Assembly (NCBI GenBank): GCA_019239895.1
Contig: JAFAZH010000036.1
Span: 62,001 to 126,000, forward strand
Source of the DNA: Abditibacteriaceae bacterium
GTDB lineage: Bacteria; Armatimonadota; Abditibacteriia; Abditibacteriales; Abditibacteriaceae
Reading direction: 5' to 3'
DNA: 64,000 nucleotides
In this document: positions 1-64,000 of the stretch, one piece after another
Numbering within the stretch: position 1 is the stretch's first letter
Layout: the number at the start of each line of letters is the position of its first letter
Notes under the pieces: model-generated
Seen by the model: the letters and a program-made list of their open reading frames with translations, nothing else
Told to the model about the DNA's origin: nothing
Database searches by the model: none
Position numbers and translations under genes: made by a program

Positions 1-957
1 CCCCCGAACTTGAAAGCAGAAATTCTCAAGCGCACTGTTGGCAGCCAAAAGTTGGAGCTTGAAACACCACCGCTATTGCCCGCCACGACAAAAGCAGGAT
101 CGCGCTGGGATTTCGGACTGACGCTAAAGTTCGCTCCGTCGCGCCGCTTTAACCGATTTATGGGGGCCGTGGCTGTGCCCGCCGTTACGGCCTGGATGAT
201 TATCGCCAGCCAGCAGGTGCCCCCATCCCAGGTTATTGCGCTGTCCCAGGTGCCAGTGGACTCAACTGTCGCCAAAAGTACCGGCGAGGCGGGGGTGGTT
301 CAAGCGCGTCAACGGTTAGCGAAGTTGCCAATCGCGCCGCCTCAGACTGCCCCGGCGCTAGTGACTCAGAAAGCAAATGTGCAGAGCGTGCCAGCACCCG
401 CAGCGCCGATGACAACGCCAGTGATCGCTATGCCTCATACAGTGGCTCTGGACTCTAATAGCGTGCCGGAGAGCAGCATCAAAATGCCGAAATTTGACCA
501 GGTTGATGCCCACACTGTGCTCGCCGCTTATCACCTGCCCGCTAAGCCAGTCGTAGCGACTATGGCGGATGCAGGTAAGCCGGTAGCAGAAGCGAGGACT
601 AATGATCCTGGCCTTGTTCACATTGCAGTTCGCCCCCAAATTCTCCGGCGTGTGGCTACGCCGCGCTTGACGCTGGCTTCTACTCCCTTGCCTTGGAGCC
701 GTAGCCATCAGGAAATGGCCGAGCAGAATACGGACAACGGCTTGAGAAAGCTCCGGCCCTCCATCATTGACTCGGCCCCCCGCGATGCGAGCAAGGATGA
801 TGCGAATGCGCAGGGTGACGATGATACCACAGTGGATGTAAGCAACATTGGCGATCACCGTCCTGAAGAAGTGCGACAAGTCATTGATGGTTATCGAGCC
901 GCTTTGCTTACTGATAGCAGCGATAGCGATGCAACCGATGATGGTAATAGCAGTTAG
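1..957 (+). CDS. Hypothetical single-pass membrane protein, probably 5'-truncated
   Basis: The frame is open to base 1, and the first possible start in it is a TTG at base 10, so the true start may lie outside the window. The visible part has one hydrophobic segment at about residues 50-67 (counted from the TTG), followed by a long Pro/Ala/Val-rich stretch and an acidic, Asp/Ser-rich C-terminus. That layout (cytoplasmic head, one membrane pass, disordered outer part) is shared by many anti-sigma factors and cell-envelope anchors, but I see no zinc-binding HxxxCxxC motif and assign no function. A strong terminator follows directly. Confidence 0.6.
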   Translation, partial: PPNLKAEILKRTVGSQKLELETPPLLPATTKAGSRWDFGLTLKFAPSRRFNRFMGAVAVPAVTAWMIIASQQVPPSQVIALSQVPVDSTVAKSTGEAGVVQARQRLAKLPIAPPQTAPALVTQKANVQSVPAPAAPMTTPVIAMPHTVALDSNSVPESSIKMPKFDQVDAHTVLAAYHLPAKPVVATMADAGKPVAEARTNDPGLVHIAVRPQILRRVATPRLTLASTPLPWSRSHQEMAEQNTDNGLRKLRPSIIDSAPRDASKDDANAQGDDDTTVDVSNIGDHRPEEVRQVIDGYRAALLTDSSDSDATDDGNSS

Positions 958-986
958 GAACTTTGGCTAATACAATGACTGGCTGT

Positions 987-1020
987 AAAGAGGAAGGCAA
1001 GTTGCCTTCCTCTTTTTATT
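987..1020 (+). terminator. Rho-independent terminator
   Basis: A 12-bp perfect stem (AAAGAGGAAGGC / GCCTTCCTCTTT) with a 5-base loop runs straight into a T-rich tail. It lies 30 bases after the stop codon of the first gene. Confidence 0.9.
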
Positions 1021-1068
1021 TGTCGGCTTTATCCTCAAATCATTTGAACAGTTGATGCAAATAATAGT

Positions 1069-1180
1069 TTGTCATTCTGAGCGCAGCGAAGAATCTTGTA
1101 ATGGCATCCATAGAGTAGTAGTTAAACCTATCACTCTATGAAGACTATTAGTAGATTCTTCGCTATGCTCAGAATGACAC
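1069..1180. repeat. Long intergenic inverted repeat (TCATTCTGAG type)
   Basis: The left arm, starting TTGTCATTCTGAGCGCAGCG, is repeated inverted at 1153-1180 with a few mismatches. An inner inverted pair (ATAGAGTAG / CTCTATGAAG) lies between. Arms of this kind are common dispersed palindromes in environmental bacteria. It sits between two converging genes. Confidence 0.8.
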
Positions 1181-1227
1181 TCTGCAAAAAACCTTAAATC
1201 TTTCAATCCGTCTCTAAAACAGTGATT

Positions 1228-2100
1228 TCACTCCTCATCAACCGCCTGTTGCCAACGTTCTTTTAATAGCTGGGTGATGGGGCCGGGGGCTGCATAAGAA
1301 TGCTCGACTCTATTAATTTCGGCGGTGTTCAGCGTTCCCTCATAATCCATCTCTGTATACGTTGCGACAGCGCGGGGGCCAGTGGCGGCTGTAGTGATAA
1401 ACACTTCATCGGCCCCGGCTAATTCATGAGGTGAAAAGATGCCCTGCCGCGACTCAATGCCCATTTCCATCAGCCACTCTAAGATAATCTCTCGCGCAAT
1501 ACCGGGTAGGCAACCACTATCTAAAGCGGGCGTGCGGACTTCCCCCCGGCTCACCCAGAATAAGTTAGCGCGGGCACATTCGCATAAGGCTCCCTGGCTG
1601 TTGCATAACACCGCTTCATCAAACCCCTGTGCTGTCATTTCCCGCCATGCCCATTGATGCCCTAAATAGGCTGTGGCTTTGACGCCTGCTAAGGGTCGTC
1701 GTGCTTCCAGGCGATAGAGTGAAAGTCCTAACTTCACAGCAGCATTACCGCTAGGGGGACGCTCCGCCACCAGTATTGAAAAATCACTCCCCACGTCACC
1801 ATTCCAACGCCCATCGCCGCGCCGCGTAAGAGTGAGCCGCGCATAACCATCTTGTATCGAATTTTGGGCTACCACCTGATGCAGTGCCGACTGTATAGTT
1901 GCATCCGTGAAAGCAATAGAAATATCAGTCGCAGCCGCATCGTGGCGGAGACGGGATAGGTGTCGTTCCAAGGCGAAGGGATGCCCATGCCATATCCCGA
2001 TAGTGGTGAAGACGCCCCAGCCTAAAGTCACCCCGGCGGCGGTGGCTGATAGGGTCGCTGCTTCACTTTGCTGGATTTCTCCATTGAGCCAAATCTGCAT
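1228..2100 (-). CDS. Class IV aminotransferase (PabC/IlvE family)
   Basis: A PLP-dependent fold-type IV enzyme of 290 residues, the usual length. The N-terminus IWLNGE followed by GVTLGWGVFTT fits the family, and the likely PLP lysine is K141 in GVKATAYLG. Later family motifs are E-A-V-L-C-N (about 163-168), ANLFWV (about 178) and LPGIARE (about 198). The family includes 4-amino-4-deoxychorismate lyase, branched-chain and D-amino-acid aminotransferases; the short N-terminus and LPGIARE favour a PabC-like enzyme, but the substrate cannot be read from sequence. It is divergent from the SDR gene. No clear Shine-Dalgarno sequence precedes the ATG. Confidence 0.85.
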   Translation of the reverse strand: MQIWLNGEIQQSEAATLSATAAGVTLGWGVFTTIGIWHGHPFALERHLSRLRHDAAATDISIAFTDATIQSALHQVVAQNSIQDGYARLTLTRRGDGRWNGDVGSDFSILVAERPPSGNAAVKLGLSLYRLEARRPLAGVKATAYLGHQWAWREMTAQGFDEAVLCNSQGALCECARANLFWVSRGEVRTPALDSGCLPGIAREIILEWLMEMGIESRQGIFSPHELAGADEVFITTAATGPRAVATYTEMDYEGTLNTAEINRVEHSYAAPGPITQLLKERWQQAVDEE

Positions 2101-2222
2101 AGATCATTTGAGTAATTAACAGGTAGGGACATCTTGTGGACAAAGTTGAGGATAAACTCAACGAAACATCTCAAGAATTCATCAAAATCTCCACCATTTT
2201 ACCTTGTATTAGAATATAATAA

Positions 2223-2921
2223 ATGCAGCCTCAACTTGTACTTGTTACTGGTGGCACGGGCACGCTGGGAAGTGCTATTGTGCAGGCATGTCGGGCCAAC
2301 TCCCATCGAGTAGTGGCCAATTACCTGCATAATAACCAGCGAGCTGAAGCGTTACAACACAATACGGGTTGTGAGCTATGGCGTGCTGACGTGAGTGACG
2401 AGGCTCAGGTCGCAACGATGTTCGCTGCCTTGCCGCCACTTTTTGCTATCGTGCATAGTGCGGCTATTACCCATGATGCGCTTTTAGTGCGTCAATCGCG
2501 TGCAGCGTGGGCCGAGACTTTGCAAGTCAACGCGGACGGCGCGTTTCTGGTAACCCGTATGGCGCTCCAGAAATTGCAAGATGGTGGACGTTTGATCTTG
2601 CTGGCGTCGCGGGTGGGCGAGCATGGCAATGGTGGACAAGGTGCGTATGCCGCCAGTAAAGCAGCGGTTATTGCCCTGACGAAGTGCGCGGCGCGTGAAG
2701 GCGCGGCCCGCCGTCTGGGTGTTAATGCCATTTGTCCGGGTGTAGTGCCCTCAGCGTTGACCGATGCGCTGAGTGAGCCGCATTTAAGGGCGCTGCAAGG
2801 CCAGAGTGTGCTGGGATCGTTTGGTACAGCACAGCAGGTCGCCGCTACAGTTGCCTGGTTGTTAAGTGATGCCGCCGCTGGTATATCCGGCCAGGTTATC
2901 CACTGCGACAGCCGCATTTGA
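2223..2921 (+). CDS. Short-chain dehydrogenase/reductase, FabG-like
   Basis: A classical SDR of 232 residues. The cofactor motif TGGTGTLGS is near residues 9-17, a catalytic Ser is in LLASRVG, and YAASK carries the Tyr and Lys. The C-terminus ends SGQVIHCD, like the SGQ(V/T)(I/L)HVNGG end of 3-oxoacyl-ACP reductases. A FabG-like ketoreductase role fits the ketosynthase two genes downstream. The start is ATG with no obvious ribosome site. Confidence 0.85.
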   Translation: MQPQLVLVTGGTGTLGSAIVQACRANSHRVVANYLHNNQRAEALQHNTGCELWRADVSDEAQVATMFAALPPLFAIVHSAAITHDALLVRQSRAAWAETLQVNADGAFLVTRMALQKLQDGGRLILLASRVGEHGNGGQGAYAASKAAVIALTKCAAREGAARRLGVNAICPGVVPSALTDALSEPHLRALQGQSVLGSFGTAQQVAATVAWLLSDAAAGISGQVIHCDSRI

Positions 2922-2980
2922 GGTCGTAACTTTTGAAGCCGTAACTTAAATCTTGAAAATTAAACAGGTTAATTCCTACC

Positions 2981-4255
2981 ATGCGTAATCCTGAACTCCT
3001 GGAGTCCATTGAAGATATTGAAGAATTAGCAGAACTTGAACCGAAATTTAACACTGCCAAGCGAACGAGAATAGAGCGAGTCCCCAAAGCACCCAATGCA
3101 ACATTGCAAAACGGGGCCAGTACGCGCTCGGCCACCTCATTCGTGGCGACGGCCCAGGCGACAGCATTAGCAGAACTACCTGCCGAAGAAACTGTTGATA
3201 GTGATTCTGATCTCCTCCGTGAATCTGAACCACTGGCCATTGAGGAATTAGCACCAGCGGAATTAGTATCAACGGAGACAGCTAAACAGCCGCTTAGCCT
3301 GGCGGCGCGCATGGCGTTCGCCTTAGCCCCAATTTATGGCACCCTCTATGATTTGCAGATGCAGCTTGGCGGCGGAGTGCGCGTAGTCCGTCAGCGGATT
3401 CAAGTGGGACAGTATCCGCGCGGTGTGCCGCCGCTCCGGGCTGCTTATATTTCTGACCTGCACTATGGCCCTACTTCCGGGCGTGTCGCGGCACGCCAGG
3501 CATGGCGTCAGGCCCGTGAAGCGGAACCGGATATTTTGCTGTTGGGTGGCGATTTCCTGTATGGCGATGAGCGTGGTCTGCCGTCCCTCTTGCGCGAGTT
3601 GCAGCGGTGGAAGCGCAATCCACCACCTGCCGGAATGTACGCTTGCCTGGGCAATCATGATCACTATGGCAACTGCGAAGCTCTTATCACTTGCCTGGAA
3701 GCGTGTGGGGTGCGGGTGCTGCTCAATGACGCCGTGGAACTGCCAGCCCCCTGGAATGACGTGTGGATTGTTGGCACCGATGACATCCATGTCGGAGACC
3801 CGCAACCGGAGTTAGCCCTGGCGGGGGTGCCAGTGGGAGCCTGTGCCATTATGCTGTCCCATTCTCCTGATATTTGCGAATATAACGCGTTGAAACGTTG
3901 CGGCCTGACCCTGTGTGGCCATACCCACGGAGGTCAAGTTTGCTTGCCCAATGGCGACGCACCCTATCTGCCATCGAAATGGGGCAAGCATTATCCTGCC
4001 GGGATATTCCGTCATGCGGGGAGTTGGATTTATGTAAGTCGTGGTGTCGGCACGGTCAGCTTGCCCGTTCGCATGTGGGCACCGCCCGATATTGGAGTCT
4101 TTGAAATCGTAGGCACTGTGCGTAGCACGACTGCCATGCCGCTGCGCCAGCCAGGACGTAATGGATTCAACCATGAGGAAATAATAAATGCGGATACACC
4201 AGTTGGATCGGATACGTTGGATGCAGCTAACCAGAGCAGCACAGAAGTGACGTAA
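2981..4255 (+). CDS. Calcineurin-like metallophosphoesterase (YkuE/YaeI type)
   Basis: All five metal-binding blocks are present: SDLHYG (about 157), GGDFLYGD (about 188), GNHDHYG (about 224), LSHSPD (about 292) and CGHTHGGQ (about 311). The GHTHGGQ form is typical of the YkuE/YaeI group, whose members act on lipid-linked or UDP-linked phosphates at the membrane. The first ~100 residues are an acidic, low-complexity extension that the family does not normally have, and there is no clear Tat signal. The C-terminal 60 residues are also unconserved-looking. The ketosynthase gene starts 2 bases after the stop, so the two are probably co-translated. Confidence 0.88.
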   Translation: MRNPELLESIEDIEELAELEPKFNTAKRTRIERVPKAPNATLQNGASTRSATSFVATAQATALAELPAEETVDSDSDLLRESEPLAIEELAPAELVSTETAKQPLSLAARMAFALAPIYGTLYDLQMQLGGGVRVVRQRIQVGQYPRGVPPLRAAYISDLHYGPTSGRVAARQAWRQAREAEPDILLLGGDFLYGDERGLPSLLRELQRWKRNPPPAGMYACLGNHDHYGNCEALITCLEACGVRVLLNDAVELPAPWNDVWIVGTDDIHVGDPQPELALAGVPVGACAIMLSHSPDICEYNALKRCGLTLCGHTHGGQVCLPNGDAPYLPSKWGKHYPAGIFRHAGSWIYVSRGVGTVSLPVRMWAPPDIGVFEIVGTVRSTTAMPLRQPGRNGFNHEEIINADTPVGSDTLDAANQSSTEVT

Positions 4256-4257
4256 AT

Positions 4258-5472
4258 ATGGTTGATGGGCAGCAGGAAAACATCCGGCATAGTAAATCGT
4301 CGCCAGTGAAGCGGCACCATTGGGACAGGCCACGCGTTGCGATTACCGGATTCTACGCGGGTTTTTATGTCGGTGCGCAATGGGTTGAATTCTTCTCATC
4401 CGGTGGCCCGACTTTGCGCGGCATTTCTGAAGGTTATGCTCCGGGGCCAACTCCACAAAGTTCGGCTGCTTGGTCGTTATTAAGTGGCATTGCGCTTCCT
4501 GCTACCCCCGACTTTGCCTGTCTCACATCGCGTCTCCTGGCCGAGTTAAATACCTCTGGCCTATGGCATGAAGCTGCGTTAACCGTTGATCCTCAGCGCG
4601 TTGCTATTTCCTTTGCCGCTTCCAAGGGACGGGTGACTATGCGGCCCGATGGAGCTTACCTTTGTGGCGCGGTGGAATCCACGGGGCATTGGCCTGCGCT
4701 GGCTTTAGCCCGTTACACCGGAAGCACCGGGCCAGTGCTGTCACCTGTTGCCGCCTGTGCCACGGGCGCGCATACTATCGCTACTGGGGCGCAACTGATT
4801 GAAGATGGTTATGCTGATGTCGTTTTGGCGGGCGCGTTAGAAAATGGTCTTACGCCTTTGGTGTTAGCGGGATATAAAAGCCTAGGCGCGATTAGCGCGG
4901 CTGGTATCATGCGCCCGTTTGATCGTCGTCGTGATGGCTTTCTGCCCGCCGAAGGCATGGCCTGTCTGATCTTAGAAGATGAAGAAAAGTGCCAGGCACG
5001 GGGTGCAGCGATTTATGGCTATGTGGCAGGTTCTTCGATGCAGGCTGATGCCACCGCCATGACAACCATGAACCCAACGGGTGATACTATTGCCAGGGCC
5101 ATCGAAGTTGCTCTGGCCAAAACCAACCATGCTGGCATTGATTACATCAACGCTCATGGCACGGCGACGAAGCTTAACGATGTGCTGGAAACCAGAGGGA
5201 TTAAATTGGTCTTTGGCCAGTCGGTGCCAGTTACCGCCACGAAGCCATTAACCGGACATTTACTGGGCGCGACAGGTGCGGTGGAGGCGGTGTTGTGTTT
5301 GCTGGCGATGCAGGAAAGCTATGCGCCACCGACTTTAAACCTGGAAGAGCCAGAGGATGAATGCGATCTTGATTATATTCCGCAGCAAGGCCGCACTATG
5401 AATATAACCAGTACATTAAGCCTGAGTTACGGCTTCGGCGGCCATTGTGGTGTACTAATCTTTTCAAAATGA
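4258..5472 (+). CDS. Beta-ketoacyl-ACP synthase, FabF-like
   Basis: A thiolase-fold condensing enzyme of 404 residues. The C-H-H triad is visible: Cys in AACATGA (about 166), His in NAHGTATKLND (about 299) and His in GHLLGATGAVEA (about 332). The first ~100 residues are poorly FabF-like (no VSPLG block), so it is a divergent member and could be a specialised chain-elongating enzyme. It starts 2 bases after the metallophosphoesterase stop, and a FabG-like gene lies upstream. A second ketosynthase is at 42396-43715. Confidence 0.85.
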   Translation: MVDGQQENIRHSKSSPVKRHHWDRPRVAITGFYAGFYVGAQWVEFFSSGGPTLRGISEGYAPGPTPQSSAAWSLLSGIALPATPDFACLTSRLLAELNTSGLWHEAALTVDPQRVAISFAASKGRVTMRPDGAYLCGAVESTGHWPALALARYTGSTGPVLSPVAACATGAHTIATGAQLIEDGYADVVLAGALENGLTPLVLAGYKSLGAISAAGIMRPFDRRRDGFLPAEGMACLILEDEEKCQARGAAIYGYVAGSSMQADATAMTTMNPTGDTIARAIEVALAKTNHAGIDYINAHGTATKLNDVLETRGIKLVFGQSVPVTATKPLTGHLLGATGAVEAVLCLLAMQESYAPPTLNLEEPEDECDLDYIPQQGRTMNITSTLSLSYGFGGHCGVLIFSK

Positions 5473-5476
5473 TAGG

Positions 5477-5624
5477 AACCACGAATGGACACGAATAGAC
5501 ACAAATAAAATGGATGCTTGATGCTGGATACAGGATAGTGGCTTACTAATCTCCTGTCTTTCCTATTCTGTTTTGCATCCTCTATTCTCTAAAACATTCG
5601 TGTTATTTGTGTTCATTCGTGGTT
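5477..5624. repeat. Long inverted repeat (CCACGAATGGACACGAAT family, copy 1)
   Basis: The left arm AACCACGAATGGACACGAAT is matched by an inverted right arm ending TTCATTCGTGGTT. Between them lie pieces such as CAGGATAG and CTATTCT that also pair. A second copy of the family is at 47799-47920. It begins 4 bases after a stop codon and ends just before the ribosome site of the next gene. Confidence 0.85.
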
Positions 5625-5638
5625 AAACAAGGAGAAAT

Positions 5639-6610
5639 ATGCGAGTAGCGATTTTAGGAGCGGGCGGATTAGGTAAAGCCGCCGCGCAGATTGTGGAGTG
5701 CAAAGACGAAACGACCCTCGTGGCTGTGGCAGACGCCAGTGGCTTTGTTTATGATCCGGCAGGGGTGCCCGCTGGCGCGGTGGCGCAGGTCAAAGTGGGC
5801 GGTAGCGTAGCAGAGTTGCCCACTGGCCAGGCCACCGAAGATTCCATCGGTGAAATTATTCGCTTAGGTGAGCAGATAGATGGTGTCTTCCTCGCTTTGC
5901 CGAATCTGCCCAATGAGTTTATTCCGGGTGTAGTCACGCGTTTCATCGAAGGCGGCTTTCGTGGTTCATTTGTGGATGCCCTCAAGCGCACGCGAGCGAT
6001 GGAAATGATGTTCGATTTAGACGAGCGAATGCGGGCGGCAGAGTGCGTTTATCTCACCGGTTGCGGGGCCACGCCAGGTCTTTTGACAGCAGCGGCAGCA
6101 CTCGCTGCGCAGAGTTTTGTGAAGGTGGAGAAAGTTGACATCTGGTGGGGTGTGGGCATTGCACGATGGGATGATTACAAAGCCACTATCCGCGAAGATA
6201 TTGCCCATTTGCCCGGTTATGATGTGGAACGGGCCAAAGCGATGAGCGATGCCGAAGTAGACTCGCTATTGGCACAAACCGAAGGCAAACTGACTTTGCA
6301 TGAAATGGAACACGCCGACGATGTAATGTTAGAACGCGCCGGGGTTATCGAGCGCGACGCGGTGCATGTGGGCGGCGTGATGGACACTCGGTCGGCGCAG
6401 AAGCCCGTCTCGACCACCATGACCCTGACGGGTATCACCTTTGAGGGTAAGCGTTCACAGCACAAGTTTATTCTGGGTGATGAGACTTCGATGGCAGCCA
6501 ACGTCTGCGGCCCGGCCCTCGGCTATTTGAAGCGTGCCCACTGGCTGCACCAGCGTGGCGTCTATGGCGTTTTCGGTTCGGCTGAAATGATGCCAATGGT
6601 CGTAAAATAA
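5639..6610 (+). CDS. bioU: BioU-like NAD(P)-dependent enzyme (saccharopine dehydrogenase-like fold)
   Basis: A 323-residue Rossmann-fold protein: GAGGLGKAAA at residues 7-16, then VAVADASGFVYD. It resembles BioU, the cyanobacterial suicide enzyme that turns 8-amino-7-oxononanoate into a carbamoylated diaminononanoate by giving up the amino group of its own lysine. K116 in VDALKRT lies where the reactive lysine of BioU is expected. Its place just before bioF and bioD, with no bioA in view, strongly supports this. A good ribosome site (AAGGAG) precedes the ATG. The alternative is a different saccharopine/carboxynorspermidine dehydrogenase-like enzyme. The family call is firm; the BioU call is inference from motif and context. 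Confidence 0.7.
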   Translation: MRVAILGAGGLGKAAAQIVECKDETTLVAVADASGFVYDPAGVPAGAVAQVKVGGSVAELPTGQATEDSIGEIIRLGEQIDGVFLALPNLPNEFIPGVVTRFIEGGFRGSFVDALKRTRAMEMMFDLDERMRAAECVYLTGCGATPGLLTAAAALAAQSFVKVEKVDIWWGVGIARWDDYKATIREDIAHLPGYDVERAKAMSDAEVDSLLAQTEGKLTLHEMEHADDVMLERAGVIERDAVHVGGVMDTRSAQKPVSTTMTLTGITFEGKRSQHKFILGDETSMAANVCGPALGYLKRAHWLHQRGVYGVFGSAEMMPMVVK

Positions 6611-6644
6611 TTCAGCCCAACTGTTTATGTCGTGGTGAAACTTA

Positions 6645-7379
6645 ATGAATGTAGAAACGCAGCCTGAGTCCGATACGCCCACTGTTGAACGACCTGTCAT
6701 CAACCACTATGGAGAGCCAGTTGAAGAACTGGTGAAGATTGCCATTGAAGATAATGGCGAGCCATTAGTAGATATTTTTCAGGTGTGCCCAGAACTGAGC
6801 TGGGCCGCGAAAAGTCCGCGCTTCGATTTTCCGCGCACTGGCCTGGGACGTGTTACCGTAGCACAGATGCTCAAAACCGCGCAGGGACTATTACCTGAAG
6901 GATTACATCTGCAAATCATCGGCGTGTTCCGCAGCTTTGAGGTGCAGCAGATGATGTACAACACGGTGCGTGCCGAGTTTGCGGCGCAACACCCGGATTG
7001 GGACGAGGAGCATATTACGGAATATGTAAACGTCTTTTCGGCACCGCCCATCTGGGACACGCCCCCGCCGCATATAACAGGAGGTGCCGTAGACCTCAGC
7101 ATCATAGATGAAAGCGGCGAGCGGCTGGACATGATTTCCCCTTACCCAATGGGCTGGGAATCAGCACCCTCCGCTATTGGTGGCTTGAGCGAAACAGCCC
7201 GCCGCAACCGTGATCTGCTCTTTTCAGTTTTAACCGAAGCGGGCTTAACGAATTTCCCTGGCGAATGGTGGCATTGGAGTTGGGGCGAGCCTGGCTGGGC
7301 TTTGCGCACTGGGCGCGATATTGCTCTCTATGGTGCCGTGCCAATGGATCAAGTACCGGATTGGTCGCCGCCCACCTAA
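6645..7379 (+). CDS. M15-family zinc peptidase (VanX/D-Ala-D-Ala dipeptidase-like)
   Basis: The 244-residue protein has the M15 zinc layout: Arg in GVFRSFEVQ (about 90), a His/Asp pair in HITGGAVDLS (about 142-149) and E-W-W-H-W (about 206-210), giving the catalytic Glu and third zinc ligand. Length and motif spacing fit the VanX/DdpX D-Ala-D-Ala dipeptidases rather than the longer DacB-type enzymes. No signal peptide is seen, so it is probably cytoplasmic and may recycle D-Ala-D-Ala or other peptides. It lies between bioU-like and bioF genes without an obvious metabolic link to them. Confidence 0.85.
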   Translation: MNVETQPESDTPTVERPVINHYGEPVEELVKIAIEDNGEPLVDIFQVCPELSWAAKSPRFDFPRTGLGRVTVAQMLKTAQGLLPEGLHLQIIGVFRSFEVQQMMYNTVRAEFAAQHPDWDEEHITEYVNVFSAPPIWDTPPPHITGGAVDLSIIDESGERLDMISPYPMGWESAPSAIGGLSETARRNRDLLFSVLTEAGLTNFPGEWWHWSWGEPGWALRTGRDIALYGAVPMDQVPDWSPPT

Positions 7380-7458
7380 GCCCTCACCTCCTCACCTCTC
7401 CCACTGCGTAGGCGAGGGGCCGGGGGTGAGGGCCACCACTCACCTCCTCACCTCCTCC
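7380..7458. repeat. Short low-complexity C-rich repeat
   Basis: The spacer before bioF consists of CCTCACCTC units followed by GGCCGGGGGTGAGGGCCAC. The same GGGGGTGAGGGCCAC string is at 43827-43841, and a related C/G-rich spacer is at 57684-57830. It looks like a dispersed intergenic repeat. Confidence 0.6.
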
Positions 7459-7459
7459 C

Positions 7460-8605
7460 ATGTCTTCTCTTGACGACCAACTACAGGCTGATCTTGAACA
7501 ACGCGAGAAAAGTTGTTTGCGGCGTAGCTTGCGGGTTGTGCCGCCGGGTGTGCTTGATTTAGCCGCCAACGATTACCTGGGTCTCTCACAGCACCCAGCA
7601 GTTATTGAGGCGGCTTGTGAGGCGACGCGCAATTATGGTGCAGGGGCGCGGGCTTCGCGTTTGGTAAGTGGCCATATCCCGTTGCACACCCAATTAGAAG
7701 AGGAATTAGCTGCTTTCAAAGGTTGCGAGGCGTCTTTAGTTTTTCCTTCTGGTTATCAAGCCAATTTGTCTTTAATCACGAGCTTAGCCGGGGAGCAGGA
7801 TGTGCTACTTTGTGATAAGCGCAATCATGCCTCTTTGATTGATGCGGTGCGCCTGGCAGGGCAACAAAACACCACCGTCCGCTTCTACGACTCATGGACT
7901 AAACTGCGCGCTCTGTTAGAGCGTTACTCACAGGCGCGGCAGCGTTTTGTGGTGACGGATGCCGTTTTTTCGATGGATGGCGATGTGGTAGATTTGCCAC
8001 AACTCTTCGCCTTAGCCTGCGAATTTGAGGCGTATATAATTTTAGATGACGCCCACGGCACCGGCACGTTAGGTCTAACCGGACGTGGCGCTATGGAGCA
8101 TTACGGATTGAAAAATGAAGCTGGAATAGAGCGATTTATCCAGATGGGCACGCTTTCCAAGGCCGTAGGATCACAGGGCGGGTTTGTTGCCGGGTCGCGC
8201 CTGCTTATCGAATGGTTAGTCAACGCGGCACGGCCCTTTATTTATACGACCGGGTTGAATCCGGCGGCTTGTGGTGCAGCTCTGGCGGCCTTAAAGATTA
8301 TACAGGGTGAGCCACAACACTTAGCCCGTCTGCGTGAGGTGACACAACGCTTGGCCAGTGGGCTGATAGCTTTAGGTTTTGCTGCGCGTCAACAGCCGTC
8401 GCCTATTATTCCTGTTATCGTCGGCGATGAGCAGCCCGCTCTGGCTCTGAGTGATGCGCTTTTGAGACATGGCGTGTGGTGTCCAGCCATTCGGCCTCCA
8501 ACCGTGCCGGGTGGCACCAGCCGTCTCCGCGTGACAGCATCGGCAGCCCTCAACGATAGTGAAATAGATCGCATTTTAGACGTATTCAATACAACTAAAT
8601 ATTAA
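7460..8605 (+). CDS. bioF: 8-amino-7-oxononanoate synthase
   Basis: Condenses pimeloyl-ACP/CoA with alanine in biotin synthesis. The 381-residue alpha-oxoamine synthase has the PLP lysine at K234 in TLSKAVGSQGG, the HGTGT block after DDA (about 196-204), and the substrate-side motifs ANDYLGL, GAGASR-like GAGARASRLVSG and FPSGYQAN. The sequence is clearly BioF rather than Kbl or HemA, which carry different GTxxK neighbourhoods. It is separated from bioD only by a palindromic repeat. Confidence 0.95.
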   Translation: MSSLDDQLQADLEQREKSCLRRSLRVVPPGVLDLAANDYLGLSQHPAVIEAACEATRNYGAGARASRLVSGHIPLHTQLEEELAAFKGCEASLVFPSGYQANLSLITSLAGEQDVLLCDKRNHASLIDAVRLAGQQNTTVRFYDSWTKLRALLERYSQARQRFVVTDAVFSMDGDVVDLPQLFALACEFEAYIILDDAHGTGTLGLTGRGAMEHYGLKNEAGIERFIQMGTLSKAVGSQGGFVAGSRLLIEWLVNAARPFIYTTGLNPAACGAALAALKIIQGEPQHLARLREVTQRLASGLIALGFAARQQPSPIIPVIVGDEQPALALSDALLRHGVWCPAIRPPTVPGGTSRLRVTASAALNDSEIDRILDVFNTTKY

Positions 8606-8630
8606 GAAAGTAATCAGGTTAATTCGACTA

Positions 8631-8751
8631 ACACCCGCCGCTAAAGCAGCGGGCTGAACCTGAAAGCCCCCTGAACGGGGCTGGCAGAAGCGGAACACCT
8701 TCGGCGGTTAGCCCGGCTTTTGGCTCCTATCCCATTGCTTTAGCGGCGAGT
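8631..8751. repeat. Palindromic repeat (GCTAAAGCAGCGGGCTGA family, copy 1)
   Basis: The left arm CCGCCGCTAAAGCAGCGGGC pairs with the right arm TTGCTTTAGCGGCG. Inner hairpins are AGCCCCCTGAACGGGGCT and a GC-rich one. Copy 2 is at 18845-18963. It lies between bioF and bioD and could affect read-through. Confidence 0.85.
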
Positions 8752-8763
8752 TTAATTTTATTT

Positions 8764-9516
8764 ATGCAGCCTCCATCACTTTTTATTACAGGCACGGATA
8801 CGGGAGTTGGCAAGACTGTGGTGACAGCATTGCTAGCGCTACGCCTGCAAGCGCAGGGTATAAATGTGGGCGTTATGAAACCCTTTGCCACTGGGTGCTG
8901 TTGGGAAAATGGCGGGTTAGTTAGCGAAGATGCGCAGTGGCTTAAAGAAATCACAGGCGTAACGGATGATTTAAGTCTTATTAACCCAATTCGCCTGGAG
9001 GAGCCATTAGCTCCTCTGGTGGCAGCCCGACGTTTAGCAAGCCAAGGCCCTGCGGCGCATAGAGACTTTATGCCCGAAGTTATGGCAGCCTATCAGGAAT
9101 TACAGCGCCGCCATGAATGTGTCCTTGTAGAAGGAGTGGGTGGTTTGTTGGTGCCGCTTCAGGAACAGCAAAATGGTGATGCAGGCGTTCCATCTCTAAA
9201 ACTGCCACTTTTTACCTGCGCTGATTTTGCTAATCTCTTAGGTTTGCCCGTTGTGGTTGTGGCACGGCGCACTTTAGGAACGATCAATCACACCGCTTTA
9301 ACGTGTCAGGTGCCGTTGCGTCCACCAGCTCATTTTGCGGGCTTGGTTTTCTGTGATGCCCACCCTGTTGAGACTGAGGATGTTGCTATGCAAACAAGCC
9401 CTGCCATTATTGCCGAGATGACGGGCTTAACTATTTGGGGCACTGTGCCTTACTTGCCAGACCTCTCGAACGAAATCTTAAATCGGGTGGCGCAAGAATT
9501 CTTGGTCTTGCCGTAA
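8764..9516 (+). CDS. bioD: Dethiobiotin synthetase
   Basis: An ATP-dependent ring-closing enzyme of biotin synthesis. The N-terminal P-loop FITGTDTGVGKT (residues 6-17) and the EGVGGLLVPL block (about 121-130) are diagnostic, and 250 residues is slightly longer than usual (about 225) because of an insertion around residues 131-145. If the BioU call is right, this enzyme would receive a carbamate intermediate directly. It is the last gene of the biotin section; bioB and bioA are not in the window. Confidence 0.93.
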   Translation: MQPPSLFITGTDTGVGKTVVTALLALRLQAQGINVGVMKPFATGCCWENGGLVSEDAQWLKEITGVTDDLSLINPIRLEEPLAPLVAARRLASQGPAAHRDFMPEVMAAYQELQRRHECVLVEGVGGLLVPLQEQQNGDAGVPSLKLPLFTCADFANLLGLPVVVVARRTLGTINHTALTCQVPLRPPAHFAGLVFCDAHPVETEDVAMQTSPAIIAEMTGLTIWGTVPYLPDLSNEILNRVAQEFLVLP

Positions 9517-9535
9517 TCTTGTTAATAGAACAATT

Positions 9536-10036
9536 TTATTGTGGGGCCAGAGGCGTGCCGTAGATGTTAGTTTTAGGGGCGGGAGTGGCAGGAGCCTGCG
9601 TAGCACCAGGCGTGCCGGAGGCGTTGGCTGCCGGGGATGAAGCGGCTCCGGTATTGTAAATGGAAGTAGGGCCATTGCTGCCTGGAGTGCTGCTGACTGC
9701 ATTGCTGGCACTATTATCTACGGGTGCTGTGGGTTGAGCCTTGGTGCTATAGACGGTCGCTGTTATGGGAATGGGACGGGTAATCCAAAGGTAATAATAA
9801 ACTGGCCAGATTAGCAGCAAGGCACTCAAAATAAAGAATGGCACCCGCACGCCCTGCTGAATTTTTGGGTCTTCCCGTTGATCGGGGCGAATACTTCCAA
9901 CTTGATAAAGTAGGTTAGCCCATTGCTCGCGCGTTTTGCGGTCGGTGGCGGCAATGAAGGCAAGGCCCAGTAGTATGATAGAGGGTAAAACGCGCAGCAA
10001 TACCTGCAACCATATATCAGTCGGATTTCTCATCAT
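9536..10036 (-). CDS. Hypothetical two-pass membrane protein
   Basis: A 166-residue protein with hydrophobic segments at about residues 9-30 and 66-87, joined by a charged loop. The C-terminal ~75 residues are a low-complexity Pro/Ala/Ser/Thr tail (repeats like TPGS, AAPA). The hairpin topology and disordered tail are all that can be said; no family is recognised. It converges with bioD, 19 bases apart. Confidence 0.6.
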   Translation of the reverse strand: MMRNPTDIWLQVLLRVLPSIILLGLAFIAATDRKTREQWANLLYQVGSIRPDQREDPKIQQGVRVPFFILSALLLIWPVYYYLWITRPIPITATVYSTKAQPTAPVDNSASNAVSSTPGSNGPTSIYNTGAASSPAANASGTPGATQAPATPAPKTNIYGTPLAPQ

Positions 10037-10161
10037 AGGAAATCAACTGCCTAAGTTTCCTTTTAATTAAACAATGTGGCGGATAAGGTGTGTGGCGGAC
10101 GAATAACTGTAGTATGCCACAAAGCGACTGTTGATACAGCGTTACCGGGGCTAAGTACATC

Positions 10162-10197
10162 AAAAAGGATGCGCGGTTCGCGCACCCTTTTATTTTT
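10162..10197. terminator. Bidirectional terminator after the pseudopilin gene
   Basis: The 13-bp stem AAAAGGATGCGCG / CGCGCACCCTTTT has one mismatch and a 3-base loop. It is A/T-tailed on both sides and lies 15 bases beyond the pseudopilin stop codon. Confidence 0.85.
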
Positions 10198-10211
10198 GTG
10201 TAGCCCTCGCA

Positions 10212-10922
10212 CTAACCGCCCAGAGGAGTCTTACAGAGGGCGTCCCACTGAGCAAAGTCGAAGTGAATATATTTGGCATGGCCATCACCGTATAAGATGT
10301 TGGTGCCACCAACGCCATTCCCCGCCTGCCACTGTAAATCATTGACGCCAGCATGGATATTCATTTCTGGTTGAGCAGTGCTATGCTGCGAGCCTAAACC
10401 ACAGAAAAGCACCGGATATTCCGAAGGCTTATTTAAAGCGGCGAGGCTAGAGGGTGACAGAGCGGTGCCAGGCACGCCAATCACATTGTTAGGTGGTGAC
10501 AATAAATTGCCCTTGGCATCCTGGCCAGTTAAAAAATCGTAGTTGCCCACGAAGTTAGCGGTGCCGGGGTAAGCGCCATTCCAGGACGGGCAATTCCAGA
10601 TTTGAGTGCTCTTAATATAAGGATCAACGACATTGACTAAAAATTGAGCCGCTGGCGGCGGCGGGCTATTTAAAGCCGCCCAGAAAGGATGGCCAATGGG
10701 AAAGCGTTCGTCATAATCCTGGTTGTATTGCATAATTCCCAGGCCAATCTGCTTCATATTAGAAATACAGACGATTTTGCGCGCTTGTTCGCGTGCTCTA
10801 GAGAACGCCGGAAAAAGCATCGAAGCGAGGATGCTGATAATGGCAATAACCACTAAAAGTTCAATCAGGGTAAAACCAGCGCGGTTTTTACCAGAGGAGC
10901 GAACGAGACTTGAATTGGACAT
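10212..10922 (-). CDS. Type II secretion/type IV pilin-like prepilin, DUF1559 family
   Basis: A 236-residue pseudopilin. A short basic leader ends in RAG, then [20 protein letters not shown]: the prepilin peptidase should cut after the Gly at residue 16, leaving Phe first and Glu at +5. Downstream, [20 protein letters not shown] is the usual DUF1559 helix, and [11 protein letters not shown] near the C-terminus is the H-x-G-D-G-H-A type end seen in such proteins. These are numerous in Armatimonadota, Planctomycetota and Verrucomicrobiota. No pilus machinery is adjacent. Confidence 0.92.
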
Positions 10923-11176
10923 AGCGAATCCTTCCGCAAAAGCGACACTGCTGACCTGAGACTATAGCTTCAGGTAAGACCTGAAACCAAGTGACGATGC
11001 TTTACAGCACTTTATTTTAAGAGAACCTCTTTATGAGACGCTCTCTTCTTATTGATAAAGCTGAGGTTCGCACTAACCCTCAGTGATGTGGGGCTGTATC
11101 TGGTGTGACAACTTCATGCGACAAATGATTAAAGCGCAATAACTAAAACCGAACTGGACTATTGGGTATCTAAAGA

Positions 11177-11440
11177 CTATTGAGTGTCTAAAGATTGAGC
11201 AGTTTCTTCCAGAGCGGTATCGCTGGCGTCACTTTCCTGTGGTTGAGTGTCAATCTGAAAGCTCACTTTGCCCTGCACAATCTCATCAATCGCCACGCTG
11301 AGCGGGTTGGGCGTGCGTACTTCGGTCAATGGAGTAGCACCGCTTTGCAATTGACGGGCGCGTTCGGCAATGGCACGGGCTAACGCATACTTACCGCCCG
11401 GCACGCGCTTCTTGAGTTCTGTAATATTATCTAATGGCAT
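11177..11440 (-). CDS. rpoZ: RNA polymerase omega subunit
   Basis: The 87-residue protein has the omega core: KYALARAIAERARQLQ (about 17-32), then a short loop and PLSVAIDEIVQGKVSF (about 47-61), the part that holds the RpoC C-terminus. The last ~25 residues are an acidic tail not conserved in the family. The usual neighbour gmk is not next to it. I see no ribosome site; the start is the only ATG in the right place. Confidence 0.82.
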   Translation of the reverse strand: MPLDNITELKKRVPGGKYALARAIAERARQLQSGATPLTEVRTPNPLSVAIDEIVQGKVSFQIDTQPQESDASDTALEETAQSLDTQ

Positions 11441-11613
11441 CTATTGTCCCTTGTGGTGGAATAATGACTTTTAATGTTTTTATTGGTTGCTCAATGCATA
11501 AGACATTATTGCAGCCGATAGGTTGCATCCAGGTTTCACACTGGTAACGAGTGAATTCTACTATAAATTTGCTCAACCTGCCGCAATTACCTAAGAACCT
11601 ACTAAAGTCTTTA

Positions 11614-11781
11614 TTTTTAGCAGGAAGACAGGAGGTGCAGGAGAGCAGGAAAGTTGAAGTGAGAAGACACAATGCTAAGCTTGTCTGAAGCGTGTCCCCT
11701 AGTTTGTGCTTAGGAGCTAACCTTCCACCTTTTCCTTCCTTCTCTTCTTGCTCTCCTGTCCCTCCTGTCTTCCTGCTAAAA
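11614..11781. repeat. Long inverted repeat (AGGAAGACAGGAGG family)
   Basis: The left arm TTTTAGCAGGAAGACAGGAG (continuing to 11648) is matched by an inverted right arm ending CTTCCTGCTAAAA at 11781. It fills most of the 386-base gap between rpoZ and the divergent sigma factor gene; nothing else is recognised there. Small open frames here are built from the repeat and I do not accept them as genes. Confidence 0.85.
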
Positions 11782-11826
11782 GATTAAAAGCCCCTACTGC
11801 TGGCGTTTTCAGTAGACTCTTAATTG

Positions 11827-13119
11827 ATGGAATCTACAGACACAACACCGACAATTATAGAGAATCCGCGTGTGCAACAGCTTATCGAGCAAGGGGCACA
11901 GAGCGGCGAAGTATCTTATCACCTGATTAACGAACTGCTGGGCGATTTGCAGGTGGATGAGGACGAAGTTGAAGTTCTCCTCGAAGCCCTGGAACGGCGC
12001 GGCATTGCTATCGTGGATGAGCAACCTGAACCGGAAGCGAAACCGGGTAACGGTGAAGCCAGCGGGAATGGTCGTTCCAGTGCCGCCAAGTCACCATCTG
12101 CAACGAACACAACTTCATCTAATGCTGCCCCGGCTGCCCGTCGCCATTCTGACTTGGATGAAGCTTTAGCGTCGTTGGAAGAACTATTAGCCGCCAGTGA
12201 ACTACCATTCGACGCTGAGGCGGAAGAAGAAGAGGATGCAGAGCCGGGTCGGGTCGTGGAGGATGCCTTTCGGCAGTACATGAATCAGATGGGGCGTGTG
12301 CAGTTGCTCAACCCCGAAGAGGAGCTGCGTCTGGCCCGTCAAGCCCGTAACGGTACCCCTCAGGAACAGGCAGACGCTAAACAGAAGTTGGTGGAAGCCA
12401 ACCTGCGCCTAGTGGTCTATATGGCGCGTCGCTATGCCGACCGTACCACTTTGCCTTTGTTGGATGTTATCCAGGAAGGCAACATTGGCCTGATGCGTGC
12501 TGTGGAGCGCTTTGACCCGGAGCGGGGCCATCGCTTGAGCACCTATGCCACCTGGTGGATTCGCCAGAGCATCAACCGCGCCCTGCGCGACCACATGCGC
12601 TCCATTCGTCTGCCAGCCCATTTAAGCGAAGCCATTAAAAAGCTAAACCGCCTGCAACGCGAACTGGCCCAATCGCTGGGCCGCCAGCCGTCCAAGCAGG
12701 AATTGGCCGAAGCATCGGGCCTGACTGTGGTGCAGGTGGATGAGGCGCTTCATGCGGGGGCGCAACCGCTTTCTCTGGAAACACCCGTGGGCGAAGACCA
12801 GGACGTAGAACTGGGCGAATCTGTCTCTGACCCAGATTCGGATGCAGCCATGTCCGTGCTGTCGCAGAGCGAATTGCGCGAAGAATTGAGACGCGCCCTG
12901 GAAGGGCTGAGTGACCGCGAGCGAGCCGTTATCTTAAAACGCTTTGGCCTGGGGGATTATGCTACCACCGGCCCACGTTCTTTAGAAGACATCGCCCAGG
13001 AGATGAACCTCTCCCGCGAGCGAGTGCGCCAACTGGAAATCCGCGCCTTGCGCAAGCTCCGCCGCCGCTCCCGCGTAGCGGCTTTAGGCGAGATGTTTGG
13101 CGGGGGTGATGAGGAATAA
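11827..13119 (+). CDS. rpoD: Primary-type sigma-70 factor (RpoD/SigA)
   Basis: All regions of a group 1 sigma factor can be read: an N-terminal 1.1-like domain (about residues 10-65), a poorly conserved linker to about 140, region 1.2 (FRQYMNQMGRVQLL), 2.1-2.4 (ANLRLVVYMARRY, DVIQEGNIGLMRAVERFD, STYATWWIRQSINRA), 3, and 4 with LSDRERAVILKRFGL and the helix-turn-helix LSRERVRQLEIRALRKLR. I place the start at the ATG of 11827; a TTG codon directly before it is in frame. It is the likely housekeeping sigma factor, with a smaller relative at 51450. Confidence 0.93.
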   Translation: MESTDTTPTIIENPRVQQLIEQGAQSGEVSYHLINELLGDLQVDEDEVEVLLEALERRGIAIVDEQPEPEAKPGNGEASGNGRSSAAKSPSATNTTSSNAAPAARRHSDLDEALASLEELLAASELPFDAEAEEEEDAEPGRVVEDAFRQYMNQMGRVQLLNPEEELRLARQARNGTPQEQADAKQKLVEANLRLVVYMARRYADRTTLPLLDVIQEGNIGLMRAVERFDPERGHRLSTYATWWIRQSINRALRDHMRSIRLPAHLSEAIKKLNRLQRELAQSLGRQPSKQELAEASGLTVVQVDEALHAGAQPLSLETPVGEDQDVELGESVSDPDSDAAMSVLSQSELREELRRALEGLSDRERAVILKRFGLGDYATTGPRSLEDIAQEMNLSRERVRQLEIRALRKLRRRSRVAALGEMFGGGDEE

Positions 13120-13171
13120 ACTCTTCACTAACCTCAAGCTGCTTTGTTACAATTTAGTGTGCTGCGTGCTT

Positions 13172-13244
13172 GGGCCCATAGCTTAATGGTTAAAGCAACA
13201 CACTCATAATGTGCGGACTGGGGGTTCAAATCCCTCTGGGCCTA
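13172..13244 (+). tRNA. tRNA with CAU anticodon (Met elongator or Ile2)
   Basis: A complete 73-base cloverleaf: acceptor GGGCCCA / TGGGCCT, D-stem GCTT/AAGC, anticodon loop CTCATAA, T-arm GGGGGTTCAAATCCCTC, discriminator A, no encoded CCA. It is not the initiator (no three GC pairs next to the loop). The D-loop AATGGTTAAA and the mismatch at position 27-43 resemble chloroplast tRNA-Ile(CAU), so a lysidine-modified Ile2 tRNA is possible. Confidence 0.9.
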
Positions 13245-13256
13245 TTTAAGTGAGCA

Positions 13257-13297
13257 TAAACAGCCTGCCTTTCTTTTCTGAAGGGTAGGCTGTTTGC
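13257..13297. terminator. Possible terminator between tRNA and McrB-like gene
   Basis: The stem AAACAGCCT / AGGCTGTTT, with additional inner pairing, lies 13 bases after the tRNA. The T-run is short, so this is a probable rather than certain terminator; it also lies downstream of the McrB-like gene on the other strand. Confidence 0.5.
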
Positions 13298-13332
13298 TTA
13301 CTGCTCGTCAGTCTTCTCTTCAGTTAGTCACT

Positions 13333-15504
13333 CTAACCGCCAAAAGCGGCGAAGCCATCGGTGTGGAGGGCTTGCAGCATAATGAGGACGCGTTCAGCCG
13401 TGCGTGGATAGCGGTAGGGCAGTTGCCGAAGCTGAGTTATGCCGCTGTTACTCGACTCCATTTTGTTACTAATTTGGTTGATAGCGGTTTGGTCAGGGGC
13501 GTCGGCATCTAAGCACCAGGCGAGGAGATCATGCAGTGGTGCTTCCAACTTGCTGCGCGAACCGTGAAACTTGGGTAGCACTTTCATTAGGATAGCGGCA
13601 TCGAAAGCGGCATCAAGGGGCTGGACTGTGTCGGTGGGGGCAAGTAAAGCATTCGCTTCCGCAGCCGCCAGAAATGCAATGATTTCATCAAAGACACGAT
13701 AGCCAAAGTGCAGGTTGTAAGGCTGCAATAAATCGTTGAGATTTTGCAGGCGAGTGCGTAGGATGGGGTGAGTTGCCACATATTCCGCAACAGCAGTTTT
13801 CCTAATTTGGGCAAACGTGCCCCCGCTGGTGAAAGCTTGAAGCACGCGCTGTTTTTCGCCCTCATTGGGGAGTGCAGAGGTGTCTGCGAGTTGTGATGGG
13901 TAATTGTGAAAATCCACGTCGCGCAGTTCAAGTGTAAAGGCGCGGTCAAGAACTCTGGGGCTAAAAGCATGAGTGGTTTCATCTATGTTAACGGTTCCGA
14001 TAAAGTAAATGTTAGGCGGTAAAAACAGCTCATGCGGCGGCAAATCACCTTCGGCTTCGGTCGGGTAATGCAGGCGTAACGGCTCACGCGTCAGGCCATG
14101 CTCATCGCGTCCCGCTTCCAGGACACTTAGCAGATCGGACAGGTAAAACTCTACCCGCGCTAAATTCATCTCATCTAAAATTACCAGCCAAGCCAGTCCA
14201 TCCCCGGCGCGATAGCTTTGTGCGGCCCGTAAGAGGAAACGGAGCAACGGTGTCCATTCGTAGCAACAGGTGAGAGGGTTATAATAACCGAGCAAGCTTT
14301 TGCTGTCGCGCCAGTCGGGGCGAACAGAAAGAAAAAGCGAATTCTTTTCGTGCTGCCCTGACGGTTTCTTTGGTGGGGCTTTTGGCTGCGCTTTGGATGG
14401 GCTGTCCGTGTAAAGGCGGAAGTTGATTAGGTCTTGATCGGCATCTAATTCTGGCTCTAGTAACAGCGTGTCGCCAGATGTTAAGTTCTTGTTGAGCCAT
14501 TGCCGTGCCGCACCCCGCAGGTGCAGTTGAATCGTATCTGTATCTGCATAAGCAGCATGAGCCAGACGGCAGCTTTGGCTATGCCCATCGAAAGTGACCA
14601 GCACTTCCTTGGTTTGACCCATCTGTGGCAAATCAAAGAGTCGGGTGGCTTGGCGGGGCAGCAGCAAGCGGCCATATTTCAGCATATAAGGTTGAAGCGT
14701 AATGGTGATAGCGCCATCAGTCGCCGTGACCTCGGCAGTGGGTTGTGGTAAGAGTTCTGCAAAGCTTTGGGCCAGGCGCGTCTTGCCCGTGCCGCTGATG
14801 CCGCTTAAGATGACGAAGCCTTTGACTTGCAGCGCGGTGTAGAAACTCGCTATCTGCCAGGAGGTGAAGTGTAGGCCGCGACTGCTAAACCAGTGGTCAA
14901 GAAGCGAGGGAAGATTAAGCTCTGGAGTCTCTGCTCCATCTTGTTGACTGAGCGACTGAATCTCCCCCACGTAACTTGGGTTGGGAATCTCTACGCTAAG
15001 AGTACTTTGTAAATAGCTAATAACACCCGGCGAGTGCGCTTCATACCAGGTCGTGCGTTTCCGCCTGCTCGCAGCTTCCTCTATAAGCCGGGTGTGAGCA
15101 TCTTGTAGAAGTGGTATTGCTTGCGATAACTTCGCAGTGGGAAGCCTCAAGCCGATGGCATTTGGGACGGTGCGATAGTGACCCTTTTTGCCGAATTCGC
15201 CCCATTTTTTAAGTTGCCTGCGGGCTTGATCTGATAAGCTCGTATCATCCAGCACCACATAAACTGCGCCAGACTCAATGACAAACGCCTCGGTATTACC
15301 GATATTGAGCCGCACCAAGTCTTTGAAAAGCGTGATGCCCCAGGCATCCGCGCTGATATTATTGGCCTGGTTGATAGAGCTTGTTAAAAAGGATAAGGCA
15401 ATGCGCCGTGTCTCGGTCTGTGGCAATAGTTGTTCGATGACCAACCGCGCGGCGTCGGCACTAGCGCGGTCTAGCTTAGCATTATTTGAAGTTTTAGCAG
15501 CCAT
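13333..15504 (-). CDS. McrB-like AAA+ ATPase with inserted extra domain
   Basis: A 723-residue motor subunit of an McrBC-type restriction system. Residues 1-190 form an unassigned N-terminal domain. The AAA+ core has Walker A GISGTGKT (235-242), Walker B LVILDEMNLARV (about 440-451) and the sensor/Asn segment GTVNIDETTHAFSPRVLDRAF (short form GTVNID at 503-508). McrB is GTP-dependent, and this family often is too. The conserved block VRPDWRDSKSLLGYYNP-like sits at 394-410, about 150 residues after Walker A, far more than normal, because about 100 residues (270-370) are inserted; these look like a beta-barrel (see findings). The nuclease partner is at 17249. Confidence 0.85.
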   Translation of the reverse strand: MAAKTSNNAKLDRASADAARLVIEQLLPQTETRRIALSFLTSSINQANNISADAWGITLFKDLVRLNIGNTEAFVIESGAVYVVLDDTSLSDQARRQLKKWGEFGKKGHYRTVPNAIGLRLPTAKLSQAIPLLQDAHTRLIEEAASRRKRTTWYEAHSPGVISYLQSTLSVEIPNPSYVGEIQSLSQQDGAETPELNLPSLLDHWFSSRGLHFTSWQIASFYTALQVKGFVILSGISGTGKTRLAQSFAELLPQPTAEVTATDGAITITLQPYMLKYGRLLLPRQATRLFDLPQMGQTKEVLVTFDGHSQSCRLAHAAYADTDTIQLHLRGAARQWLNKNLTSGDTLLLEPELDADQDLINFRLYTDSPSKAQPKAPPKKPSGQHEKNSLFLSVRPDWRDSKSLLGYYNPLTCCYEWTPLLRFLLRAAQSYRAGDGLAWLVILDEMNLARVEFYLSDLLSVLEAGRDEHGLTREPLRLHYPTEAEGDLPPHELFLPPNIYFIGTVNIDETTHAFSPRVLDRAFTLELRDVDFHNYPSQLADTSALPNEGEKQRVLQAFTSGGTFAQIRKTAVAEYVATHPILRTRLQNLNDLLQPYNLHFGYRVFDEIIAFLAAAEANALLAPTDTVQPLDAAFDAAILMKVLPKFHGSRSKLEAPLHDLLAWCLDADAPDQTAINQISNKMESSNSGITQLRQLPYRYPRTAERVLIMLQALHTDGFAAFGG

Positions 15505-15700
15505 GTTAAAAGCTTATATATCTCTACAAGTTTGCGGTTGCTGTGGTTAGCAAATCAAGTTACTGAAGAGGTCGTGGCTTAATGGTTCGGGCTACTGCTT
15601 TTATCCAGCACGATTCTAGAGTGGCCAGAGACGTGCGAAGCTATAAGCCGGTAGCAATATCGTTAAGACCATAGTAAGTCAAGCTGCTCCCTCGGTAGCT
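15505..15700. other. Gene-free spacer
   Basis: This divergent spacer between the McrB-like gene and the glycosyltransferase presumably carries both promoters, but I cannot point to convincing -35/-10 pairs. A tRNA-like start (GTCGTGGCTTAATGGTTCGG) near 15573 does not fold into a tRNA. Confidence 0.4.
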
Positions 15701-15813
15701 TGTCATTGCTTACGGAGCGATAGCGTAGTCGAGGAATCTTTGAATGCGTCTATTACACTTAACAGTAAGATTCCTCGATTCCACTCCCTGCGGTCGCTCC
15801 GTAAGCAATGACA
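15701..15813. repeat. Inverted repeat (TCATTGCTTACGGAGCGA type)
   Basis: The left arm TGTCATTGCTTACGGAGCGA is perfectly matched by an inverted copy at 15794-15813, with an inner pair GAGGAATCTT / AAGATTCCTC. It is of the same general type as the repeat at 1069-1180. Confidence 0.85.
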
Positions 15814-15877
15814 TTGCTACTAATAAATAGCAATTTGGGTTAATACCATTCTTAATTTACTACTGTAAGGTACCCGC

Positions 15878-17245
15878 ATGAAGCCCGATCAATCTGCTTT
15901 TGTCTCCACTATAAAGCAGTTTTTCAATTCCTTCGATGGCCGTTTCCTGCTTTTGTTGACGCTATTAGGAGTCATTGAAGCGTGGCTGTTTCTGGGTTTG
16001 CTCGGTCAAGCTTACGCCCCCATTCAAGGCGGTGATGGCCCCTTCTACAATCGTTTAGCGATCAACTTGATGGATCATGGTGTCTGCTCTTATGCCCTCC
16101 AACCACCTTACCTGCCGACCGTGGAACGTCCGCCGGGCTACCCTTTATTTTTAGCCGCTATTTACCTGGTAAGTGGGCGCTCAGTGCTGATGGTGCGTCT
16201 CGTGCAATTCGCTTTTTTCACAGCTACGGCCTGGCTGCTTTATCTGTTGGCGTTGCGTTTCGTGAATCGTGCGACAGCAGTCGTTACGGCATTGTTGTGC
16301 GCGACTTACTGGCCATTACTGGTTATGCCTGTCTTCCACCTGACCGAAACGCTGGCAACGTTCTTAGCGGTATTATGCGTTTATTTATGGGTGCGGGCTA
16401 TGGAGTATATCGCCCATCCACAAAGACAAAGATGGTATGTGTTTTTAACGGGCCTGATGTGCGGCGTTGCCACTCAGATACGCCCTTCATTTGTGTTCTT
16501 TGTGGTGATGCCAATGGTCGCTTTTGCTGTGCCCGCCTTTGCCCCCGGTAGCCAGGCGATGTCCCTGCGCCAACGCCTGAGCGGTTGTGGATTGATGGCT
16601 TTGGGTTATGCCCTTTGTATTGTGCCCTGGGCGGTTCGTAATACCATTGTCGCCCATCGTTTTTTACCAGTTTCGGCCAATGGCGGTTTAAGCCTTTATG
16701 TCTCGGCGCAGCAATATGCGGGGGAAAGAACCTATGAGATGACCAATAGCGATTGGCAGGCCGTCATTAAGGAGCGTAAACAGCATCTTGACGCGGTTGC
16801 CGCCAAACTTGCCCATTCACGCGCTACTGGGGCGGATAGCGATATAGCCCCTTCCGTACAGTTGGAACTGGTCTCTAACGCTCAATTTACGCAGGAAGCC
16901 AAACAGAAGTTCGCATCGTGTGGGCTGGGGCGGATTTTGCGTAGCTTACCACACCGGTACTTAACTTTTTGGGGGAGTAACGATGACCCGCCCTGGACGC
17001 CGCAGAATTTCACACGCAACATAATCCTTGGCGTCCTACTGGTGGCTGGTATATGGTTATACCGGAAAAATATCAAGATGCACTGGCCGCTATGGATGAT
17101 GCCGCTTTATCTGATGGCCGTGCATACGCTTTATCATATAGAGTATCGTTATTCATTCCCGGCCCGACCTTTCCTGATGATTTACATCAGTAGTATGCCC
17201 ACCTATCTGTTGTCTCGATTGCCCTTTAAACCCTTTGGCAAGTAG
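15878..17245 (+). CDS. GT-C family glycosyltransferase (ArnT/PMT-like)
   Basis: A 455-residue polytopic membrane protein. A first loop after TM1 carries a GDGPFYNRLAINL-type segment, followed by VERPPGYPLFLA (about 86-97), the RPPGYP signature of the ArnT/PMT superfamily, and 10 or so hydrophobic segments. Such enzymes move sugars from polyprenyl-phosphate donors to lipid or protein on the outer side of the membrane; the acceptor here is unknown. It lies on the opposite strand between two genes of an McrBC-like system and ends 3 bases from the nuclease gene. RBS AAGGTA precedes the ATG. Confidence 0.85.
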   Translation: MKPDQSAFVSTIKQFFNSFDGRFLLLLTLLGVIEAWLFLGLLGQAYAPIQGGDGPFYNRLAINLMDHGVCSYALQPPYLPTVERPPGYPLFLAAIYLVSGRSVLMVRLVQFAFFTATAWLLYLLALRFVNRATAVVTALLCATYWPLLVMPVFHLTETLATFLAVLCVYLWVRAMEYIAHPQRQRWYVFLTGLMCGVATQIRPSFVFFVVMPMVAFAVPAFAPGSQAMSLRQRLSGCGLMALGYALCIVPWAVRNTIVAHRFLPVSANGGLSLYVSAQQYAGERTYEMTNSDWQAVIKERKQHLDAVAAKLAHSRATGADSDIAPSVQLELVSNAQFTQEAKQKFASCGLGRILRSLPHRYLTFWGSNDDPPWTPQNFTRNIILGVLLVAGIWLYRKNIKMHWPLWMMPLYLMAVHTLYHIEYRYSFPARPFLMIYISSMPTYLLSRLPFKPFGK

Positions 17246-17248
17246 CAC

Positions 17249-18811
17249 TTATCGCTCCGCTGGAGTCATGGCTAACGCGCCAATGCCAGAGAGATGGCTT
17301 AATAGCAGATCACGTAAGGTGTAACTTACCAAGCGCCCATTCTGGGTGTCGTAGAAGATGGAAACCTGCCCCGGATAAAGGCTGACTGCTGCCCGCACGC
17401 CAAGGGCATCGCGGTAAGTGTGCATCTTATAGAGGTCGGCCCGGTTTGCGGCAGCCTGGGGGGAATCCTCGTCCTCCCTATCATCAAACCGGGCGGCTTC
17501 AAGACTCTGGCGGTTTAAGCGAAATTTGGCATCTAACACGACCTCAGCACGGCCATTGATTATCCATGTAAAGTCAGGTCGGAATGTAGTCGAGTAGGCC
17601 CTGGAGGATTGGTTATAGATAAGTTGTGCTCCGGTGCCAAAGCGGGCTGCTGTTTGCCTTTCTAAGCCTCTCGCATCAGAAGTGCGCAAATCAATGACCG
17701 GAGTTTCCTGTAACATCTCTGCGATTGCTTCAACCAGCGCAAAAAACGTCCAAATTTCATAGAGAAGGGCAATGTCGCGCACATCTATGGCTTGCTGTAA
17801 GGTGGCGAAAAGAGGTCTGCGCGCCTGTTGGAACATTTGCCACAGGTTGAGCAAGTCTCGATAACCATCACGTCGCAATAGAACTTGTGAAGTTGTCGGA
17901 AGTCGCTGTAGTGGGCCCACCTCGGCAAAGATGGGATGCGCTATCGTTTGCTGAAGAAACTGTCGCACCCCATCTATTTGCTGTTGTCGCTCAGGGGAAA
18001 CTTGATGCCACCAAGACTGTCGGGTGAGTTGGGTAATCGTTAGCAACAATTCATGGGTAAAAGCTAACACAAAGCGATTTTCGGGAGTGTCATAAGTTTC
18101 GGTTACAGCGCGTTGGCCAACATGAGCCGGGGCATGACCGCCCAGCCGTTTAGCGAGTGGGAAACTAGGCGCAGGCACCCAATCTTCCGGTGCGTGCAGA
18201 ATACTCATTAAGGTGTCGGCATCAGCTTGAGTCGCTTCAGCAAGACGAGCCAGGATCGGCTCATCATAAAGTTCGCGGTGCGGTGCGGCCTGAATAATGG
18301 TTAGGGCGGCTTGCAGCGAAGGGGCGTAAGCCAGCAAAAAGTGCAGGATGAAAAGCGGGGTGGCGGGTGCTAAAGAGTGAGTGACACCCCGGCTAGTTGA
18401 GGTCTGGAAAGTAAAAGGCAGGCGGGCAGCACGCCGATAAAGATCATCTAAAAGGGCTTGCAAGAAAGTGAGATGAGTGGCGGGCGTCGGCAATTTAGGC
18501 GAGATGATTTCAACTTGCAGCGGAGGGCAGAGCGGGCGTGACCCGGCAAATGGTTGCAACGAGGCCAGTCCCAGGCGGTTTTCAAAACGTAATGAAAATA
18601 AAGAATCGTAAACTGGCTTGATCCAGGTTTCGTTGATCCTTAAACGATCCGCATCAGGATATTGAAGCCAGTAGTCCACCCATTCATAGAGATAATGCGT
18701 GGCCGGAGCCAGAGGTTCTTGCAGGTCGGCGGGAATGGAGCTTATTCCATTGTCATCTTTAGACCAGAGTTGGCCCGCGCCAAAATTAGGAGTGAAAGTG
18801 GGACTGAGCAT
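17249..18811 (-). CDS. DUF2357 / PD-(D/E)XK nuclease, McrC-like partner
   Basis: About 520 residues. The middle has the DUF2357 signature DTPENRFVLAFTHELL (about 245-260). The C-terminal third is a PD-(D/E)XK nuclease: RPDFTW, then 12 residues later VVLDAKF (Asp and catalytic Lys), and DLYKMHTYRDAL, as in the DUF524 nucleases. Such proteins pair with McrB-type motors to cut DNA, and an McrB-like gene lies on the same strand at 13333. The frame stays open to an ATG at 18970, but those 53 extra codons come from a dispersed repeat, so I prefer the ATG at 18811. Confidence 0.85.
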   Translation of the reverse strand: MLSPTFTPNFGAGQLWSKDDNGISSIPADLQEPLAPATHYLYEWVDYWLQYPDADRLRINETWIKPVYDSLFSLRFENRLGLASLQPFAGSRPLCPPLQVEIISPKLPTPATHLTFLQALLDDLYRRAARLPFTFQTSTSRGVTHSLAPATPLFILHFLLAYAPSLQAALTIIQAAPHRELYDEPILARLAEATQADADTLMSILHAPEDWVPAPSFPLAKRLGGHAPAHVGQRAVTETYDTPENRFVLAFTHELLLTITQLTRQSWWHQVSPERQQQIDGVRQFLQQTIAHPIFAEVGPLQRLPTTSQVLLRRDGYRDLLNLWQMFQQARRPLFATLQQAIDVRDIALLYEIWTFFALVEAIAEMLQETPVIDLRTSDARGLERQTAARFGTGAQLIYNQSSRAYSTTFRPDFTWIINGRAEVVLDAKFRLNRQSLEAARFDDREDEDSPQAAANRADLYKMHTYRDALGVRAAVSLYPGQVSIFYDTQNGRLVSYTLRDLLLSHLSGIGALAMTPAER

Positions 18812-18844
18812 AAGTGTGCCAGTAGAAGTCAAGCTTAGGATTGA

Positions 18845-18963
18845 CGCAGCCCCGCTGCTAAAGCAGCGGGCTGAGTTAGGAAGCCCGGTGAACCGGGCTG
18901 GAGACGCCGTCATAGCCCCGTTCAGGGGGCTTGTTCCTTCAGCCCGCTGCTTTAGCGGCGGGT
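18845..18963. repeat. Palindromic repeat (GCTAAAGCAGCGGGCTGA family, copy 2)
   Basis: The left arm GCTGCTAAAGCAGCGGGCTGA is matched by the inverted right arm TCAGCCCGCTGCTTTAGCGG. Inner stems are AGCCCGGTGAACCGGGCT and AGCCCCGTTCAGGGGGCT; the second occurs in copy 1 (8631-8751) in the other orientation. Confidence 0.88.
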
Positions 18964-19027
18964 TGTGCATCAGCCCTAAATCTTTAGTATAAGCCCTGAC
19001 GCCTGCTGATTAACATAGGAGAGTCTT

Positions 19028-20089
19028 ATGTCTGAATTGTTGAACCAGGAAAAACTATCGCGTCGCGCCTTTATCAAGAATATCGGTGCCGGAGCCGTGG
19101 CGGCCACCGTGGCTCCCAGTCTATTGCAACACACCCTCGCTTATGCGGATGATGCTACACCCCAGAAACCCGCCATTGTCGGAGCGGGCAGGCACACCTA
19201 TGAGGTCGTGCCCAACTGGGGCAAATTGCCCGAAGGGGTCAAGTATGGCTACACGCATGGTGTGGTTGAGGATTCTCAAGGCCACATCTTTATTCACAAT
19301 CAGAGTGATGATGCCATTATTATCTTTGATCCCGATGGCAAGTTCATTAAGTCGTGGGGTAAAGATTTCAAAAATGGTGCGCATGGGATGCAGTTGCGCA
19401 AAGAGGGCAATATGGAATACCTCTATCTCGCCGATTATGCACGGCATATCGTGGTCAAGACAACCTTAGATGGTGAGGAAGTCTGGACGCTGCATTATCC
19501 CAAGGAAGCGGGGGTCTACGAGAAGGAAGAGCAATATAAGCCAACTAACGTCGCCTTTGGCCCAAATGGTGACTTCTATGTAGCGGATGGTTACGGCCAG
19601 AGCTACATCCATCAATACAATCAGAAAGCGGAGTATATTCGCACCTGGGGCGGCAAAGGCGATACGCCGGGTAAGATGAACTGCCCGCATGGTATCTGGT
19701 TGGATACGCGAGGCCAGACCCCTATCCTGGTGGTGGCAGACCGTGAAAACCATCGCTTGCAAAACTTCACCTTAGACGGGCAGCACATCAACTTCGTAAC
19801 TGATGAACTGCGTCGTCCCTGCCATTTTAGCCAGCGCAACGGTGACCTATTAATTCCTGACTTGCATGGACGCGTCACGATTTTTGATAAAGACAACAAA
19901 CTCATAACTCATTTAGGTGATAGCCCCGACATCTGGAAAACTCCAGGGTGGCCTAACCTCGCGCCCGAAAAGCTCACCCCTGGCAAATTCAGTTCACCCC
20001 ACGCGGCGATCTGGGATCACAACGGCAACATCTATGTCGTGGAGTGGATTAACTATGGCCGGGTCACCAAACTGCGCCATATCGCGTAA
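19028..20089 (+). CDS. Tat-exported NHL-repeat beta-propeller protein
   Basis: The N-terminus has a twin-arginine signal (SRRAFIK, then a hydrophobic stretch and ALA-like cleavage near LAYADD, residue ~40). The rest is a series of NHL/6-bladed propeller repeats: GVVEDSQGHIFIHNQ, NVAFGPNGDFYVADGYG, DRENHRLQNFTLDG, AIWDHNGNIYVVEW. Such proteins act outside the cytoplasmic membrane as binding scaffolds or lyase-like enzymes; the role cannot be told. RBS TAGGAG is 6-7 bases before the ATG. Confidence 0.88.
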   Translation: MSELLNQEKLSRRAFIKNIGAGAVAATVAPSLLQHTLAYADDATPQKPAIVGAGRHTYEVVPNWGKLPEGVKYGYTHGVVEDSQGHIFIHNQSDDAIIIFDPDGKFIKSWGKDFKNGAHGMQLRKEGNMEYLYLADYARHIVVKTTLDGEEVWTLHYPKEAGVYEKEEQYKPTNVAFGPNGDFYVADGYGQSYIHQYNQKAEYIRTWGGKGDTPGKMNCPHGIWLDTRGQTPILVVADRENHRLQNFTLDGQHINFVTDELRRPCHFSQRNGDLLIPDLHGRVTIFDKDNKLITHLGDSPDIWKTPGWPNLAPEKLTPGKFSSPHAAIWDHNGNIYVVEWINYGRVTKLRHIA

Positions 20090-20106
20090 TTAAAGTTGAA
20101 TTAACA

Positions 20107-20247
20107 AATCAACCACAGAGACACCGAGGCACAGAGAAGATTTGAGAAGATGGAGAATTGAGGATCGTATCAGAAATTGCTATTTCGATCCTTCTATCTT
20201 CTATTCTCTTTCTTATTCTCTGTGCCTCGGTGTCTCTGTGGTTGATT
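20107..20247. repeat. Long inverted repeat (CCACAGAGACACCGAGGCAC family, copy 1)
   Basis: The 31-base left arm, starting AATCAACCACAGAGACACCG, is perfectly matched by the inverted right arm ending at 20247. Inside are GAAGATGGAG / CTTCTATCTTCTATT tracts. Related copies are at 26991, 35770 and, more distantly, 36571; a half copy is at 47371-47400. Confidence 0.92.
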
Positions 20248-20259
20248 TATGAGAGAGGA

Positions 20260-21960
20260 CTAATGTACTTTATAAATTGCAGCACCCTCATTGGCATATA
20301 TCTGGGGCAACTTGAGTTGTTGAGATAAGGCCGAACTACTTTCTCCCCCTATCGCTTTCTCATAAGCACCGTTGAAAACATAGCGGATATGATTGGCGCG
20401 CAGGAAAGTCCGCGCTTCATCCTCTGCCATTGTGCCGCGATAAAAGCGCAGCACCTGGTCAAGCTTGCTCTCTTGATTCAGAGTTTCAGCCCAATGTCCA
20501 TTGTAAGCATACATGCCTGTCTCGCGGGGCACGTAATTGCCGATGTAGGGCATACACAGCACGACTTGTGGTTGTGCTGGATCGGTTTGTTGTGCCAGGA
20601 ATTGGAGTGCTGCGGCATCACCGCTCATTAGATACAGGGGGGGTAACATACCGGGGCGTGTGGTGTTATTGTCTTCGGCGTTATGCAGCGTCCAAATGAT
20701 AAATTGGCCCGATGAGATACAAGAAATTGCCACCACGGCAATGAGAATGGCGCGTTGGATTAACTGTGAGGGTATGCGGGCGACTAACCAGACCAAGCCG
20801 CAGGCAGCTAAGAAACAAAGCGGTAGGTGAACGCCTTCAATCATCTTGCGGGCGAATGAGAAAATAGAAGTTGGGATATAGATAAAAGCTAAGGTGACCA
20901 CAGCCCACAAGGTCATTAAGCGCACCCGCACTTCGCGCCAGGTAATCACTGCTCCCAGAGCGGCCAATAAAATGAGAGGGCCATAAGAGAGCAGGATATG
21001 GAACAGAGCCGGTGGCGGCGTTTTAGTGAGAGCTTTAGCACTGAATTCGTGACTGCCGCGAAAAACGATCCACTGCCAGGCGATGGGAACAAGCGCGCAA
21101 AGAATAACCAGCAAGGGTGCTAACCAGCTCGCCTGCTGTGGCTTGTTTATAGAAGTAGCATCGGTTGTTGCATTTTCTGGATCATTCATATTAGGTGCAG
21201 GCCGCAATAGCAAACTGTGCAGCATCCAGAGCAGTAAGGTAACAGTGAGAGGCAAGCCATCATAAGTGTGGATATTGCCCAGGATAAGTGCCGCTGCACC
21301 GGCTCCCAGGGCATAGCGCAGATTCCCCGTCTGCTGGGCTTTAAGAGTCCATAGATAGATGACCGCTAACAATCCAATAGAGGCTATAAAAAGCGGGAAG
21401 ATATAAGCGGAAGTAAAAGTGAACGCTTCCGGCATCATGGGGAACGATTGATCGGGACGATCAATAAAAAGGTAGTGCTTGAAAAGTGCGGGGTAGAGAT
21501 TTTGTAGCCAACCTGTGCCAGACGAAAGAGCAGCCAGCCAGAGAGCCACCAAGCGCACCCGCTTATCGTGGGTGAGCGCACAGCAGAGCAAATAAAATAC
21601 GTAAAGTGCCAGAGCTGTGCTGAACAGCCTGGATGCTTGATAAAGCCATATCAGTGGAATATGCGTCACGGCCCCCGTAATGCCTAAGACAAAGCAGAAA
21701 ATGTTGTTAAAGAGAGGACGCTCACCATTATCCAGGCTTTCGGTCGTAAAGAGATCGCGGAAGAAGAAGTGGCCTTGAGAAGCTTGTTTTGCCCAGGCTA
21801 AATGCACATTCTGGTCATCGGGATTATAAAGCAAACCTTTATATACCATTCCCTGGTTAATCATGGTTGCTGCCCATAGATAGGGGAGAGAGATGACCAG
21901 CAGGGTAACGGCGATAGCACCCCAGACGCGGCGACGTTCAGTCGTGGAAGAATCAAGCAC
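20260..21960 (-). CDS. Polytopic membrane protein, GT-C glycosyltransferase-like
   Basis: A 566-residue protein with about 11-13 hydrophobic segments; an N-terminal TM is followed by a loop with NPDDQNVHLAWAKQAS (about 47-62), resembling the acidic first loop of GT-C glycosyltransferases (Asp pair). The C-terminal ~140 residues are a soluble domain (ALQFLAQQTDPAQPQVVLCMPYIG, GAAIYKVH end) as in mannosyltransferase-like proteins. I infer a sugar-transfer role in envelope or glycan assembly; this is not certain. No ribosome site is clear. Confidence 0.65.
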   Translation of the reverse strand: MLDSSTTERRRVWGAIAVTLLVISLPYLWAATMINQGMVYKGLLYNPDDQNVHLAWAKQASQGHFFFRDLFTTESLDNGERPLFNNIFCFVLGITGAVTHIPLIWLYQASRLFSTALALYVFYLLCCALTHDKRVRLVALWLAALSSGTGWLQNLYPALFKHYLFIDRPDQSFPMMPEAFTFTSAYIFPLFIASIGLLAVIYLWTLKAQQTGNLRYALGAGAAALILGNIHTYDGLPLTVTLLLWMLHSLLLRPAPNMNDPENATTDATSINKPQQASWLAPLLVILCALVPIAWQWIVFRGSHEFSAKALTKTPPPALFHILLSYGPLILLAALGAVITWREVRVRLMTLWAVVTLAFIYIPTSIFSFARKMIEGVHLPLCFLAACGLVWLVARIPSQLIQRAILIAVVAISCISSGQFIIWTLHNAEDNNTTRPGMLPPLYLMSGDAAALQFLAQQTDPAQPQVVLCMPYIGNYVPRETGMYAYNGHWAETLNQESKLDQVLRFYRGTMAEDEARTFLRANHIRYVFNGAYEKAIGGESSSALSQQLKLPQIYANEGAAIYKVH

Positions 21961-21996
21961 AAGTGCTATTTTATCGTAATCTTAACTCTGCTTGAT

Positions 21997-22122
21997 TCAA
22001 CACAAAGAACACAAAGAGGGACACAAAAGACACAAAGATGACAAAGAAAGGAATCATCCGATAAATCGTAATTTATAATCGTTCTGTGTACTTTGTGCAT
22101 TCTTTATGGTCTTTGTGTTGAA
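21997..22122. repeat. Long inverted repeat (AACACAAAGAACACAAAG family)
   Basis: The left arm TTCAACACAAAGAACACAAA is paired with an inverted right arm ending TCTTTGTGTTGAA at 22122. It fills the first half of the 319-base gap before the gene at 22280. Confidence 0.82.
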
Positions 22123-22157
22123 AGGCAAAGTGTTAGCGTGGAACTAAGGCTGCCGTG

Positions 22158-22187
22158 TTGCGATTCGCTGGATACGTGGGTTATAAT
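22158..22187 (+). promoter_or_regulatory. Sigma-70-type promoter
   Basis: TTGCGA and TATAAT are separated by 18 bases, 93 bases before the ATG at 22280. The leader that follows can fold (AGCGGGTTA with TAAACCGCT), with a GGAGGGGCG/CGTTGCCTCC inner helix. Confidence 0.65.
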
Positions 22188-22279
22188 GCTGCTCAAGCAC
22201 AGCGGGTTAGGAGGGGCGTTCACGTTGCCTCCCAGGCATTGACTAAACCGCTCGGATCAGGGTGGAGAAGCAGGTTAAG

Positions 22280-22654
22280 ATGGCGAGAAATGATGACAGA
22301 AGCCGGGCGCGTGGCCGGAGCGCCGGATTAGGCGTAAAGCTCGTACGCGTCGTACGCACTGATACCTCCGAAGTCTATATCATCTGGCAAGACGACACGC
22401 GCCTGGGACAGATGGATATTCACTATGGACGCGATCTTATCCATGCCACCCTCGTCTTAGAAAAAGACCTGGATGCTGACCAACAGAGCGACCTCGTGGA
22501 TCAACTCGATCAGGATATTGTGATTTCCCATTTGCCCCAGTTTGCCCGCGAAGATTTCTTAGTCACCGTCTTTCGGGGCACCGAATTGGAATCATTTTCG
22601 GATGGGGAACCAGATGTCGAAGATGACGATGAAGATAGTGATGAAGAGTATTAG
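22280..22654 (+). CDS. Hypothetical acidic protein
   Basis: About 124 residues from the ATG at 22280; a GTG six codons earlier (22262) is an alternative start. The N-terminal 15 residues are basic (Arg-rich), the core (VKLVRVVRTDTSEVYIIWQ) looks like a beta-rich fold, and the last 20 residues are almost all Asp/Glu. I do not recognise the family. It has its own promoter-like sequence upstream and is followed by a repeat. Confidence 0.6.
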   Translation: MARNDDRSRARGRSAGLGVKLVRVVRTDTSEVYIIWQDDTRLGQMDIHYGRDLIHATLVLEKDLDADQQSDLVDQLDQDIVISHLPQFAREDFLVTVFRGTELESFSDGEPDVEDDDEDSDEEY

Positions 22655-22655
22655 T

Positions 22656-22746
22656 GAATTTTGAGTTTTGAATTTTGAGTTCTGAATTAAGGATTGCCTG
22701 GCTTAAAATTCAAAATTTAGAATTCAAAACTCAGAACTCAAAACTC
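22656..22746. repeat. A/T-rich inverted repeat (GAGTTTTGAATT family)
   Basis: The left arm is TGAATTTTGAGTTTTGAATT, with an inverted right arm ending AGAACTCAAAACTC. A piece of the same sequence is inside the coding region of the FAD reductase at 41817-41853. Confidence 0.85.
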
Positions 22747-22754
22747 GTCCCGCC

Positions 22755-23351
22755 ATGTTACCATTTTTCAAGCGACCAGTAGCGGATTCTAATACTGTGC
22801 GCGCCGACATCCTCTGGCGACAGGGCAGCAAGCTACTGGAACAACGGAAATATGATAAAGCGATAAGCTCGATGCGTGAGGCTTATGAAATTGAGCCAAC
22901 GCGCTTGGAGGGACGACTGAATCTGGGGGCGGCGCTCTATTTGACGCAGCATTATGAAGAAGCAGCCACGCACCTGAACTATGTCTTAGCCTTTGACCCG
23001 CAGAACTCGATGGCGCTGCTGAACCTGGCGGCGTGTTATGATGCTCTGGGTCGTATGGATCAGAGTATTGCCACCCTCGAAAAATTAGTGGCTGACCGCC
23101 CGCAGTGGAAAGATGCCCACTATAATTTAGGGGTCGCTTATTTCAAGCAGGAACTCTATGAGAAAGCGGTGGATGCGCTTAAAGCGGAGTTGCAGCTAAC
23201 GCCCAACCATGAAGCGGCGCGTACCCTCTTGAATAAAATCTATCTGCTGCCGCCCTCGAAGACCCATATCGGCGAAGCAGGCGCACCATCTCCTGCTGTA
23301 GATTCTCTCTCCGTTGGCGCTCCGCCAGGATTTCAGGTAGACCATAAGTAG
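22755..23351 (+). CDS. TPR-repeat protein
   Basis: A 198-residue protein made of four or so 34-residue tetratricopeptide repeats between about residues 15 and 165 (WRQGSKLLEQRKYDKAISSM, LGAALYLTQHYEEAATHLN, NLAACYDALGRMDQSIATLE, NLGVAYFKQELYEKAVDALK). No signal or membrane segment, so likely a cytoplasmic protein-binding scaffold. The C-terminal 30 residues are disordered. No Shine-Dalgarno sequence is seen; the start is the ATG 8 bases after the preceding repeat. Confidence 0.85.
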   Translation: MLPFFKRPVADSNTVRADILWRQGSKLLEQRKYDKAISSMREAYEIEPTRLEGRLNLGAALYLTQHYEEAATHLNYVLAFDPQNSMALLNLAACYDALGRMDQSIATLEKLVADRPQWKDAHYNLGVAYFKQELYEKAVDALKAELQLTPNHEAARTLLNKIYLLPPSKTHIGEAGAPSPAVDSLSVGAPPGFQVDHK

Positions 23352-23472
23352 TGTGATGTATTAAGTAGTGCAATTTATTTTTACAGATAAGGAATTTCAA
23401 TTTAATAGGCGCAATCCATCTTTTATCTGTTATGGCGATGTGCCTGTGCTGCTGATCTTTTAATCGTCTTTC

Positions 23473-25086
23473 ATGCTTGCTCTTATTCCTCTCGATAATC
23501 GTCCCTGCAACCTGCGGTTTCCTCAACAAATTGCGGCCATCGGTGGTAGCAACTTACTGACACCTCCCGAAAACTTACTGGGCTACTTTAATACTCCAGG
23601 CCAACCGGAAGATTTGCGTCTATGGCTGGAACAGTTGCCAGCAGTAGAAGCCCTGATCGTCTCGATTGATATGCTGGCCTATGGCGGACTGGTTGCCTCG
23701 CGGCGCACGGCAGTCACCGAAAAGGACGCTTTGGCGAACCTGGAGGTATTGCGCGAATTCCGCCAGGCCCGGCCCACAACGCCCATCTACGCCTTTAACA
23801 TCTTGATGCGCCTGGCGGTGACGATGGACTCGGACGAAGCCATTGCCAATTACTACAACGTCATGCGTTATGCGCGTCTGGTGGACGAAGCCGAGCGTTT
23901 TAATTCGGAGCATTTGCGCGATGAGTTGCACAAGGTGCGCTCGGAGATTCCCCAGGGCGTGTTGCGCGAATATCTGGATGCCCGTGCCCGCAACAATGCT
24001 GTCACCTGCCGCATGATTGACTGGCTCGCTGAGGATGTGTTTGATTACCTGCTCATCACCCAGGAAGACGCCACCGAGTTTGGCTTGCACCGCCGCGAAC
24101 AGAACGCTCTCTTAGACCGCATTGCACAACGCGGTGTGGCCGATAAGACCTCACTGCACCCCGGCGCAGACGAAGCGGCACTGACTATGCTGGCGCGGCA
24201 CTGGGATACACGAGTGAAGTTGCATGTGCATTGGTCGAGCCTGGAAGATGCCCACCACATCGCGCCCTTTGAAGATCGTCCTTATGATGAAGCCCTCACG
24301 CAGCATGTTGAATCTATGCGCGGCGTGCTGATAGATGATAGAGTAGGACATACCCCCAGTCAAAACGGCACCAACGGCACGGGGGGCAGTGCCGATTTTG
24401 AACTCTTTGTTAATGCTCCAGTGGGTGGCTGGCCCAAAGATGAAAACGAAGCCGAGCAAACAGCACGGGCCGCTCGCCTCACAACTTTTGTGCGTGCTTT
24501 AGCCGATGCAATCGAAGCGGGTCGCCAGGTCGCCTTATGCGATGTGGCTTTCCCTAACGGCGCGGATAACGTCTTGATGGCCGAATTGGAAAAGCGCAAG
24601 TTGCTCGGCAAGTTAGCCGTTTATGGTGGTTGGAACACGGCAGGTAACACCACCGGCAGCGTCCTCGCCCACTGCGCCGCCCTCAAACGAGCCGAAGACC
24701 TGGCAGCCACCCCTTCATCCCTCATCCCCCGTCCCTCATCCCTGGCTCTCAGTCGGCAATTTCTTTTTGAGCGTCTGGTAGATGACTGGTTCTACCAATC
24801 GCGGGTGCGGGCGAGGGTGGAGAAAGCGGCGCGGGAACAGGGACTTTCACCGATTAATCTGATTGATACTTATGAACCAGTAGAAGCGCAAACGCGCCGC
24901 GAGTTGCGCGGCTTTGCCCAACTTTTAGCGCAACGTCATTTTGGTACAGCGTTGCAAGGATGCGAAGTAATGTTGCCCTGGCATCGCACCTTTGAAGTGG
25001 ATGTGCGTGTTAAACTTGTCAACAGTCAATTAGTGGATGCTAATCCATCTGAGCTTAAAACGGCTGATGCTATATCAGTGTCCTAA
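23473..25086 (+). CDS. DUF4127 family protein
   Basis: A 537-residue cytoplasmic protein recognised from the start LALIPLDNRPCNLRFPQQ and the segment SIDMLAYGGLVASRR (about 57-71), both typical of DUF4127. The function is unknown; members occur in Firmicutes and Armatimonadota and are thought to handle sugars or peptidoglycan pieces, but that is unproven. Residues about 413-425 (PSSLIPRPSSLAL) come from a C-rich repeat inside the gene. The tandem-HAMP and NamZ-type genes follow closely on the same strand. Confidence 0.85.
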   Translation: MLALIPLDNRPCNLRFPQQIAAIGGSNLLTPPENLLGYFNTPGQPEDLRLWLEQLPAVEALIVSIDMLAYGGLVASRRTAVTEKDALANLEVLREFRQARPTTPIYAFNILMRLAVTMDSDEAIANYYNVMRYARLVDEAERFNSEHLRDELHKVRSEIPQGVLREYLDARARNNAVTCRMIDWLAEDVFDYLLITQEDATEFGLHRREQNALLDRIAQRGVADKTSLHPGADEAALTMLARHWDTRVKLHVHWSSLEDAHHIAPFEDRPYDEALTQHVESMRGVLIDDRVGHTPSQNGTNGTGGSADFELFVNAPVGGWPKDENEAEQTARAARLTTFVRALADAIEAGRQVALCDVAFPNGADNVLMAELEKRKLLGKLAVYGGWNTAGNTTGSVLAHCAALKRAEDLAATPSSLIPRPSSLALSRQFLFERLVDDWFYQSRVRARVEKAAREQGLSPINLIDTYEPVEAQTRRELRGFAQLLAQRHFGTALQGCEVMLPWHRTFEVDVRVKLVNSQLVDANPSELKTADAISVS

Positions 25087-25122
25087 TTGACTTGTCCAAT
25101 ATAATTGCTGAGGCTCGCTGCC

Positions 25123-25656
25123 ATGAGATATATGTCGCTCCAAGACGCAGGTTTGAACGCTGAGGAAACGCAGCAACTTTTAGAAGCTCTGGCGGCTATC
25201 CGGCAGGGTGATTTCTCAGCGCAGATGTCAACCAGTCAAAGCGGCATGGCAGGTGAAGTCGCTGAATCTGTTAATGCTCTGGTAGATCAGTTGCAAAAGT
25301 TCGCTGTAGACGTTTCGCGGTTGGCTGCCACTACCAGTGTGCAGGGCAACTTTGGCGCACAGATGTCCTCAGCAGGGGCAACGGGCATCTGGAAAGACTT
25401 GACCGACAATTTGAACCATATGAGCCTTATTCTGGCGACCCAGGTGCGCGATATTGCCCGTGTTGCCGATGCGGTGGCGCAGGGCGACCTCTCGCAGAAA
25501 GTCATTGTCACCGCCGAGGGCGAAATGGGAGAACTCAAAGCGACCTTTAACACCATGATTGACCAGCTTGAGTTACTGAAAAACTCCGTTGGACAACTAG
25601 TGGAAAAAGTTAATAATGCCGGTTTAGATTTAGGGTCGCCACCACCTATCCCATAA
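25123..25656 (+). CDS. Stand-alone tandem HAMP-domain protein
   Basis: About 177 residues with no membrane segment. Two HAMP-like repeats: AIRQGDFSAQMSTSQSGMAGEVAESVN (short: QGDFSAQM, about 30) and VADAVAQGDLSQKV with GEMGELKATFNTMIDQL (about 115-150); the middle (VSRLAATTSVQGNFGAQM) also fits the pattern. These repeats normally sit between sensor and kinase in hybrid histidine kinases, but no kinase, cyclase or methyl-accepting domain follows. A TTG 18 bases earlier is in frame; I prefer the ATG. Confidence 0.8.
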   Translation: MRYMSLQDAGLNAEETQQLLEALAAIRQGDFSAQMSTSQSGMAGEVAESVNALVDQLQKFAVDVSRLAATTSVQGNFGAQMSSAGATGIWKDLTDNLNHMSLILATQVRDIARVADAVAQGDLSQKVIVTAEGEMGELKATFNTMIDQLELLKNSVGQLVEKVNNAGLDLGSPPPIP

Positions 25657-25689
25657 CTTCTACTTCCTTATTTGCACTAAAATTATTCT

Positions 25690-26967
25690 ATGATGCGTCA
25701 ATTTACAGCAGCCCTTAGCGGGCTGTTTTTGCTTCTTTTGAGCCTGGGACATCCAGCCCCGGCACAAGTTACTGACTCCCCGGTTATTGCCAACTCTGAT
25801 ACAGTCCTCACCGGCCTGGATGTTTTAGTGCAGTCGAATTTCGCACCACTGCTTGGACGACATATCGGTTTAGTGACCAACCAGACTGGCATCACCCATG
25901 ACAGCCGTTCTGCCATAGATGTTTTTGCTCATGCGCCAGGGTTGAAACTGGTGGCTCTGTTTGGGCCAGAGCATGGAGTGCGCGGCACCGCAGCAGCGGG
26001 GCAGAATGTGAAGAATGGGCGCGATGCCAAGACGGGCTTGCCGATTTACTCGCTCTATGGCGGCACGCGCAAGCCCACAACGGCTATGCTGCGCGGCATT
26101 GATACCCTCGTCTTTGACATGCAGGATATTGGCTCGCGCTCTTATACCTACATCGCTACGATGGGGCAGTGTATGGAAGTCTGCGCCGCCCGGCATATTG
26201 CTTTTGTGGTGTTGGATCGCCCTAATCCTATCGGCGGCAACCGCGTGGAAGGCAACATCACCGAGCCGGGGTTTCGCTCGTTTGTCAGCCCTTATCCGAT
26301 TCCCTATTGTCATGGCCTGACCGTGGGTGAATTGGCGCGCATGATTAATGGGCGTGGTTATCTGCCGGGCCATGCCCACTGCACCCTGACGGTTGTGCCG
26401 ATGCAAGGCTACCGCCGCACTATGCGCCCCGAAGAAACGGGTCTGCCCTGGGTGCCGACCAGCCCGCATATTCCCTACCCCAGCAGTCCCTACTTCTATG
26501 CGGCTACAGGGATTGTCGGTGAGTTATCGGCTCTTTCGGTGGGGATTGGTACCCGTGTGCCTTTTGCCCTGGCTGGTGCGCCGGGGCTGAATGCCAACGC
26601 CTTTGCCTCCGAGTTAAACCGGCGCGGCTTGAGGGGTGTGACCTTCAAGCCCGTGCAGTGGCAACCTGATCATGGCATATATACCAGGCAAATCTGCACC
26701 GGCGTGCAAATTGTCTTAACTGACCCCAATCGCGCCGAACTCTCCCGGCTGAACTTTGAACTGATGGACGCCACGCGTCGCATCGCTCCCAGTCTGGTCT
26801 TCTTCAACGGCTCGAAAGAGCACACGCGGATGTTTGATCTCTCCTGTGGCACGAGTCAGGTGCGCCGCTTATTTCTGGCGGGCAAATCCTCGGGGCAAAT
26901 CTGGGCCACCTGGAACGCAGGCAGCGCCCGCTTCCGAGAACTCCGCAAGCCTTATTTGTTGTATTGA
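25690..26967 (+). CDS. namZ: NamZ-type exo-beta-N-acetylmuramidase (DUF1343)
   Basis: A 425-residue exported protein: signal peptide to about residue 25 (LLLLSLGHPAPAQ), then the DUF1343 core with GLVTNQTGIT (about 56-65), LFGPEHGVRGTAAAGQ (about 94-109), PIYSLYG, VFDMQDIGSRSYTYI (about 140-154) and LDRPNPIGG (about 178-186). Family members release N-acetylmuramic acid from the non-reducing end of peptidoglycan chains. Location in the envelope fits peptidoglycan recycling. Two adjacent ATG codons could serve as start. Confidence 0.9.
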   Translation: MMRQFTAALSGLFLLLLSLGHPAPAQVTDSPVIANSDTVLTGLDVLVQSNFAPLLGRHIGLVTNQTGITHDSRSAIDVFAHAPGLKLVALFGPEHGVRGTAAAGQNVKNGRDAKTGLPIYSLYGGTRKPTTAMLRGIDTLVFDMQDIGSRSYTYIATMGQCMEVCAARHIAFVVLDRPNPIGGNRVEGNITEPGFRSFVSPYPIPYCHGLTVGELARMINGRGYLPGHAHCTLTVVPMQGYRRTMRPEETGLPWVPTSPHIPYPSSPYFYAATGIVGELSALSVGIGTRVPFALAGAPGLNANAFASELNRRGLRGVTFKPVQWQPDHGIYTRQICTGVQIVLTDPNRAELSRLNFELMDATRRIAPSLVFFNGSKEHTRMFDLSCGTSQVRRLFLAGKSSGQIWATWNAGSARFRELRKPYLLY

Positions 26968-26990
26968 GGCCGTCCTCACTCTAACTGCTA

Positions 26991-27144
26991 AATTAAAGAA
27001 CCACAGAGACACAGAGGCACAGAGAAGAAAGAGATGGGAGGCTGGGAGTTTGTGGGACAACCGACTCATGCCCAGACTCCCACCCTTCCATACCCACTTA
27101 CTTTCTCAATTTCTGTGCCTCTGTGTCTCTGTGGTTCTTTAATT
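26991..27144. repeat. Long inverted repeat (CCACAGAGACACAGAGGCAC family, copy 2)
   Basis: The arms AATTAAAGAACCACAGAGAC (continuing to 27025) and the inverse at 27111-27144 differ at one place or so. The TAA stop codon of the catalase gene (27139-27141) is part of the right arm. Confidence 0.9.
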
Positions 27145-28809
27145 TGCCCCGACCGCAGCTTCGCCACTGGCGACTGGCGAAGTAATAGAATCGGCTTTGG
27201 GGTCGTTGTGGCCGTTGCTGCTGGCGACACCATTGGGGCTGGAACCTGTTGCTTGCCCCGGCACACTAATGCCCAAGCCTTCAGCCACGCGTCGTCCGTA
27301 TTCTTGATCGCACTGCGAGAGCATGGAGACCATGCGATCCTGAATTTCGCGGGTGCAGGGTTTCAAGCCAGAAACGAGATTAGAAATCAGGTCGTCGCGC
27401 TCCCAGTCTTCAAAGGCGCGGTAACGTTCGCCTGCTTGCTGGAAGTTATTCTCGCGGTCAATCTTCTGGCGCACGAGTTGGCCTTCCACCTGGGGCGTAT
27501 GATCCTCGCCTGCCGCTGTCGCTTCCTTGAGTCCACCTAAGCTCGATGGCTCATAATTGACGTGGGGGTTAGCGCCTTCGGCCAAGTCCACATGATAGGT
27601 CATCTGACCATCGCGCTGGTTAGTGGTCGCCGCTTTCTTGGGCGCGTTGACGGGCAGTTGCAAGTAGTTGGGGCCGACGCGGTAACGCTGCGTATCGGAA
27701 TAAGACAGGGTGCGGCCTTGCAGCATTTTGTCGTCGGAGAAGTCGAGGCCATCCACTAAGACGCCGGTGCCAAACGCCACTTGCTCGACTTCCGCGAAGT
27801 AGTTCTCCGGGTTCTTGTTCAGCACCATCTTGCCAACCGGCAGCAAGGGAAACTTGTCTTCAGGCCAGATTTTGGTGTCGTCGAGCGGATCGAAATCGAG
27901 TTCGGGATGCTCGTCGTCCGACATAATCTGCACGCAGAATTCCCATTCGGGATACTCGCCGCGTTCGATGGCGGCATAGAGGTCTTGCGTGGCATGGTTA
28001 AAGTTCTTGCCCTGAATTTGATTCGCCTGCTCCTGGGTGAGACCTTTCACTCCCTGCTTGGGCACCCAGTGATACTTGATGAGCACCCCTTCGCCCGCCT
28101 CGTTATACCACTTATAGGTATTAACGCCTGACCCTTCCATAAAGCGATAGCTGGCCGGAATGCCCCACGGACTAAACACAAAGGTAATCATGTGCATGGA
28201 TTCCGGGGTCTGGCTGATAAAATCGAAGATGCGGCGCGAGTCCTGGATATTGGTGACCGGGTCGGGCTTAAAGGCGTGAATGACATCCGGGAACTTGATC
28301 GCATCGCGGATAAAGAACACCTTCAAGTTGTTGCCAACTAAGTCCCAGTTGCCGTCTTCGGTGTAGAACTTGACGGCAAAGCCGCGCGGGTCACGCAATG
28401 TTTCGGGGGAAGTGCCGCCGTGGGCCACGGTCGAAAAGCGGATAAATAGCGGAGTGCGCTTGCCCTTTTCCTGAAACAGCTTGGCGCGGGTATATTTGGA
28501 GATTGGCTCACCGCCCACGGTGCCGTAAGCTTCAAAATAGCCGTGCGCCCCGGCACCACGCGCATGAACCACCCGTTCGGGAATGCGCTCGCGGTCGAAG
28601 TGCGTGATCTTTTCGATGAACTGGTAGTTTTCCAGGGTCGCCGGGCCGCGCCTGCCGACCGTGCGCATACTCTGGTTGTTGGTGACAGGGTGCCCCTGCC
28701 GTGTGGTCAGGGTGCCGGTTGTGGCCGAACCTGCTTTGTCGTTAACCGTGCCCTGGGCCAACCCATCCGCCAGTTGATTAATCAAGGCGTCATCTGCTTC
28801 TCTGCTCAT
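27139..28809 (-). CDS. Monofunctional haem catalase
   Basis: Decomposes hydrogen peroxide in the cytoplasm. The 556 residues include the active-site His block ([19 protein letters not shown], residues about 75-93), the Asn/Ser region with [38 protein letters not shown], and the haem-tyrosine region near [14 protein letters not shown] (about 370). The length fits a small-subunit catalase with a 60-residue tail. RBS AGGACAGGAAG precedes the ATG. A Fur-family gene lies upstream on the same strand, so the two are likely co-regulated. Confidence 0.93.
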
Positions 28810-28838
28810 GCTTCCTGTCCTTTCATTGATGATTTATA

Positions 28839-28944
28839 ATGGGACGCTAAGCTGCGCTCCGCTAACTGCGTGCGCTATTTGAACGCCATTGTTTTTATAG
28901 CGCGTCAATAGCGCATTTATTGGCGAACGGAGTTAGCGTCCCAT
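28839..28944. repeat. 106-bp palindromic element, copy 1
   Basis: The terminal inverted repeat ATGGGACGCTAA / TTAGCGTCCCAT is perfect; inner parts (GCGCTATTTGA, TAGCGCGTCAATAGCGC) also pair. A close copy is at 39694-39797. It lies between the fur-type gene and catalase. Confidence 0.88.
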
Positions 28945-28957
28945 CTGTATCAGCCTG

Positions 28958-29398
28958 TCAAGTTGGTTCTCCCGATGGTTTTGCAGCAGTTGCCTGGCAG
29001 CGGGGACACAAGCCCCAGAATGTGACTTCGGCCTCATCCACCACAAAGCCATAAGCCGCTGAGGGTTGCAGGCAGGGGGCATCGCCGACCACGCAATCTA
29101 CGTCGTGCGTCTCGCCACACTCGCGGCACACCAGATGGTGATGATTATCGCCCACGCGCAACTCATAAAGCGCGGCACTGCCCGCTGGCTCGATGCGCCG
29201 CACTAATCCGGCCTCGCTCAAGGTGTGCAGATTGTCATAAACCGCCTGGGTGGAGAGAGTGCCCAGACGCGCCCGTGCCGCCTCCGCAATGGTCTCGGCA
29301 TTCTGGTGGGGGGTGAGGTCTTTTAACGCGGTTAGCACCGCCAGGCGGGGTGCCGTGACGCGCAACCCGGCTCGCCGCAGTCGCTGCTGCAAATCCAT
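28958..29398 (-). CDS. Fur-family repressor (PerR/FurA-like)
   Basis: A 146-residue metal-dependent regulator: winged-helix part with RVTAPRLAVLTAL and TQAVYDNLHTLSEAGLVRRI (about 50-70), then the HHHLVCRECGETHDVDC region (about 86-101) with metal-binding His and a CxxC zinc site, and a second CPRC near the end. Being directly upstream of catalase on the same strand is the typical FurA/PerR-kat pairing, so a peroxide-sensing role is likely (inference). It would control itself and catalase. Confidence 0.9.
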   Translation of the reverse strand: MDLQQRLRRAGLRVTAPRLAVLTALKDLTPHQNAETIAEAARARLGTLSTQAVYDNLHTLSEAGLVRRIEPAGSAALYELRVGDNHHHLVCRECGETHDVDCVVGDAPCLQPSAAYGFVVDEAEVTFWGLCPRCQATAAKPSGEPT

Positions 29399-29422
29399 AG
29401 TAATACGCCAACCTTTCCCCTT

Positions 29423-29450
29423 ATTATAATGCTAATCTGGAATAAGTCAA
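29423..29450 (-). promoter_or_regulatory. Promoter of the fur-catalase pair
   Basis: On the minus strand TTGACT is followed after 16 bases by TATAAT, 25 bases before the fur ATG. The -10 region extends into an A/T-rich ATTATAATAA string, half of a PerR-box-like sequence, suggesting autoregulation (inference). Confidence 0.75.
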
Positions 29451-29756
29451 TCCTTTGATTTAGTCCATTCAGGAATCAATAAATGATTGTTACTTGCTCC
29501 CGTAAGTTAAAGTTCACGCTCGTGATGGGCGCAATGGTTCCCCTGTGCGTCCGGGAAACGCGGAATAACGCGGAAATTAGGCCGTTGACTCGCTGCCCAC
29601 TTGCTATTAATTGCTGTTCTGCCGCGTCTCATAGTTACACCGAATGAGGACGAGTTCTAACAAAAATATATGCGGTGGACACACCGTTGTGGGGTTCAAT
29701 CCGAGCCTGTTGAAAAGATGTTGAAAACACGCCCAAAAGAGGAACACTTATTTTGA

Positions 29757-29785
29757 AGGCCAGCACACATAATGCGTGCTGGCCT
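29757..29785. terminator. Hairpin after the small gene at 29818
   Basis: The stem AGGCCAGCAC / GTGCTGGCCT has a 9-base middle. It has no proper T-run on the gene's strand, so termination is only probable. Confidence 0.5.
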
Positions 29786-29817
29786 GATTCCGTCGTAACC
29801 ACGTTCTGTTAGATGAC

Positions 29818-30039
29818 TTAAGCTCCGGCTCCCATCGCGTCCGGCCCCTTGGCCCCCGACTTTTCAGTATCTCCGGCCTTGATGTCACCGCTCTTACTAA
29901 CGATGCCCATCTGCCCCTCGGCCCCGTTACCAGTAAGCTGCTCTTCCTCCGGCCCTAAGTCATCACCAGAAAGATCGGCATCTGTTATCTGCTGCACATC
30001 TTCTTTGGTTGCATTATTTGGCCCATCTGCGCGTGGCAT
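29818..30039 (-). CDS. Small acidic hypothetical protein
   Basis: 73 residues, rich in Asp, Glu, Gly and Ala, no hydrophobic core (starts MPRADGPNNATKEDV). The start is fixed by an excellent ribosome site AAGGAGGAA 5 bases before the ATG. It looks intrinsically disordered. No family is recognised; stress-related small disordered proteins have such composition, which is only a guess. Confidence 0.7.
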   Translation of the reverse strand: MPRADGPNNATKEDVQQITDADLSGDDLGPEEEQLTGNGAEGQMGIVSKSGDIKAGDTEKSGAKGPDAMGAGA

Positions 30040-30177
30040 ATTATTCCTCCTTAAAGTCATTAAAGAGCGATGCAAAACTTGCGCCATAGTGGGTAAATAG
30101 AATTGCCAGATGTAGCAAGAATTAGATTGCTATACTGAAAACTGGAATAAAAATAACGCAGGTCTACAGAGCGTACG

Positions 30178-32499
30178 ATGAGAAAATCCCACAGAAAAGA
30201 CACCCAATCTCTTAAGTCAAAAAGCAACCACCGCCTGAAGGCTAACAACAATAAGACTTCATTCGTTCAAATCCAATCTCCATATAAAGGAATGGCGCAG
30301 CAAGAAATTATTGAGCATCATAGAGCAAAAGGTGAGGCAGCAAATTCTGTGTTCACTATAGCTTTTCAAGAACTGCAACAACTAATCAAAAGTTTAGATC
30401 CGATCCACCTTCTTTCTATGTTTGGGTTTTATGACCTGAATGTGAGCGTAACAAAAAGCGGCCAAATAGAGGACATATCGGAAGAGCGTCCTATATACCA
30501 ACCTGATGCTGAATTAGTTCAAGCAATTACATTACAAAGTTCCTGGAATGCAACTGATTGTAGACCCGTCATGCCAGAAGACTTCACTAAAATTAGGGAA
30601 TTAAATATTTCAGTTAGAAAAACATTTAACGATAGGCGTTCAGCATCTTTAGACCCATCTATGTCAATGCAGCAGATACGGCGACTGGAGACTTTAGAAG
30701 TAATGCGGAGCCAGACGCAATTACTTAGAGGTTGGGCATATCCGCAAAAGAGTAAGCGCATTTTAACGCAATTATTCATGCCTCTTGATGATGAAATTGA
30801 GCGTTCAATTGGAGTCCGAATCGAACACTTGATAGATATGTTTTTTGGAATTGTAGAAACAGTAGAGGAACGGATTGCCGCTCACAAGAATCTACTGGTT
30901 CCAATGATTCGGGCTACTACTGTCCAGTCTGCTGTTGAGGAGTATTGTCGAAGCTTTAATTTGTCCGACGAAACAGACGGGCTTACAGAATTAGTAAAGG
31001 AAAGGAATCTGAGTTTAGATGGAGTTCGCTCATTGCTTCTTAGTCACAGCGATTTAAGCCTACCCAGTATTTTTATCTTTAATGTTCAAGATTTTGCTTC
31101 TAAATATATGAAGCCAATTAACCCCTCTAAATTACAAGTAGTGCTTGAAAGCTTAGCATACTCGTTTGGAGAACTATCCACATATAACCCTGAACATTTC
31201 TTTTTAAGTAACCCTATATGGTACCACCCTTTGATCCGACTTAATGAGGATTCATTTTTCTATCCTATCGTTAATATATTTAATAGTTTCCCGATTGAGA
31301 TGACAGAAGAAGTAGTAAAACTTGATCCAGAAATTTTCAAAAAATACGAAATTTTGCGGGGGGATTTCCTTGAAGAAGAAATAGAGAAACTATTTAAATC
31401 GGCGATGCCATCTGCAAGAGTTTATCGTGGTAGCCAATGGCACGATTCTGCTGAAAACAAGGACTTTGAAAATGACATATTGGTGTTGATTGACTCTCAC
31501 TTAATTGTAGTAGAAGCAAAATCAGGTAAAGTGACAGCACCTGCTCGTCGTGGTGGCGAACAGCGGCTTCAACACACAATTCAAAAGTTACTAATTGATG
31601 CTTCCGAGCAAGCTAATCAATTTGCCAATTATTTGGAGCAGAATCGAGGAGTTCACAAGTTGCCGAATCGGAGCGGCGGAGTTCATAGAATAGACACATC
31701 TAATATTAGCAAAGTTATTCGCTTAAATATTACGTTAGATACACTGGGAACTCTCAATGCACGTTGGCCTGATTTGCAAGAAGCAGGTTTTATACCCGAA
31801 CATACTTATATCGCACCTACAATAACCCTTGCGGATTTGGAGATTATCTTTGAAATTCTGACGGGCACCTGTCAAAAACTACATTATCTCATCAGAAGAG
31901 CAGAGTTTGAAGTAAACGTGGACTATATAGCCGATGAACTTGATCTGCTTGCCTTTTATATAGAAACGGGATTTAATGTTGGAGAAGCAGAATTTGAAAA
32001 TGTTCCATTAATAATATATGGCATGTCTAAAGCATTTGATCCATATTTTATGAGCCAATTCTCTGGTGTTGAAGTATCTAAGCCTCATCCCCATATTACA
32101 AACTGGTGGCTGGATACTTTGCGGCAAATTGAGGAAAGACAACCATCACGTTGGACTGAAATGGGATATATCTTGCTTAATTTATCCTATGAGGATCAAT
32201 GCTCTTTTGAAGATCAATTCAAAAGAGTACAACGAATAGTAAAGAGTCATTGGCGCATGAAGAACCACAAAAATGTGATCCTACATACCAGTGGCCCTTC
32301 AAAGAGGCGAACCGCTTTAGCGGGTTTAGCTTACAAACAGATGACAATAGAAAAACGAAATGAATGGCTTCGGGAAGCTGGGGCCAATGTCGCATTAGAC
32401 GCGCCTTCAGATCGTGCTGTAGTTATTGGGGTGGATATTGATAGAAGTGATTATCCTTATAGTATAATCGCTTGCTTCTTGAAAGATGAAGCTGTCTAA
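30178..32499 (+). CDS. Large AT-rich protein with PD-(D/E)XK nuclease-like domain
   Basis: 773 residues, base composition clearly more A/T-rich than all neighbours, suggesting transfer. The N-terminal 400 residues are unassigned, mostly helical. At about residues 380-460 a nuclease-like core can be read: acidic helix FLEEEIEKLFKSAM, then YRGSQW, FENDILVLID (Asp) and IVVEAKSGKV (Glu-x-Lys), as in NERD-like and restriction nucleases. The C-terminal 300 residues are unknown. A later ATG at 30292, with AAAGGA in front, may be the real start. A defence or DNA-processing role is plausible but not shown. Confidence 0.75.
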   Translation: MRKSHRKDTQSLKSKSNHRLKANNNKTSFVQIQSPYKGMAQQEIIEHHRAKGEAANSVFTIAFQELQQLIKSLDPIHLLSMFGFYDLNVSVTKSGQIEDISEERPIYQPDAELVQAITLQSSWNATDCRPVMPEDFTKIRELNISVRKTFNDRRSASLDPSMSMQQIRRLETLEVMRSQTQLLRGWAYPQKSKRILTQLFMPLDDEIERSIGVRIEHLIDMFFGIVETVEERIAAHKNLLVPMIRATTVQSAVEEYCRSFNLSDETDGLTELVKERNLSLDGVRSLLLSHSDLSLPSIFIFNVQDFASKYMKPINPSKLQVVLESLAYSFGELSTYNPEHFFLSNPIWYHPLIRLNEDSFFYPIVNIFNSFPIEMTEEVVKLDPEIFKKYEILRGDFLEEEIEKLFKSAMPSARVYRGSQWHDSAENKDFENDILVLIDSHLIVVEAKSGKVTAPARRGGEQRLQHTIQKLLIDASEQANQFANYLEQNRGVHKLPNRSGGVHRIDTSNISKVIRLNITLDTLGTLNARWPDLQEAGFIPEHTYIAPTITLADLEIIFEILTGTCQKLHYLIRRAEFEVNVDYIADELDLLAFYIETGFNVGEAEFENVPLIIYGMSKAFDPYFMSQFSGVEVSKPHPHITNWWLDTLRQIEERQPSRWTEMGYILLNLSYEDQCSFEDQFKRVQRIVKSHWRMKNHKNVILHTSGPSKRRTALAGLAYKQMTIEKRNEWLREAGANVALDAPSDRAVVIGVDIDRSDYPYSIIACFLKDEAV

Positions 32500-32731
32500 G
32501 TTGGCTAATGCTGTTTGATCCTCTTTTTGCTGTGACTAAAATGTGATTTTTGTGTGATGTGTCTGTGATGGCGGCTTTCTAAAATAGTAGGTAGCCGCAA
32601 ACTCTTAATGTTGTTGCGAGAATCGGTGCGGCTATGTTAAATAGTGGGAAATAGAGTGTAAGTAGGGAACGTTAATGCGCCGATTGAATCTCTATCGTTA
32701 GACAAGAGTTAGGCGCAAAAGGAAAATCATT

Positions 32732-33265
32732 ATGAAAACAACCAAGCGTTGGATGAAAGTTGTGGCGTTGGGTGCGGCGGGAACGGCCATGCTGAGTGGC
32801 GGGCTAATGTCGCTGCATCAGGCTCGTTCCGATGAGACGTCCCAGGACAAGACGGCCCAAAAGAATGGGGCCAATGACAAAGTAGTCAAGACTGAAGCCG
32901 AGTGGAAGCGCATTCTGACGCCCATGCAATTCTATGTGCTGCGCAAACAGGGCACTGAAAGAGCAGGCACCGGGGCGTTGCTGAATAACCACGCCAAGGG
33001 CATTTATCGCTGTGCTGGCTGTGGCAAGGAGTTGTTTAGCTCCGCGACCAAGTTTGAGTCGGGCACTGGCTGGCCCAGCTTTTATGCGCCCTTGCCGGGC
33101 GGCGTCGAGACCCGTCCTGATAATAGCGATGGCGATACCCGTATCGAAGTTCTCTGTAGCCGTTGCGGTGGCCACTTGGGACACGTCTTCGATGATGGCC
33201 CTCGACCCACCGGCTTGCGTTACTGCATGAACTCGGCGGCGCTCAAGTTTGAAAAGCAACCCTAA
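32732..33265 (+). CDS. msrB: Exported peptide-methionine (R)-S-oxide reductase
   Basis: Repairs methionine-R-sulfoxide in proteins. A signal-like N-terminus ([17 protein letters not shown]) is followed by a complete Msr[21 protein letters not shown], zinc pairs CAGC (about 92-95) and CSRC (about 142-145), [10 protein letters not shown] and the catalytic Cys in RYCMNS (about 168). 177 residues including signal. msrA follows 38 bases later, so both enantiomers can be repaired outside the membrane. Confidence 0.94.
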
Positions 33266-33302
33266 GCTGTTGTCTGCACACGCAGTTATAAGGAGAAAAT
33301 CA

Positions 33303-33974
33303 ATGATTAATATCAAACGGTTACGGCAGGTGATTCTATCCTGTCTGCTGGCAGTTGCCGTGCTTGGCATTGCCGGGCGTTCATTGTGGAATACACCGGG
33401 CTACAGCTACACTTCGCCGCCCACTGCCCCTCAACCCGAAGGACGCGAGACGGCGACCTTTGCTGCCGGATGCTTCTGGAGCATGGAGGCTATCTTCAAG
33501 CAACTCAAGGGCGTGGATCGCGTTGAGCCAGGCTACGCTGGCGGCAAGCTCGCTAATCCCAGTTACGAGCAGGTCGAAACGGGCAGGACGGGCCATGCCG
33601 AAACGGTCAACATCACCTACGATCCCAAGGTCATTTCTTACCGTGACCTGTTGCATGTGCTGCTGATCGTGCGTGACCCTACCACGCTCAACAAGCAGGG
33701 GCCAGATGAGGGGCCACAGTATCGCTCGGTGATCTTTTATCGTAACGATGAGCAAAAGAAAGCCGCGCAGGAAGTTATTCAGGAAGCGACCAAAGCCCAC
33801 GTCTGGAACGCGCCGATTGTGACTGCCGTTACGCCTTTTACCAACTTCTATCGGGCTGAGGATTATCATTTGAACTATTATAATCTCCACCCCAACGAGC
33901 CGTATTGCCGCTACGTTATCGCGCCGGAGATTCGCGCGTTCCGCGCCCGCTTCAAGTCGAAGTTGAAGCAGTAG
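33303..33974 (+). CDS. msrA: Exported peptide-methionine (S)-S-oxide reductase
   Basis: Repairs methionine-S-sulfoxide. An N-terminal membrane/signal segment (VILSCLLAVAVLGIAG) is followed by the MsrA core: FAAGCFWSMEAIF with the catalytic Cys, GYAGG, GHAETVNITYDP, GPQYRSVIFY, and AEDYHLNYY. The start at 33303 is chosen because AAGGAG lies 7 bases before it; an earlier in-frame start at 33249 would run inside the end of msrB. About 223 residues. Confidence 0.94.
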   Translation: MINIKRLRQVILSCLLAVAVLGIAGRSLWNTPGYSYTSPPTAPQPEGRETATFAAGCFWSMEAIFKQLKGVDRVEPGYAGGKLANPSYEQVETGRTGHAETVNITYDPKVISYRDLLHVLLIVRDPTTLNKQGPDEGPQYRSVIFYRNDEQKKAAQEVIQEATKAHVWNAPIVTAVTPFTNFYRAEDYHLNYYNLHPNEPYCRYVIAPEIRAFRARFKSKLKQ

Positions 33975-34002
33975 ACCTGACCCCTTCTACAGGGCACAAA
34001 TT

Positions 34003-34185
34003 CAAGATAGCCACGAAGAGGCACAAAAGTCACATAATGAGGTAGGCATTCGGCCCACGTTAGCTCAAGAGGGAGTGGTGGCCCACGTTAGCCCATTTGA
34101 GGTAGCCACTCCGCTATCGAGAAGTTCACCTCACCAGCACGCCCCCTTTCTTTTGTGACTTTTGTGCCTCTTCGTGGCTATCTTG
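34003..34185. repeat. Long inverted repeat (AGCCACGAAGAGGCACAAAAG type)
   Basis: The 32-base arms, starting CAAGATAGCCACGAAGAGGC and its inverse ending at 34185, are perfect. They occupy half of the 379-base gap between msrA and the helicase gene. Internal: GGCCCACGTTAGC twice. Nothing else is recognised in the gap. Confidence 0.92.
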
Positions 34186-34353
34186 CTCGGAGAGGGGGCG
34201 GGGGAGAGGTTTGGAACGCCTGGCAGGGTGTAGCGTCTTGAGGTATAGTAAAGAAAACGAAATTCCACTCCTTCCTAAGCTGAGTGAAGGACTCAGACCT
34301 CATGCGCGTCCGTTACCAAATGGCCCATTAGCTCCTGGGTCAATTGGTATTGT

Positions 34354-35766
34354 ATGACGAAAAATTTAGAAGACGCACCCCGTAGTTTCCACGACCTCGG
34401 CCTGATGCCAGAAGTCCTCGACGTGCTGGATCGGTTGCAATTTACAACACCGACTCCCATTCAATTCAAATCTATCCCTATTGGCCTGACCGGTGAAGAC
34501 ATCATTGGTATTGCCCAGACCGGAACCGGCAAAACCCTCGCCTTTGGCCTGCCGATGCTGCAACGCTTTGTGAAAAGCGGCGGGCGCGGTTGCGGTCGTG
34601 GCCTGGTCATTCTGCCGACCCGCGAACTGGCCTTACAGGTAGATGAAGCCCTGCAAAGCGTTGGGCGTAAGTTCGGTCTCAAGACTGCCGTGTTAATCGG
34701 CGGCACGCCCATGCGCCCGCAGCAGAACCTGTTGCGCGCCAACCCGGATATTATCATCGCCACGCCGGGACGCCTGATTGATCACTTGCAACAACGCTCG
34801 GTGGACTTGCGCACGGTGGACACCTTAGTGCTCGACGAAGCTGACCGAATGCTTGACATGGGTTTTGCGCCGCAAATCAAGCAGATTTTGCAAGCCGTGC
34901 CAACTGAGCGCCAGACCATGCTCTTTTCGGCGACCATGCCACAAGAGATTGTGAAGATTGCTAACAACTACATGCACCATCCGGTGCGCGTGGAGATTGC
35001 GCCCGCTGGTACGGCGGCTGAAAACGTGTCCCAAGAATTGTTCATTGTGCCGCAAGACGAGAAAACGGAAGTGCTGTCGAAGCTGCTTTATGATTACACC
35101 GGCACAGTGCTGGTCTTTGCCCGCACTCGTTCGCGCGCTCATCGCGTTGCGCGTCAGGTGCGCAACATGGGCCATGACGTAGCCGAGATTCATTCCGACC
35201 GCACCCTCCCACAACGTCGTGCCGCACTTGATGGCTTCAAAGCAGGCACTTATCGTATTCTGGTGGCGACCGATATTGCGGCACGTGGTATTGATGTCAC
35301 TGGCATTGAGTTGGTCGTCAATTACGACTTACCCGATTGCGCCGAGGATTACGTGCATCGCATTGGCCGCACCGGACGCGCTGGCCTGGCCGGTCATGCC
35401 ATTTCGTTTGCCGCGCCCGATCAGTTTAATGATGTGCGCGAAATCGAAAAGGTGCTGCGCGGCGAGTTAGCTATTTCGGAACACTCGGAGCATGAATTCG
35501 ACGCCCCGCAACGTGGAGCCGGACGTTCCCGCCAGCGTCCACAACGCTCTGCGGCACGGCCTGCGCAACCGCGTCCCGCACAGCACTCGTCCCAGCCTCA
35601 TGTTTCGCAACCTCGCTCTGCCCCACGCAGCACTTCTTCCCGCCGTGATGAGCCTCAAGAGCCAACCACACCGCAAGGGCTGCACTACAGCAACGCTGGC
35701 TTCACTGGACGACGGGGTCTCAAGCGCGGCAAGCACAGCTTTTCGGGCCGCAGAGCGAGTCGGTAA
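34354..35766 (+). CDS. DEAD-box RNA helicase (RhlE-like)
   Basis: ATP-dependent RNA unwinding. All motifs are present: Q-motif FTTPTPIQ (about 29-36), AQTGTGKT (motif I, about 51), PTRELALQ (Ia), TPGR (Ib), LDEADRMLDMGF (II, about 159), FSATMP (III), VFARTR (IV), ATDIAARGIDV (V, about 306) and HRIGRTGRAG (VI). Residues after about 385 are a basic, Gln/Pro/Ser/Arg-rich tail as in RhlE/DeaD proteins, probably for RNA binding. 470 residues. Whether it works in ribosome assembly or RNA decay cannot be seen. Confidence 0.93.
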   Translation: MTKNLEDAPRSFHDLGLMPEVLDVLDRLQFTTPTPIQFKSIPIGLTGEDIIGIAQTGTGKTLAFGLPMLQRFVKSGGRGCGRGLVILPTRELALQVDEALQSVGRKFGLKTAVLIGGTPMRPQQNLLRANPDIIIATPGRLIDHLQQRSVDLRTVDTLVLDEADRMLDMGFAPQIKQILQAVPTERQTMLFSATMPQEIVKIANNYMHHPVRVEIAPAGTAAENVSQELFIVPQDEKTEVLSKLLYDYTGTVLVFARTRSRAHRVARQVRNMGHDVAEIHSDRTLPQRRAALDGFKAGTYRILVATDIAARGIDVTGIELVVNYDLPDCAEDYVHRIGRTGRAGLAGHAISFAAPDQFNDVREIEKVLRGELAISEHSEHEFDAPQRGAGRSRQRPQRSAARPAQPRPAQHSSQPHVSQPRSAPRSTSSRRDEPQEPTTPQGLHYSNAGFTGRRGLKRGKHSFSGRRASR

Positions 35767-35769
35767 TTA

Positions 35770-35899
35770 AAAACCACAGAGACACCGAGGCACAGAGAAG
35801 ATTTGAGAATAGAGGATAGCCCCTGACTGATAGTGAACTCGATCAAGCTATCCTCTATTCTCAAATCTTCTCTGTGTCTCGGTGTCTCTGTAGTGCTTT
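35770..35899. repeat. Long inverted repeat (CCACAGAGACACCGAGGCAC family, copy 3)
   Basis: The arms are about 50 bases (left 35770-35820, right 35847-35899) with few mismatches, the longest in the window. It separates the converging helicase and trpF genes; the last bases of the right arm contribute to the trpF stop codon at 35898-35900. Confidence 0.92.
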
Positions 35900-36563
35900 A
35901 AGCAGAAGAACTGGGAATGAGGGCCGCGTTCTCAATAAACTTCCGCACCTTCTCCCCATCTTTAACGCCTTTACGGGCTTCTACACCACTCACCACATCC
36001 ACCATCCAGGGTTGGACGGTGTTTATCGCTTCGGCCACGTTTTCTGGTGTTAGCCCACCCGCTAAATTGATGCGCAGGCCACGCTCGACTAATTCTCTGG
36101 CCAGTTGCCAATCGCTGATTTGCCCGGTGCCACCATAAATTGTGCCGTTAGCCGATTCATGGCGCGCATCCACCTGGATCACATCGGCTCCGGCTTCGCT
36201 TAAATCTAAGGCGCGTTGACGCACGAAAGCTGTGTCGCCAGACGCCACGCCCCAGACGGTAATCCCGTGCGTCTTCAGTTGGCGCACTAATTCAGGACTC
36301 TCATCGCCATGCAACTGAAATGCAGCCGGCTGCATCACTTCATGGATGTGCAGCAAGCGTTCCAGTGGCAGGTTCACGGTCACGGCCACAACGGGCAAGC
36401 TAACGGCGGCGCGAATGCGTTGCGCCTGAGCCAAATCCACCTGGCGCGGCGATGGCGCGTGCTCCACAATTACGCCAAGGTAATTCGCCCCAGCCCGCTC
36501 TGCCATCAGCGCATCTTCAACCGACGTGTTGCCACAGATTTTGATAAGAACTGGCTTTGTCAT
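35898..36563 (-). CDS. trpF: Phosphoribosylanthranilate isomerase
   Basis: A (beta/alpha)8 enzyme of tryptophan synthesis. The diagnostic start IKICGNTSVEDALMA (residues 7-21) with catalytic Cys, GVIVEHAPSPRQV, FQLHGDES (about 88-95), Asp in VIQVDAR and the phosphate-binding NLAGGLTPENV (about 170-180) and VDVVSGVE (about 190-197) are all present. 221 residues. No other trp gene is adjacent. The start lacks a ribosome site because the upstream repeat ends 8 bases away. Confidence 0.95.
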   Translation of the reverse strand: MTKPVLIKICGNTSVEDALMAERAGANYLGVIVEHAPSPRQVDLAQAQRIRAAVSLPVVAVTVNLPLERLLHIHEVMQPAAFQLHGDESPELVRQLKTHGITVWGVASGDTAFVRQRALDLSEAGADVIQVDARHESANGTIYGGTGQISDWQLARELVERGLRINLAGGLTPENVAEAINTVQPWMVDVVSGVEARKGVKDGEKVRKFIENAALIPSSSA

Positions 36564-36570
36564 GATATTG

Positions 36571-36731
36571 ATTTAGCCACAGAATCACACAGAAGGACAC
36601 GGAAAGAAGAGAAGGGGTGACAGGGTGACAAGAAAATAACATCAAATTTCCGGTTCTGTTCTTATTAGACCCCACACCCTGAACCCCATACCCTAACTTC
36701 CGTGTCCTTCTGTGTGATTCTGTGGCTAAAT
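36571..36731. repeat. Long inverted repeat (GCCACAGAATCACACAGAAG type)
   Basis: The 33-base arms ATTTAGCCACAGAATCACAC... (36571-36603) and the inverse (36699-36731) are perfect. Between are GGGGTGACAGGGTGAC and ACACCCTGAACCCC tracts. Confidence 0.92.
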
Positions 36732-36737
36732 TTAAAT

Positions 36738-37631
36738 CTAACTGACGCCGCTGGCGGCTAGGCGTTGCTTTTCCTCTTCGAGCATCTTTTGCTGGCGCTT
36801 GACGCGCTCTGGCACCACACGTTCACGCGGCGCAGTGGGTTGGAAGTCCAAACGCTCCACACCTAAGCCACGCAACACCGCTTGTTCTACTAACGAAAAA
36901 TCAGCAGGGTCTTCTCTATTGAAGTTCATCGGCTCGCGCAGGTGGATGGGCGGGTTGGTAATCAGGCGAGCGGTGCCTAAGTGATTTTGCGAGACGGTAT
37001 GCAACATATATGGGTGCAGCAGCACTACATCGCCCACTTTCCCAGTGGTTTCGACAAATTCATGGCACTCACTGATTAAAGCGAGGAAGTCGAACTGACC
37101 AGGTAAAACACCTTCCGGGTGGGCGGCTAAAAAGCGGGCCACCGGGGGCACCGAATCCGCCGCGACAAAAGTGCCGCCGCCGCGTGGCTCGATGTCCGAC
37201 CATAATACCAGAGTGAGCAAGCCTTGTTCGGGTGAATCGAGGAAGTGACGGAAGAAATCGCCATCTTTATGCCAGCCTTTGACAGTGGGCGAGGGTGGCT
37301 CCCAGGGCTGGTCGGCTCCGATACCGAGATTCAAAATAAAGGCATCGCTCCATCGGTAAGGGGCGGCCACGCGCTCTTCGCCACCTAACAGTTCACAGGC
37401 CGCGCCCCAGACTTTGGGGGCAAACTCCTTAACATCTATGTGTTGGTGCGACGGCATGTGAATGCGCTTTTGCTCCCACGTGGCGGGATCATGGCGATCA
37501 TAGCCCAGACGTATAAAAGCGCGGTCTACCCATTCATCGGCGACTTCACGGGAAAAGCAATCGTGCAACACGATAAACCCACGCTTGAGAAATTGCTCAA
37601 CTTGCTCGTCAGTCAGAAACTTGTAGGGCAC
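36738..37631 (-). CDS. Phytanoyl-CoA dioxygenase (PhyH) family protein
   Basis: A Fe(II)/2-oxoglutarate oxygenase of 297 residues. Iron ligands: His and Asp in GWHKDGDFF (about 120-128) and a distal His in PYMLHTVSQN (about 210); Arg in TARLITNPP follows. PhyH-type enzymes hydroxylate many small substrates; which one is unknown. The start is a GTG with AAGGAG 8 bases in front. It runs divergently from galU. Confidence 0.88.
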   Translation of the reverse strand: MPYKFLTDEQVEQFLKRGFIVLHDCFSREVADEWVDRAFIRLGYDRHDPATWEQKRIHMPSHQHIDVKEFAPKVWGAACELLGGEERVAAPYRWSDAFILNLGIGADQPWEPPSPTVKGWHKDGDFFRHFLDSPEQGLLTLVLWSDIEPRGGGTFVAADSVPPVARFLAAHPEGVLPGQFDFLALISECHEFVETTGKVGDVVLLHPYMLHTVSQNHLGTARLITNPPIHLREPMNFNREDPADFSLVEQAVLRGLGVERLDFQPTAPRERVVPERVKRQQKMLEEEKQRLAASGVS

Positions 37632-37750
37632 TGCTAACTCCTTAGGTGTTTTGTCCGTTAGACAGATTTGTAATTCTCTTTAATAGCGCAATCGGTATTT
37701 GACGCATACCTTTTTATTTATCACACTCACGAGGCAAGAGAGGAAAACAC

Positions 37751-38656
37751 ATGTCTATTACCAATGCCGTGGTGCCTGTGGCGGGGCTGGGTACGCGCCT
37801 GTTGCCAGCCACCAAAAGCCAGCCTAAAGAGATGCTGCCCGTCGGCAAGCGTCCCGTGGTGCAATATGTTGTGGAAGAATTAGAGCGCAATGGCTTTAAG
37901 CGCCTGCTCTTTATTACGGGCACCAATAAAGACTCCATCGAAAACCATTTTGACCCAAGCCATGACTTAATTCGTTACCTGCGCGAAACGGGCAAGGAAG
38001 ATTTGCTGGCGGAGTTAGAATTTGAGCGGGCTGATCTGCACTTCTTTTACACGCGCCAGAAGATGCAACGTGGCTTAGGCGATGCCGTGTTGCACGCCGA
38101 AGAGTTCGCCGGACATCAACCGTTTGCGGTGGCGTTAGGTGATTCTATCCTGGGTCGCCATGCCAACAGCAAGACGCTCTCGCGCATGAAAGAAGCTTTT
38201 CTCGATAACAACTGCGCTGCTTTGGTGGCCTTTGAGGAAGTCCCGGCTGCCGAAGTTAAAAACTATGGTATCGCCGCACCTGAAAAAGAACCCTTAGATG
38301 GTCAAAGCTTTGTCGTGCGTGACTTAATCGAAAAGCCTGCTCCGGATGAAGCTCCGAGCCGCCTCGCAGTCGCGGCTCGTTATATTTTTTCGGAGCGCAT
38401 TTTTCCAGCGTTGCATGAAACGAAACCTGGCAAGGGCGGCGAGATTCAACTGACCGATGCTATTCGTTTATTAATTCGTGGTGGCGAAAAGGTAGTGGGC
38501 ATTAAGCTGCCTGATGCCGAGCAACGCTATGACATCGGCAATTTTGAGAGCTACTTTCAAGCCTTTATAGATTTCGCCCTCTTCGATCCCGTCTATGGTG
38601 AAAAGCTGCGCCAATATACCCAGGAGTTGTTACAAGCGCATAAGCAACAAGGTTAA
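37751..38656 (+). CDS. galU: UTP-glucose-1-phosphate uridylyltransferase
   Basis: Makes UDP-glucose from glucose-1-phosphate and UTP. The 301-residue protein has the nucleotide-binding start VVPVAGLGTRLLPATKSQPKEMLPVG-like block (short: AGLGTRLLPATK, residues 10-21), KEMLP, ALGDSIL (about 127-133) and the GKGGEIQLTDAI block (about 226-237). The ribosome site GAGAGG is 6 bases before the ATG. Next to a GHMP kinase and ugd, it fits UDP-sugar supply. Confidence 0.93.
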   Translation: MSITNAVVPVAGLGTRLLPATKSQPKEMLPVGKRPVVQYVVEELERNGFKRLLFITGTNKDSIENHFDPSHDLIRYLRETGKEDLLAELEFERADLHFFYTRQKMQRGLGDAVLHAEEFAGHQPFAVALGDSILGRHANSKTLSRMKEAFLDNNCAALVAFEEVPAAEVKNYGIAAPEKEPLDGQSFVVRDLIEKPAPDEAPSRLAVAARYIFSERIFPALHETKPGKGGEIQLTDAIRLLIRGGEKVVGIKLPDAEQRYDIGNFESYFQAFIDFALFDPVYGEKLRQYTQELLQAHKQQG

Positions 38657-38686
38657 AGCGTAAGAGCTAAGGAAGCAATAAATACG

Positions 38687-39688
38687 ATGCAAAGAATTGA
38701 GATGAAGGCGTATGCGCGCGCTGGCCTGGTGGGTAATCCCTCGGATGGTTATTTTGGGAAGACCATTTCGTTTTCGGTGCGTGACTTTTCGGCACGGGTG
38801 GTAATTTACGACTGGCCGACCCTGGAGATACTGCCCAGCGAGCAAGACCATGTGCGCTTTGATAGCCTGGGCGAATTGGCCGAAGATGTCAACCGCAACG
38901 GTTATTATGGTGGCTTGCGCTTAGTGAAGGCGTCGCTCAAGAAGTTCCATGACTACTGCGTCCAACACCATATCACTTTACCCAAACGTAATTTCACCAT
39001 TCGCTATGAAACCGATATCCCGCGCGGTGTTGGCCTCGCCGGAAGTTCCGCCATTATCACTGCCACTTTCCGTGCCCTCATGCGCTTTTATGGCATAGAT
39101 ATTCCCAAAGAAGTTCTGCCCAATTGGGTCTTAGCTACGGAACGTGATGAGTTGCGCATTACCGGCGGCCTGCAAGATAGAGTAGCTCAGACCTATGAGG
39201 GCTTGGTCTATATGGACTTCGACCGAGAGAAAATGGAACGTGACGGCTATGGCACCTATCAGAACCTCGACCCCTCTCTGCTCCCGCCGCTCTATGTAGC
39301 GTATCAGGTGCAACTGGCGGAAGTTTCCGACATCGTGCATAACAACCTGCGTGAACGCTGGGAGCGTGGCGACCAGGATGTCGTTGAGGCCATGCGTGGC
39401 TTTGCTCAACTCACCGAACGTGCCAAAGCTTGCTTAATGGCCCAGCAGCACGAAGAGTTGGCCGAGATTATTGATGCTAACTTCGACCTGCGCCGCAAGA
39501 TCATTAGCATCAATCCCGCACATCTCAGAATGGTGGAAGTCGCTCGCTCCTGCGGCGCATCGGCCCACTTCGCAGGCAGCGGCGGCACTATTGTCGGTAC
39601 CTATCCTAACGAAGAAGTTTACGCTCAACTCCAGCAAGAACTGACACGCATCGGTTGCCGCGTGCTGCGCCCTAAGATTACGGAGTAA
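38687..39688 (+). CDS. GHMP kinase, glucuronokinase-like
   Basis: The 333-residue sugar kinase has the GHMP motif PRGVGLAGSSAIITA (about 112-126) for ATP binding, the start AYARAGLVGNPSDGYFGKT (about 8-26; residues GNPSDGYFGK), and the C-terminal GASAHFAGSGGTIVG (about 287-301). The start and the AGSSA block resemble plant glucuronokinase more than galactokinase. With galU upstream and ugd downstream, a product glucuronate-1-phosphate would feed UDP-glucuronate (inference). Other sugar-1-kinases remain possible. Confidence 0.82.
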   Translation: MQRIEMKAYARAGLVGNPSDGYFGKTISFSVRDFSARVVIYDWPTLEILPSEQDHVRFDSLGELAEDVNRNGYYGGLRLVKASLKKFHDYCVQHHITLPKRNFTIRYETDIPRGVGLAGSSAIITATFRALMRFYGIDIPKEVLPNWVLATERDELRITGGLQDRVAQTYEGLVYMDFDREKMERDGYGTYQNLDPSLLPPLYVAYQVQLAEVSDIVHNNLRERWERGDQDVVEAMRGFAQLTERAKACLMAQQHEELAEIIDANFDLRRKIISINPAHLRMVEVARSCGASAHFAGSGGTIVGTYPNEEVYAQLQQELTRIGCRVLRPKITE

Positions 39689-39693
39689 GTTAG

Positions 39694-39797
39694 ATGGGAC
39701 GCCAAGCCTTGCTACGCTAACTGCGTGCGCGATTTGGACGCTATTGATTTCATAGCGCGTCCATAGCGCATTTATTGGCGCAAAGTTAGCGTCCCAT
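39694..39797. repeat. 106-bp palindromic element, copy 2
   Basis: The ends ATGGGACGCYAA / TTAGCGTCCCAT and the centre with CGCATTTATTGGCG match copy 1 at 28839-28944 in most positions. It lies between converging genes, 5 bases from each. Confidence 0.88.
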
Positions 39798-39803
39798 CCG
39801 GTT

Positions 39804-41141
39804 CTAAGCTAAAGCTGGCTCAGTTCGCGCCCCTTGCACCGCTGGACGACCTATCGAGTAATAAGTGAAGCCCCGGTCGCGCATGGTTGGCAACTCATAA
39901 AGGTTGCGGCCATCGAAGACAATGGGTTCTTTCAGCAGTTCGCGCAGATACTCAAAATCCGGCTCACGGAATTTGTTCCACTCCGTGGCAATAATGAGAG
40001 CATCCGCCCCTTCGCAGGCTTCATAGTGCCGCTTGGCATACTCAATGCGGTCACCGATAATGCGTTGCGTAGGAGTCATACCTTCAGGGTCATAAGCGCA
40101 GACTTGCGCCCCCCGTTTTAACAGTTCCTCAATAATGGTTAGGGCGGGGGCTTCGCGGATGTCATCAGTGTTGGGTTTGAAAGACAAGCCCCACAAGGCA
40201 AAGCGGCGACCTGTGAGATCTTCCCCAAATTGCTCTATAATGCGTGGCAGCAGCACATGCTTCTGGCTGTGATTAACGGCTTCTGTTGCCTCCAATAACC
40301 GCTGTGGTGCGCCAAACTCGCGCCCGGTGGCGATAAGAGCTTTTACGTCCTTCGGAAAACAACTGCCGCCGTATCCGATACCGGCAAAGAGGAAGCGTTT
40401 GCCAATGCGTGAGTCGAGACCAACGCCCAGACGCACCCAGTCTACATTCGCGCCGCATTGCTCGCATAAGTTGGCGATGTCGTTCATAAAAGAAATACGC
40501 ATGGCCAGCATAGAGTTGGCGGCATACTTGGTGAGTTCAGCAGAACGGCTGTCCATAACTAACAGCGGGTTGCCCGACATTAAAAAGGGGTGATATAGCT
40601 CGTGCATCACGCGTTCGGCGCGGGGGCTGGAAGTGCCAACAACCACCCGTTCGGGCTTAAGAAAGTCTTCTACAGCCACCCCTTCGCGCAGAAACTCCGG
40701 GTTGCTGACGACATCGAATTCACCCTGGGCATAGCGTGCCACGCGCTCCTCCACTGCATCGGCAGTGCCAACGGGGACAGTGCTTTTAGTGACAATGACT
40801 TTATATTCATCCACCAGACGGCCTATCTCTTCTGCCGCGTTGAGGATGTAACTGAGATCAGCCGCCCCCGATTCCGTTGGTGGAGTTGGCAAGGCCAGGA
40901 ATATGACTTCGCTGTTTTTGACGGCATGGCTCAGATCATTTGTGAAGAGCAGGCGTTCTTCGCGCAAGTTGCGCTTGAAGAGGTGTTCCAGACCTGGCTC
41001 ATAAATGGTGAGTTCTCCGGCTTGTAGACGGGTGAGTTTCTCTTGGTCTACGTCCACGCAAATCACATCATTACCGGCCTCTGCAAAGCAGACACCCGCC
41101 ACCAAACCAACATAACCTGTGCCAATAACAGCTAATCTCAT
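39804..41141 (-). CDS. ugd: UDP-glucose 6-dehydrogenase
   Basis: Oxidises UDP-glucose to UDP-glucuronate with two NAD. 445 residues: Rossmann start AVIGTGYVGLVAGVCFAE (residues 4-21), VTKSTVPVGTAD (about 115), the hinge SRSAELTKYAANSMLAMRISF and the catalytic Cys in GYGGSCFPKDVKAL (about 258-271). The ribosome site is GAGGTG 9 bases before the ATG. It is on the other strand from galU and the kinase but adjacent. Confidence 0.95.
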   Translation of the reverse strand: MRLAVIGTGYVGLVAGVCFAEAGNDVICVDVDQEKLTRLQAGELTIYEPGLEHLFKRNLREERLLFTNDLSHAVKNSEVIFLALPTPPTESGAADLSYILNAAEEIGRLVDEYKVIVTKSTVPVGTADAVEERVARYAQGEFDVVSNPEFLREGVAVEDFLKPERVVVGTSSPRAERVMHELYHPFLMSGNPLLVMDSRSAELTKYAANSMLAMRISFMNDIANLCEQCGANVDWVRLGVGLDSRIGKRFLFAGIGYGGSCFPKDVKALIATGREFGAPQRLLEATEAVNHSQKHVLLPRIIEQFGEDLTGRRFALWGLSFKPNTDDIREAPALTIIEELLKRGAQVCAYDPEGMTPTQRIIGDRIEYAKRHYEACEGADALIIATEWNKFREPDFEYLRELLKEPIVFDGRNLYELPTMRDRGFTYYSIGRPAVQGARTEPALA

Positions 41142-41186
41142 CCAGATTGCACCTCAATATAATTCAATAACTACAGTTTAGATTAT

Positions 41187-42365
41187 TTACAGGCCGCGTG
41201 TATTAGCGACTGTGCGTTGCGCTAAGGAGGGCATCCTGGATAGAAGGGCGATAGCGGGTGTCGTGAGGACTGGGGACATCAGCAGAGGTCGTAGAAGCGC
41301 AGCCCAGTGCAAGCGACGACTAAACTCGCGCTGCCAGGCGGCGGCATAGAGCGGAGCCATGTCAATTGGACGCACATCGCCGCTTAACTGCGCCCCCACG
41401 ACCGCCGCTGCCAATTCCCCGCTGCGTGCGGCCATTACCATACCATCGCCGGTGAGCGGGTCAATAAATCCTGCGGCATCGCCACAACGTAGAATGCCGC
41501 CTGTCGTTGGTCGCACCTGCCCAAAGGCAATGTTACCTGTCGCCAACCAATCCATTTGCTGGGTAGCGCCTTGCATTCGTGCGGATAAGGCAGGACTCTG
41601 TTGCAGTAGCCATTGCCAAAATGCTTCTGGCGTGCGCTGTGACTGGCGTTTCATAATTTCGTAGCACCCTAATAAGCAGGCATTGGTTATGCCATCTTCC
41701 ACTTGCACCAAGCCGCAATAGCCGCCGCGCCAACCATGTAGCTCCACCACACCGGGTTCTATACCAGTGCCGCGAAAGTGTGCCTTGAGTCCGAAGAACT
41801 GAGCAGAGCGGGGAGTTTTAAGTTTTGAGTTTTGAGTTTTGAATTGAGGATTGGCAGGGTCTTTGATGACTGATGTAGTTGTGTCGTAGTTATCCAACCA
41901 GGGGGTATGGCGGCCTGAGGCAGCGATGACGTGCCGGGCACACAACTCACCAGTGGTAGTGGTGATGGTAAAGCCAGAAGCTAAGGTGCCAGCGATGTGT
42001 CGGACACGGGTGTGTGAGAAGCATTCTACTTCTGCGTCACAAGCCGCATCCCAGAGAATTTTATCTAAGCGAAAGCGGGATAAGGCTAATCCTGCGCTGG
42101 GCAGCGGAGTATCAAGCGTGGCCCCTTGCCTGGACAGGATGCGACCTGTAGAGACAGGTATGGGATTGCCAGCATTAATAGCTTCCATGACACCAAGGCG
42201 AGTAAAAACTGCCTGGCTTTCAGGTGACAGAAACTCGCCGCAGACTTTATGGCGTGGTAGCTGCCCTGCTTCAATCAATGCCACTTTTGCGCCACGTCTT
42301 GCCAGCGCCAGGGCAGCACACGGGCCAGCAATGCCAGCGCCGATTACAACCACATCAAAATTCAT
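41187..42365 (-). CDS. FAD-dependent oxidoreductase (geranylgeranyl reductase-like)
   Basis: 392 residues. FAD motifs: VVVIGAGIAGPCAALALARRG (short VIGAGIAGP, 6-14) and GDAAGFIDPLTGDGM (about 293-307), with KVCGEFLSP (about 41-49). This family includes geranylgeranyl reductases, halogenases and polyketide-tailoring oxidases. Residues about 171-183 (NPQFKTQNSKLKT) are encoded by a copy of a dispersed repeat. It starts 30 bases after the ketosynthase stop on the same strand, so it probably acts on a product of that enzyme (inference). Confidence 0.85.
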   Translation of the reverse strand: MNFDVVVIGAGIAGPCAALALARRGAKVALIEAGQLPRHKVCGEFLSPESQAVFTRLGVMEAINAGNPIPVSTGRILSRQGATLDTPLPSAGLALSRFRLDKILWDAACDAEVECFSHTRVRHIAGTLASGFTITTTTGELCARHVIAASGRHTPWLDNYDTTTSVIKDPANPQFKTQNSKLKTPRSAQFFGLKAHFRGTGIEPGVVELHGWRGGYCGLVQVEDGITNACLLGCYEIMKRQSQRTPEAFWQWLLQQSPALSARMQGATQQMDWLATGNIAFGQVRPTTGGILRCGDAAGFIDPLTGDGMVMAARSGELAAAVVGAQLSGDVRPIDMAPLYAAAWQREFSRRLHWAALLRPLLMSPVLTTPAIALLSRMPSLAQRTVANTRGL

Positions 42366-42395
42366 GGAAGATAAGGGTGAAGGGAAAACCTGAAA

Positions 42396-43715
42396 TTAAG
42401 GTTTATGCTTTAAAACTAAAGCGGAGTTTTTGGAGCCGAAACCTAAACAGTTGCACAAGGCGGTATCTACTTCCGCTTGGCGGGCAGTGTTAGCCACATA
42501 ATCTAAGTCGCAGCCATCAGCGGGGTTTTCTAAATTGATAGTGGGGGGCACAAAATGGCAGTGCATGGCTGCAAGGGTGGCGGCAATACCGGCTGCACCA
42601 CTGGCCCCTTGAGGGTGGCCAATTTGAGATTTAGTGGCGCTCATCGGAGTGTGATAAGCATTGGCACCCAAAGCTATTTTGACCGCCGCCGTTTCCAGTG
42701 GGTCATTTAAGTTTGTGCCGGTGCCATGTAGGTTGGCATAATCAACAGCTTCGGGTGGCACGTCGGCATCCTTGAAAGCCAGGCGCATCGCTCGCGCGGC
42801 CTCGTCGGGTGTTCCCAAAGCGACGCGGTGATAGGCTTCGCAGGTCGAGCCATAGCCAGCGATTTCAGCCCACAATTTCGCGCCACGCGCCCGTGCATGT
42901 TCCAATTCTTCAACGACATATATCCAGGCTCCTTCGCCTAGGACGAAGCCGTCACGGTCACGGTCGAAGGGCCGCGAAGCTTGTGCCGCACAGTCGTTGT
43001 ATTTAGTTGGCACCGCCCGCATCAGGCAAAACGCGGCAATCGTGCCGGGTGTAATGGGGCCATCGGCTCCGCCACTAATAACAGTATGTGCCCGGCCACT
43101 GCGAATTAAATCGAGCGATGTGCCCAGAGCATCCGTTGAAGAAGTGCAGCCATTCGATATAGTGTGGGAGCGTCCCCGCAAGCCATGTGCAATCGAGATT
43201 TCCGACGATACCATCCCGGCAATAGAAGAAGAGACAGAGTAGGGTGAAAGTTGGCGTGTGGTGCTGCCAAACCAGTGCGCAAACTGTTCTTCGGCAAACG
43301 AGAAGCCGCCACCCCCGGAGCCAATCACCACATGAACGTCTTCCTTCTCCGCAGCGGAAAGAGTGTCGAGGCCAGCCGTTTCCAGAGCCTCGTGGGTCGC
43401 GGCTAAGGCTAAGGGCACCACACGAGGTACGCGGTCGTAATCGCGCTCGCTAATCCAAGCGTGCGGCTGGAAGTCGGGAACTTCTGCCGCCACCTGACAG
43501 GGCAACGGTGGTGCAATGTGTTTTTTGTAGCTGGTTTGATAATCCACCTGCGCATAGGCATCGTCGCCAAAAGCGGCGGCCTGGGGAAATCGTGGATCAA
43601 AAAGCGAAATGGGCCGAGTAGCGGAAAGGCCAGCCTGTAAGCCGCTGACCCATCGTTTCCAGCCCAGGCCGAAAGGGGAGACGATACCGATGCCGGTAAT
43701 GACTGCATGTTTCAT
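42396..43715 (-). CDS. Beta-ketoacyl-ACP synthase, FabF-like (second)
   Basis: 439 residues from the ATG at 43715 (AVITGIGIVSPFGLGWKRW at the start). The triad is complete: Cys in SNGCTSSTDALG (about 180), His in NLHGTGTNLND (about 318) and His in QIGHPQGASGAAG (about 350). It has a normal FabF-type N-terminus, unlike the paralogue at 4258. Followed by the FAD reductase, it resembles small non-housekeeping fatty-acid or polyketide operons. No ACP is seen nearby. Confidence 0.9.
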   Translation of the reverse strand: MKHAVITGIGIVSPFGLGWKRWVSGLQAGLSATRPISLFDPRFPQAAAFGDDAYAQVDYQTSYKKHIAPPLPCQVAAEVPDFQPHAWISERDYDRVPRVVPLALAATHEALETAGLDTLSAAEKEDVHVVIGSGGGGFSFAEEQFAHWFGSTTRQLSPYSVSSSIAGMVSSEISIAHGLRGRSHTISNGCTSSTDALGTSLDLIRSGRAHTVISGGADGPITPGTIAAFCLMRAVPTKYNDCAAQASRPFDRDRDGFVLGEGAWIYVVEELEHARARGAKLWAEIAGYGSTCEAYHRVALGTPDEAARAMRLAFKDADVPPEAVDYANLHGTGTNLNDPLETAAVKIALGANAYHTPMSATKSQIGHPQGASGAAGIAATLAAMHCHFVPPTINLENPADGCDLDYVANTARQAEVDTALCNCLGFGSKNSALVLKHKP

Positions 43716-43839
43716 AAACAAATTCCAAAGCAACTTGCGTCAAAACTTTAACAGAACGCAATTGTAGAGACATGCAATGCAAAGGTGGTGCCCTTAGTGG
43801 CCGGGTGCCCTTTGGGCGGCGGGCTGGGGGTGAGGGCCA

Positions 43840-44523
43840 CTAACTTCCAACCTTGATAGAATCCATCATTTGACGGGCTAAACCCCTATCGCGTTCCTGC
43901 TCCCAGCGCCATTCGGGATCATCCGGGTCGTTGAGGATTTTGTTTAAAACTTCGCGTGCTTTGGGACGCTTCTGATCGGCGATCAAAGTTTCGGCATAGT
44001 AAAGCAGCGTCGTGGAATTATCGGGGCAGATTTGCAGGGCACGCACATAAATATCGAGCGCGCGGTCTATGCTGCCGCCCATGAGCAGAGGTTTTTGGTG
44101 GGTCAACTTGCCCCACACGCGCAGTGGCCCAGTGAAATGGTAAGCTTCGTCAATGGCCACGGCTCGCTCAATATGGCGCATAGCGATTGGCATCGCTCGC
44201 GCCACCGTGACCCAGCCGCGCCGTCGCGCCGCTTCAATGAAGTTCACACCATACCAGAAATGGCCCTCGACTCGGTTGGGTTGCAGCGCCACGGCCTTTT
44301 TCGCTTCTTCGGCTCCCGCTTCATAGTGGCGCCGGGCTTCGGCCTCATTATCTCCTGCCTGCATTGCACGGAAGTGGGAAAGCCGTGCCCAGCGCCACAG
44401 GAGCGGATATTCCCGTTCCGCATCGGAACGAAATAGCTCCCGATCCAATTCCTGCTCTAAAGCCGCCAGTTGCGTCTTATCATGGCGGTTTTTCCACTGC
44501 TCATCCAGAAGATTCCAATTCAT
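43840..44523 (-). CDS. TPR-like protein, TatT family
   Basis: 227 residues of helical repeats (ALEQELDRELFRSDAEREYP, RRHYEAGAEEAKKAVALQPNRVEGHFWYGVN, AMRHIERAVAIDEAYHFTGPLRVWGKL, ALQICPDNSTTLLYYAETLI). The GHFWYG and GPLRVWG features resemble TatT-type proteins, partners of TRAP solute transporters. No signal peptide is visible, and no TRAP transporter is adjacent, so the partner is unknown. The gene lies directly after the ABC permease gene on the same strand. Confidence 0.75.
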   Translation of the reverse strand: MNWNLLDEQWKNRHDKTQLAALEQELDRELFRSDAEREYPLLWRWARLSHFRAMQAGDNEAEARRHYEAGAEEAKKAVALQPNRVEGHFWYGVNFIEAARRRGWVTVARAMPIAMRHIERAVAIDEAYHFTGPLRVWGKLTHQKPLLMGGSIDRALDIYVRALQICPDNSTTLLYYAETLIADQKRPKAREVLNKILNDPDDPEWRWEQERDRGLARQMMDSIKVGS

Positions 44524-44555
44524 CAGATTTCATTCTACCTGCTGTTTGCAACCGA

Positions 44556-46238
44556 TTAAAAGCGCGACTCCCAAAATCGCAAGATGAGTGCCGCCAACAG
44601 TAAGACACCGCCGCTCATCGTCGCTAAAATTAAAGATAGAGCCGCTACTTCGGCCGTAGCTCCGATGTGCATCTGGTTAAAGATGGGTAAAGGCAAAGTT
44701 TGTCCGCCCGGTTGATTAATGAGCACCGTGGTGGTCAATTCCCCGGCGCATAAAGCCCACACTAAGGCTGCCACACTCAACAGGGCTGGTCGTGCCAGGG
44801 GAGCCAAAACAGCCCAGGCTGCCTGGAGCGGCGTGGCTCCCATGTTGTAGGCGGCCTCTAATAAATTTTCATCCGTGCGTTGCACAGCTTCATAAAGCAG
44901 AAAAAGGGAGAGCGGTAGAAAACGCGCCGCGTAACCAATAATCACCATTGCATAACGCGCGCTGTATTCTTGCAAGATGTCTATCATTGGATAACCTGTA
45001 TCTGGCAGCCCCCCATAGATGAGGGCGAACTGGTCGCGGTTCCAGAAGTTAATCAGAGCTACTCCCAACATAACCGGAGCTACAAGCAGAGGCGTTATAG
45101 CTAAAGCCACCGTTACATTACGCCACCAGAGCGGCCAACCGCGCCACAGCGTTGCTGCGGCAAAACTGACTAAGAGAATGCCCAGCGTGGCTGTGCTGGC
45201 CAAAGCGAAAGTGTTGAGAATTTCCGGTTCGTTGGTGTTCCACATCTCATAGAGAATATGTGGCTTTTGGAGTTGGGAGATAAATACCCCCAGAATAGCG
45301 GTGGGGGAGGCTATGAAAATCAGCGTAGCTAAAAGAGCGGCGGCACGCCCTTCGCGCTTGTGATATGGAAGGGCTGTTCCTTCAAAAGTTTGCTCCCCAG
45401 TAGAGACTTCCCCACTCAAGTTGTTGCCTCCATAAAAGCGCAGGGCACGCGCCGCTGGAAAAAGCGCCAGACAACCTAAAGCCAGCATAGGCAGGCCAGC
45501 CAAAGCCGCTTTGACGGCTTTACCCTGTGGGTCAAGATTATCGGGCGCGTTCAGGTCTCGATAAATCTGCACCGAATAGGTGCGAACATCTAACAAGTCG
45601 GGTGCGCCCATTTCCCACATCGCCAAGGCACACACAATGCCAGCGCCTCCATAGATAGCAGGTGACAGCAAGGGCCAGAGGACATGCCGCCACACTTCCC
45701 AACTTCTACCAAACAGCCGCGCCGCTTCCTCGATTTCTTGTGGTATGGCGCGCAAGGCGGCGAAGGTCGGAAAGGCCACAACGGGAAAATAGCACAGCGC
45801 CAAGACGAAAGAGGTAATCAGGACTGTCGAGACTGACAGCGGTTTACTGGCGGCTAAGGAAGCCAGCGAACGGGCGGGTGGCGTGCGGGTGATTTCCAGA
45901 AAAGCACTGGCCGCTAAGGTCGGTGGGAGTGCTAAAGGCATCGCGCACAAGAAGGTGAAAAGGGGACGTAACGGACGCGGCCCGCGTGCTAAGGCTATGG
46001 CTACAGGGATGCCTAAGAGGATGGAGAGCAGTCCAGTTAGTCCACCTAATGCCAGCGTGTTGAAAAATAGGGTGCGCGGTAAAAGCTGTAGCGGCAAGGC
46101 TTCCAACAAACGTGCTGGTTGATGGCTGATGACATCCCACAGAGCCATGCCATAGAGGGCCAGGGGTGGCAGCCAGAGAAAAGCCAGAATAAAGAAGGTA
46201 AAGAGAAGGCCCCAGAGTTGGGGGCGACGATTCGGCAC
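44556..46238 (-). CDS. ABC transporter permease with two fused permease domains (Fe3+/thiamine type)
   Basis: 560 residues, about 12 hydrophobic segments. Two copies of the inner-membrane permease domain: the first with EEAARLFGRSWEVWRHVLWPLLSP (EAA motif, about 163-186), the second with ENLLEAAYNMGATPLQAAWAVLAPLARP (EAA motif, about 448-475). This fused arrangement is typical of FbpB/ThiP-type importers. The substrate-binding gene is 52 bases upstream. The start is GTG at 46238. No ATPase gene is within reach in the window. Confidence 0.88.
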   Translation of the reverse strand: MPNRRPQLWGLLFTFFILAFLWLPPLALYGMALWDVISHQPARLLEALPLQLLPRTLFFNTLALGGLTGLLSILLGIPVAIALARGPRPLRPLFTFLCAMPLALPPTLAASAFLEITRTPPARSLASLAASKPLSVSTVLITSFVLALCYFPVVAFPTFAALRAIPQEIEEAARLFGRSWEVWRHVLWPLLSPAIYGGAGIVCALAMWEMGAPDLLDVRTYSVQIYRDLNAPDNLDPQGKAVKAALAGLPMLALGCLALFPAARALRFYGGNNLSGEVSTGEQTFEGTALPYHKREGRAAALLATLIFIASPTAILGVFISQLQKPHILYEMWNTNEPEILNTFALASTATLGILLVSFAAATLWRGWPLWWRNVTVALAITPLLVAPVMLGVALINFWNRDQFALIYGGLPDTGYPMIDILQEYSARYAMVIIGYAARFLPLSLFLLYEAVQRTDENLLEAAYNMGATPLQAAWAVLAPLARPALLSVAALVWALCAGELTTTVLINQPGGQTLPLPIFNQMHIGATAEVAALSLILATMSGGVLLLAALILRFWESRF

Positions 46239-46290
46239 AAGCAGCAGTTTCTAATAAAAGCTTGTGGTGGTATAGGGTGACTCAAATCTG

Positions 46291-47370
46291 TTAGCTGTTC
46301 AGCAGAATTTGCGCGAGGGGATCGCGGATAGCGTCCCACGCCGCAGGCCAACGCGCCGTGTCGTTCGGGGCGCTGGACGCCAACTGGGTAATGCCCTTAA
46401 TGGCTGCTACCTCTTTAGGCACACTCTGGCTGCGCAGCGGTAACACCCCTGGCATCTTCATGACCAATTCCTGTTCGATGGCTGGAGCGCACAGGGCATC
46501 TATCAACTTACGCGCCGCCTCAGGATGCGGGGCACCTTTGAGCATAGCGACGGAGACGGGCACTAACACCGTGTTGGGAGCAGGTGGGCTGAGGGTTAGA
46601 ATTGTGCCGGTGCGATGGCTTTGCTCCAAGAAGTCATCTGTATCGGTGACGCCATATTGCAATTCGCCGTGCGCCACCTTTTCAGCGACCACCGAGTTAC
46701 CCGGCAGACTGCGCACCCCGTTGCGACTAAGCGAGCGGAAGTAATTTAAGGTTTTCTCTACTCCCCAACGCGCCGCCAGAGCCGCAACCCAGTCGGAAGC
46801 CGAACCGAACTGCGGGTTGCTGATGCCAGTCCCATGAACCCCGATTAAGTCTTGCAACGAGCGTGGTGGTCGCAAGCCATTTTGTTTATGAAAGACAATC
46901 AGCCGTGCCCTTGCTCCCATGCCTGTCCAGGCTCCTTGAGGGTCTTTGAAGGCTGGCGGAATATCCTGTGCAGCGGGTGACTGATAAGCTTGCAGCAGTC
47001 CCTCCCGTTTCAAGAGCAGCGTTTGCAGCAGAGCCGAACTCCAAAAGACATCGCCCTGCGGACGATTGCGCTCGGCCCGGATGCGATTGGCTAACCCCGC
47101 TGTCTTGGCGGCTTCCGTGTCATATAAAGTATCAATGCGCAAGCCCGTTTTCTTCTCTACATCTTGAATGATAGGCTTCGCATAGACATCATCAACAGAA
47201 CAGTAAAGAACGACTCGATTAGAGGCACTGCGTGCGGGTGCAGCACTCCTGTGGCAGCCAGCGAGAAGGAGGAGCAACGAGGATAGAAGATAGAAGATAG
47301 AAGATCGAAACGACGGCATCTTGAGCGTCGCCACGCGATCCTCCATCCTCGATTCTCGATCCTCGTTCAT
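46291..47370 (-). CDS. Extracellular solute-binding lipoprotein (Fe3+-type ABC importer)
   Basis: 359 residues. A lipoprotein signal ends in LLLAGC (Cys at about 39), then RVVLYCSVDDVYAKPI and the Fbp-like chain with GDVFWSSALLQTLLLKREG, TGLRIDTLYDTEA and YGVTDTDDF. A two-tyrosine iron motif is not evident, so iron is a guess. The ATG at 47370 overlaps the thioesterase stop (ATGA); an inner ATG at 47319 would give a shorter, normal lipoprotein signal. The first ~35 codons lie in a dispersed repeat (see findings). Confidence 0.85.
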   Translation of the reverse strand: MNEDRESRMEDRVATLKMPSFRSSIFYLLSSLLLLLAGCHRSAAPARSASNRVVLYCSVDDVYAKPIIQDVEKKTGLRIDTLYDTEAAKTAGLANRIRAERNRPQGDVFWSSALLQTLLLKREGLLQAYQSPAAQDIPPAFKDPQGAWTGMGARARLIVFHKQNGLRPPRSLQDLIGVHGTGISNPQFGSASDWVAALAARWGVEKTLNYFRSLSRNGVRSLPGNSVVAEKVAHGELQYGVTDTDDFLEQSHRTGTILTLSPPAPNTVLVPVSVAMLKGAPHPEAARKLIDALCAPAIEQELVMKMPGVLPLRSQSVPKEVAAIKGITQLASSAPNDTARWPAAWDAIRDPLAQILLNS

Positions 47371-47795
47371 CTCGGTGCCTCGGTGTCTCTATGGTTATCA
47401 ACAGCCAAGGCATCACGGAAGATAGTGGGCACACGCACGGGTTTCCAGCGCGTGTTGAGGTAGGCCAGGGTTTGCTCGGCACGCATGATAGTCGCGGCAT
47501 CGCGTGGACGCACACATTCAAAGTGCAGCAGCGTGGTGGCACCGGAATGCTCTCCCACCCAGGCAATCAATTCCAGTTCATCTTCATGTTGCGCGGGAAC
47601 CAGATAATCCACTGTCACGCGCCGCACGATAGGCTGCACGCCATGCTCGTTCCAAATGTCCGTAATCTTCAAGCCTGCTGCGCCCAATAGAGCATAACGC
47701 CCACGTTCCAGATACTCCACATAGCGCGTATTGGAGACGACACCACCAAAATCCGTTTCAAAAGCAACCACGAAGATGGGGAGAGTGATTTTCAT
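47367..47795 (-). CDS. Hotdog-fold acyl-CoA thioesterase (YbgC/4HBT-like)
   Basis: 142 residues. The 4HBT motif VAFETDFGGVVSNTRYVEYLERGRY (short ETDFGGVVSN, residues 12-21) has the catalytic Asp and the substrate helix, followed by VRRVTVDYLVPAQHEDELELIAWV. The last ~10 residues (NHRDTEAPR) are written by a dispersed repeat, which also supplies the stop codon and the ATGA overlap with the binding-protein gene. The acyl substrate is unknown. Confidence 0.87.
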   Translation of the reverse strand: MKITLPIFVVAFETDFGGVVSNTRYVEYLERGRYALLGAAGLKITDIWNEHGVQPIVRRVTVDYLVPAQHEDELELIAWVGEHSGATTLLHFECVRPRDAATIMRAEQTLAYLNTRWKPVRVPTIFRDALAVDNHRDTEAPR

Positions 47796-47798
47796 TTG

Positions 47799-47920
47799 TT
47801 GGAACCACGAATGGACACGAATAACACGAATGGAAAACAGGTTTCAGGAATGCTGCTCTAAATTAATGCTAACCTTTTTAAATTCTTATTCGTGTCATTT
47901 GTGTCCATTCGTGGTTCCAA
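47799..47920. repeat. Long inverted repeat (CCACGAATGGACACGAAT family, copy 2)
   Basis: The left arm TTGGAACCACGAATGGACAC and the inverse right arm ending TCGTGGTTCCAA at 47920. Same family as 5477-5624. It lies between thioesterase and valS, 3 bases from each gene end. Confidence 0.9.
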
Positions 47921-47923
47921 AAT

Positions 47924-50833
47924 CTAACCGAGGGAGCGCAGGCGTTCTTGCAGTTTTTCGATGGCGGCGGATAGTTCAGCGCGTTTGGCTTCTTCTTTTT
48001 CGACGACGGCACGGGGAGCCTTTTCGGTGAACTGGGAGTTGCCCAGTTTGGCAGTTACCCTCGCTAAATCTTTGGCCTTATCATCCAACTCTTTTTGCAG
48101 CCGGGCCGATTCGCGCTCCACGTCTATTAGGCCAGTGAGTGGCAGATAAATCTCTACTTCTGGCAAGGCGGTGGAAAGTGCGTTTTCAGGACGTGGCGCG
48201 TCGGCAGGCACAATAGAGACGGCTTCCAGGTTGGCCAGGTAAGTAATGAGACCAGTATTTTCCTGAAGCACCCGCGTGGCATTTTCGGTGAGCACAATGA
48301 GGGTCACTGTCAACTTCTGGGATGGGGGCAGCTTGGCTTCTGCGCGTAAGTTGCGGGTGCGGCCTACGATTTCTTGCAGTAAACCAAAATCGCGCTCAGC
48401 GGCTGCATCAGCACTGGCGGCAAAGATACTGCTGTCGTCTAATGCAGGCCAGGGTGCGATGGAAATGGAAGCAGGTGCATCAGCCGCTTTGGGCAGGCGT
48501 TGCCAGATTTCTTCGCTCAGGAATGGCATGAAGGGGTGCAGTAAGCGCAAGGCCGTTTCCAACACATGCACCAACAGGGCACTTTGAGCCTCATCACCGG
48601 CACGCAGTTTGGGCTTGGAAAGTTCTACAAACCAGTCGCAGTAATCGCCCCAGAAGAACTGGTAAAGCGCACTCGCCGCTACATCCAGTTGATAGTTGTT
48701 CAAAGCCTCGGTGACGGTATTTACCGTGCTATGTAGCCGCGCTAAAATCCAACGACCAGGAAGATCGAAGGATGAAGGATGAAGGATGAAGGATGAAAAG
48801 TCGCTGCTGACTGCTGACTGCTGATGGCTGATGGCTGGCTGCTGCACATTCGTCAGCACAAAGCGAGAGGCATTCCAGATTTTATTGGCAAAGTTGCGCG
48901 CCGACTGCATCTGCGGGTAGCGATCCCCTGGCTTAGCCGACCATTCTAAGGGTAACGGCTGCCCCTTGGCGATTAAGCTACGCACGGTTTCTTCGCCCAG
49001 AGCGGATTCGGCCTGGTCTAAGAAGCGCACATCTTGTCTATCAGTCGCCAGTTGCGCCAGGCCAAAGCGAGTGGCATCGGCTCCATAGGTGTCAATGAGG
49101 CCCATCGGGTCAATGCCCGTGCCCAGGCTTTTGCTCATGCGCAGGCCAAAGCAATCTTGCACGGTGGGATGCACGAGAACATCATGGAAGGGGATTTCAT
49201 CGTCCACGAAATGCAACGAGGTGAGGATCATCCGCGATACCCAGAGGTTCAGAATATCGCGCCCGGTTATGAGCACCGAGGTGGGATACCACTCTGTTTC
49301 TAACTTATCTGGCCAACCCAGCACCACAAAGGGCCAGAGGGCTGAAGAGAACCAAGTGTCGAGCACGTCCTCATCCTGGTGCCAACCTTCTTCGGTAATC
49401 GGTTCTATCGAAACTTTGATTTCGCCTTGCGGCCCGTAATAGACCGGAATGCGATGGCCCCACCACAACTGGCGGGAAATGCACCAGTCGCGGATGTTCT
49501 CCATCCATTCGAGCGAAGTTTGCACAAATCGCTCTGGCATATAGCGCACGCGGCCCATCTTGAGGGCATCAGCTACCGGACGCGCCAGTTCTTTCATGGC
49601 TACGAACCACTGTTCTGATAACAATGGCTCGATGACCGTGCCGGTGCGGGTGCAATGACCGACCGAGTGCGTGTAAGGCTCAATTTTCTCCACCAAGCCT
49701 TGCGCTTGCAGGTCGCGCACTACCGCTTTGCGGGCCTCTTCTCGCGTCAGACCCGCATAAGCTCCGGCCTCCCCCGTCATCTTGGCATCGAAGCCAATGA
49801 CACTAATCATGGGTAGGTCATGGCGCTGGCCGATGTCGTAGTCGGTGGGGTCGTGCGCTGGAGTCACTTTTACCGCACCCGTGCCGAAGGAGGCATCCAC
49901 GTCGCTATCGGCCACGATTGGAATCAGGCGATTCATCAACGGTAGCATCACATTTTTGCCAATGAGGTGCTGGTAGCGTTCGTCAGAGGGATGCACCGCC
50001 ACAGCCGTATCGCCCAGCATCGTTTCCGGGCGGGTGGTGGCCACGACAATATATTCCTGGCTGTCTTGTACCGGATAACGCAAGTGCCATATTTGGCCGT
50101 TGACTTCGCGGTATTCAATTTCCAGGTCGCTGACGGTCGTTTGCGCTCCTGGTGACCAGTTCGTTAAACGCAAGCCGCGATAAATCTTGCCTTCATCAAA
50201 CCACTGCTTGAACACGGTCAAGACGGCGCGACTATAGGCTTCATCCATCGTGAAGCGCTCGCGGCTCCAATCGTAGGAGCAGCCCAGCGACTTTAATTGC
50301 TGAATGATGGTGCTGCCATATTTGTTCTTCCAGACCCAGGCCCGCCGCACAAACTCCTCGCGCCCCACATCATGGCGCGTTTTGCCCTCTTCCTGGTGCA
50401 GTTGTTGCTGGACTTTAATCTGAGTTGAGATGCTGGCATGATCAGTGCCTGGCACGCAAAGGGTGGGCTGCCCCTGCATCCGGTGATAGCGCAGCAGGCA
50501 GTCATGAATGGTGTGCTGCATGGCATGGCCTAAGTGCAGCACCCCTGTCACATTGGGCGGTGGAATGGTGATGACAAACGGCTTTTCGCCCGCAGCAGGC
50601 TGACGCGGCTGGAAATAGCCCGCTTGCTGCCAGAGGGGATACCAATGCGCTTCCACCGGGTGCGGATCAAAAGCGGTGGGCATGGCGGCGGCAACTTGCC
50701 CATTAGCAGTTGCGCTGTTATCAGCAATTGCGCCGCTATCAAGGGACGTGTTGCCATTCAATGCAACCCCATTGGAGGCAAGATTATTGGATTGTATTTC
50801 AGAGGGCGAATTAGGAGACGAATTTGCTAACAT
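47924..50833 (-). CDS. valS: Valyl-tRNA synthetase
   Basis: Class I enzyme charging tRNA-Val. The 969 residues include HLGH (HIGH motif, 100-103), WSPGAQTTVSDLEIEY, the editing-domain TTRPETMLGDTAVAVHP (about 260), and RMSKSLGTG (KMSKS motif, about 567). A C-terminal coiled-coil (about 885-965) is present. Unusual: a 50-residue Asn/Ser/Ala-rich N-terminal extension, and about 25 residues near 665-690 (AISHQQSAVSS, FILHPSSF) that come from tandem repeats inside the gene in the connecting loop before the anticodon domain. Confidence 0.96.
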   Translation of the reverse strand: MLANSSPNSPSEIQSNNLASNGVALNGNTSLDSGAIADNSATANGQVAAAMPTAFDPHPVEAHWYPLWQQAGYFQPRQPAAGEKPFVITIPPPNVTGVLHLGHAMQHTIHDCLLRYHRMQGQPTLCVPGTDHASISTQIKVQQQLHQEEGKTRHDVGREEFVRRAWVWKNKYGSTIIQQLKSLGCSYDWSRERFTMDEAYSRAVLTVFKQWFDEGKIYRGLRLTNWSPGAQTTVSDLEIEYREVNGQIWHLRYPVQDSQEYIVVATTRPETMLGDTAVAVHPSDERYQHLIGKNVMLPLMNRLIPIVADSDVDASFGTGAVKVTPAHDPTDYDIGQRHDLPMISVIGFDAKMTGEAGAYAGLTREEARKAVVRDLQAQGLVEKIEPYTHSVGHCTRTGTVIEPLLSEQWFVAMKELARPVADALKMGRVRYMPERFVQTSLEWMENIRDWCISRQLWWGHRIPVYYGPQGEIKVSIEPITEEGWHQDEDVLDTWFSSALWPFVVLGWPDKLETEWYPTSVLITGRDILNLWVSRMILTSLHFVDDEIPFHDVLVHPTVQDCFGLRMSKSLGTGIDPMGLIDTYGADATRFGLAQLATDRQDVRFLDQAESALGEETVRSLIAKGQPLPLEWSAKPGDRYPQMQSARNFANKIWNASRFVLTNVQQPAISHQQSAVSSDFSSFILHPSSFDLPGRWILARLHSTVNTVTEALNNYQLDVAASALYQFFWGDYCDWFVELSKPKLRAGDEAQSALLVHVLETALRLLHPFMPFLSEEIWQRLPKAADAPASISIAPWPALDDSSIFAASADAAAERDFGLLQEIVGRTRNLRAEAKLPPSQKLTVTLIVLTENATRVLQENTGLITYLANLEAVSIVPADAPRPENALSTALPEVEIYLPLTGLIDVERESARLQKELDDKAKDLARVTAKLGNSQFTEKAPRAVVEKEEAKRAELSAAIEKLQERLRSLG

Positions 50834-51449
50834 CAGTGGGCAGTTTACCCATCTGTGGCGAATACGGGCAACTGATGAGGATACGGGAGGGGTGGAATTG
50901 ACAGGAGAGGAACGTAATAGATATTAAAGGCGTCCCAATCTGTGGCAGAATAAGGCTGCGGCTAGAGGGAAAGCCGATTGAATAAGCGGAACCTGACTCT
51001 CTATTAGCGGTCAGGAAGTTAGACAACGAATTAAATTTATGTTAAAATGAACGGGCGTGCCTGAGTTGCCTTCAGGTAAAGCGGCGACAGCATCAAAATA
51101 GCGTGTCTATAAAAGCACGGAACAGCTCTTGGCAGCATGATGCAAGATCGCGTTGAACAGAAGGCAATCGGCAGGTTCTCCAGTCGCTTCAGATAATGTG
51201 CCAAAAACTGGGTTAAAGCAATCATTTAGCGCAACAGGAATCAGCGACGCAAATTCAGCCACGTTTCATCCATGAGTTTAGACTTTATTGTGCCGCCTAT
51301 TTACTCGTTTAAGAGTAATGGATGGAGGGCACGTTGCGTTTGCCTGCTGCCTGGGCACGGACTGCGACAAACGAAGCTAAAAGCGGCTGCGCCTAAAGAT
51401 GGAGCGCATAAGATAGGGAGAGGGTTCTTTCTCGAAGGGGTGTCATTGA
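50834..51449 (+). other. Gene-free region: long leader of the sigma factor gene
   Basis: 616 bases between divergent valS and the sigma factor. It holds a promoter (51020-51048) and about 395 bases of transcribed leader. Small frames in it have no support. No known riboswitch, tmRNA, RNase P or 6S RNA is recognised. Confidence 0.5.
51020..51048 (+). promoter_or_regulatory. Sigma-70-type promoter for the sigma factor gene
   Basis: TAGACA and TAAAAT are separated by 17 bases. It is the best promoter match in the valS-sigma gap, about 400 bases before the ATG. Confidence 0.6.
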
Positions 51450-52343
51450 ATGAGCAAAAACTATCAGAATGGTAACCACTCGCGCGGAGTTGAAACCACT
51501 TCAGCGGCTCTGCCAGACGCGGTGGCGGCATGGGTCAAGATGGCCCAGAAGACCCCGCTTCTGACGGCTGCCGAGGAAAAGGAATTAGGTCGCCGCATCG
51601 CACTGGGTGACGAAACAGCTTATAAGAAAATGGTCGAGGCGAACTTGCGTCTGGTGATCACGATGGCCTTGAAGCAACTGCACCAGGGCCACAATCACTC
51701 GCTGACCCTCGCCGACTTGATTCAGGAAGGTAATTTTGGCCTGATGCGGGCTGCGCGCAAGTTCGATCCGGCATTGGGCTATCGTTTCAGCACTTATGCC
51801 TCGTTCTGGATTCGCCAGGCCATGAGCCGCGCCATCGCAGATCAGGCCAAGATGGTGCGTGTCCCCGCGCATATTGCCGAACTGACGAAAACCGCTTATC
51901 GCACCATTGCCCTGCTGGTGCAGGCGTTAGGCCGCCAGCCAACCGTAGACGAACTGGCTGCCAAGTTGAATGTCACCAAGGATACCGCCGCTCTGGTTTT
52001 ATTGAACATGGCCGAGACCTTCTCGCTCGACGATGAAATCGGCGACTCCGGTGAAGGTGAAGACTTCGTGGATATGCTCAAAGACCAGGATGCGGTTGTG
52101 CCCGAAGAGGCTGCCGAAACCGCCATTCTACGCGAAGAAGTTCGTGACGCACTGAATGAGCTAACCGACCGCGAGCGTGAAGTCGTTGGCCTACGCTATG
52201 GTCTCAATGGTGGCAAGGCGCACACCCTGCAAGAGTTGGGCGCGCACTTCAAGGTCAGCCGCGAGCGCGTGCGTCAGATTGAAGGTCAGGCGCTCCGCAA
52301 GTTGCGCAAGGGCAGCCTGTCCGAAGTGACAACCAACAGCTAA
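51450..52343 (+). CDS. Sigma-70 factor, small RpoD-like (second)
   Basis: 297 residues without region 1.1. Regions: 1.2 (AVAAWVKMAQKTPLLTAAEEKELGRR), 2 (ANLRLVITMALKQL, DLIQEGNFGLMRAARKFD, STYASFWIRQAMSRAIADQ), 3 and 4 (LTDREREVVGLRYGL, VSRERVRQIEGQALRKLR). The recognition segments are near those of RpoD, so it may read similar promoters, as group 2 sigma factors do. RBS GAAGGGG precedes the ATG. A terminator follows. Confidence 0.92.
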   Translation: MSKNYQNGNHSRGVETTSAALPDAVAAWVKMAQKTPLLTAAEEKELGRRIALGDETAYKKMVEANLRLVITMALKQLHQGHNHSLTLADLIQEGNFGLMRAARKFDPALGYRFSTYASFWIRQAMSRAIADQAKMVRVPAHIAELTKTAYRTIALLVQALGRQPTVDELAAKLNVTKDTAALVLLNMAETFSLDDEIGDSGEGEDFVDMLKDQDAVVPEEAAETAILREEVRDALNELTDREREVVGLRYGLNGGKAHTLQELGAHFKVSRERVRQIEGQALRKLRKGSLSEVTTNS

Positions 52344-52387
52344 AGCCAAGCCGCACTGCACGCAACATCTAAACTGCTGTAACGTCT

Positions 52388-52425
52388 AACACCCCGCGAT
52401 AAGCTTATCGTGGGGTGTTGTGTTT
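52388..52425 (+). terminator. Terminator after the sigma factor gene
   Basis: A 16-bp stem AACACCCCGCGATAAG / CTTATCGTGGGGTGTT with one G-T pair, 45 bases after the stop, followed by a modest T-rich stretch. Confidence 0.8.
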
Positions 52426-52517
52426 GAGGCCCAGATACTCTATGGTAGAATTGTTGTAGTATTCTGAGCATATACCCCGACGAGTCAATCATTGGGGCAG
52501 ACCGTAGGAGGCTTAAC

Positions 52518-53807
52518 GTGACCAATTTTAAACCTCATATTATCCCGACAATAGCCGCTCTCGCTGCATCAGCAGCTCTTACGCCACACCAGGCCCAGGC
52601 TCAATCGGGTGGCACCCGGAGCTATCCTTCAACCCAGGCTCCGGCATCTACGGCTCCACTGCCAGCAGCCACAGGTGGACGGGCCAAATACGAGCCAGAG
52701 GGCAATGGGGTTTATCATGGAGCCAGCCTGCCAAATACCTGGGACGCCAGTGGCTTGCGCACTCAATTGCAACAATATCAGCAATATGCAGGCAAGCGGC
52801 TGTCGGTTGTGACATGGTTTGCCTCAACCTATACCAATGGGCGCATGACTTCCTGGCACAACGAATACCTGGGGCCATTAACACGGGTGCGCGATGCGGG
52901 GGCCCTCTCGCTCATTAAGTTTTCCGTTCAAGACAGCAACTTTGGGGCGACCAAGAAGATGGCTGGTCTCAAGGAGATTACCCTTGGGGTGTATGATGCC
53001 TATTTTCAGGAAGCCGCCGATGCGGTCAAGCAGTTTGGTGGCCCGGTTTTTATCTCCATCAACCACGAGATGAACGGCACCTGGGAACCGTTTAGTGAAG
53101 CTTACGATGGTAGCCAGGGGCCAGCTCCCAAAGTCACCGCCGCCGATTTTGTCTCAGCCTGGAAGCATATCGTGGACATCTTTCGGCAGCGCGGGGCCAA
53201 TAACGCCGCCTTTGTCTGGTCGCCTAATGTGCCGGATGTCGGCCCGGTGCCCTTCACCAAATACTATCCCGGCGATGACTATGTGGACTGGATTGGAGCG
53301 TCATTTTATTCGGGCAACCCGATTGAGAACTTAGACCTCATCTATCGCACCTATGCCGCCCGTAAACCAATTTTTATTACCGAATGGGCGACAGGGGAAG
53401 ATAAGAACAAGTATTATGTGGGCTTTCCAGGCGAGGCGAAGTGGGTGGATAGCTTCTTTAAAGCCCTCGATACCCGTTATCCTCGTGTCAAAGCTATTTC
53501 CTGGTTTCAGTGGGACAAGCGGCAATATGGTGAATCGAACTACCAATTGCAGCGCGACCCTGGACAGCAGCAGGTTTATTCTGCCGACATTAAAAATCCC
53601 CGCTATCTCGATTCTGCGGGCAACAATGGTGGCACTGCGTCCACAGGTATTGAGACGGCTCGGTTAGAAGTTGCCCCTCGTGAAGTGGTCTTAAACGAAG
53701 TCGCCCCGGTTGAACGCCCCAAAGCCGTACCACCACCGCAGGCTCCCCCCGTGGCGAGAATCAAACTCCAAATCGTGCCAAGGGAGCAGGTGCGGACGGA
53801 GCGGTAA
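52518..53807 (+). CDS. Exported glycoside hydrolase, GH26-like
   Basis: 429 residues. A signal peptide (AALAASAALTPHQAQAQ) is followed by a Ser/Pro/Ala linker and a TIM-barrel domain. The general acid is in ISINHEMNGTWEP (about 175-187) and the nucleophile in PIFITEWATGE (about 287-297), as in GH26 mannanases and related glucanases. FSWFQWDKR-like AISWFQWDKRQYGESNYQL closes the barrel. The last ~60 residues are a Pro-rich tail. The start is GTG with AGGAGG 6 bases in front. Substrate is not fixed (mannan or beta-glucan). Confidence 0.87.
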   Translation: MTNFKPHIIPTIAALAASAALTPHQAQAQSGGTRSYPSTQAPASTAPLPAATGGRAKYEPEGNGVYHGASLPNTWDASGLRTQLQQYQQYAGKRLSVVTWFASTYTNGRMTSWHNEYLGPLTRVRDAGALSLIKFSVQDSNFGATKKMAGLKEITLGVYDAYFQEAADAVKQFGGPVFISINHEMNGTWEPFSEAYDGSQGPAPKVTAADFVSAWKHIVDIFRQRGANNAAFVWSPNVPDVGPVPFTKYYPGDDYVDWIGASFYSGNPIENLDLIYRTYAARKPIFITEWATGEDKNKYYVGFPGEAKWVDSFFKALDTRYPRVKAISWFQWDKRQYGESNYQLQRDPGQQQVYSADIKNPRYLDSAGNNGGTASTGIETARLEVAPREVVLNEVAPVERPKAVPPPQAPPVARIKLQIVPREQVRTER

Positions 53808-53812
53808 GCTAT

Positions 53813-54048
53813 TCAGCACGCTCCAGCGTCCTCTTCGCCTGCACTGGTCTGGATCAAATACCCAATGCGCTGCTTGATGGCCTCTTTGCGCTCTTGCTCT
53901 GCTTGCAAACGCTGCCTCTCATTAATTTGTTGAATCGCTCTTCGACCGATAATTGGAGATTAGCGCGAATAGCCTCGCGGGCTACATTCTTCTTGTAGAA
54001 CTCAATGACTGGATCAGGTGTAAGTGGCAGTAAATCATCCATTGGCAT
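53813..54048 (-). pseudogene. Small gene after mazF, probably frameshifted
   Basis: The frame opening at 54048 (MPMDDLLPLTPDPVIEFYKK, then REAIRANLQLSVEER) resembles small helical proteins found beside nuclease or toxin genes. From about 53940 it turns into a basic, unstructured stretch and stops, whereas the neighbouring frame continues with a plausible coiled-coil (INERQRLQAEQERKEAIKQR) to a stop at 53813. This looks like a one-base frameshift or a sequencing error. Confidence 0.55.
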
Positions 54049-54060
54049 CTTCTGTTCCTA

Positions 54061-54396
54061 TTATAGTAGGGTATTGATCTTCTCTAACACAGCTTGGACA
54101 GTTGCATAGGGAACCTTACAAATGAATTCCACGTTTCTGGCTCGCCAATCCAGGTTTTTGATGTGGTCTGACAAGATAGTGCCAGTAACTGGCAGGTTAT
54201 CAGGAAGTAACACTTCAAACGGATAGCCTTTACTTTGATTTGTGATCGGGCAAAGTAGTGCCAACCCTAACCTGCGATTATAAGCCGTGGGAGAAAGCAC
54301 TAATGCAGGCCGACGCCCCGCTTGCTTATGCCCTGCTTGGGGATTGAAGTTGACCCAAACCGCATCGCCACGTTCAGGGATGTAAGCTTTAAGGAT
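54061..54396 (-). CDS. mazF: MazF-type endoribonuclease toxin, no standard start codon
   Basis: 111 residues, the exact length of E. coli MazF. Family blocks: YIPERGDAVWVNFNPQAGHK, QAGRRPALVLSP, PITNQSKGYPFEV and DHIKNLDWRARN. The codon matching the E. coli ATG is ATC (54394-54396), right after and in the same frame as the mazE TAA stop. The only in-frame ATG/GTG/TTG before the conserved core is missing; a GTG at 54300 would remove the first 32 residues, including catalytic parts. Thus initiation at ATC, read-through from mazE, or loss of function are all open. Confidence 0.8.
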   Translation of the reverse strand: MLKAYIPERGDAVWVNFNPQAGHKQAGRRPALVLSPTAYNRRLGLALLCPITNQSKGYPFEVLLPDNLPVTGTILSDHIKNLDWRARNVEFICKVPYATVQAVLEKINTLL

Positions 54397-54639
54397 TTAC
54401 CACACCTCCCGGCCTACGGTATCTCCTGTATCAATCGCTCCATGAATATTATCGTCCGTAACTCCGGCCAATAGTTCATCTAAAGTGAAAGATGGTGCTG
54501 GAATGGGAGTTATCACAATATTGTTGTCTTGCAAGGATATTTCAACCACTGCGTCTTGGCCTAACTGCACCTCTGCCGCAAAGGATTTTGGAATCCGCAC
54601 GGCCAAGCTATTACCCCACTTTTGAACTTTAGTCTGCAT
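54397..54639 (-). CDS. mazE: MazE-type AbrB-fold antitoxin
   Basis: 80 residues from the ATG at 54639 with AAAGG 7 bases before it. The AbrB/MazE fold is clear: VQKWGNSLAVRIPKSFAAEV (residues 5-24), then LGQDAVVEISLQDNNIVITP. The tail FTLDELLAGVTDDN is the toxin-neutralising type. The frame runs on upstream to 54753 but through a terminator, so the longer start is rejected. It directly precedes mazF. Confidence 0.88.
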   Translation of the reverse strand: MQTKVQKWGNSLAVRIPKSFAAEVQLGQDAVVEISLQDNNIVITPIPAPSFTLDELLAGVTDDNIHGAIDTGDTVGREVW

Positions 54640-54700
54640 AACATACCTTTTATGTGTAGATACAAAGAAGATACTAAAGAATGACTTGTACCGCAATGAA

Positions 54701-54735
54701 TACAGCCCTGGCCTTGTGATAAGGCCAGGGCTGTA
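54701..54735 (-). terminator. Terminator of the ARC-type ATPase gene
   Basis: A perfect 15-bp stem TACAGCCCTGGCCTT / AAGGCCAGGGCTGTA with a 5-base loop lies 19 bases after the ATPase stop and before mazE. Confidence 0.8.
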
Positions 54736-54753
54736 TATCCAAAGCAATGACAC

Positions 54754-56565
54754 TTAAATCACGCCACGACGGGCTTGATACTTCTCTTTGTTACCGGCGC
54801 GGATGGGTTTGATGGTGACGACGTTTTCCGGCTCGTAGTCGAGGAGTTTTAGCCAGTCTTCCAGAGTATCGGTCTTGGGGAAGATTTCGTTTTCCTTGAA
54901 TTCGGTAGCAATGGCGCGGCTCAAGTCGTCCTTGCTCAAGCCTTCATTGGAGGACTTAACATCAATGCTGCGCTTGATGGTGTAGTCTTTGGCACGCTCC
55001 ACGATGCTCATGATGATGGCACCCGAAAGCAGGTCTTTGTAATAGAGCGTCTCGACGCCGCCACTGCGGGTATAGACCTCAATGAACTCGGTATCCGGCG
55101 CTTTCTTGTACATCTGCGTCATGGCGGCATCAATCAAAGATTGACGTGCTTTTTCGGCATCGCCGCCGTTCTCCTTGAGCAAGTCGGGCGAGAGCGGCAA
55201 GTCCTTGTGCAAGTAGATATTCAAGATTTGACGGGCTGCCTGGCGGTCGGGGCGTTGAATCTTGACTTTGCGGTCAATGCGCTCCGGGCGCAGAATAGCC
55301 GGGTCAATGTAGTCGGGGCGGTTGCTGGTCAGCATCACCACCACGTTTTCCAGGGCCACTAAGCCGTCCATCTCTGCTGAGAACTGCGGCACGACCGTGT
55401 TCTGAATGAACGAGCTACGCCCGGCGCTGCGGGTGCGCAGTAGGGATTCGGCTTCGTCTATGAAGATGAAGACGAGGTGCCCTTCCTTAGCCTTCTCCCG
55501 CGCGGTCTGGAAGATCTCGCGGATTTGGCGCTCGGTCTCACCCAGCCACATATTCAGAATTTGCGGGCCGTTGATGAGCATAAAACACTCTTTTAACTGC
55601 TGCCCGGTGCGCTCGTTGTAGGCGCGAGTCAGGTTATAAGCCGTGGCCTTGCCAATCAGGGTTTTGCCGCAACCGGGCGGGCCATAGAGCAGGATGCCCT
55701 TGAGCGGCTTCTTGCCAAAACGCTCGAAGAGTTCAGGATAAAGGAGGGGCAACTCAATGGTGTCGCGGATGAGCTGAATGGCTTCTTCCTGACCGCCGAT
55801 TTTATCCCACGGGATTTCGGGCACTTCTTCCAGGAAGTAATCACGACTCTCATTACCCGCGAAGTGCTCAAGCGCGACTTTGAAGTTTGGCTCCATCCGC
55901 ACTTCGTCGCCCTGCTTCAAATCCGCAGCCTTTAACTTGTCGGAGCGATAAACCACCCGTGACTGCATTCCCTGGGCGTCCATTGCCACGCGCAGGCGGG
56001 CATCATCTAAGACTTCGTTGATCTTAACAATAGGGCCGTTAACGGCGGGGCCAAGGTCACCCACAATAGCGTAGGCTTCGTTCACCTTAACGCGAGTGCC
56101 GACCTCAAACTTTTTGTCCTTGAACTTGGGGTCGGCCATGACAATGAATTCCTGGTCGCCCACAGCGATCATTTCGGCGTCCTCGGAAGCGGTATCTGCG
56201 CTATCCTTCGACTTAGCCGGTTTCTCTTCATCCATTGCGGGGGCTTTGCCCAGATACACGCCGATGCGGTTGGCGGGTTGAGTGAGCTTGTTATAGACTT
56301 CCTCGAACTCAGCAAGGGCTTGCTGGGCTTCCTCGAATTGCTGCTCATCAACTTGCAGTTGATGGCGCAGCAGCATTAAATATTGACGGGCGCGTGGGTC
56401 GTTAGGCGGATAATTGAGCAACACCTCGTCCAGCAATGCGCTGGCTTTGAGGTGGGTTTCCGGCAGCGACCATTCCGACTCGCCAAAGCTGATGTTATCG
56501 CGCTCATCATCACGCCCATTGCCGTCATAGCGGTCTGAGCGGTTGCGGTCATTTTTCTTAGCCAT
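54754..56565 (-). CDS. ARC/Mpa-type AAA ATPase (proteasomal ATPase-like)
   Basis: 603 residues. Order: charged N-terminus, coiled-coil/TPR-like helices (about 35-100), OB-type beta domain (about 130-250: VGTRVKVNEAYAIVG, RVVYRSDKLKAADL), then one AAA module with GPPGCGKT (about 310), FIFIDEAESLL (Walker B, about 363) and TSNRPDYIDPAILRPERIDR. This is the architecture of ARC/Mpa, the ring ATPase of Pup-proteasome systems. The C-terminus is ARRGVI, without the Hb-Tyr-x motif that docks to the 20S core. No pup, prcA/B or dop/pafA gene is adjacent in this window. Confidence 0.9.
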   Translation of the reverse strand: MAKKNDRNRSDRYDGNGRDDERDNISFGESEWSLPETHLKASALLDEVLLNYPPNDPRARQYLMLLRHQLQVDEQQFEEAQQALAEFEEVYNKLTQPANRIGVYLGKAPAMDEEKPAKSKDSADTASEDAEMIAVGDQEFIVMADPKFKDKKFEVGTRVKVNEAYAIVGDLGPAVNGPIVKINEVLDDARLRVAMDAQGMQSRVVYRSDKLKAADLKQGDEVRMEPNFKVALEHFAGNESRDYFLEEVPEIPWDKIGGQEEAIQLIRDTIELPLLYPELFERFGKKPLKGILLYGPPGCGKTLIGKATAYNLTRAYNERTGQQLKECFMLINGPQILNMWLGETERQIREIFQTAREKAKEGHLVFIFIDEAESLLRTRSAGRSSFIQNTVVPQFSAEMDGLVALENVVVMLTSNRPDYIDPAILRPERIDRKVKIQRPDRQAARQILNIYLHKDLPLSPDLLKENGGDAEKARQSLIDAAMTQMYKKAPDTEFIEVYTRSGGVETLYYKDLLSGAIIMSIVERAKDYTIKRSIDVKSSNEGLSKDDLSRAIATEFKENEIFPKTDTLEDWLKLLDYEPENVVTIKPIRAGNKEKYQARRGVI

Positions 56566-56891
56566 AGGGTAGGGGCCTCTTTCTACTAAAACTGGGTATC
56601 ACTCAATACGACTTAACTGTAAAAATAAAGTGTCTCAGGTAAGGGCGTGGCAAGCGTTCAGGGCAGACAGGGTGACCTGGGAGCAGGAGAATAATAATTG
56701 TGGTTGTCGCCAGCGGATGCCGCGCAAGACTTCTTTCCAACATTGCAACAGCTTAAAGACAAATAACTGCTAGAACGGGTTCCGAACCGTGTTACAATGG
56801 AGTGGCGGACGGGATACGTCCCTCACTACGAAAGATACCTTTCTCTTACTCATAGTGCAAGAAGTTCACCAAGAAAGTTTGTGTGAGTTGT
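56566..56891. other. Gene-free spacer
   Basis: This 326-base stretch upstream of the divergent ATPase gene presumably contains its promoter. I cannot identify a coding frame here, in particular no Pup-like small gene ending in GGE/GGQ. Confidence 0.5.
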
Positions 56892-57054
56892 GCCGGGACT
56901 ATAAAAGACCCGGCAGGGAGGCTAAAGCCAACCGTCCTCTCGGACGGCACACAACAGGGGCACGATGAATCATGCCCCTACAGGCGTCTCACTGTGTGGC
57001 GTCCAACGGACGCTTGGCCAACGGCCTTCCTGCCGGGTCTTTTATAGTCCCGGC
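56892..57054. repeat. 163-bp element with perfect 26-bp terminal inverted repeats
   Basis: The arms GCCGGGACTATAAAAGACCC... (56892-56917) and the inverse (57029-57054) are identical. Inside are hairpins CCGTCCTCTCGGACGG and GGGGCACGATGAATCATGCCCC. It could be a miniature mobile element or a structured RNA. Single copy in the window. Confidence 0.85.
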
Positions 57055-57083
57055 TCCAAATAAAACTTAAATCAAAAATTAAG

Positions 57084-57683
57084 ATGAAGTTTAGTTCTCT
57101 GCTTATAACTCTTGGAATCTTTAGTGCCACAACTTCCGGCGCAAGGGCACAGCCGATGACGTTGAACGTTGATCTTGACCATGATGGCACGGTGGAGCAT
57201 ATTGTGGTGGATAAGAGCCAGTCTCGCGTGCTGTCGGTATGGCATGGCAGAACTCGCCTGTGGCAAGGGGTGCCGCAAAATCGTAATCCGTGGAAATTGA
57301 TGACGGCGGATGTTGATGGTGACGGTAAGCGTGAGATTATTTTAGGGGTTTATAAATCCACACGTTTTATTCCTCATCCGCACAACTGCTTGTTTGTCTA
57401 TGGCTGGGATGGCAAGCAGGTCTACCCCAAATGGTTGGGATCATCGCTTGGCAAATCCTTTGATGACTTCATGTTCGCTAATTTCAAGGGTAGTGGGATG
57501 GACAACCTGGTGGCCCTGGAAACGCGGAGTGACGGGTTGAAATGTGTGGTGGCTTATTCGTGGATCGGCTTTGGTTTTGGGGTGGACTGGGAACGTGGTG
57601 CCTGGCATCATGCGAAATTGTTAGCCGCTAAACCACATGCCATTGTTGTCGAGGCAGATGGTCAGCAGATTATATTGAAGTGA
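57084..57683 (+). CDS. Exported FG-GAP/VCBS-like repeat protein
   Basis: 199 residues. A signal peptide (LLITLGIFSATTSGARAQ) is followed by short repeats with DLDHDGTVEHIVVD (about 31-44) and ADVDGDGKREIILGVY (about 74-89), Ca-binding-like motifs of FG-GAP/VCBS propeller repeats. Only two such motifs are clear, so the propeller is small or incomplete. It precedes the DUF3160 gene on the same strand, and both are exported. Confidence 0.75.
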   Translation: MKFSSLLITLGIFSATTSGARAQPMTLNVDLDHDGTVEHIVVDKSQSRVLSVWHGRTRLWQGVPQNRNPWKLMTADVDGDGKREIILGVYKSTRFIPHPHNCLFVYGWDGKQVYPKWLGSSLGKSFDDFMFANFKGSGMDNLVALETRSDGLKCVVAYSWIGFGFGVDWERGAWHHAKLLAAKPHAIVVEADGQQIILK

Positions 57684-57830
57684 CCTAACCCCCGTCCCGG
57701 TTCGGGAAGGGGGTGTCTGAGGCATAGTGACGGGTTTAGGCTTAATGATATAAGCGATAGCATAAGCCTGTGTTCCCCTCGCCGCCTATTAACCTGGGAG
57801 CGAGAGGGCGGGGAGAGGTCAAATTTACAA
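57684..57830. repeat. C/G-rich intergenic repeat
   Basis: Spacer with CCCCCGTCCCGGTTCGGGAAGGGGG (hairpin-forming; stem CCCGTCCCG / CGGGAAGGGG-like) and CCCTCGCCGCC / GGCGGGGAGAGG. Related to 7380-7458 and 43827-43841. Confidence 0.6.
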
Positions 57831-57841
57831 GGGGAGTCCTT

Positions 57842-59998
57842 ATGGGAAGTCGAGTTGGGGCGTGGTTATACATTGGTTCATTAGGAGCGGGTTTATGGGG
57901 AGTGAATCAGGGGGCTGCTCACGCGCAGAGCACCGCGTCAGCGCCCGTGGTGGCACAGGTCAAGCCTTACAGCGTATCCCCATCGCTGCAACAGGTCAGT
58001 AATTTAAAAGCATTTACCAAGGCTTTTCCATTGAAGCCCGCGCAGCAGCAGATGCTGGCGAAGAATCTCTTTGTCTGTGCGCCTACCAATGCAGTGCAGC
58101 TTTTTCATCTTTACGAGGTTAACGATTACAAAAACGTGCCTTCGTTCATCACCACCGATGCTGTGCTGCAACTGTATCATATCTTTTTTGATTTCACGCT
58201 GCGCAAGGTGGAAACCGATTCTCTTACCCCAGTGCTCAAGCGGCTGACGCAGGGGATGCTCAAGCAATCTATTGCGACCTGGAATGAATCCACTGATCCG
58301 CAATTAAAGCAGGCGGCATTAAAGAACATCGCTTATTTTGGCGTGGCCGACCGTATCCTTGGACTCACTGATACGATTCCCTTTGAAGCCACGCAGTGGA
58401 TTGCCAAAGACCTGGCCTTGATGGGTAAACATGCAGGTTTTGACCAGGGGGCCATCTTTCCCTACAAGGTAGATTATTCGCAGTTTGTGCCACGCGGCCA
58501 CTACACCCGCACCGTCGTGTTGCAACGCTTTTTTAAGACCATGATGTGGTATGGACTGGCTCCATTCTCCCTGCATTATGCCGATGAAGGCGGAGAAAAG
58601 CGGGCTGACGAGCAGATTCGCCAGGGCTTGTTGTGGGTGCGCGACCTCAATCGGGCAAACCTGCTGGAAGATTGGAATACCATTTACGAGCCGACCAGTT
58701 TCTTCGTCGGCTTTTCGGATGACTTGACCCCTGCGGAATGGAAAAGTGCAATGGATGGCACTTTCGGTGCCAATGCCGACCCCACCGCTTTTGCTGATAG
58801 CAGCAAATTTGAGGCTTTTGTGGCAGCGGCGGATAAGCTGCGTCCTGCTGCGATTACCCCCAATTTCGGACGGTTGAATGGAGTGCCCAAAGGGACACCG
58901 CGCATGATTGAGCCGCCACTACCCAGTGGCAACCAGTTGCGCTTTATGGGGCAGCGGTATATTCCTGATAGTGAAGTGCTGCAACGCCTATCGGTGCCAG
59001 TGCAACGCGTTTTTCCTTCGGGGCTGGATGTGATGGCGGCGCTTGGCAGCACCAGGGCGCGGGCTAATCTCGATACCTACGCCAACATTTACAACGCAAG
59101 CCATTGGAGCGGCTATCAACCCGAACGCGAGAAACTGATTTCAGAGTTTCACGCCAGGCAACCCGCAACCTGGACTTCCAATCTCTATTGGAGTTGGCTG
59201 CATGTCTTACAGTCGCTGTTGCAACCCACACCCAGTGGCTATCCGTCCTTTATGCGCAACGCGGCCTGGCAGGATAAGTCGCTCCATACCGCGCTGGCTT
59301 CTTGGGCTGAACTGCGCCACGACACCATTCTTTATGGCAAACAAAGCGTCACGGAATGCGGTGATGGTGGCGAGGATAAACCATTTGTGAAGGGTTATGT
59401 CGAGCCGAATGTTGTGTTCTGGGATCGCCTGTTGCAACTCACCAAGCAGTCACGCGAGGGCTTAGTCAAGCGCAAATTATTGGGCGATGAACTCAAAGGC
59501 AAGTTTGAAGAGTTCGACGATATGCTGACAATGCTCCGGCGCATCTCGGTGAAAGAACTGCATAACCAAAAACTAACCCAGCAGGAATACGAAGAGATTC
59601 GCTACCTGGGCGGCAAGTTGGATTACTTGACGCTTTCAACCATAGATGGCCGCCCCTCCCGTTGGGAGTTAGTCAGCGATACCGATAAAAACATGGCGAC
59701 TGTCGCCGATGTGCATACGGGCGGCGACAAGGTGCTCGAAGAGGGCGTTGGCCATGCCTGTGAGATTCTGGCCATTGTGCCCATAGAAGGCAAGCTGTCT
59801 CTCACCCGTGGCGCGGCTTTGAGTTATTACGAATTCAAGCACCCCATCTCCGACCGTCTCACCGATGAAAGATGGCAAGCCATGCTCAAAGCGGGTAAAA
59901 CCCCTGCGTCCCCCGTGTGGACAAAATCCTTCCTGGTGCCCCTCAAGCCTGCTCCCATCACCGCCGCCGAAATGGAACAGTATGATAGCGGTTGTTAA
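57842..59998 (+). CDS. Exported DUF3160 family protein
   Basis: 718 residues from the ATG at 57842 (AAGGGGA 7 bases before). The signal peptide is about 29 residues (VGAWLYIGSLGAGLWG, AHAQ). The DUF3160 core shows VPSFITTDAVLQLYHIFFDFTLRKVE-like text (short FITTDAVLQLYHIFFD, near residue 95), GLLWVRDLNRANLLEDW, FMGQRYIPDSEV, RNAAWQDKSLHTALASWAELRHDTILYGKQS and VADVHTGGDKVLEEGVG. The function of the family is unknown; it is frequent in Chloroflexota and Armatimonadota. An earlier start (57770) would translate a repeat. Confidence 0.88.
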   Translation: MGSRVGAWLYIGSLGAGLWGVNQGAAHAQSTASAPVVAQVKPYSVSPSLQQVSNLKAFTKAFPLKPAQQQMLAKNLFVCAPTNAVQLFHLYEVNDYKNVPSFITTDAVLQLYHIFFDFTLRKVETDSLTPVLKRLTQGMLKQSIATWNESTDPQLKQAALKNIAYFGVADRILGLTDTIPFEATQWIAKDLALMGKHAGFDQGAIFPYKVDYSQFVPRGHYTRTVVLQRFFKTMMWYGLAPFSLHYADEGGEKRADEQIRQGLLWVRDLNRANLLEDWNTIYEPTSFFVGFSDDLTPAEWKSAMDGTFGANADPTAFADSSKFEAFVAAADKLRPAAITPNFGRLNGVPKGTPRMIEPPLPSGNQLRFMGQRYIPDSEVLQRLSVPVQRVFPSGLDVMAALGSTRARANLDTYANIYNASHWSGYQPEREKLISEFHARQPATWTSNLYWSWLHVLQSLLQPTPSGYPSFMRNAAWQDKSLHTALASWAELRHDTILYGKQSVTECGDGGEDKPFVKGYVEPNVVFWDRLLQLTKQSREGLVKRKLLGDELKGKFEEFDDMLTMLRRISVKELHNQKLTQQEYEEIRYLGGKLDYLTLSTIDGRPSRWELVSDTDKNMATVADVHTGGDKVLEEGVGHACEILAIVPIEGKLSLTRGAALSYYEFKHPISDRLTDERWQAMLKAGKTPASPVWTKSFLVPLKPAPITAAEMEQYDSGC

Positions 59999-60074
59999 TG
60001 AGAGCAAAGATATAAGTTAGGCTACTTATGTGCAATGTGATCGAAAGTAAAACTCTCATCTAGAAGAGGCCAAT

Positions 60075-60392
60075 ATGAGACAATTAAAGACCTGTCCTGC
60101 TTTAGTTCCACCGCCGCCCGTGCCACCCGTGCCGCGTGCTCCAGCCGCTGCCGGTGATCCTTCACCTGACCCGCCGCGTTCACGCGCTTGGTCTAAAACC
60201 TCAGCGACCAGGCTTAGCCTACCAAGCTTTCTCTATGATGTCCTGCTTGACCTGCGGCGCATGGTCTGGCCGACACGGAACCAAGTTTGTGCTCAAACTT
60301 TTGTCACCGTCGGGTTACTGGGCTTCTTTACTGGCTACATCTTAACCTTAGATTACATGATCCATGCGCTGCTGCATTTTATTGGTCTCTAA
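60075..60392 (+). CDS. secE: SecE, preprotein translocase subunit
   Basis: 105 residues: a Pro-rich N-terminal half of no known role, then LPSFLYDVLLDLRRMVWPTRNQVCAQTFVTVGLLG-like text (short LRRMVWPTR, about 62-70, the SecE signature) and one membrane helix (TFVTVGLLGFFTGYILTLDYMIHALL). SecE clamps SecY. In nearly all bacteria it is followed by nusG; here it stands alone with a hairpin after it. A proline-rich N-terminus is unusual. Confidence 0.85.
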   Translation: MRQLKTCPALVPPPPVPPVPRAPAAAGDPSPDPPRSRAWSKTSATRLSLPSFLYDVLLDLRRMVWPTRNQVCAQTFVTVGLLGFFTGYILTLDYMIHALLHFIGL

Positions 60393-60511
60393 TCAGCATA
60401 ATCCTTAGCGACCAACAAATGGCTCAACCAAGCTGCAACTGGCTAAGTACAGCTCTGTGTTCCGCTGCGGGATTTCGTTGGCGGCTGACGTTAGCTTAAT
60501 AATGGACATGA

Positions 60512-60556
60512 AACAGAAGGAGGCGCAGACATAAAGTTCTGCGCCTCCTTCTGTTC
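60512..60556. terminator. Terminator between secE and DUF1501 genes
   Basis: The 18-bp perfect stem AACAGAAGGAGGCGCAGA / TCTGCGCCTCCTTCTGTT with a 9-base loop lies between two converging genes. Its strength suggests it serves both. Confidence 0.85.
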
Positions 60557-60581
60557 GGCTTAGATATTTTGGTTGAACCAA

Positions 60582-62030
60582 TCAGGCAAATAAATCCATG
60601 ATGGGTTGGCCTTTGCCATCATGGGTGACGTAGAAGGGCCGCTTTTCGATTTCGTAACTCAACTTGGGTGAGATGCCGAGGGCATGATAAATCGTAGCGT
60701 GCAGGTCTTCAATGACGACAGGCTTTTCAATGGCTTTGCAAGGCCGCTCGTCGGCAGTGGTGCCATAGAGATAACCCTTCTTAATGCCGCCGCCAAACAT
60801 CAGGATAGAACCAGCCCCGGTGAAGTGGCGATGCATTCCATAGTATTTGAGTTCTTCAATTTTGTCGGGCACGGTTACCTGGTCGGGCACTTTCTGTTCA
60901 GGACGGCCTTCAAGCATCATGTCGCGGCTAAATTCACTGGCGACTAGAATCAGGGTGCGGTCTAAATGGCCGCTCTTTTCCAGGTCAAGTATCAGTTGGG
61001 CAATCGGGGCGTCAATGGCTTGCTTCATGCCAATAGCGCGGGTGTGACCGTTCTCGTGGGTGTCCCAGTATTCAAAGGGAATGTATTCGGTGGTGACTTC
61101 AATATAACGTGCACCCGCTTCGGTTAAACGTCGCGCCAGTAAACAGCCTAAGCCAAAGCGACCCGTATTGTATTTGTCATAAGATTCTTTAGGCTCCAGG
61201 GTAAGGTCAAAGGCTTTGGCTGCCGGGGAGCTGAGCAGGCGATGAGCATTGTCCATCGAGCGCAGCAGAGAGTCCTTCTGGTAATCACTACCAAATTTCC
61301 CGATGGGACTTTGCTCCACCAGCTTCTTATACAGCTTGTTGCGGTTTTCAAAGCGTCCTGCTTCCATTGCCGGACGCACCGTTTCTACCGCCTGGGCGGG
61401 CTGGGGGATAAAGAACGGCCCATACTCGCTGCCCAAGAACCCGGCATTATGAAATGCTTTTAGCTCTTCGCCTTCGCCCACATCCAATCGTTGACCAATA
61501 TCAATAAATGCAGGCACCGCCGGGTTGGTTGGCCCCAAAGTGCGCGAGATAACCGCGCCCATGTGTGGAGCGGCAACTGTCTGTGGCGGAGCGTAACCGG
61601 TGTGCCAGTAGTATTGATGGCGCGAGTGCAAAATCTTGCCTAAGTCGGGGCCAGTATAGGTGCGAATGAGCGTGCCACGATCCATTACTGAGCCGATTTT
61701 CTCCAGACCCTGCGAAAACTTGATATGGTCTACCGCCGTGCCAATAGAGGGGAAGGTGCTGAGAACTTTATTGGATTCCAGACCCTTTTCATAAGGCGTG
61801 TAACGTTTGGGGTCAAACGTTTCGGTATGCGCCATACCCCCTGCCATAAAGAGGACTATGACCGTATCGGCAGTCGCCTTGCCGCGTTGGTATTTTTTGT
61901 CCCCATGCTCCGTCTGGGTGGTCGCAGCCGCCAGCAGTTGGCGCGGCGCACCGGCGGCTAAGGCTGAAAGAGTGGCGGCACTGGCAGTACGCAAAAAGTC
62001 ACGGCGATTAAATTGCTTGGCATCTTTCAT
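60582..62030 (-). CDS. DUF1501 family protein, Tat-exported
   Basis: 482 residues from the ATG at 62030 (AGGTG 6 bases before). A twin-arginine signal NRRDFLRTASAATLSALAAGA is followed by the sulfatase-like DUF1501 core: TVIVLFMAGGMAHTETFDPK, HSRHQYYWHTGY, RYIEVTTEYIPFEYWDTHENGH and TLILVASEFSRD. DUF1501 proteins are nearly always encoded next to a DUF1553 gene and are thought to work with it on polysaccharides at the envelope. Two small genes separate it from the DUF1553 gene here. Confidence 0.92.
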   Translation of the reverse strand: MKDAKQFNRRDFLRTASAATLSALAAGAPRQLLAAATTQTEHGDKKYQRGKATADTVIVLFMAGGMAHTETFDPKRYTPYEKGLESNKVLSTFPSIGTAVDHIKFSQGLEKIGSVMDRGTLIRTYTGPDLGKILHSRHQYYWHTGYAPPQTVAAPHMGAVISRTLGPTNPAVPAFIDIGQRLDVGEGEELKAFHNAGFLGSEYGPFFIPQPAQAVETVRPAMEAGRFENRNKLYKKLVEQSPIGKFGSDYQKDSLLRSMDNAHRLLSSPAAKAFDLTLEPKESYDKYNTGRFGLGCLLARRLTEAGARYIEVTTEYIPFEYWDTHENGHTRAIGMKQAIDAPIAQLILDLEKSGHLDRTLILVASEFSRDMMLEGRPEQKVPDQVTVPDKIEELKYYGMHRHFTGAGSILMFGGGIKKGYLYGTTADERPCKAIEKPVVIEDLHATIYHALGISPKLSYEIEKRPFYVTHDGKGQPIMDLFA

Positions 62031-62066
62031 AATGAGCACCTATTAAAATAACTGACATTCTGTTGT

Positions 62067-62471
62067 CTATAACGTTTCTAACCCGAACTGGTTCGGATCA
62101 CCGAAATTACCGTAATGAAAACTATTGAGGAAGCGAAAGGACGCAATGCCCTGTAAATTATCTGGCAGATGGATAGAAGGCACCGCTACAGCGCGAACCT
62201 GGCTCACAAAGGATAAAGCAGGGATTCCCATTACAATAGCATGAAGGTCAAAGAAGCCAGGAATAGCGCCTCCTAAACCGACTCTGCCTAATTTCATAAG
62301 GCTAAGTCTCTGACAATCTATTTCGCTCAAAACTAATTCAAAAGGCGAATTGGATGGCCCTGCTCCTGTATCTGCAAGTAACTGGCGATAAAAGGTAAAT
62401 CCAAGCGGGTCTGTGAGTTGCACTTCAATAATTGGCACATTGTTATGAAAAAGCCATGTGACCCGCTGCAT
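62067..62471 (-). CDS. Retropepsin-like aspartyl protease-type protein
   Basis: 134 residues. LLADTGAGPSNSPFELVL (about 31-48) has the DTGA active-site motif of single-domain aspartyl proteases; GGAIPGFFDLHAIVMGIPAL and the ending FRFLNSFHYGNFG fit the family (LGRDFL-type end replaced by ASFRFLNSF). It would work as a homodimer. It overlaps the preceding gene by 29 bases, with GGAG 5 bases before its ATG, so translation is coupled. Confidence 0.78.
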   Translation of the reverse strand: MQRVTWLFHNNVPIIEVQLTDPLGFTFYRQLLADTGAGPSNSPFELVLSEIDCQRLSLMKLGRVGLGGAIPGFFDLHAIVMGIPALSFVSQVRAVAVPSIHLPDNLQGIASFRFLNSFHYGNFGDPNQFGLETL

Positions 62472-62724
62472 TGAGGCTCCAAATCATATAGGTTCGCTCA
62501 TAATCTACGCTGGCTTCGATTACTAAAGCTTCATGCGTACCGATCCCTAAACTCTTAATTTTGCTTTCCATCTCTTCTAATGAATCAGCAGTGGCAATAA
62601 CTTGCTGCTGGAAAACTCCCACCAACTTGTTTACGTAAGGTGAGTGGGGGTCACTTCGCGTATCACGACTAATCTCTAATGCGAACTGCCAATCCTTTTC
62701 TTGGTCTTCGGTCATTGCTGTCAT
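62443..62724 (-). CDS. Small DUF5678-like protein
   Basis: 93 residues from the ATG at 62724 (AAGGAG 7 bases before). YVNKLVGVFQQQVIATADSLEEMESKIKSLGI with later ALVIEA recalls DUF5678: the VVAxGDSLEE-type segment. The family is usually beside aspartyl-protease-like small genes, as here, so the two probably form a functional pair of unknown role. Confidence 0.7.
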   Translation of the reverse strand: MTAMTEDQEKDWQFALEISRDTRSDPHSPYVNKLVGVFQQQVIATADSLEEMESKIKSLGIGTHEALVIEASVDYERTYMIWSLNAAGHMAFS

Positions 62725-62756
62725 GGCACGCTCCTTCATTACTCCTACGTTACATC

Positions 62757-64000
62757 TTAATAAATCAGTTGAAACTCCGGCAGCATGGTTAATATCCAGA
62801 GCAAGTCTTCCACGCCTTCGGGTTTGGCAGGTGCGCCGACGATGGAAACTGCCGTTTGCAGTTCAGTCGCGGTTGGTTTGCGGCCCAGCGTGCGCAAGTA
62901 AATGCGCGTGACCAGATCAGGGGTAGAAGTGTTGGGTTGCGCTAACCACTGCTTGGCTCCGGCTTGCAGTTGCGTGGCCAAGGTGCGCCCGTTGGTGAGT
63001 TCGAGAGCCTGTAGGGTCGTGGCGGCAGAGGGGCGGGCGGTCACTACTTGTTCGCGGTTAGGACGCCCCAGGGCAATGGTAAGCGTATCGGCTTTTAACA
63101 GCGCGGCACGGATATGTTCTTTGTTGGTTAGGGGTTGCCAGGCTGTGGTCAGCACTTTGGCCAATGTCTCGGCATTACCGTGTGAGCCACCTTGTTCGAT
63201 GGCGGGTTGCCAACCGTTGGGGATGAAATCTGGCTGCTCCCAGCCGGGAGTGAGGGTGGACGAGCAAAGCCACGAAGCATCGCTGGTGAAGTCGAAGTTT
63301 TCCTCTGCGCCCTTAGCATCAGTGCTCTTAATTTTGGCGTAGAACACGAAACTGGCCGGGTTGGGTGAAGTAAATTGCAGACCTTTGCCGGTTGAAGGAT
63401 CGGGCCAGTTGATGGCATGGACGGCAAAGGTATTTTGTCCTTTGACCAGATAGGGCGCTAGATCAACGGCCACGGGGGCTTTCCAATCATCGCCTGTCAC
63501 CACTTGCTTGCCGTTGATAAAGAGGATGAATTCGTTATCACAGGCGAGTGATGCCACGGCTTGCAAAGGCTTGTCCGGCAGTGTGATGACTTTGCGCAGA
63601 TAAAGGCTGCCCCCGGTGGTGCCACTGGCGGCTTTGGCATCATTCCAAATCCATTTAGGACGCAATGACATCACTTTGTTGCGGCTACGGGCACCCCCCA
63701 CATCGGTCGCCGGAGTCTGGGGCCACACTCCCGTGACCGCAGAGATAGCGTCCGCGAATTGTTCCGCCGACATGCGACGCACAAGCGGGCCAGCAAAGAC
63801 AAAATGCGCAGGTCGCTCGTTGGCCACAGCGACTGGGGGCATTTGATAGGCGCGTGAGGTGACAATGCGGGCTATGGTCTTTTTGAGATCGTAGCCATTA
63901 TCGGCAAAGTCGGATGCCAGCCAGTCCAGCAAGTCGGCGTTCCACGGCGGGTTGTCCATTTCATCGGTCGGCTCAATAAGGCCATGCCCCATAAAGCGTG
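62757..64000 (-). CDS. DUF1553 protein, C-terminal part (cut by window edge)
   Basis: The frame is open to base 64000, so the N-terminal part (normally cytochrome c and DUF1549) lies outside. Visible: GHGLIEPTDEMDNPPWNADLLDWLASDF, TIARIVTSRAYQMP, RRMSAEQFADAISAVTGVW (DUF1553) with an inserted beta-rich stretch (about residues 110-240, WIWNDAKAASGTTGGSLYLRK...; carbohydrate-binding-like), and RIYLRTLGRKPTATELQTAV near the end. It starts the operon containing DUF5678-like, protease-like and DUF1501 genes. Confidence 0.88.
   Translation of the reverse strand, partial: RFMGHGLIEPTDEMDNPPWNADLLDWLASDFADNGYDLKKTIARIVTSRAYQMPPVAVANERPAHFVFAGPLVRRMSAEQFADAISAVTGVWPQTPATDVGGARSRNKVMSLRPKWIWNDAKAASGTTGGSLYLRKVITLPDKPLQAVASLACDNEFILFINGKQVVTGDDWKAPVAVDLAPYLVKGQNTFAVHAINWPDPSTGKGLQFTSPNPASFVFYAKIKSTDAKGAEENFDFTSDASWLCSSTLTPGWEQPDFIPNGWQPAIEQGGSHGNAETLAKVLTTAWQPLTNKEHIRAALLKADTLTIALGRPNREQVVTARPSAATTLQALELTNGRTLATQLQAGAKQWLAQPNTSTPDLVTRIYLRTLGRKPTATELQTAVSIVGAPAKPEGVEDLLWILTMLPEFQLIY

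Follow-up and report, generated by a model that had tools for sequence, protein, structure and literature searches.

A BioU-type enzyme predicted to take the place of BioA in the biotin locus of an Abditibacterium-family bacterium

Genes and features of the biotin locus

The window, by which we mean the whole stretch of 64,000 nucleotides that was analysed (G000:C20:62001-126000), comes from a 6.65 Mb genome of the Abditibacterium family that is assembled in 60 contigs and is 93.7% complete. On one strand it carries four genes in the order bioU, M15 peptidase, bioF and bioD, with a β-ketoacyl-ACP synthase (KAS), a short-chain dehydrogenase (SDR) and a divergently transcribed pabC-like gene upstream (Table 1). 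The score of BioF lies 1 bit below the TIGR00858 cut-off of 426.45, and that family is its best by 85 bits.

Table 1. Features of the window with their positions (first letter of the window = 1), strands and supporting matches.
Feature	Position	Strand	Support
Class IV aminotransferase, aminodeoxychorismate-lyase-like (pabC-like)	1228..2100	-	PF01063, 178.7 bits
FabG-like short-chain dehydrogenase (SDR)	2223..2921	+	TIGR01830, 164.9 bits (cut-off 297.75)
FabF-like β-ketoacyl-ACP synthase (KAS), divergent N-terminal third	4258..5472	+	TIGR03150, 277.7 bits (cut-off 493.75)
bioU, predicted BioU-type enzyme converting (S)-8-amino-7-oxononanoate to DAN, 323 aa	5639..6610	+	NF047886 and Slr0355 matches
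Codon of K116 of bioU, predicted reactive lysine	5984-5986	+	Column opposite Lys124
M15 (D-Ala-D-Ala dipeptidase-like) peptidase	6645..7379	+	PF01427, 51.6 bits
bioF, 8-amino-7-oxononanoate synthase	7460..8605	+	TIGR00858, 425.5 bits
bioD, dethiobiotin synthetase	8764..9516	+	TIGR00347, 134.9 bits (cut-off 83.3)
tRNA gene	13172-13244		Only Rfam match in the window

The protein encoded by the first of these four genes matches the NCBIfam BioU family NF047886 along the entire model (1-323 of 323; 446.6 bits, E = 4.5e-134), and the next-best NCBIfam family in the profile search scores 21 bits. The PDB entry for Synechocystis Slr0355 aligns without a break to residues 1-322 (E = 7e-114), and the two proteins are 57% identical over their full length. 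The gene had been predicted to encode a saccharopine-dehydrogenase-like protein with a DALKRT motif and a lysine at position 116. The motif is present and its lysine is residue 116, but the family assignment does not stand: neither Pfam nor NCBIfam gives a match to the saccharopine or carboxynorspermidine dehydrogenase families at E ≤ 0.001. In Pfam the protein matches only ELFV_dehydrog, a Rossmann-type family, and that weakly (24.9 bits). The sequence GAGGLG at residues 7-12 corresponds to the N-terminal NAD(P)-binding Rossmann glycine motif, the glycines of which are invariant among the aligned proteins.

The alignment proposed in the original prediction places K116 exactly on Lys124 of Slr0355, the lysine that the chain sequences of 6itd and 6k37 carry as alanine. 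This column is a lysine in 84 of 84 aligned BioUs, and the motif around it varies (DAIKRT, DALKRT, DVLKRT/S, CALKRT). The lysine is kept in every archaeal sequence that covers the position, and no replacement of it by another residue was seen in archaeal BioU. Eighty near-invariant positions are common to the window protein and the cyanobacterial BioUs, and the closest BioU from a named genome, that of an Abditibacterium sp. MAG (L042), is 76% identical to it. Judged by its sequence, the product of the gene is a full-length orthologue of Synechocystis BioU.

The presence of an M15 peptidase gene inside the locus had been flagged as unusual. The gene does lie between bioU and bioF, but it is no oddity of one locus, as homologues that are 63-64% identical (L216:7827-8546 and L217:5280-5993) lie upstream of bioF in G001 and G002, the family's other two genomes. 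A random insertion of the M15 gene is thereby ruled out. About 80 bp separate M15 from bioF in G002, one more open reading frame lies between them in G001, and in both of these genomes bioU is found on a different contig. The metal-site motifs HITGGAVD and EWWH (pattern HxxGxAxD, ExWH), at residues 143 and 207 of the window protein, are kept in both relatives, and in the NCBIfam search the window protein stays below the equivalog cut-offs of the known dipeptidases. Given that the M15 gene is tied to bioF throughout the family, we regard it as a lineage-specific member of the bioF neighbourhood. In G001 and G002 it is preceded by a gene whose product, a small membrane protein, gives a PEMT-like methyltransferase match below threshold.

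The pabC-like, SDR and KAS genes beside bioU are common to the window's genome, G001 and G002, and in G246, which is a more distant member of the phylum, bioF directly adjoins a KAS gene (L215:5506-6843). Since a profile search of the window's genome gives no match to BioW and only weak methyltransferase matches to BioC (32 in number, the best at 73 bits, where the cut-off is 185), a part in pimelate synthesis is imaginable for these neighbours; the first stage of cyanobacterial biotin synthesis has also been described as unknown (PMC12903740). We nevertheless rate as unlikely an alternative pimeloyl-precursor route in which KAS, SDR and M15, together with the weakly PEMT-like candidate of two genomes, would replace BioC/BioH or BioW. 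The linkage is weak, being confined to one family, the KAS genes beside bioU and beside the bioF of G246 share only 37% identity, and the BioC model has a narrow reach, exceeding its cut-off in 1 of 14 control genomes. A KAS-SDR link in cyanobacteria was dropped as a candidate, because KAS homologues in cyanobacterial BioU genomes have no adjoining window-like SDR or PabC. Finally, the window contains no exact match to the BirA-type operator TTGTAAAC-N14..17-GTTTACAA and no riboswitch match in the Rfam scan, and promoter and terminator scans of it performed no better than on shuffled sequence.

The missing bioA and the late biotin pathway

The PLP-dependent DAPA aminotransferase BioA (TIGR00508) occupies the same position in the pathway as BioU, that is, the conversion of (S)-8-amino-7-oxononanoate (AON) to DAN, but the two proteins are unrelated, and BioA is catalytic and takes an external amino donor. 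The original prediction held that a BioU-type enzyme stands in place of BioA beside bioF and bioD, and this is what we find, with both genes downstream of bioU on the same strand and no bioA above cut-off. Across the window's genome the best bioA match scores 261 bits, whereas the cut-off is 405. The class III aminotransferases are accounted for and number three: ArgD (532 bits) and HemL (606 bits), each above its cut-off, and a putrescine-aminotransferase-like protein (477 bits, under its cut-off). With bioF, bioU and bioD in the window and bioB on another contig (370 bits), the late pathway is complete without bioA, although in a genome that is 93.7% complete a bioA gene might sit in the missing part. 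Taken together, the window gene is very probably a true bioU that takes bioA's place in this organism, and the AON-to-DAN step is well supported as the predicted role of its product.

BioU in other phyla and in archaea

BioU has been described as a cyanobacterial enzyme (PMC12915131, PMC7133116, PMC12903740). We scanned about 85,000 species genomes and obtained 481 BioU relatives, and among the best 80 of these 481, from which the taxonomy was taken, the bacterial members belong to cyanobacteria, Omnitrophota, Desantisbacteria, Schekmanbacteria, Sumerlaeota/BRC1, Poribacteria, Nitrospinae and Armatimonadota/Abditibacteriota, and the archaeal member is Methanoperedens. In the archaeal phylum to which Methanoperedens belongs, BioU occurs in 28 of 394 genomes; the divergent clade that holds most of these 28 sequences is taken to be haloarchaeal. 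The wider spread of the single-turnover route that had been suggested is thus exceeded, reaching, by homology and among the best 80 of 481, about eight bacterial phyla besides cyanobacteria, as well as archaea. Within the window's own phylum a full-length BioU is present in 5 of 291 genomes, and the other matches are short, score below 29 bits and mostly cover the N-terminal NAD-binding part.

No bioA scores above cut-off in the 40 BioU genomes tested (39 of them distinct), and strong matches to bioF and bioB were found in 17 and 18, respectively, of the 19 BioU genomes checked. The four genomes of the window's phylum that do carry bioA above cut-off have no BioU; with bioA so scarce (4/291), the mutual exclusivity in that phylum is weak evidence. 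At 25 of 38 non-cyanobacterial loci, many of which end at contig ends, bioF, bioD or bioB lies near bioU, and its neighbours include bioB, bioF, bioD, bioW, bioY or birA. The cluster in Methanoperedens (L117:8187-12822) reads bioB-bioW-bioU-bioF-bioD and is, as read from its genes, a compact and complete pathway from pimelate with the predicted BioU in bioA's place. The order is bioB-bioU-bioF-bioD in Omnitrophota (L053), bioB-bioY-bioU-bioD in Desantisbacteria (L043) and birA, bioB, bioU, bioF in Nitrospinae (L114), and the gene names in these operons were checked against profiles (bioW 266, bioB 385-407, BirA 201, bioD 172-177 and BioY 128 bits). At the cyanobacterial loci, neither bioF nor bioD is found within the stretch examined, which extends up to 10 kb on each side of bioU. 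A LacI-like regulator gene, a candidate biotin regulator, was also seen slightly upstream of bioB/bioU in 11 Omnitrophota-type loci (L053:7767-8768 and 10 others, all of one cluster).

The curated cut-off of NF047886 is 600 bits, which the window protein fails at 446.6 bits. The three cyanobacterial BioUs tested pass it (639-647 bits), the bacterial BioUs from outside the cyanobacteria score 391-464 bits, with all those tested below 600, and the archaeal ones score 304-430 bits. Proteins from other phyla whose genes lie in complete biotin operons fail as well (391-423 bits) and the three cyanobacterial ones pass, which argues that the cut-off marks the cyanobacterial clade and not function. 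Because it drops every non-cyanobacterial BioU tested, automatic annotation would be expected to call hosts that have no bioA biotin auxotrophs.

The failed cut-off is also the first thing to be said for a different reading of the window gene, in which its product is related to BioU but has a changed function, as a different Rossmann-fold dehydrogenase acting on amino acids or polyamines, and only happens to be encoded near biotin genes, while some other aminotransferase makes DAN. The putrescine-aminotransferase-like class III enzyme, the substrate of which is uncertain, is present in the genome and could in principle do so. We consider this reading very unlikely, as the window protein keeps K116, the full-length identity and the near-invariant positions that it has in common with cyanobacterial BioUs, the other dehydrogenase families all score ≤ 22 bits, and the linkage of bioU with bioF, bioD and bioB recurs in unrelated phyla.

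The patchy occurrence of BioU in the phylum would fit a gene recently gained from a cyanobacterium, or a contig that is a binning artefact containing cyanobacterial DNA. In a tree of 68 BioUs, however, the cyanobacterial proteins group together in a single clade (100/100), and the window protein and its two family relatives form another (100/96), which falls within a clade (100/95) shared with Omnitrophota, Desantisbacteria, Schekmanbacteria and Nitrospinae. The order pabC-SDR-KAS-bioU, moreover, is also found on long contigs of G001 and G002. A recent cyanobacterial gift or an artefact of binning is thus extremely improbable, and the tree, which was midpoint-rooted for drawing only, speaks only against a recent cyanobacterial source for the window gene. 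Transfer among the non-cyanobacterial phyla is possible. The BioU of G246 is placed elsewhere on a long branch, which makes its position unsure. One MAG titled Marinifilum sp. (Bacteroidota; L046) has a BioU nearly identical to the Desantisbacteria-like ones (branch lengths 0.03-0.08), and probably its title is wrong or the bin mixed.

Predicted chemistry and meaning of the BioU route

The Synechocystis enzyme joins AON covalently to its lysine using NAD(P)H, and carboxylation follows; an oxidation with NAD(P)+ then frees DAN-carbamate, with loss of the lysine nitrogen from the protein (PMC12915131, PMC7133116). Slr0355 of Synechocystis sp. PCC 6803 (PDB 6ir4, 6itd, 6k36, 6k37, 6k38) resembles the window protein in its reactive lysine and glycine motif and likewise stands in for bioA. 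It differs in that the window protein belongs to a separate clade of the family and scores below the curated cut-off, and in that the window bioU adjoins bioF and bioD, from both of which the cyanobacterial bioU genes examined are unlinked. By analogy with the Synechocystis enzyme, AON made by BioF would condense with the ε-amino group of K116 and the adduct would be reduced by NAD(P)H. The AON-K116 conjugate would then be carboxylated, and its NAD(P)+-dependent oxidation would release DAN-carbamate from BioU, which BioD would convert to dethiobiotin and BioB to biotin. A spent BioU would no longer have its lysine nitrogen, so that one molecule of BioU would be consumed per biotin. The window's genome displays the orthology, the conserved lysine, the gene context and the lack of a bioA above cut-off; the activity, the single turnover and every one of these chemical steps we infer for the window protein by homology.

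A single-turnover vitamin enzyme that consumes its own residue has a counterpart in the thiamin pyrimidine synthase THI5p of Candida albicans, in which the residue is His66 (PMC10848271); the chemistry and product differ from those of BioU. The sequence is compatible with a catalytic BioU as well, one that would use the same lysine chemistry and have its nitrogen restored, or use an external amine, and so not be spent at each turnover. The argument for such an enzyme is one of metabolic cost only. The lysine and the motif around it are conserved with respect to the single-turnover enzyme, and in the loci compared across phyla no candidate repair gene accompanies bioU, which makes a catalytic BioU highly improbable and favours the consumption of one BioU per biotin.

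An enzyme that works once and costs a whole protein for each biotin looks a curiosity if it is confined to cyanobacteria. The same gene appears to replace bioA in many bacterial groups and in archaea, and the route is then not peculiar to cyanobacteria. On homology and gene context, BioU is an alternative to BioA with a wide and scattered distribution, in which the cyanobacterial form is one branch. This breadth supplies partners for reconstitution, for example with BioW from one and the same operon. With no other enzyme for the AON-to-DAN step visible in many bacterial phyla and in archaea, BioU would be a mainstream alternative to BioA.
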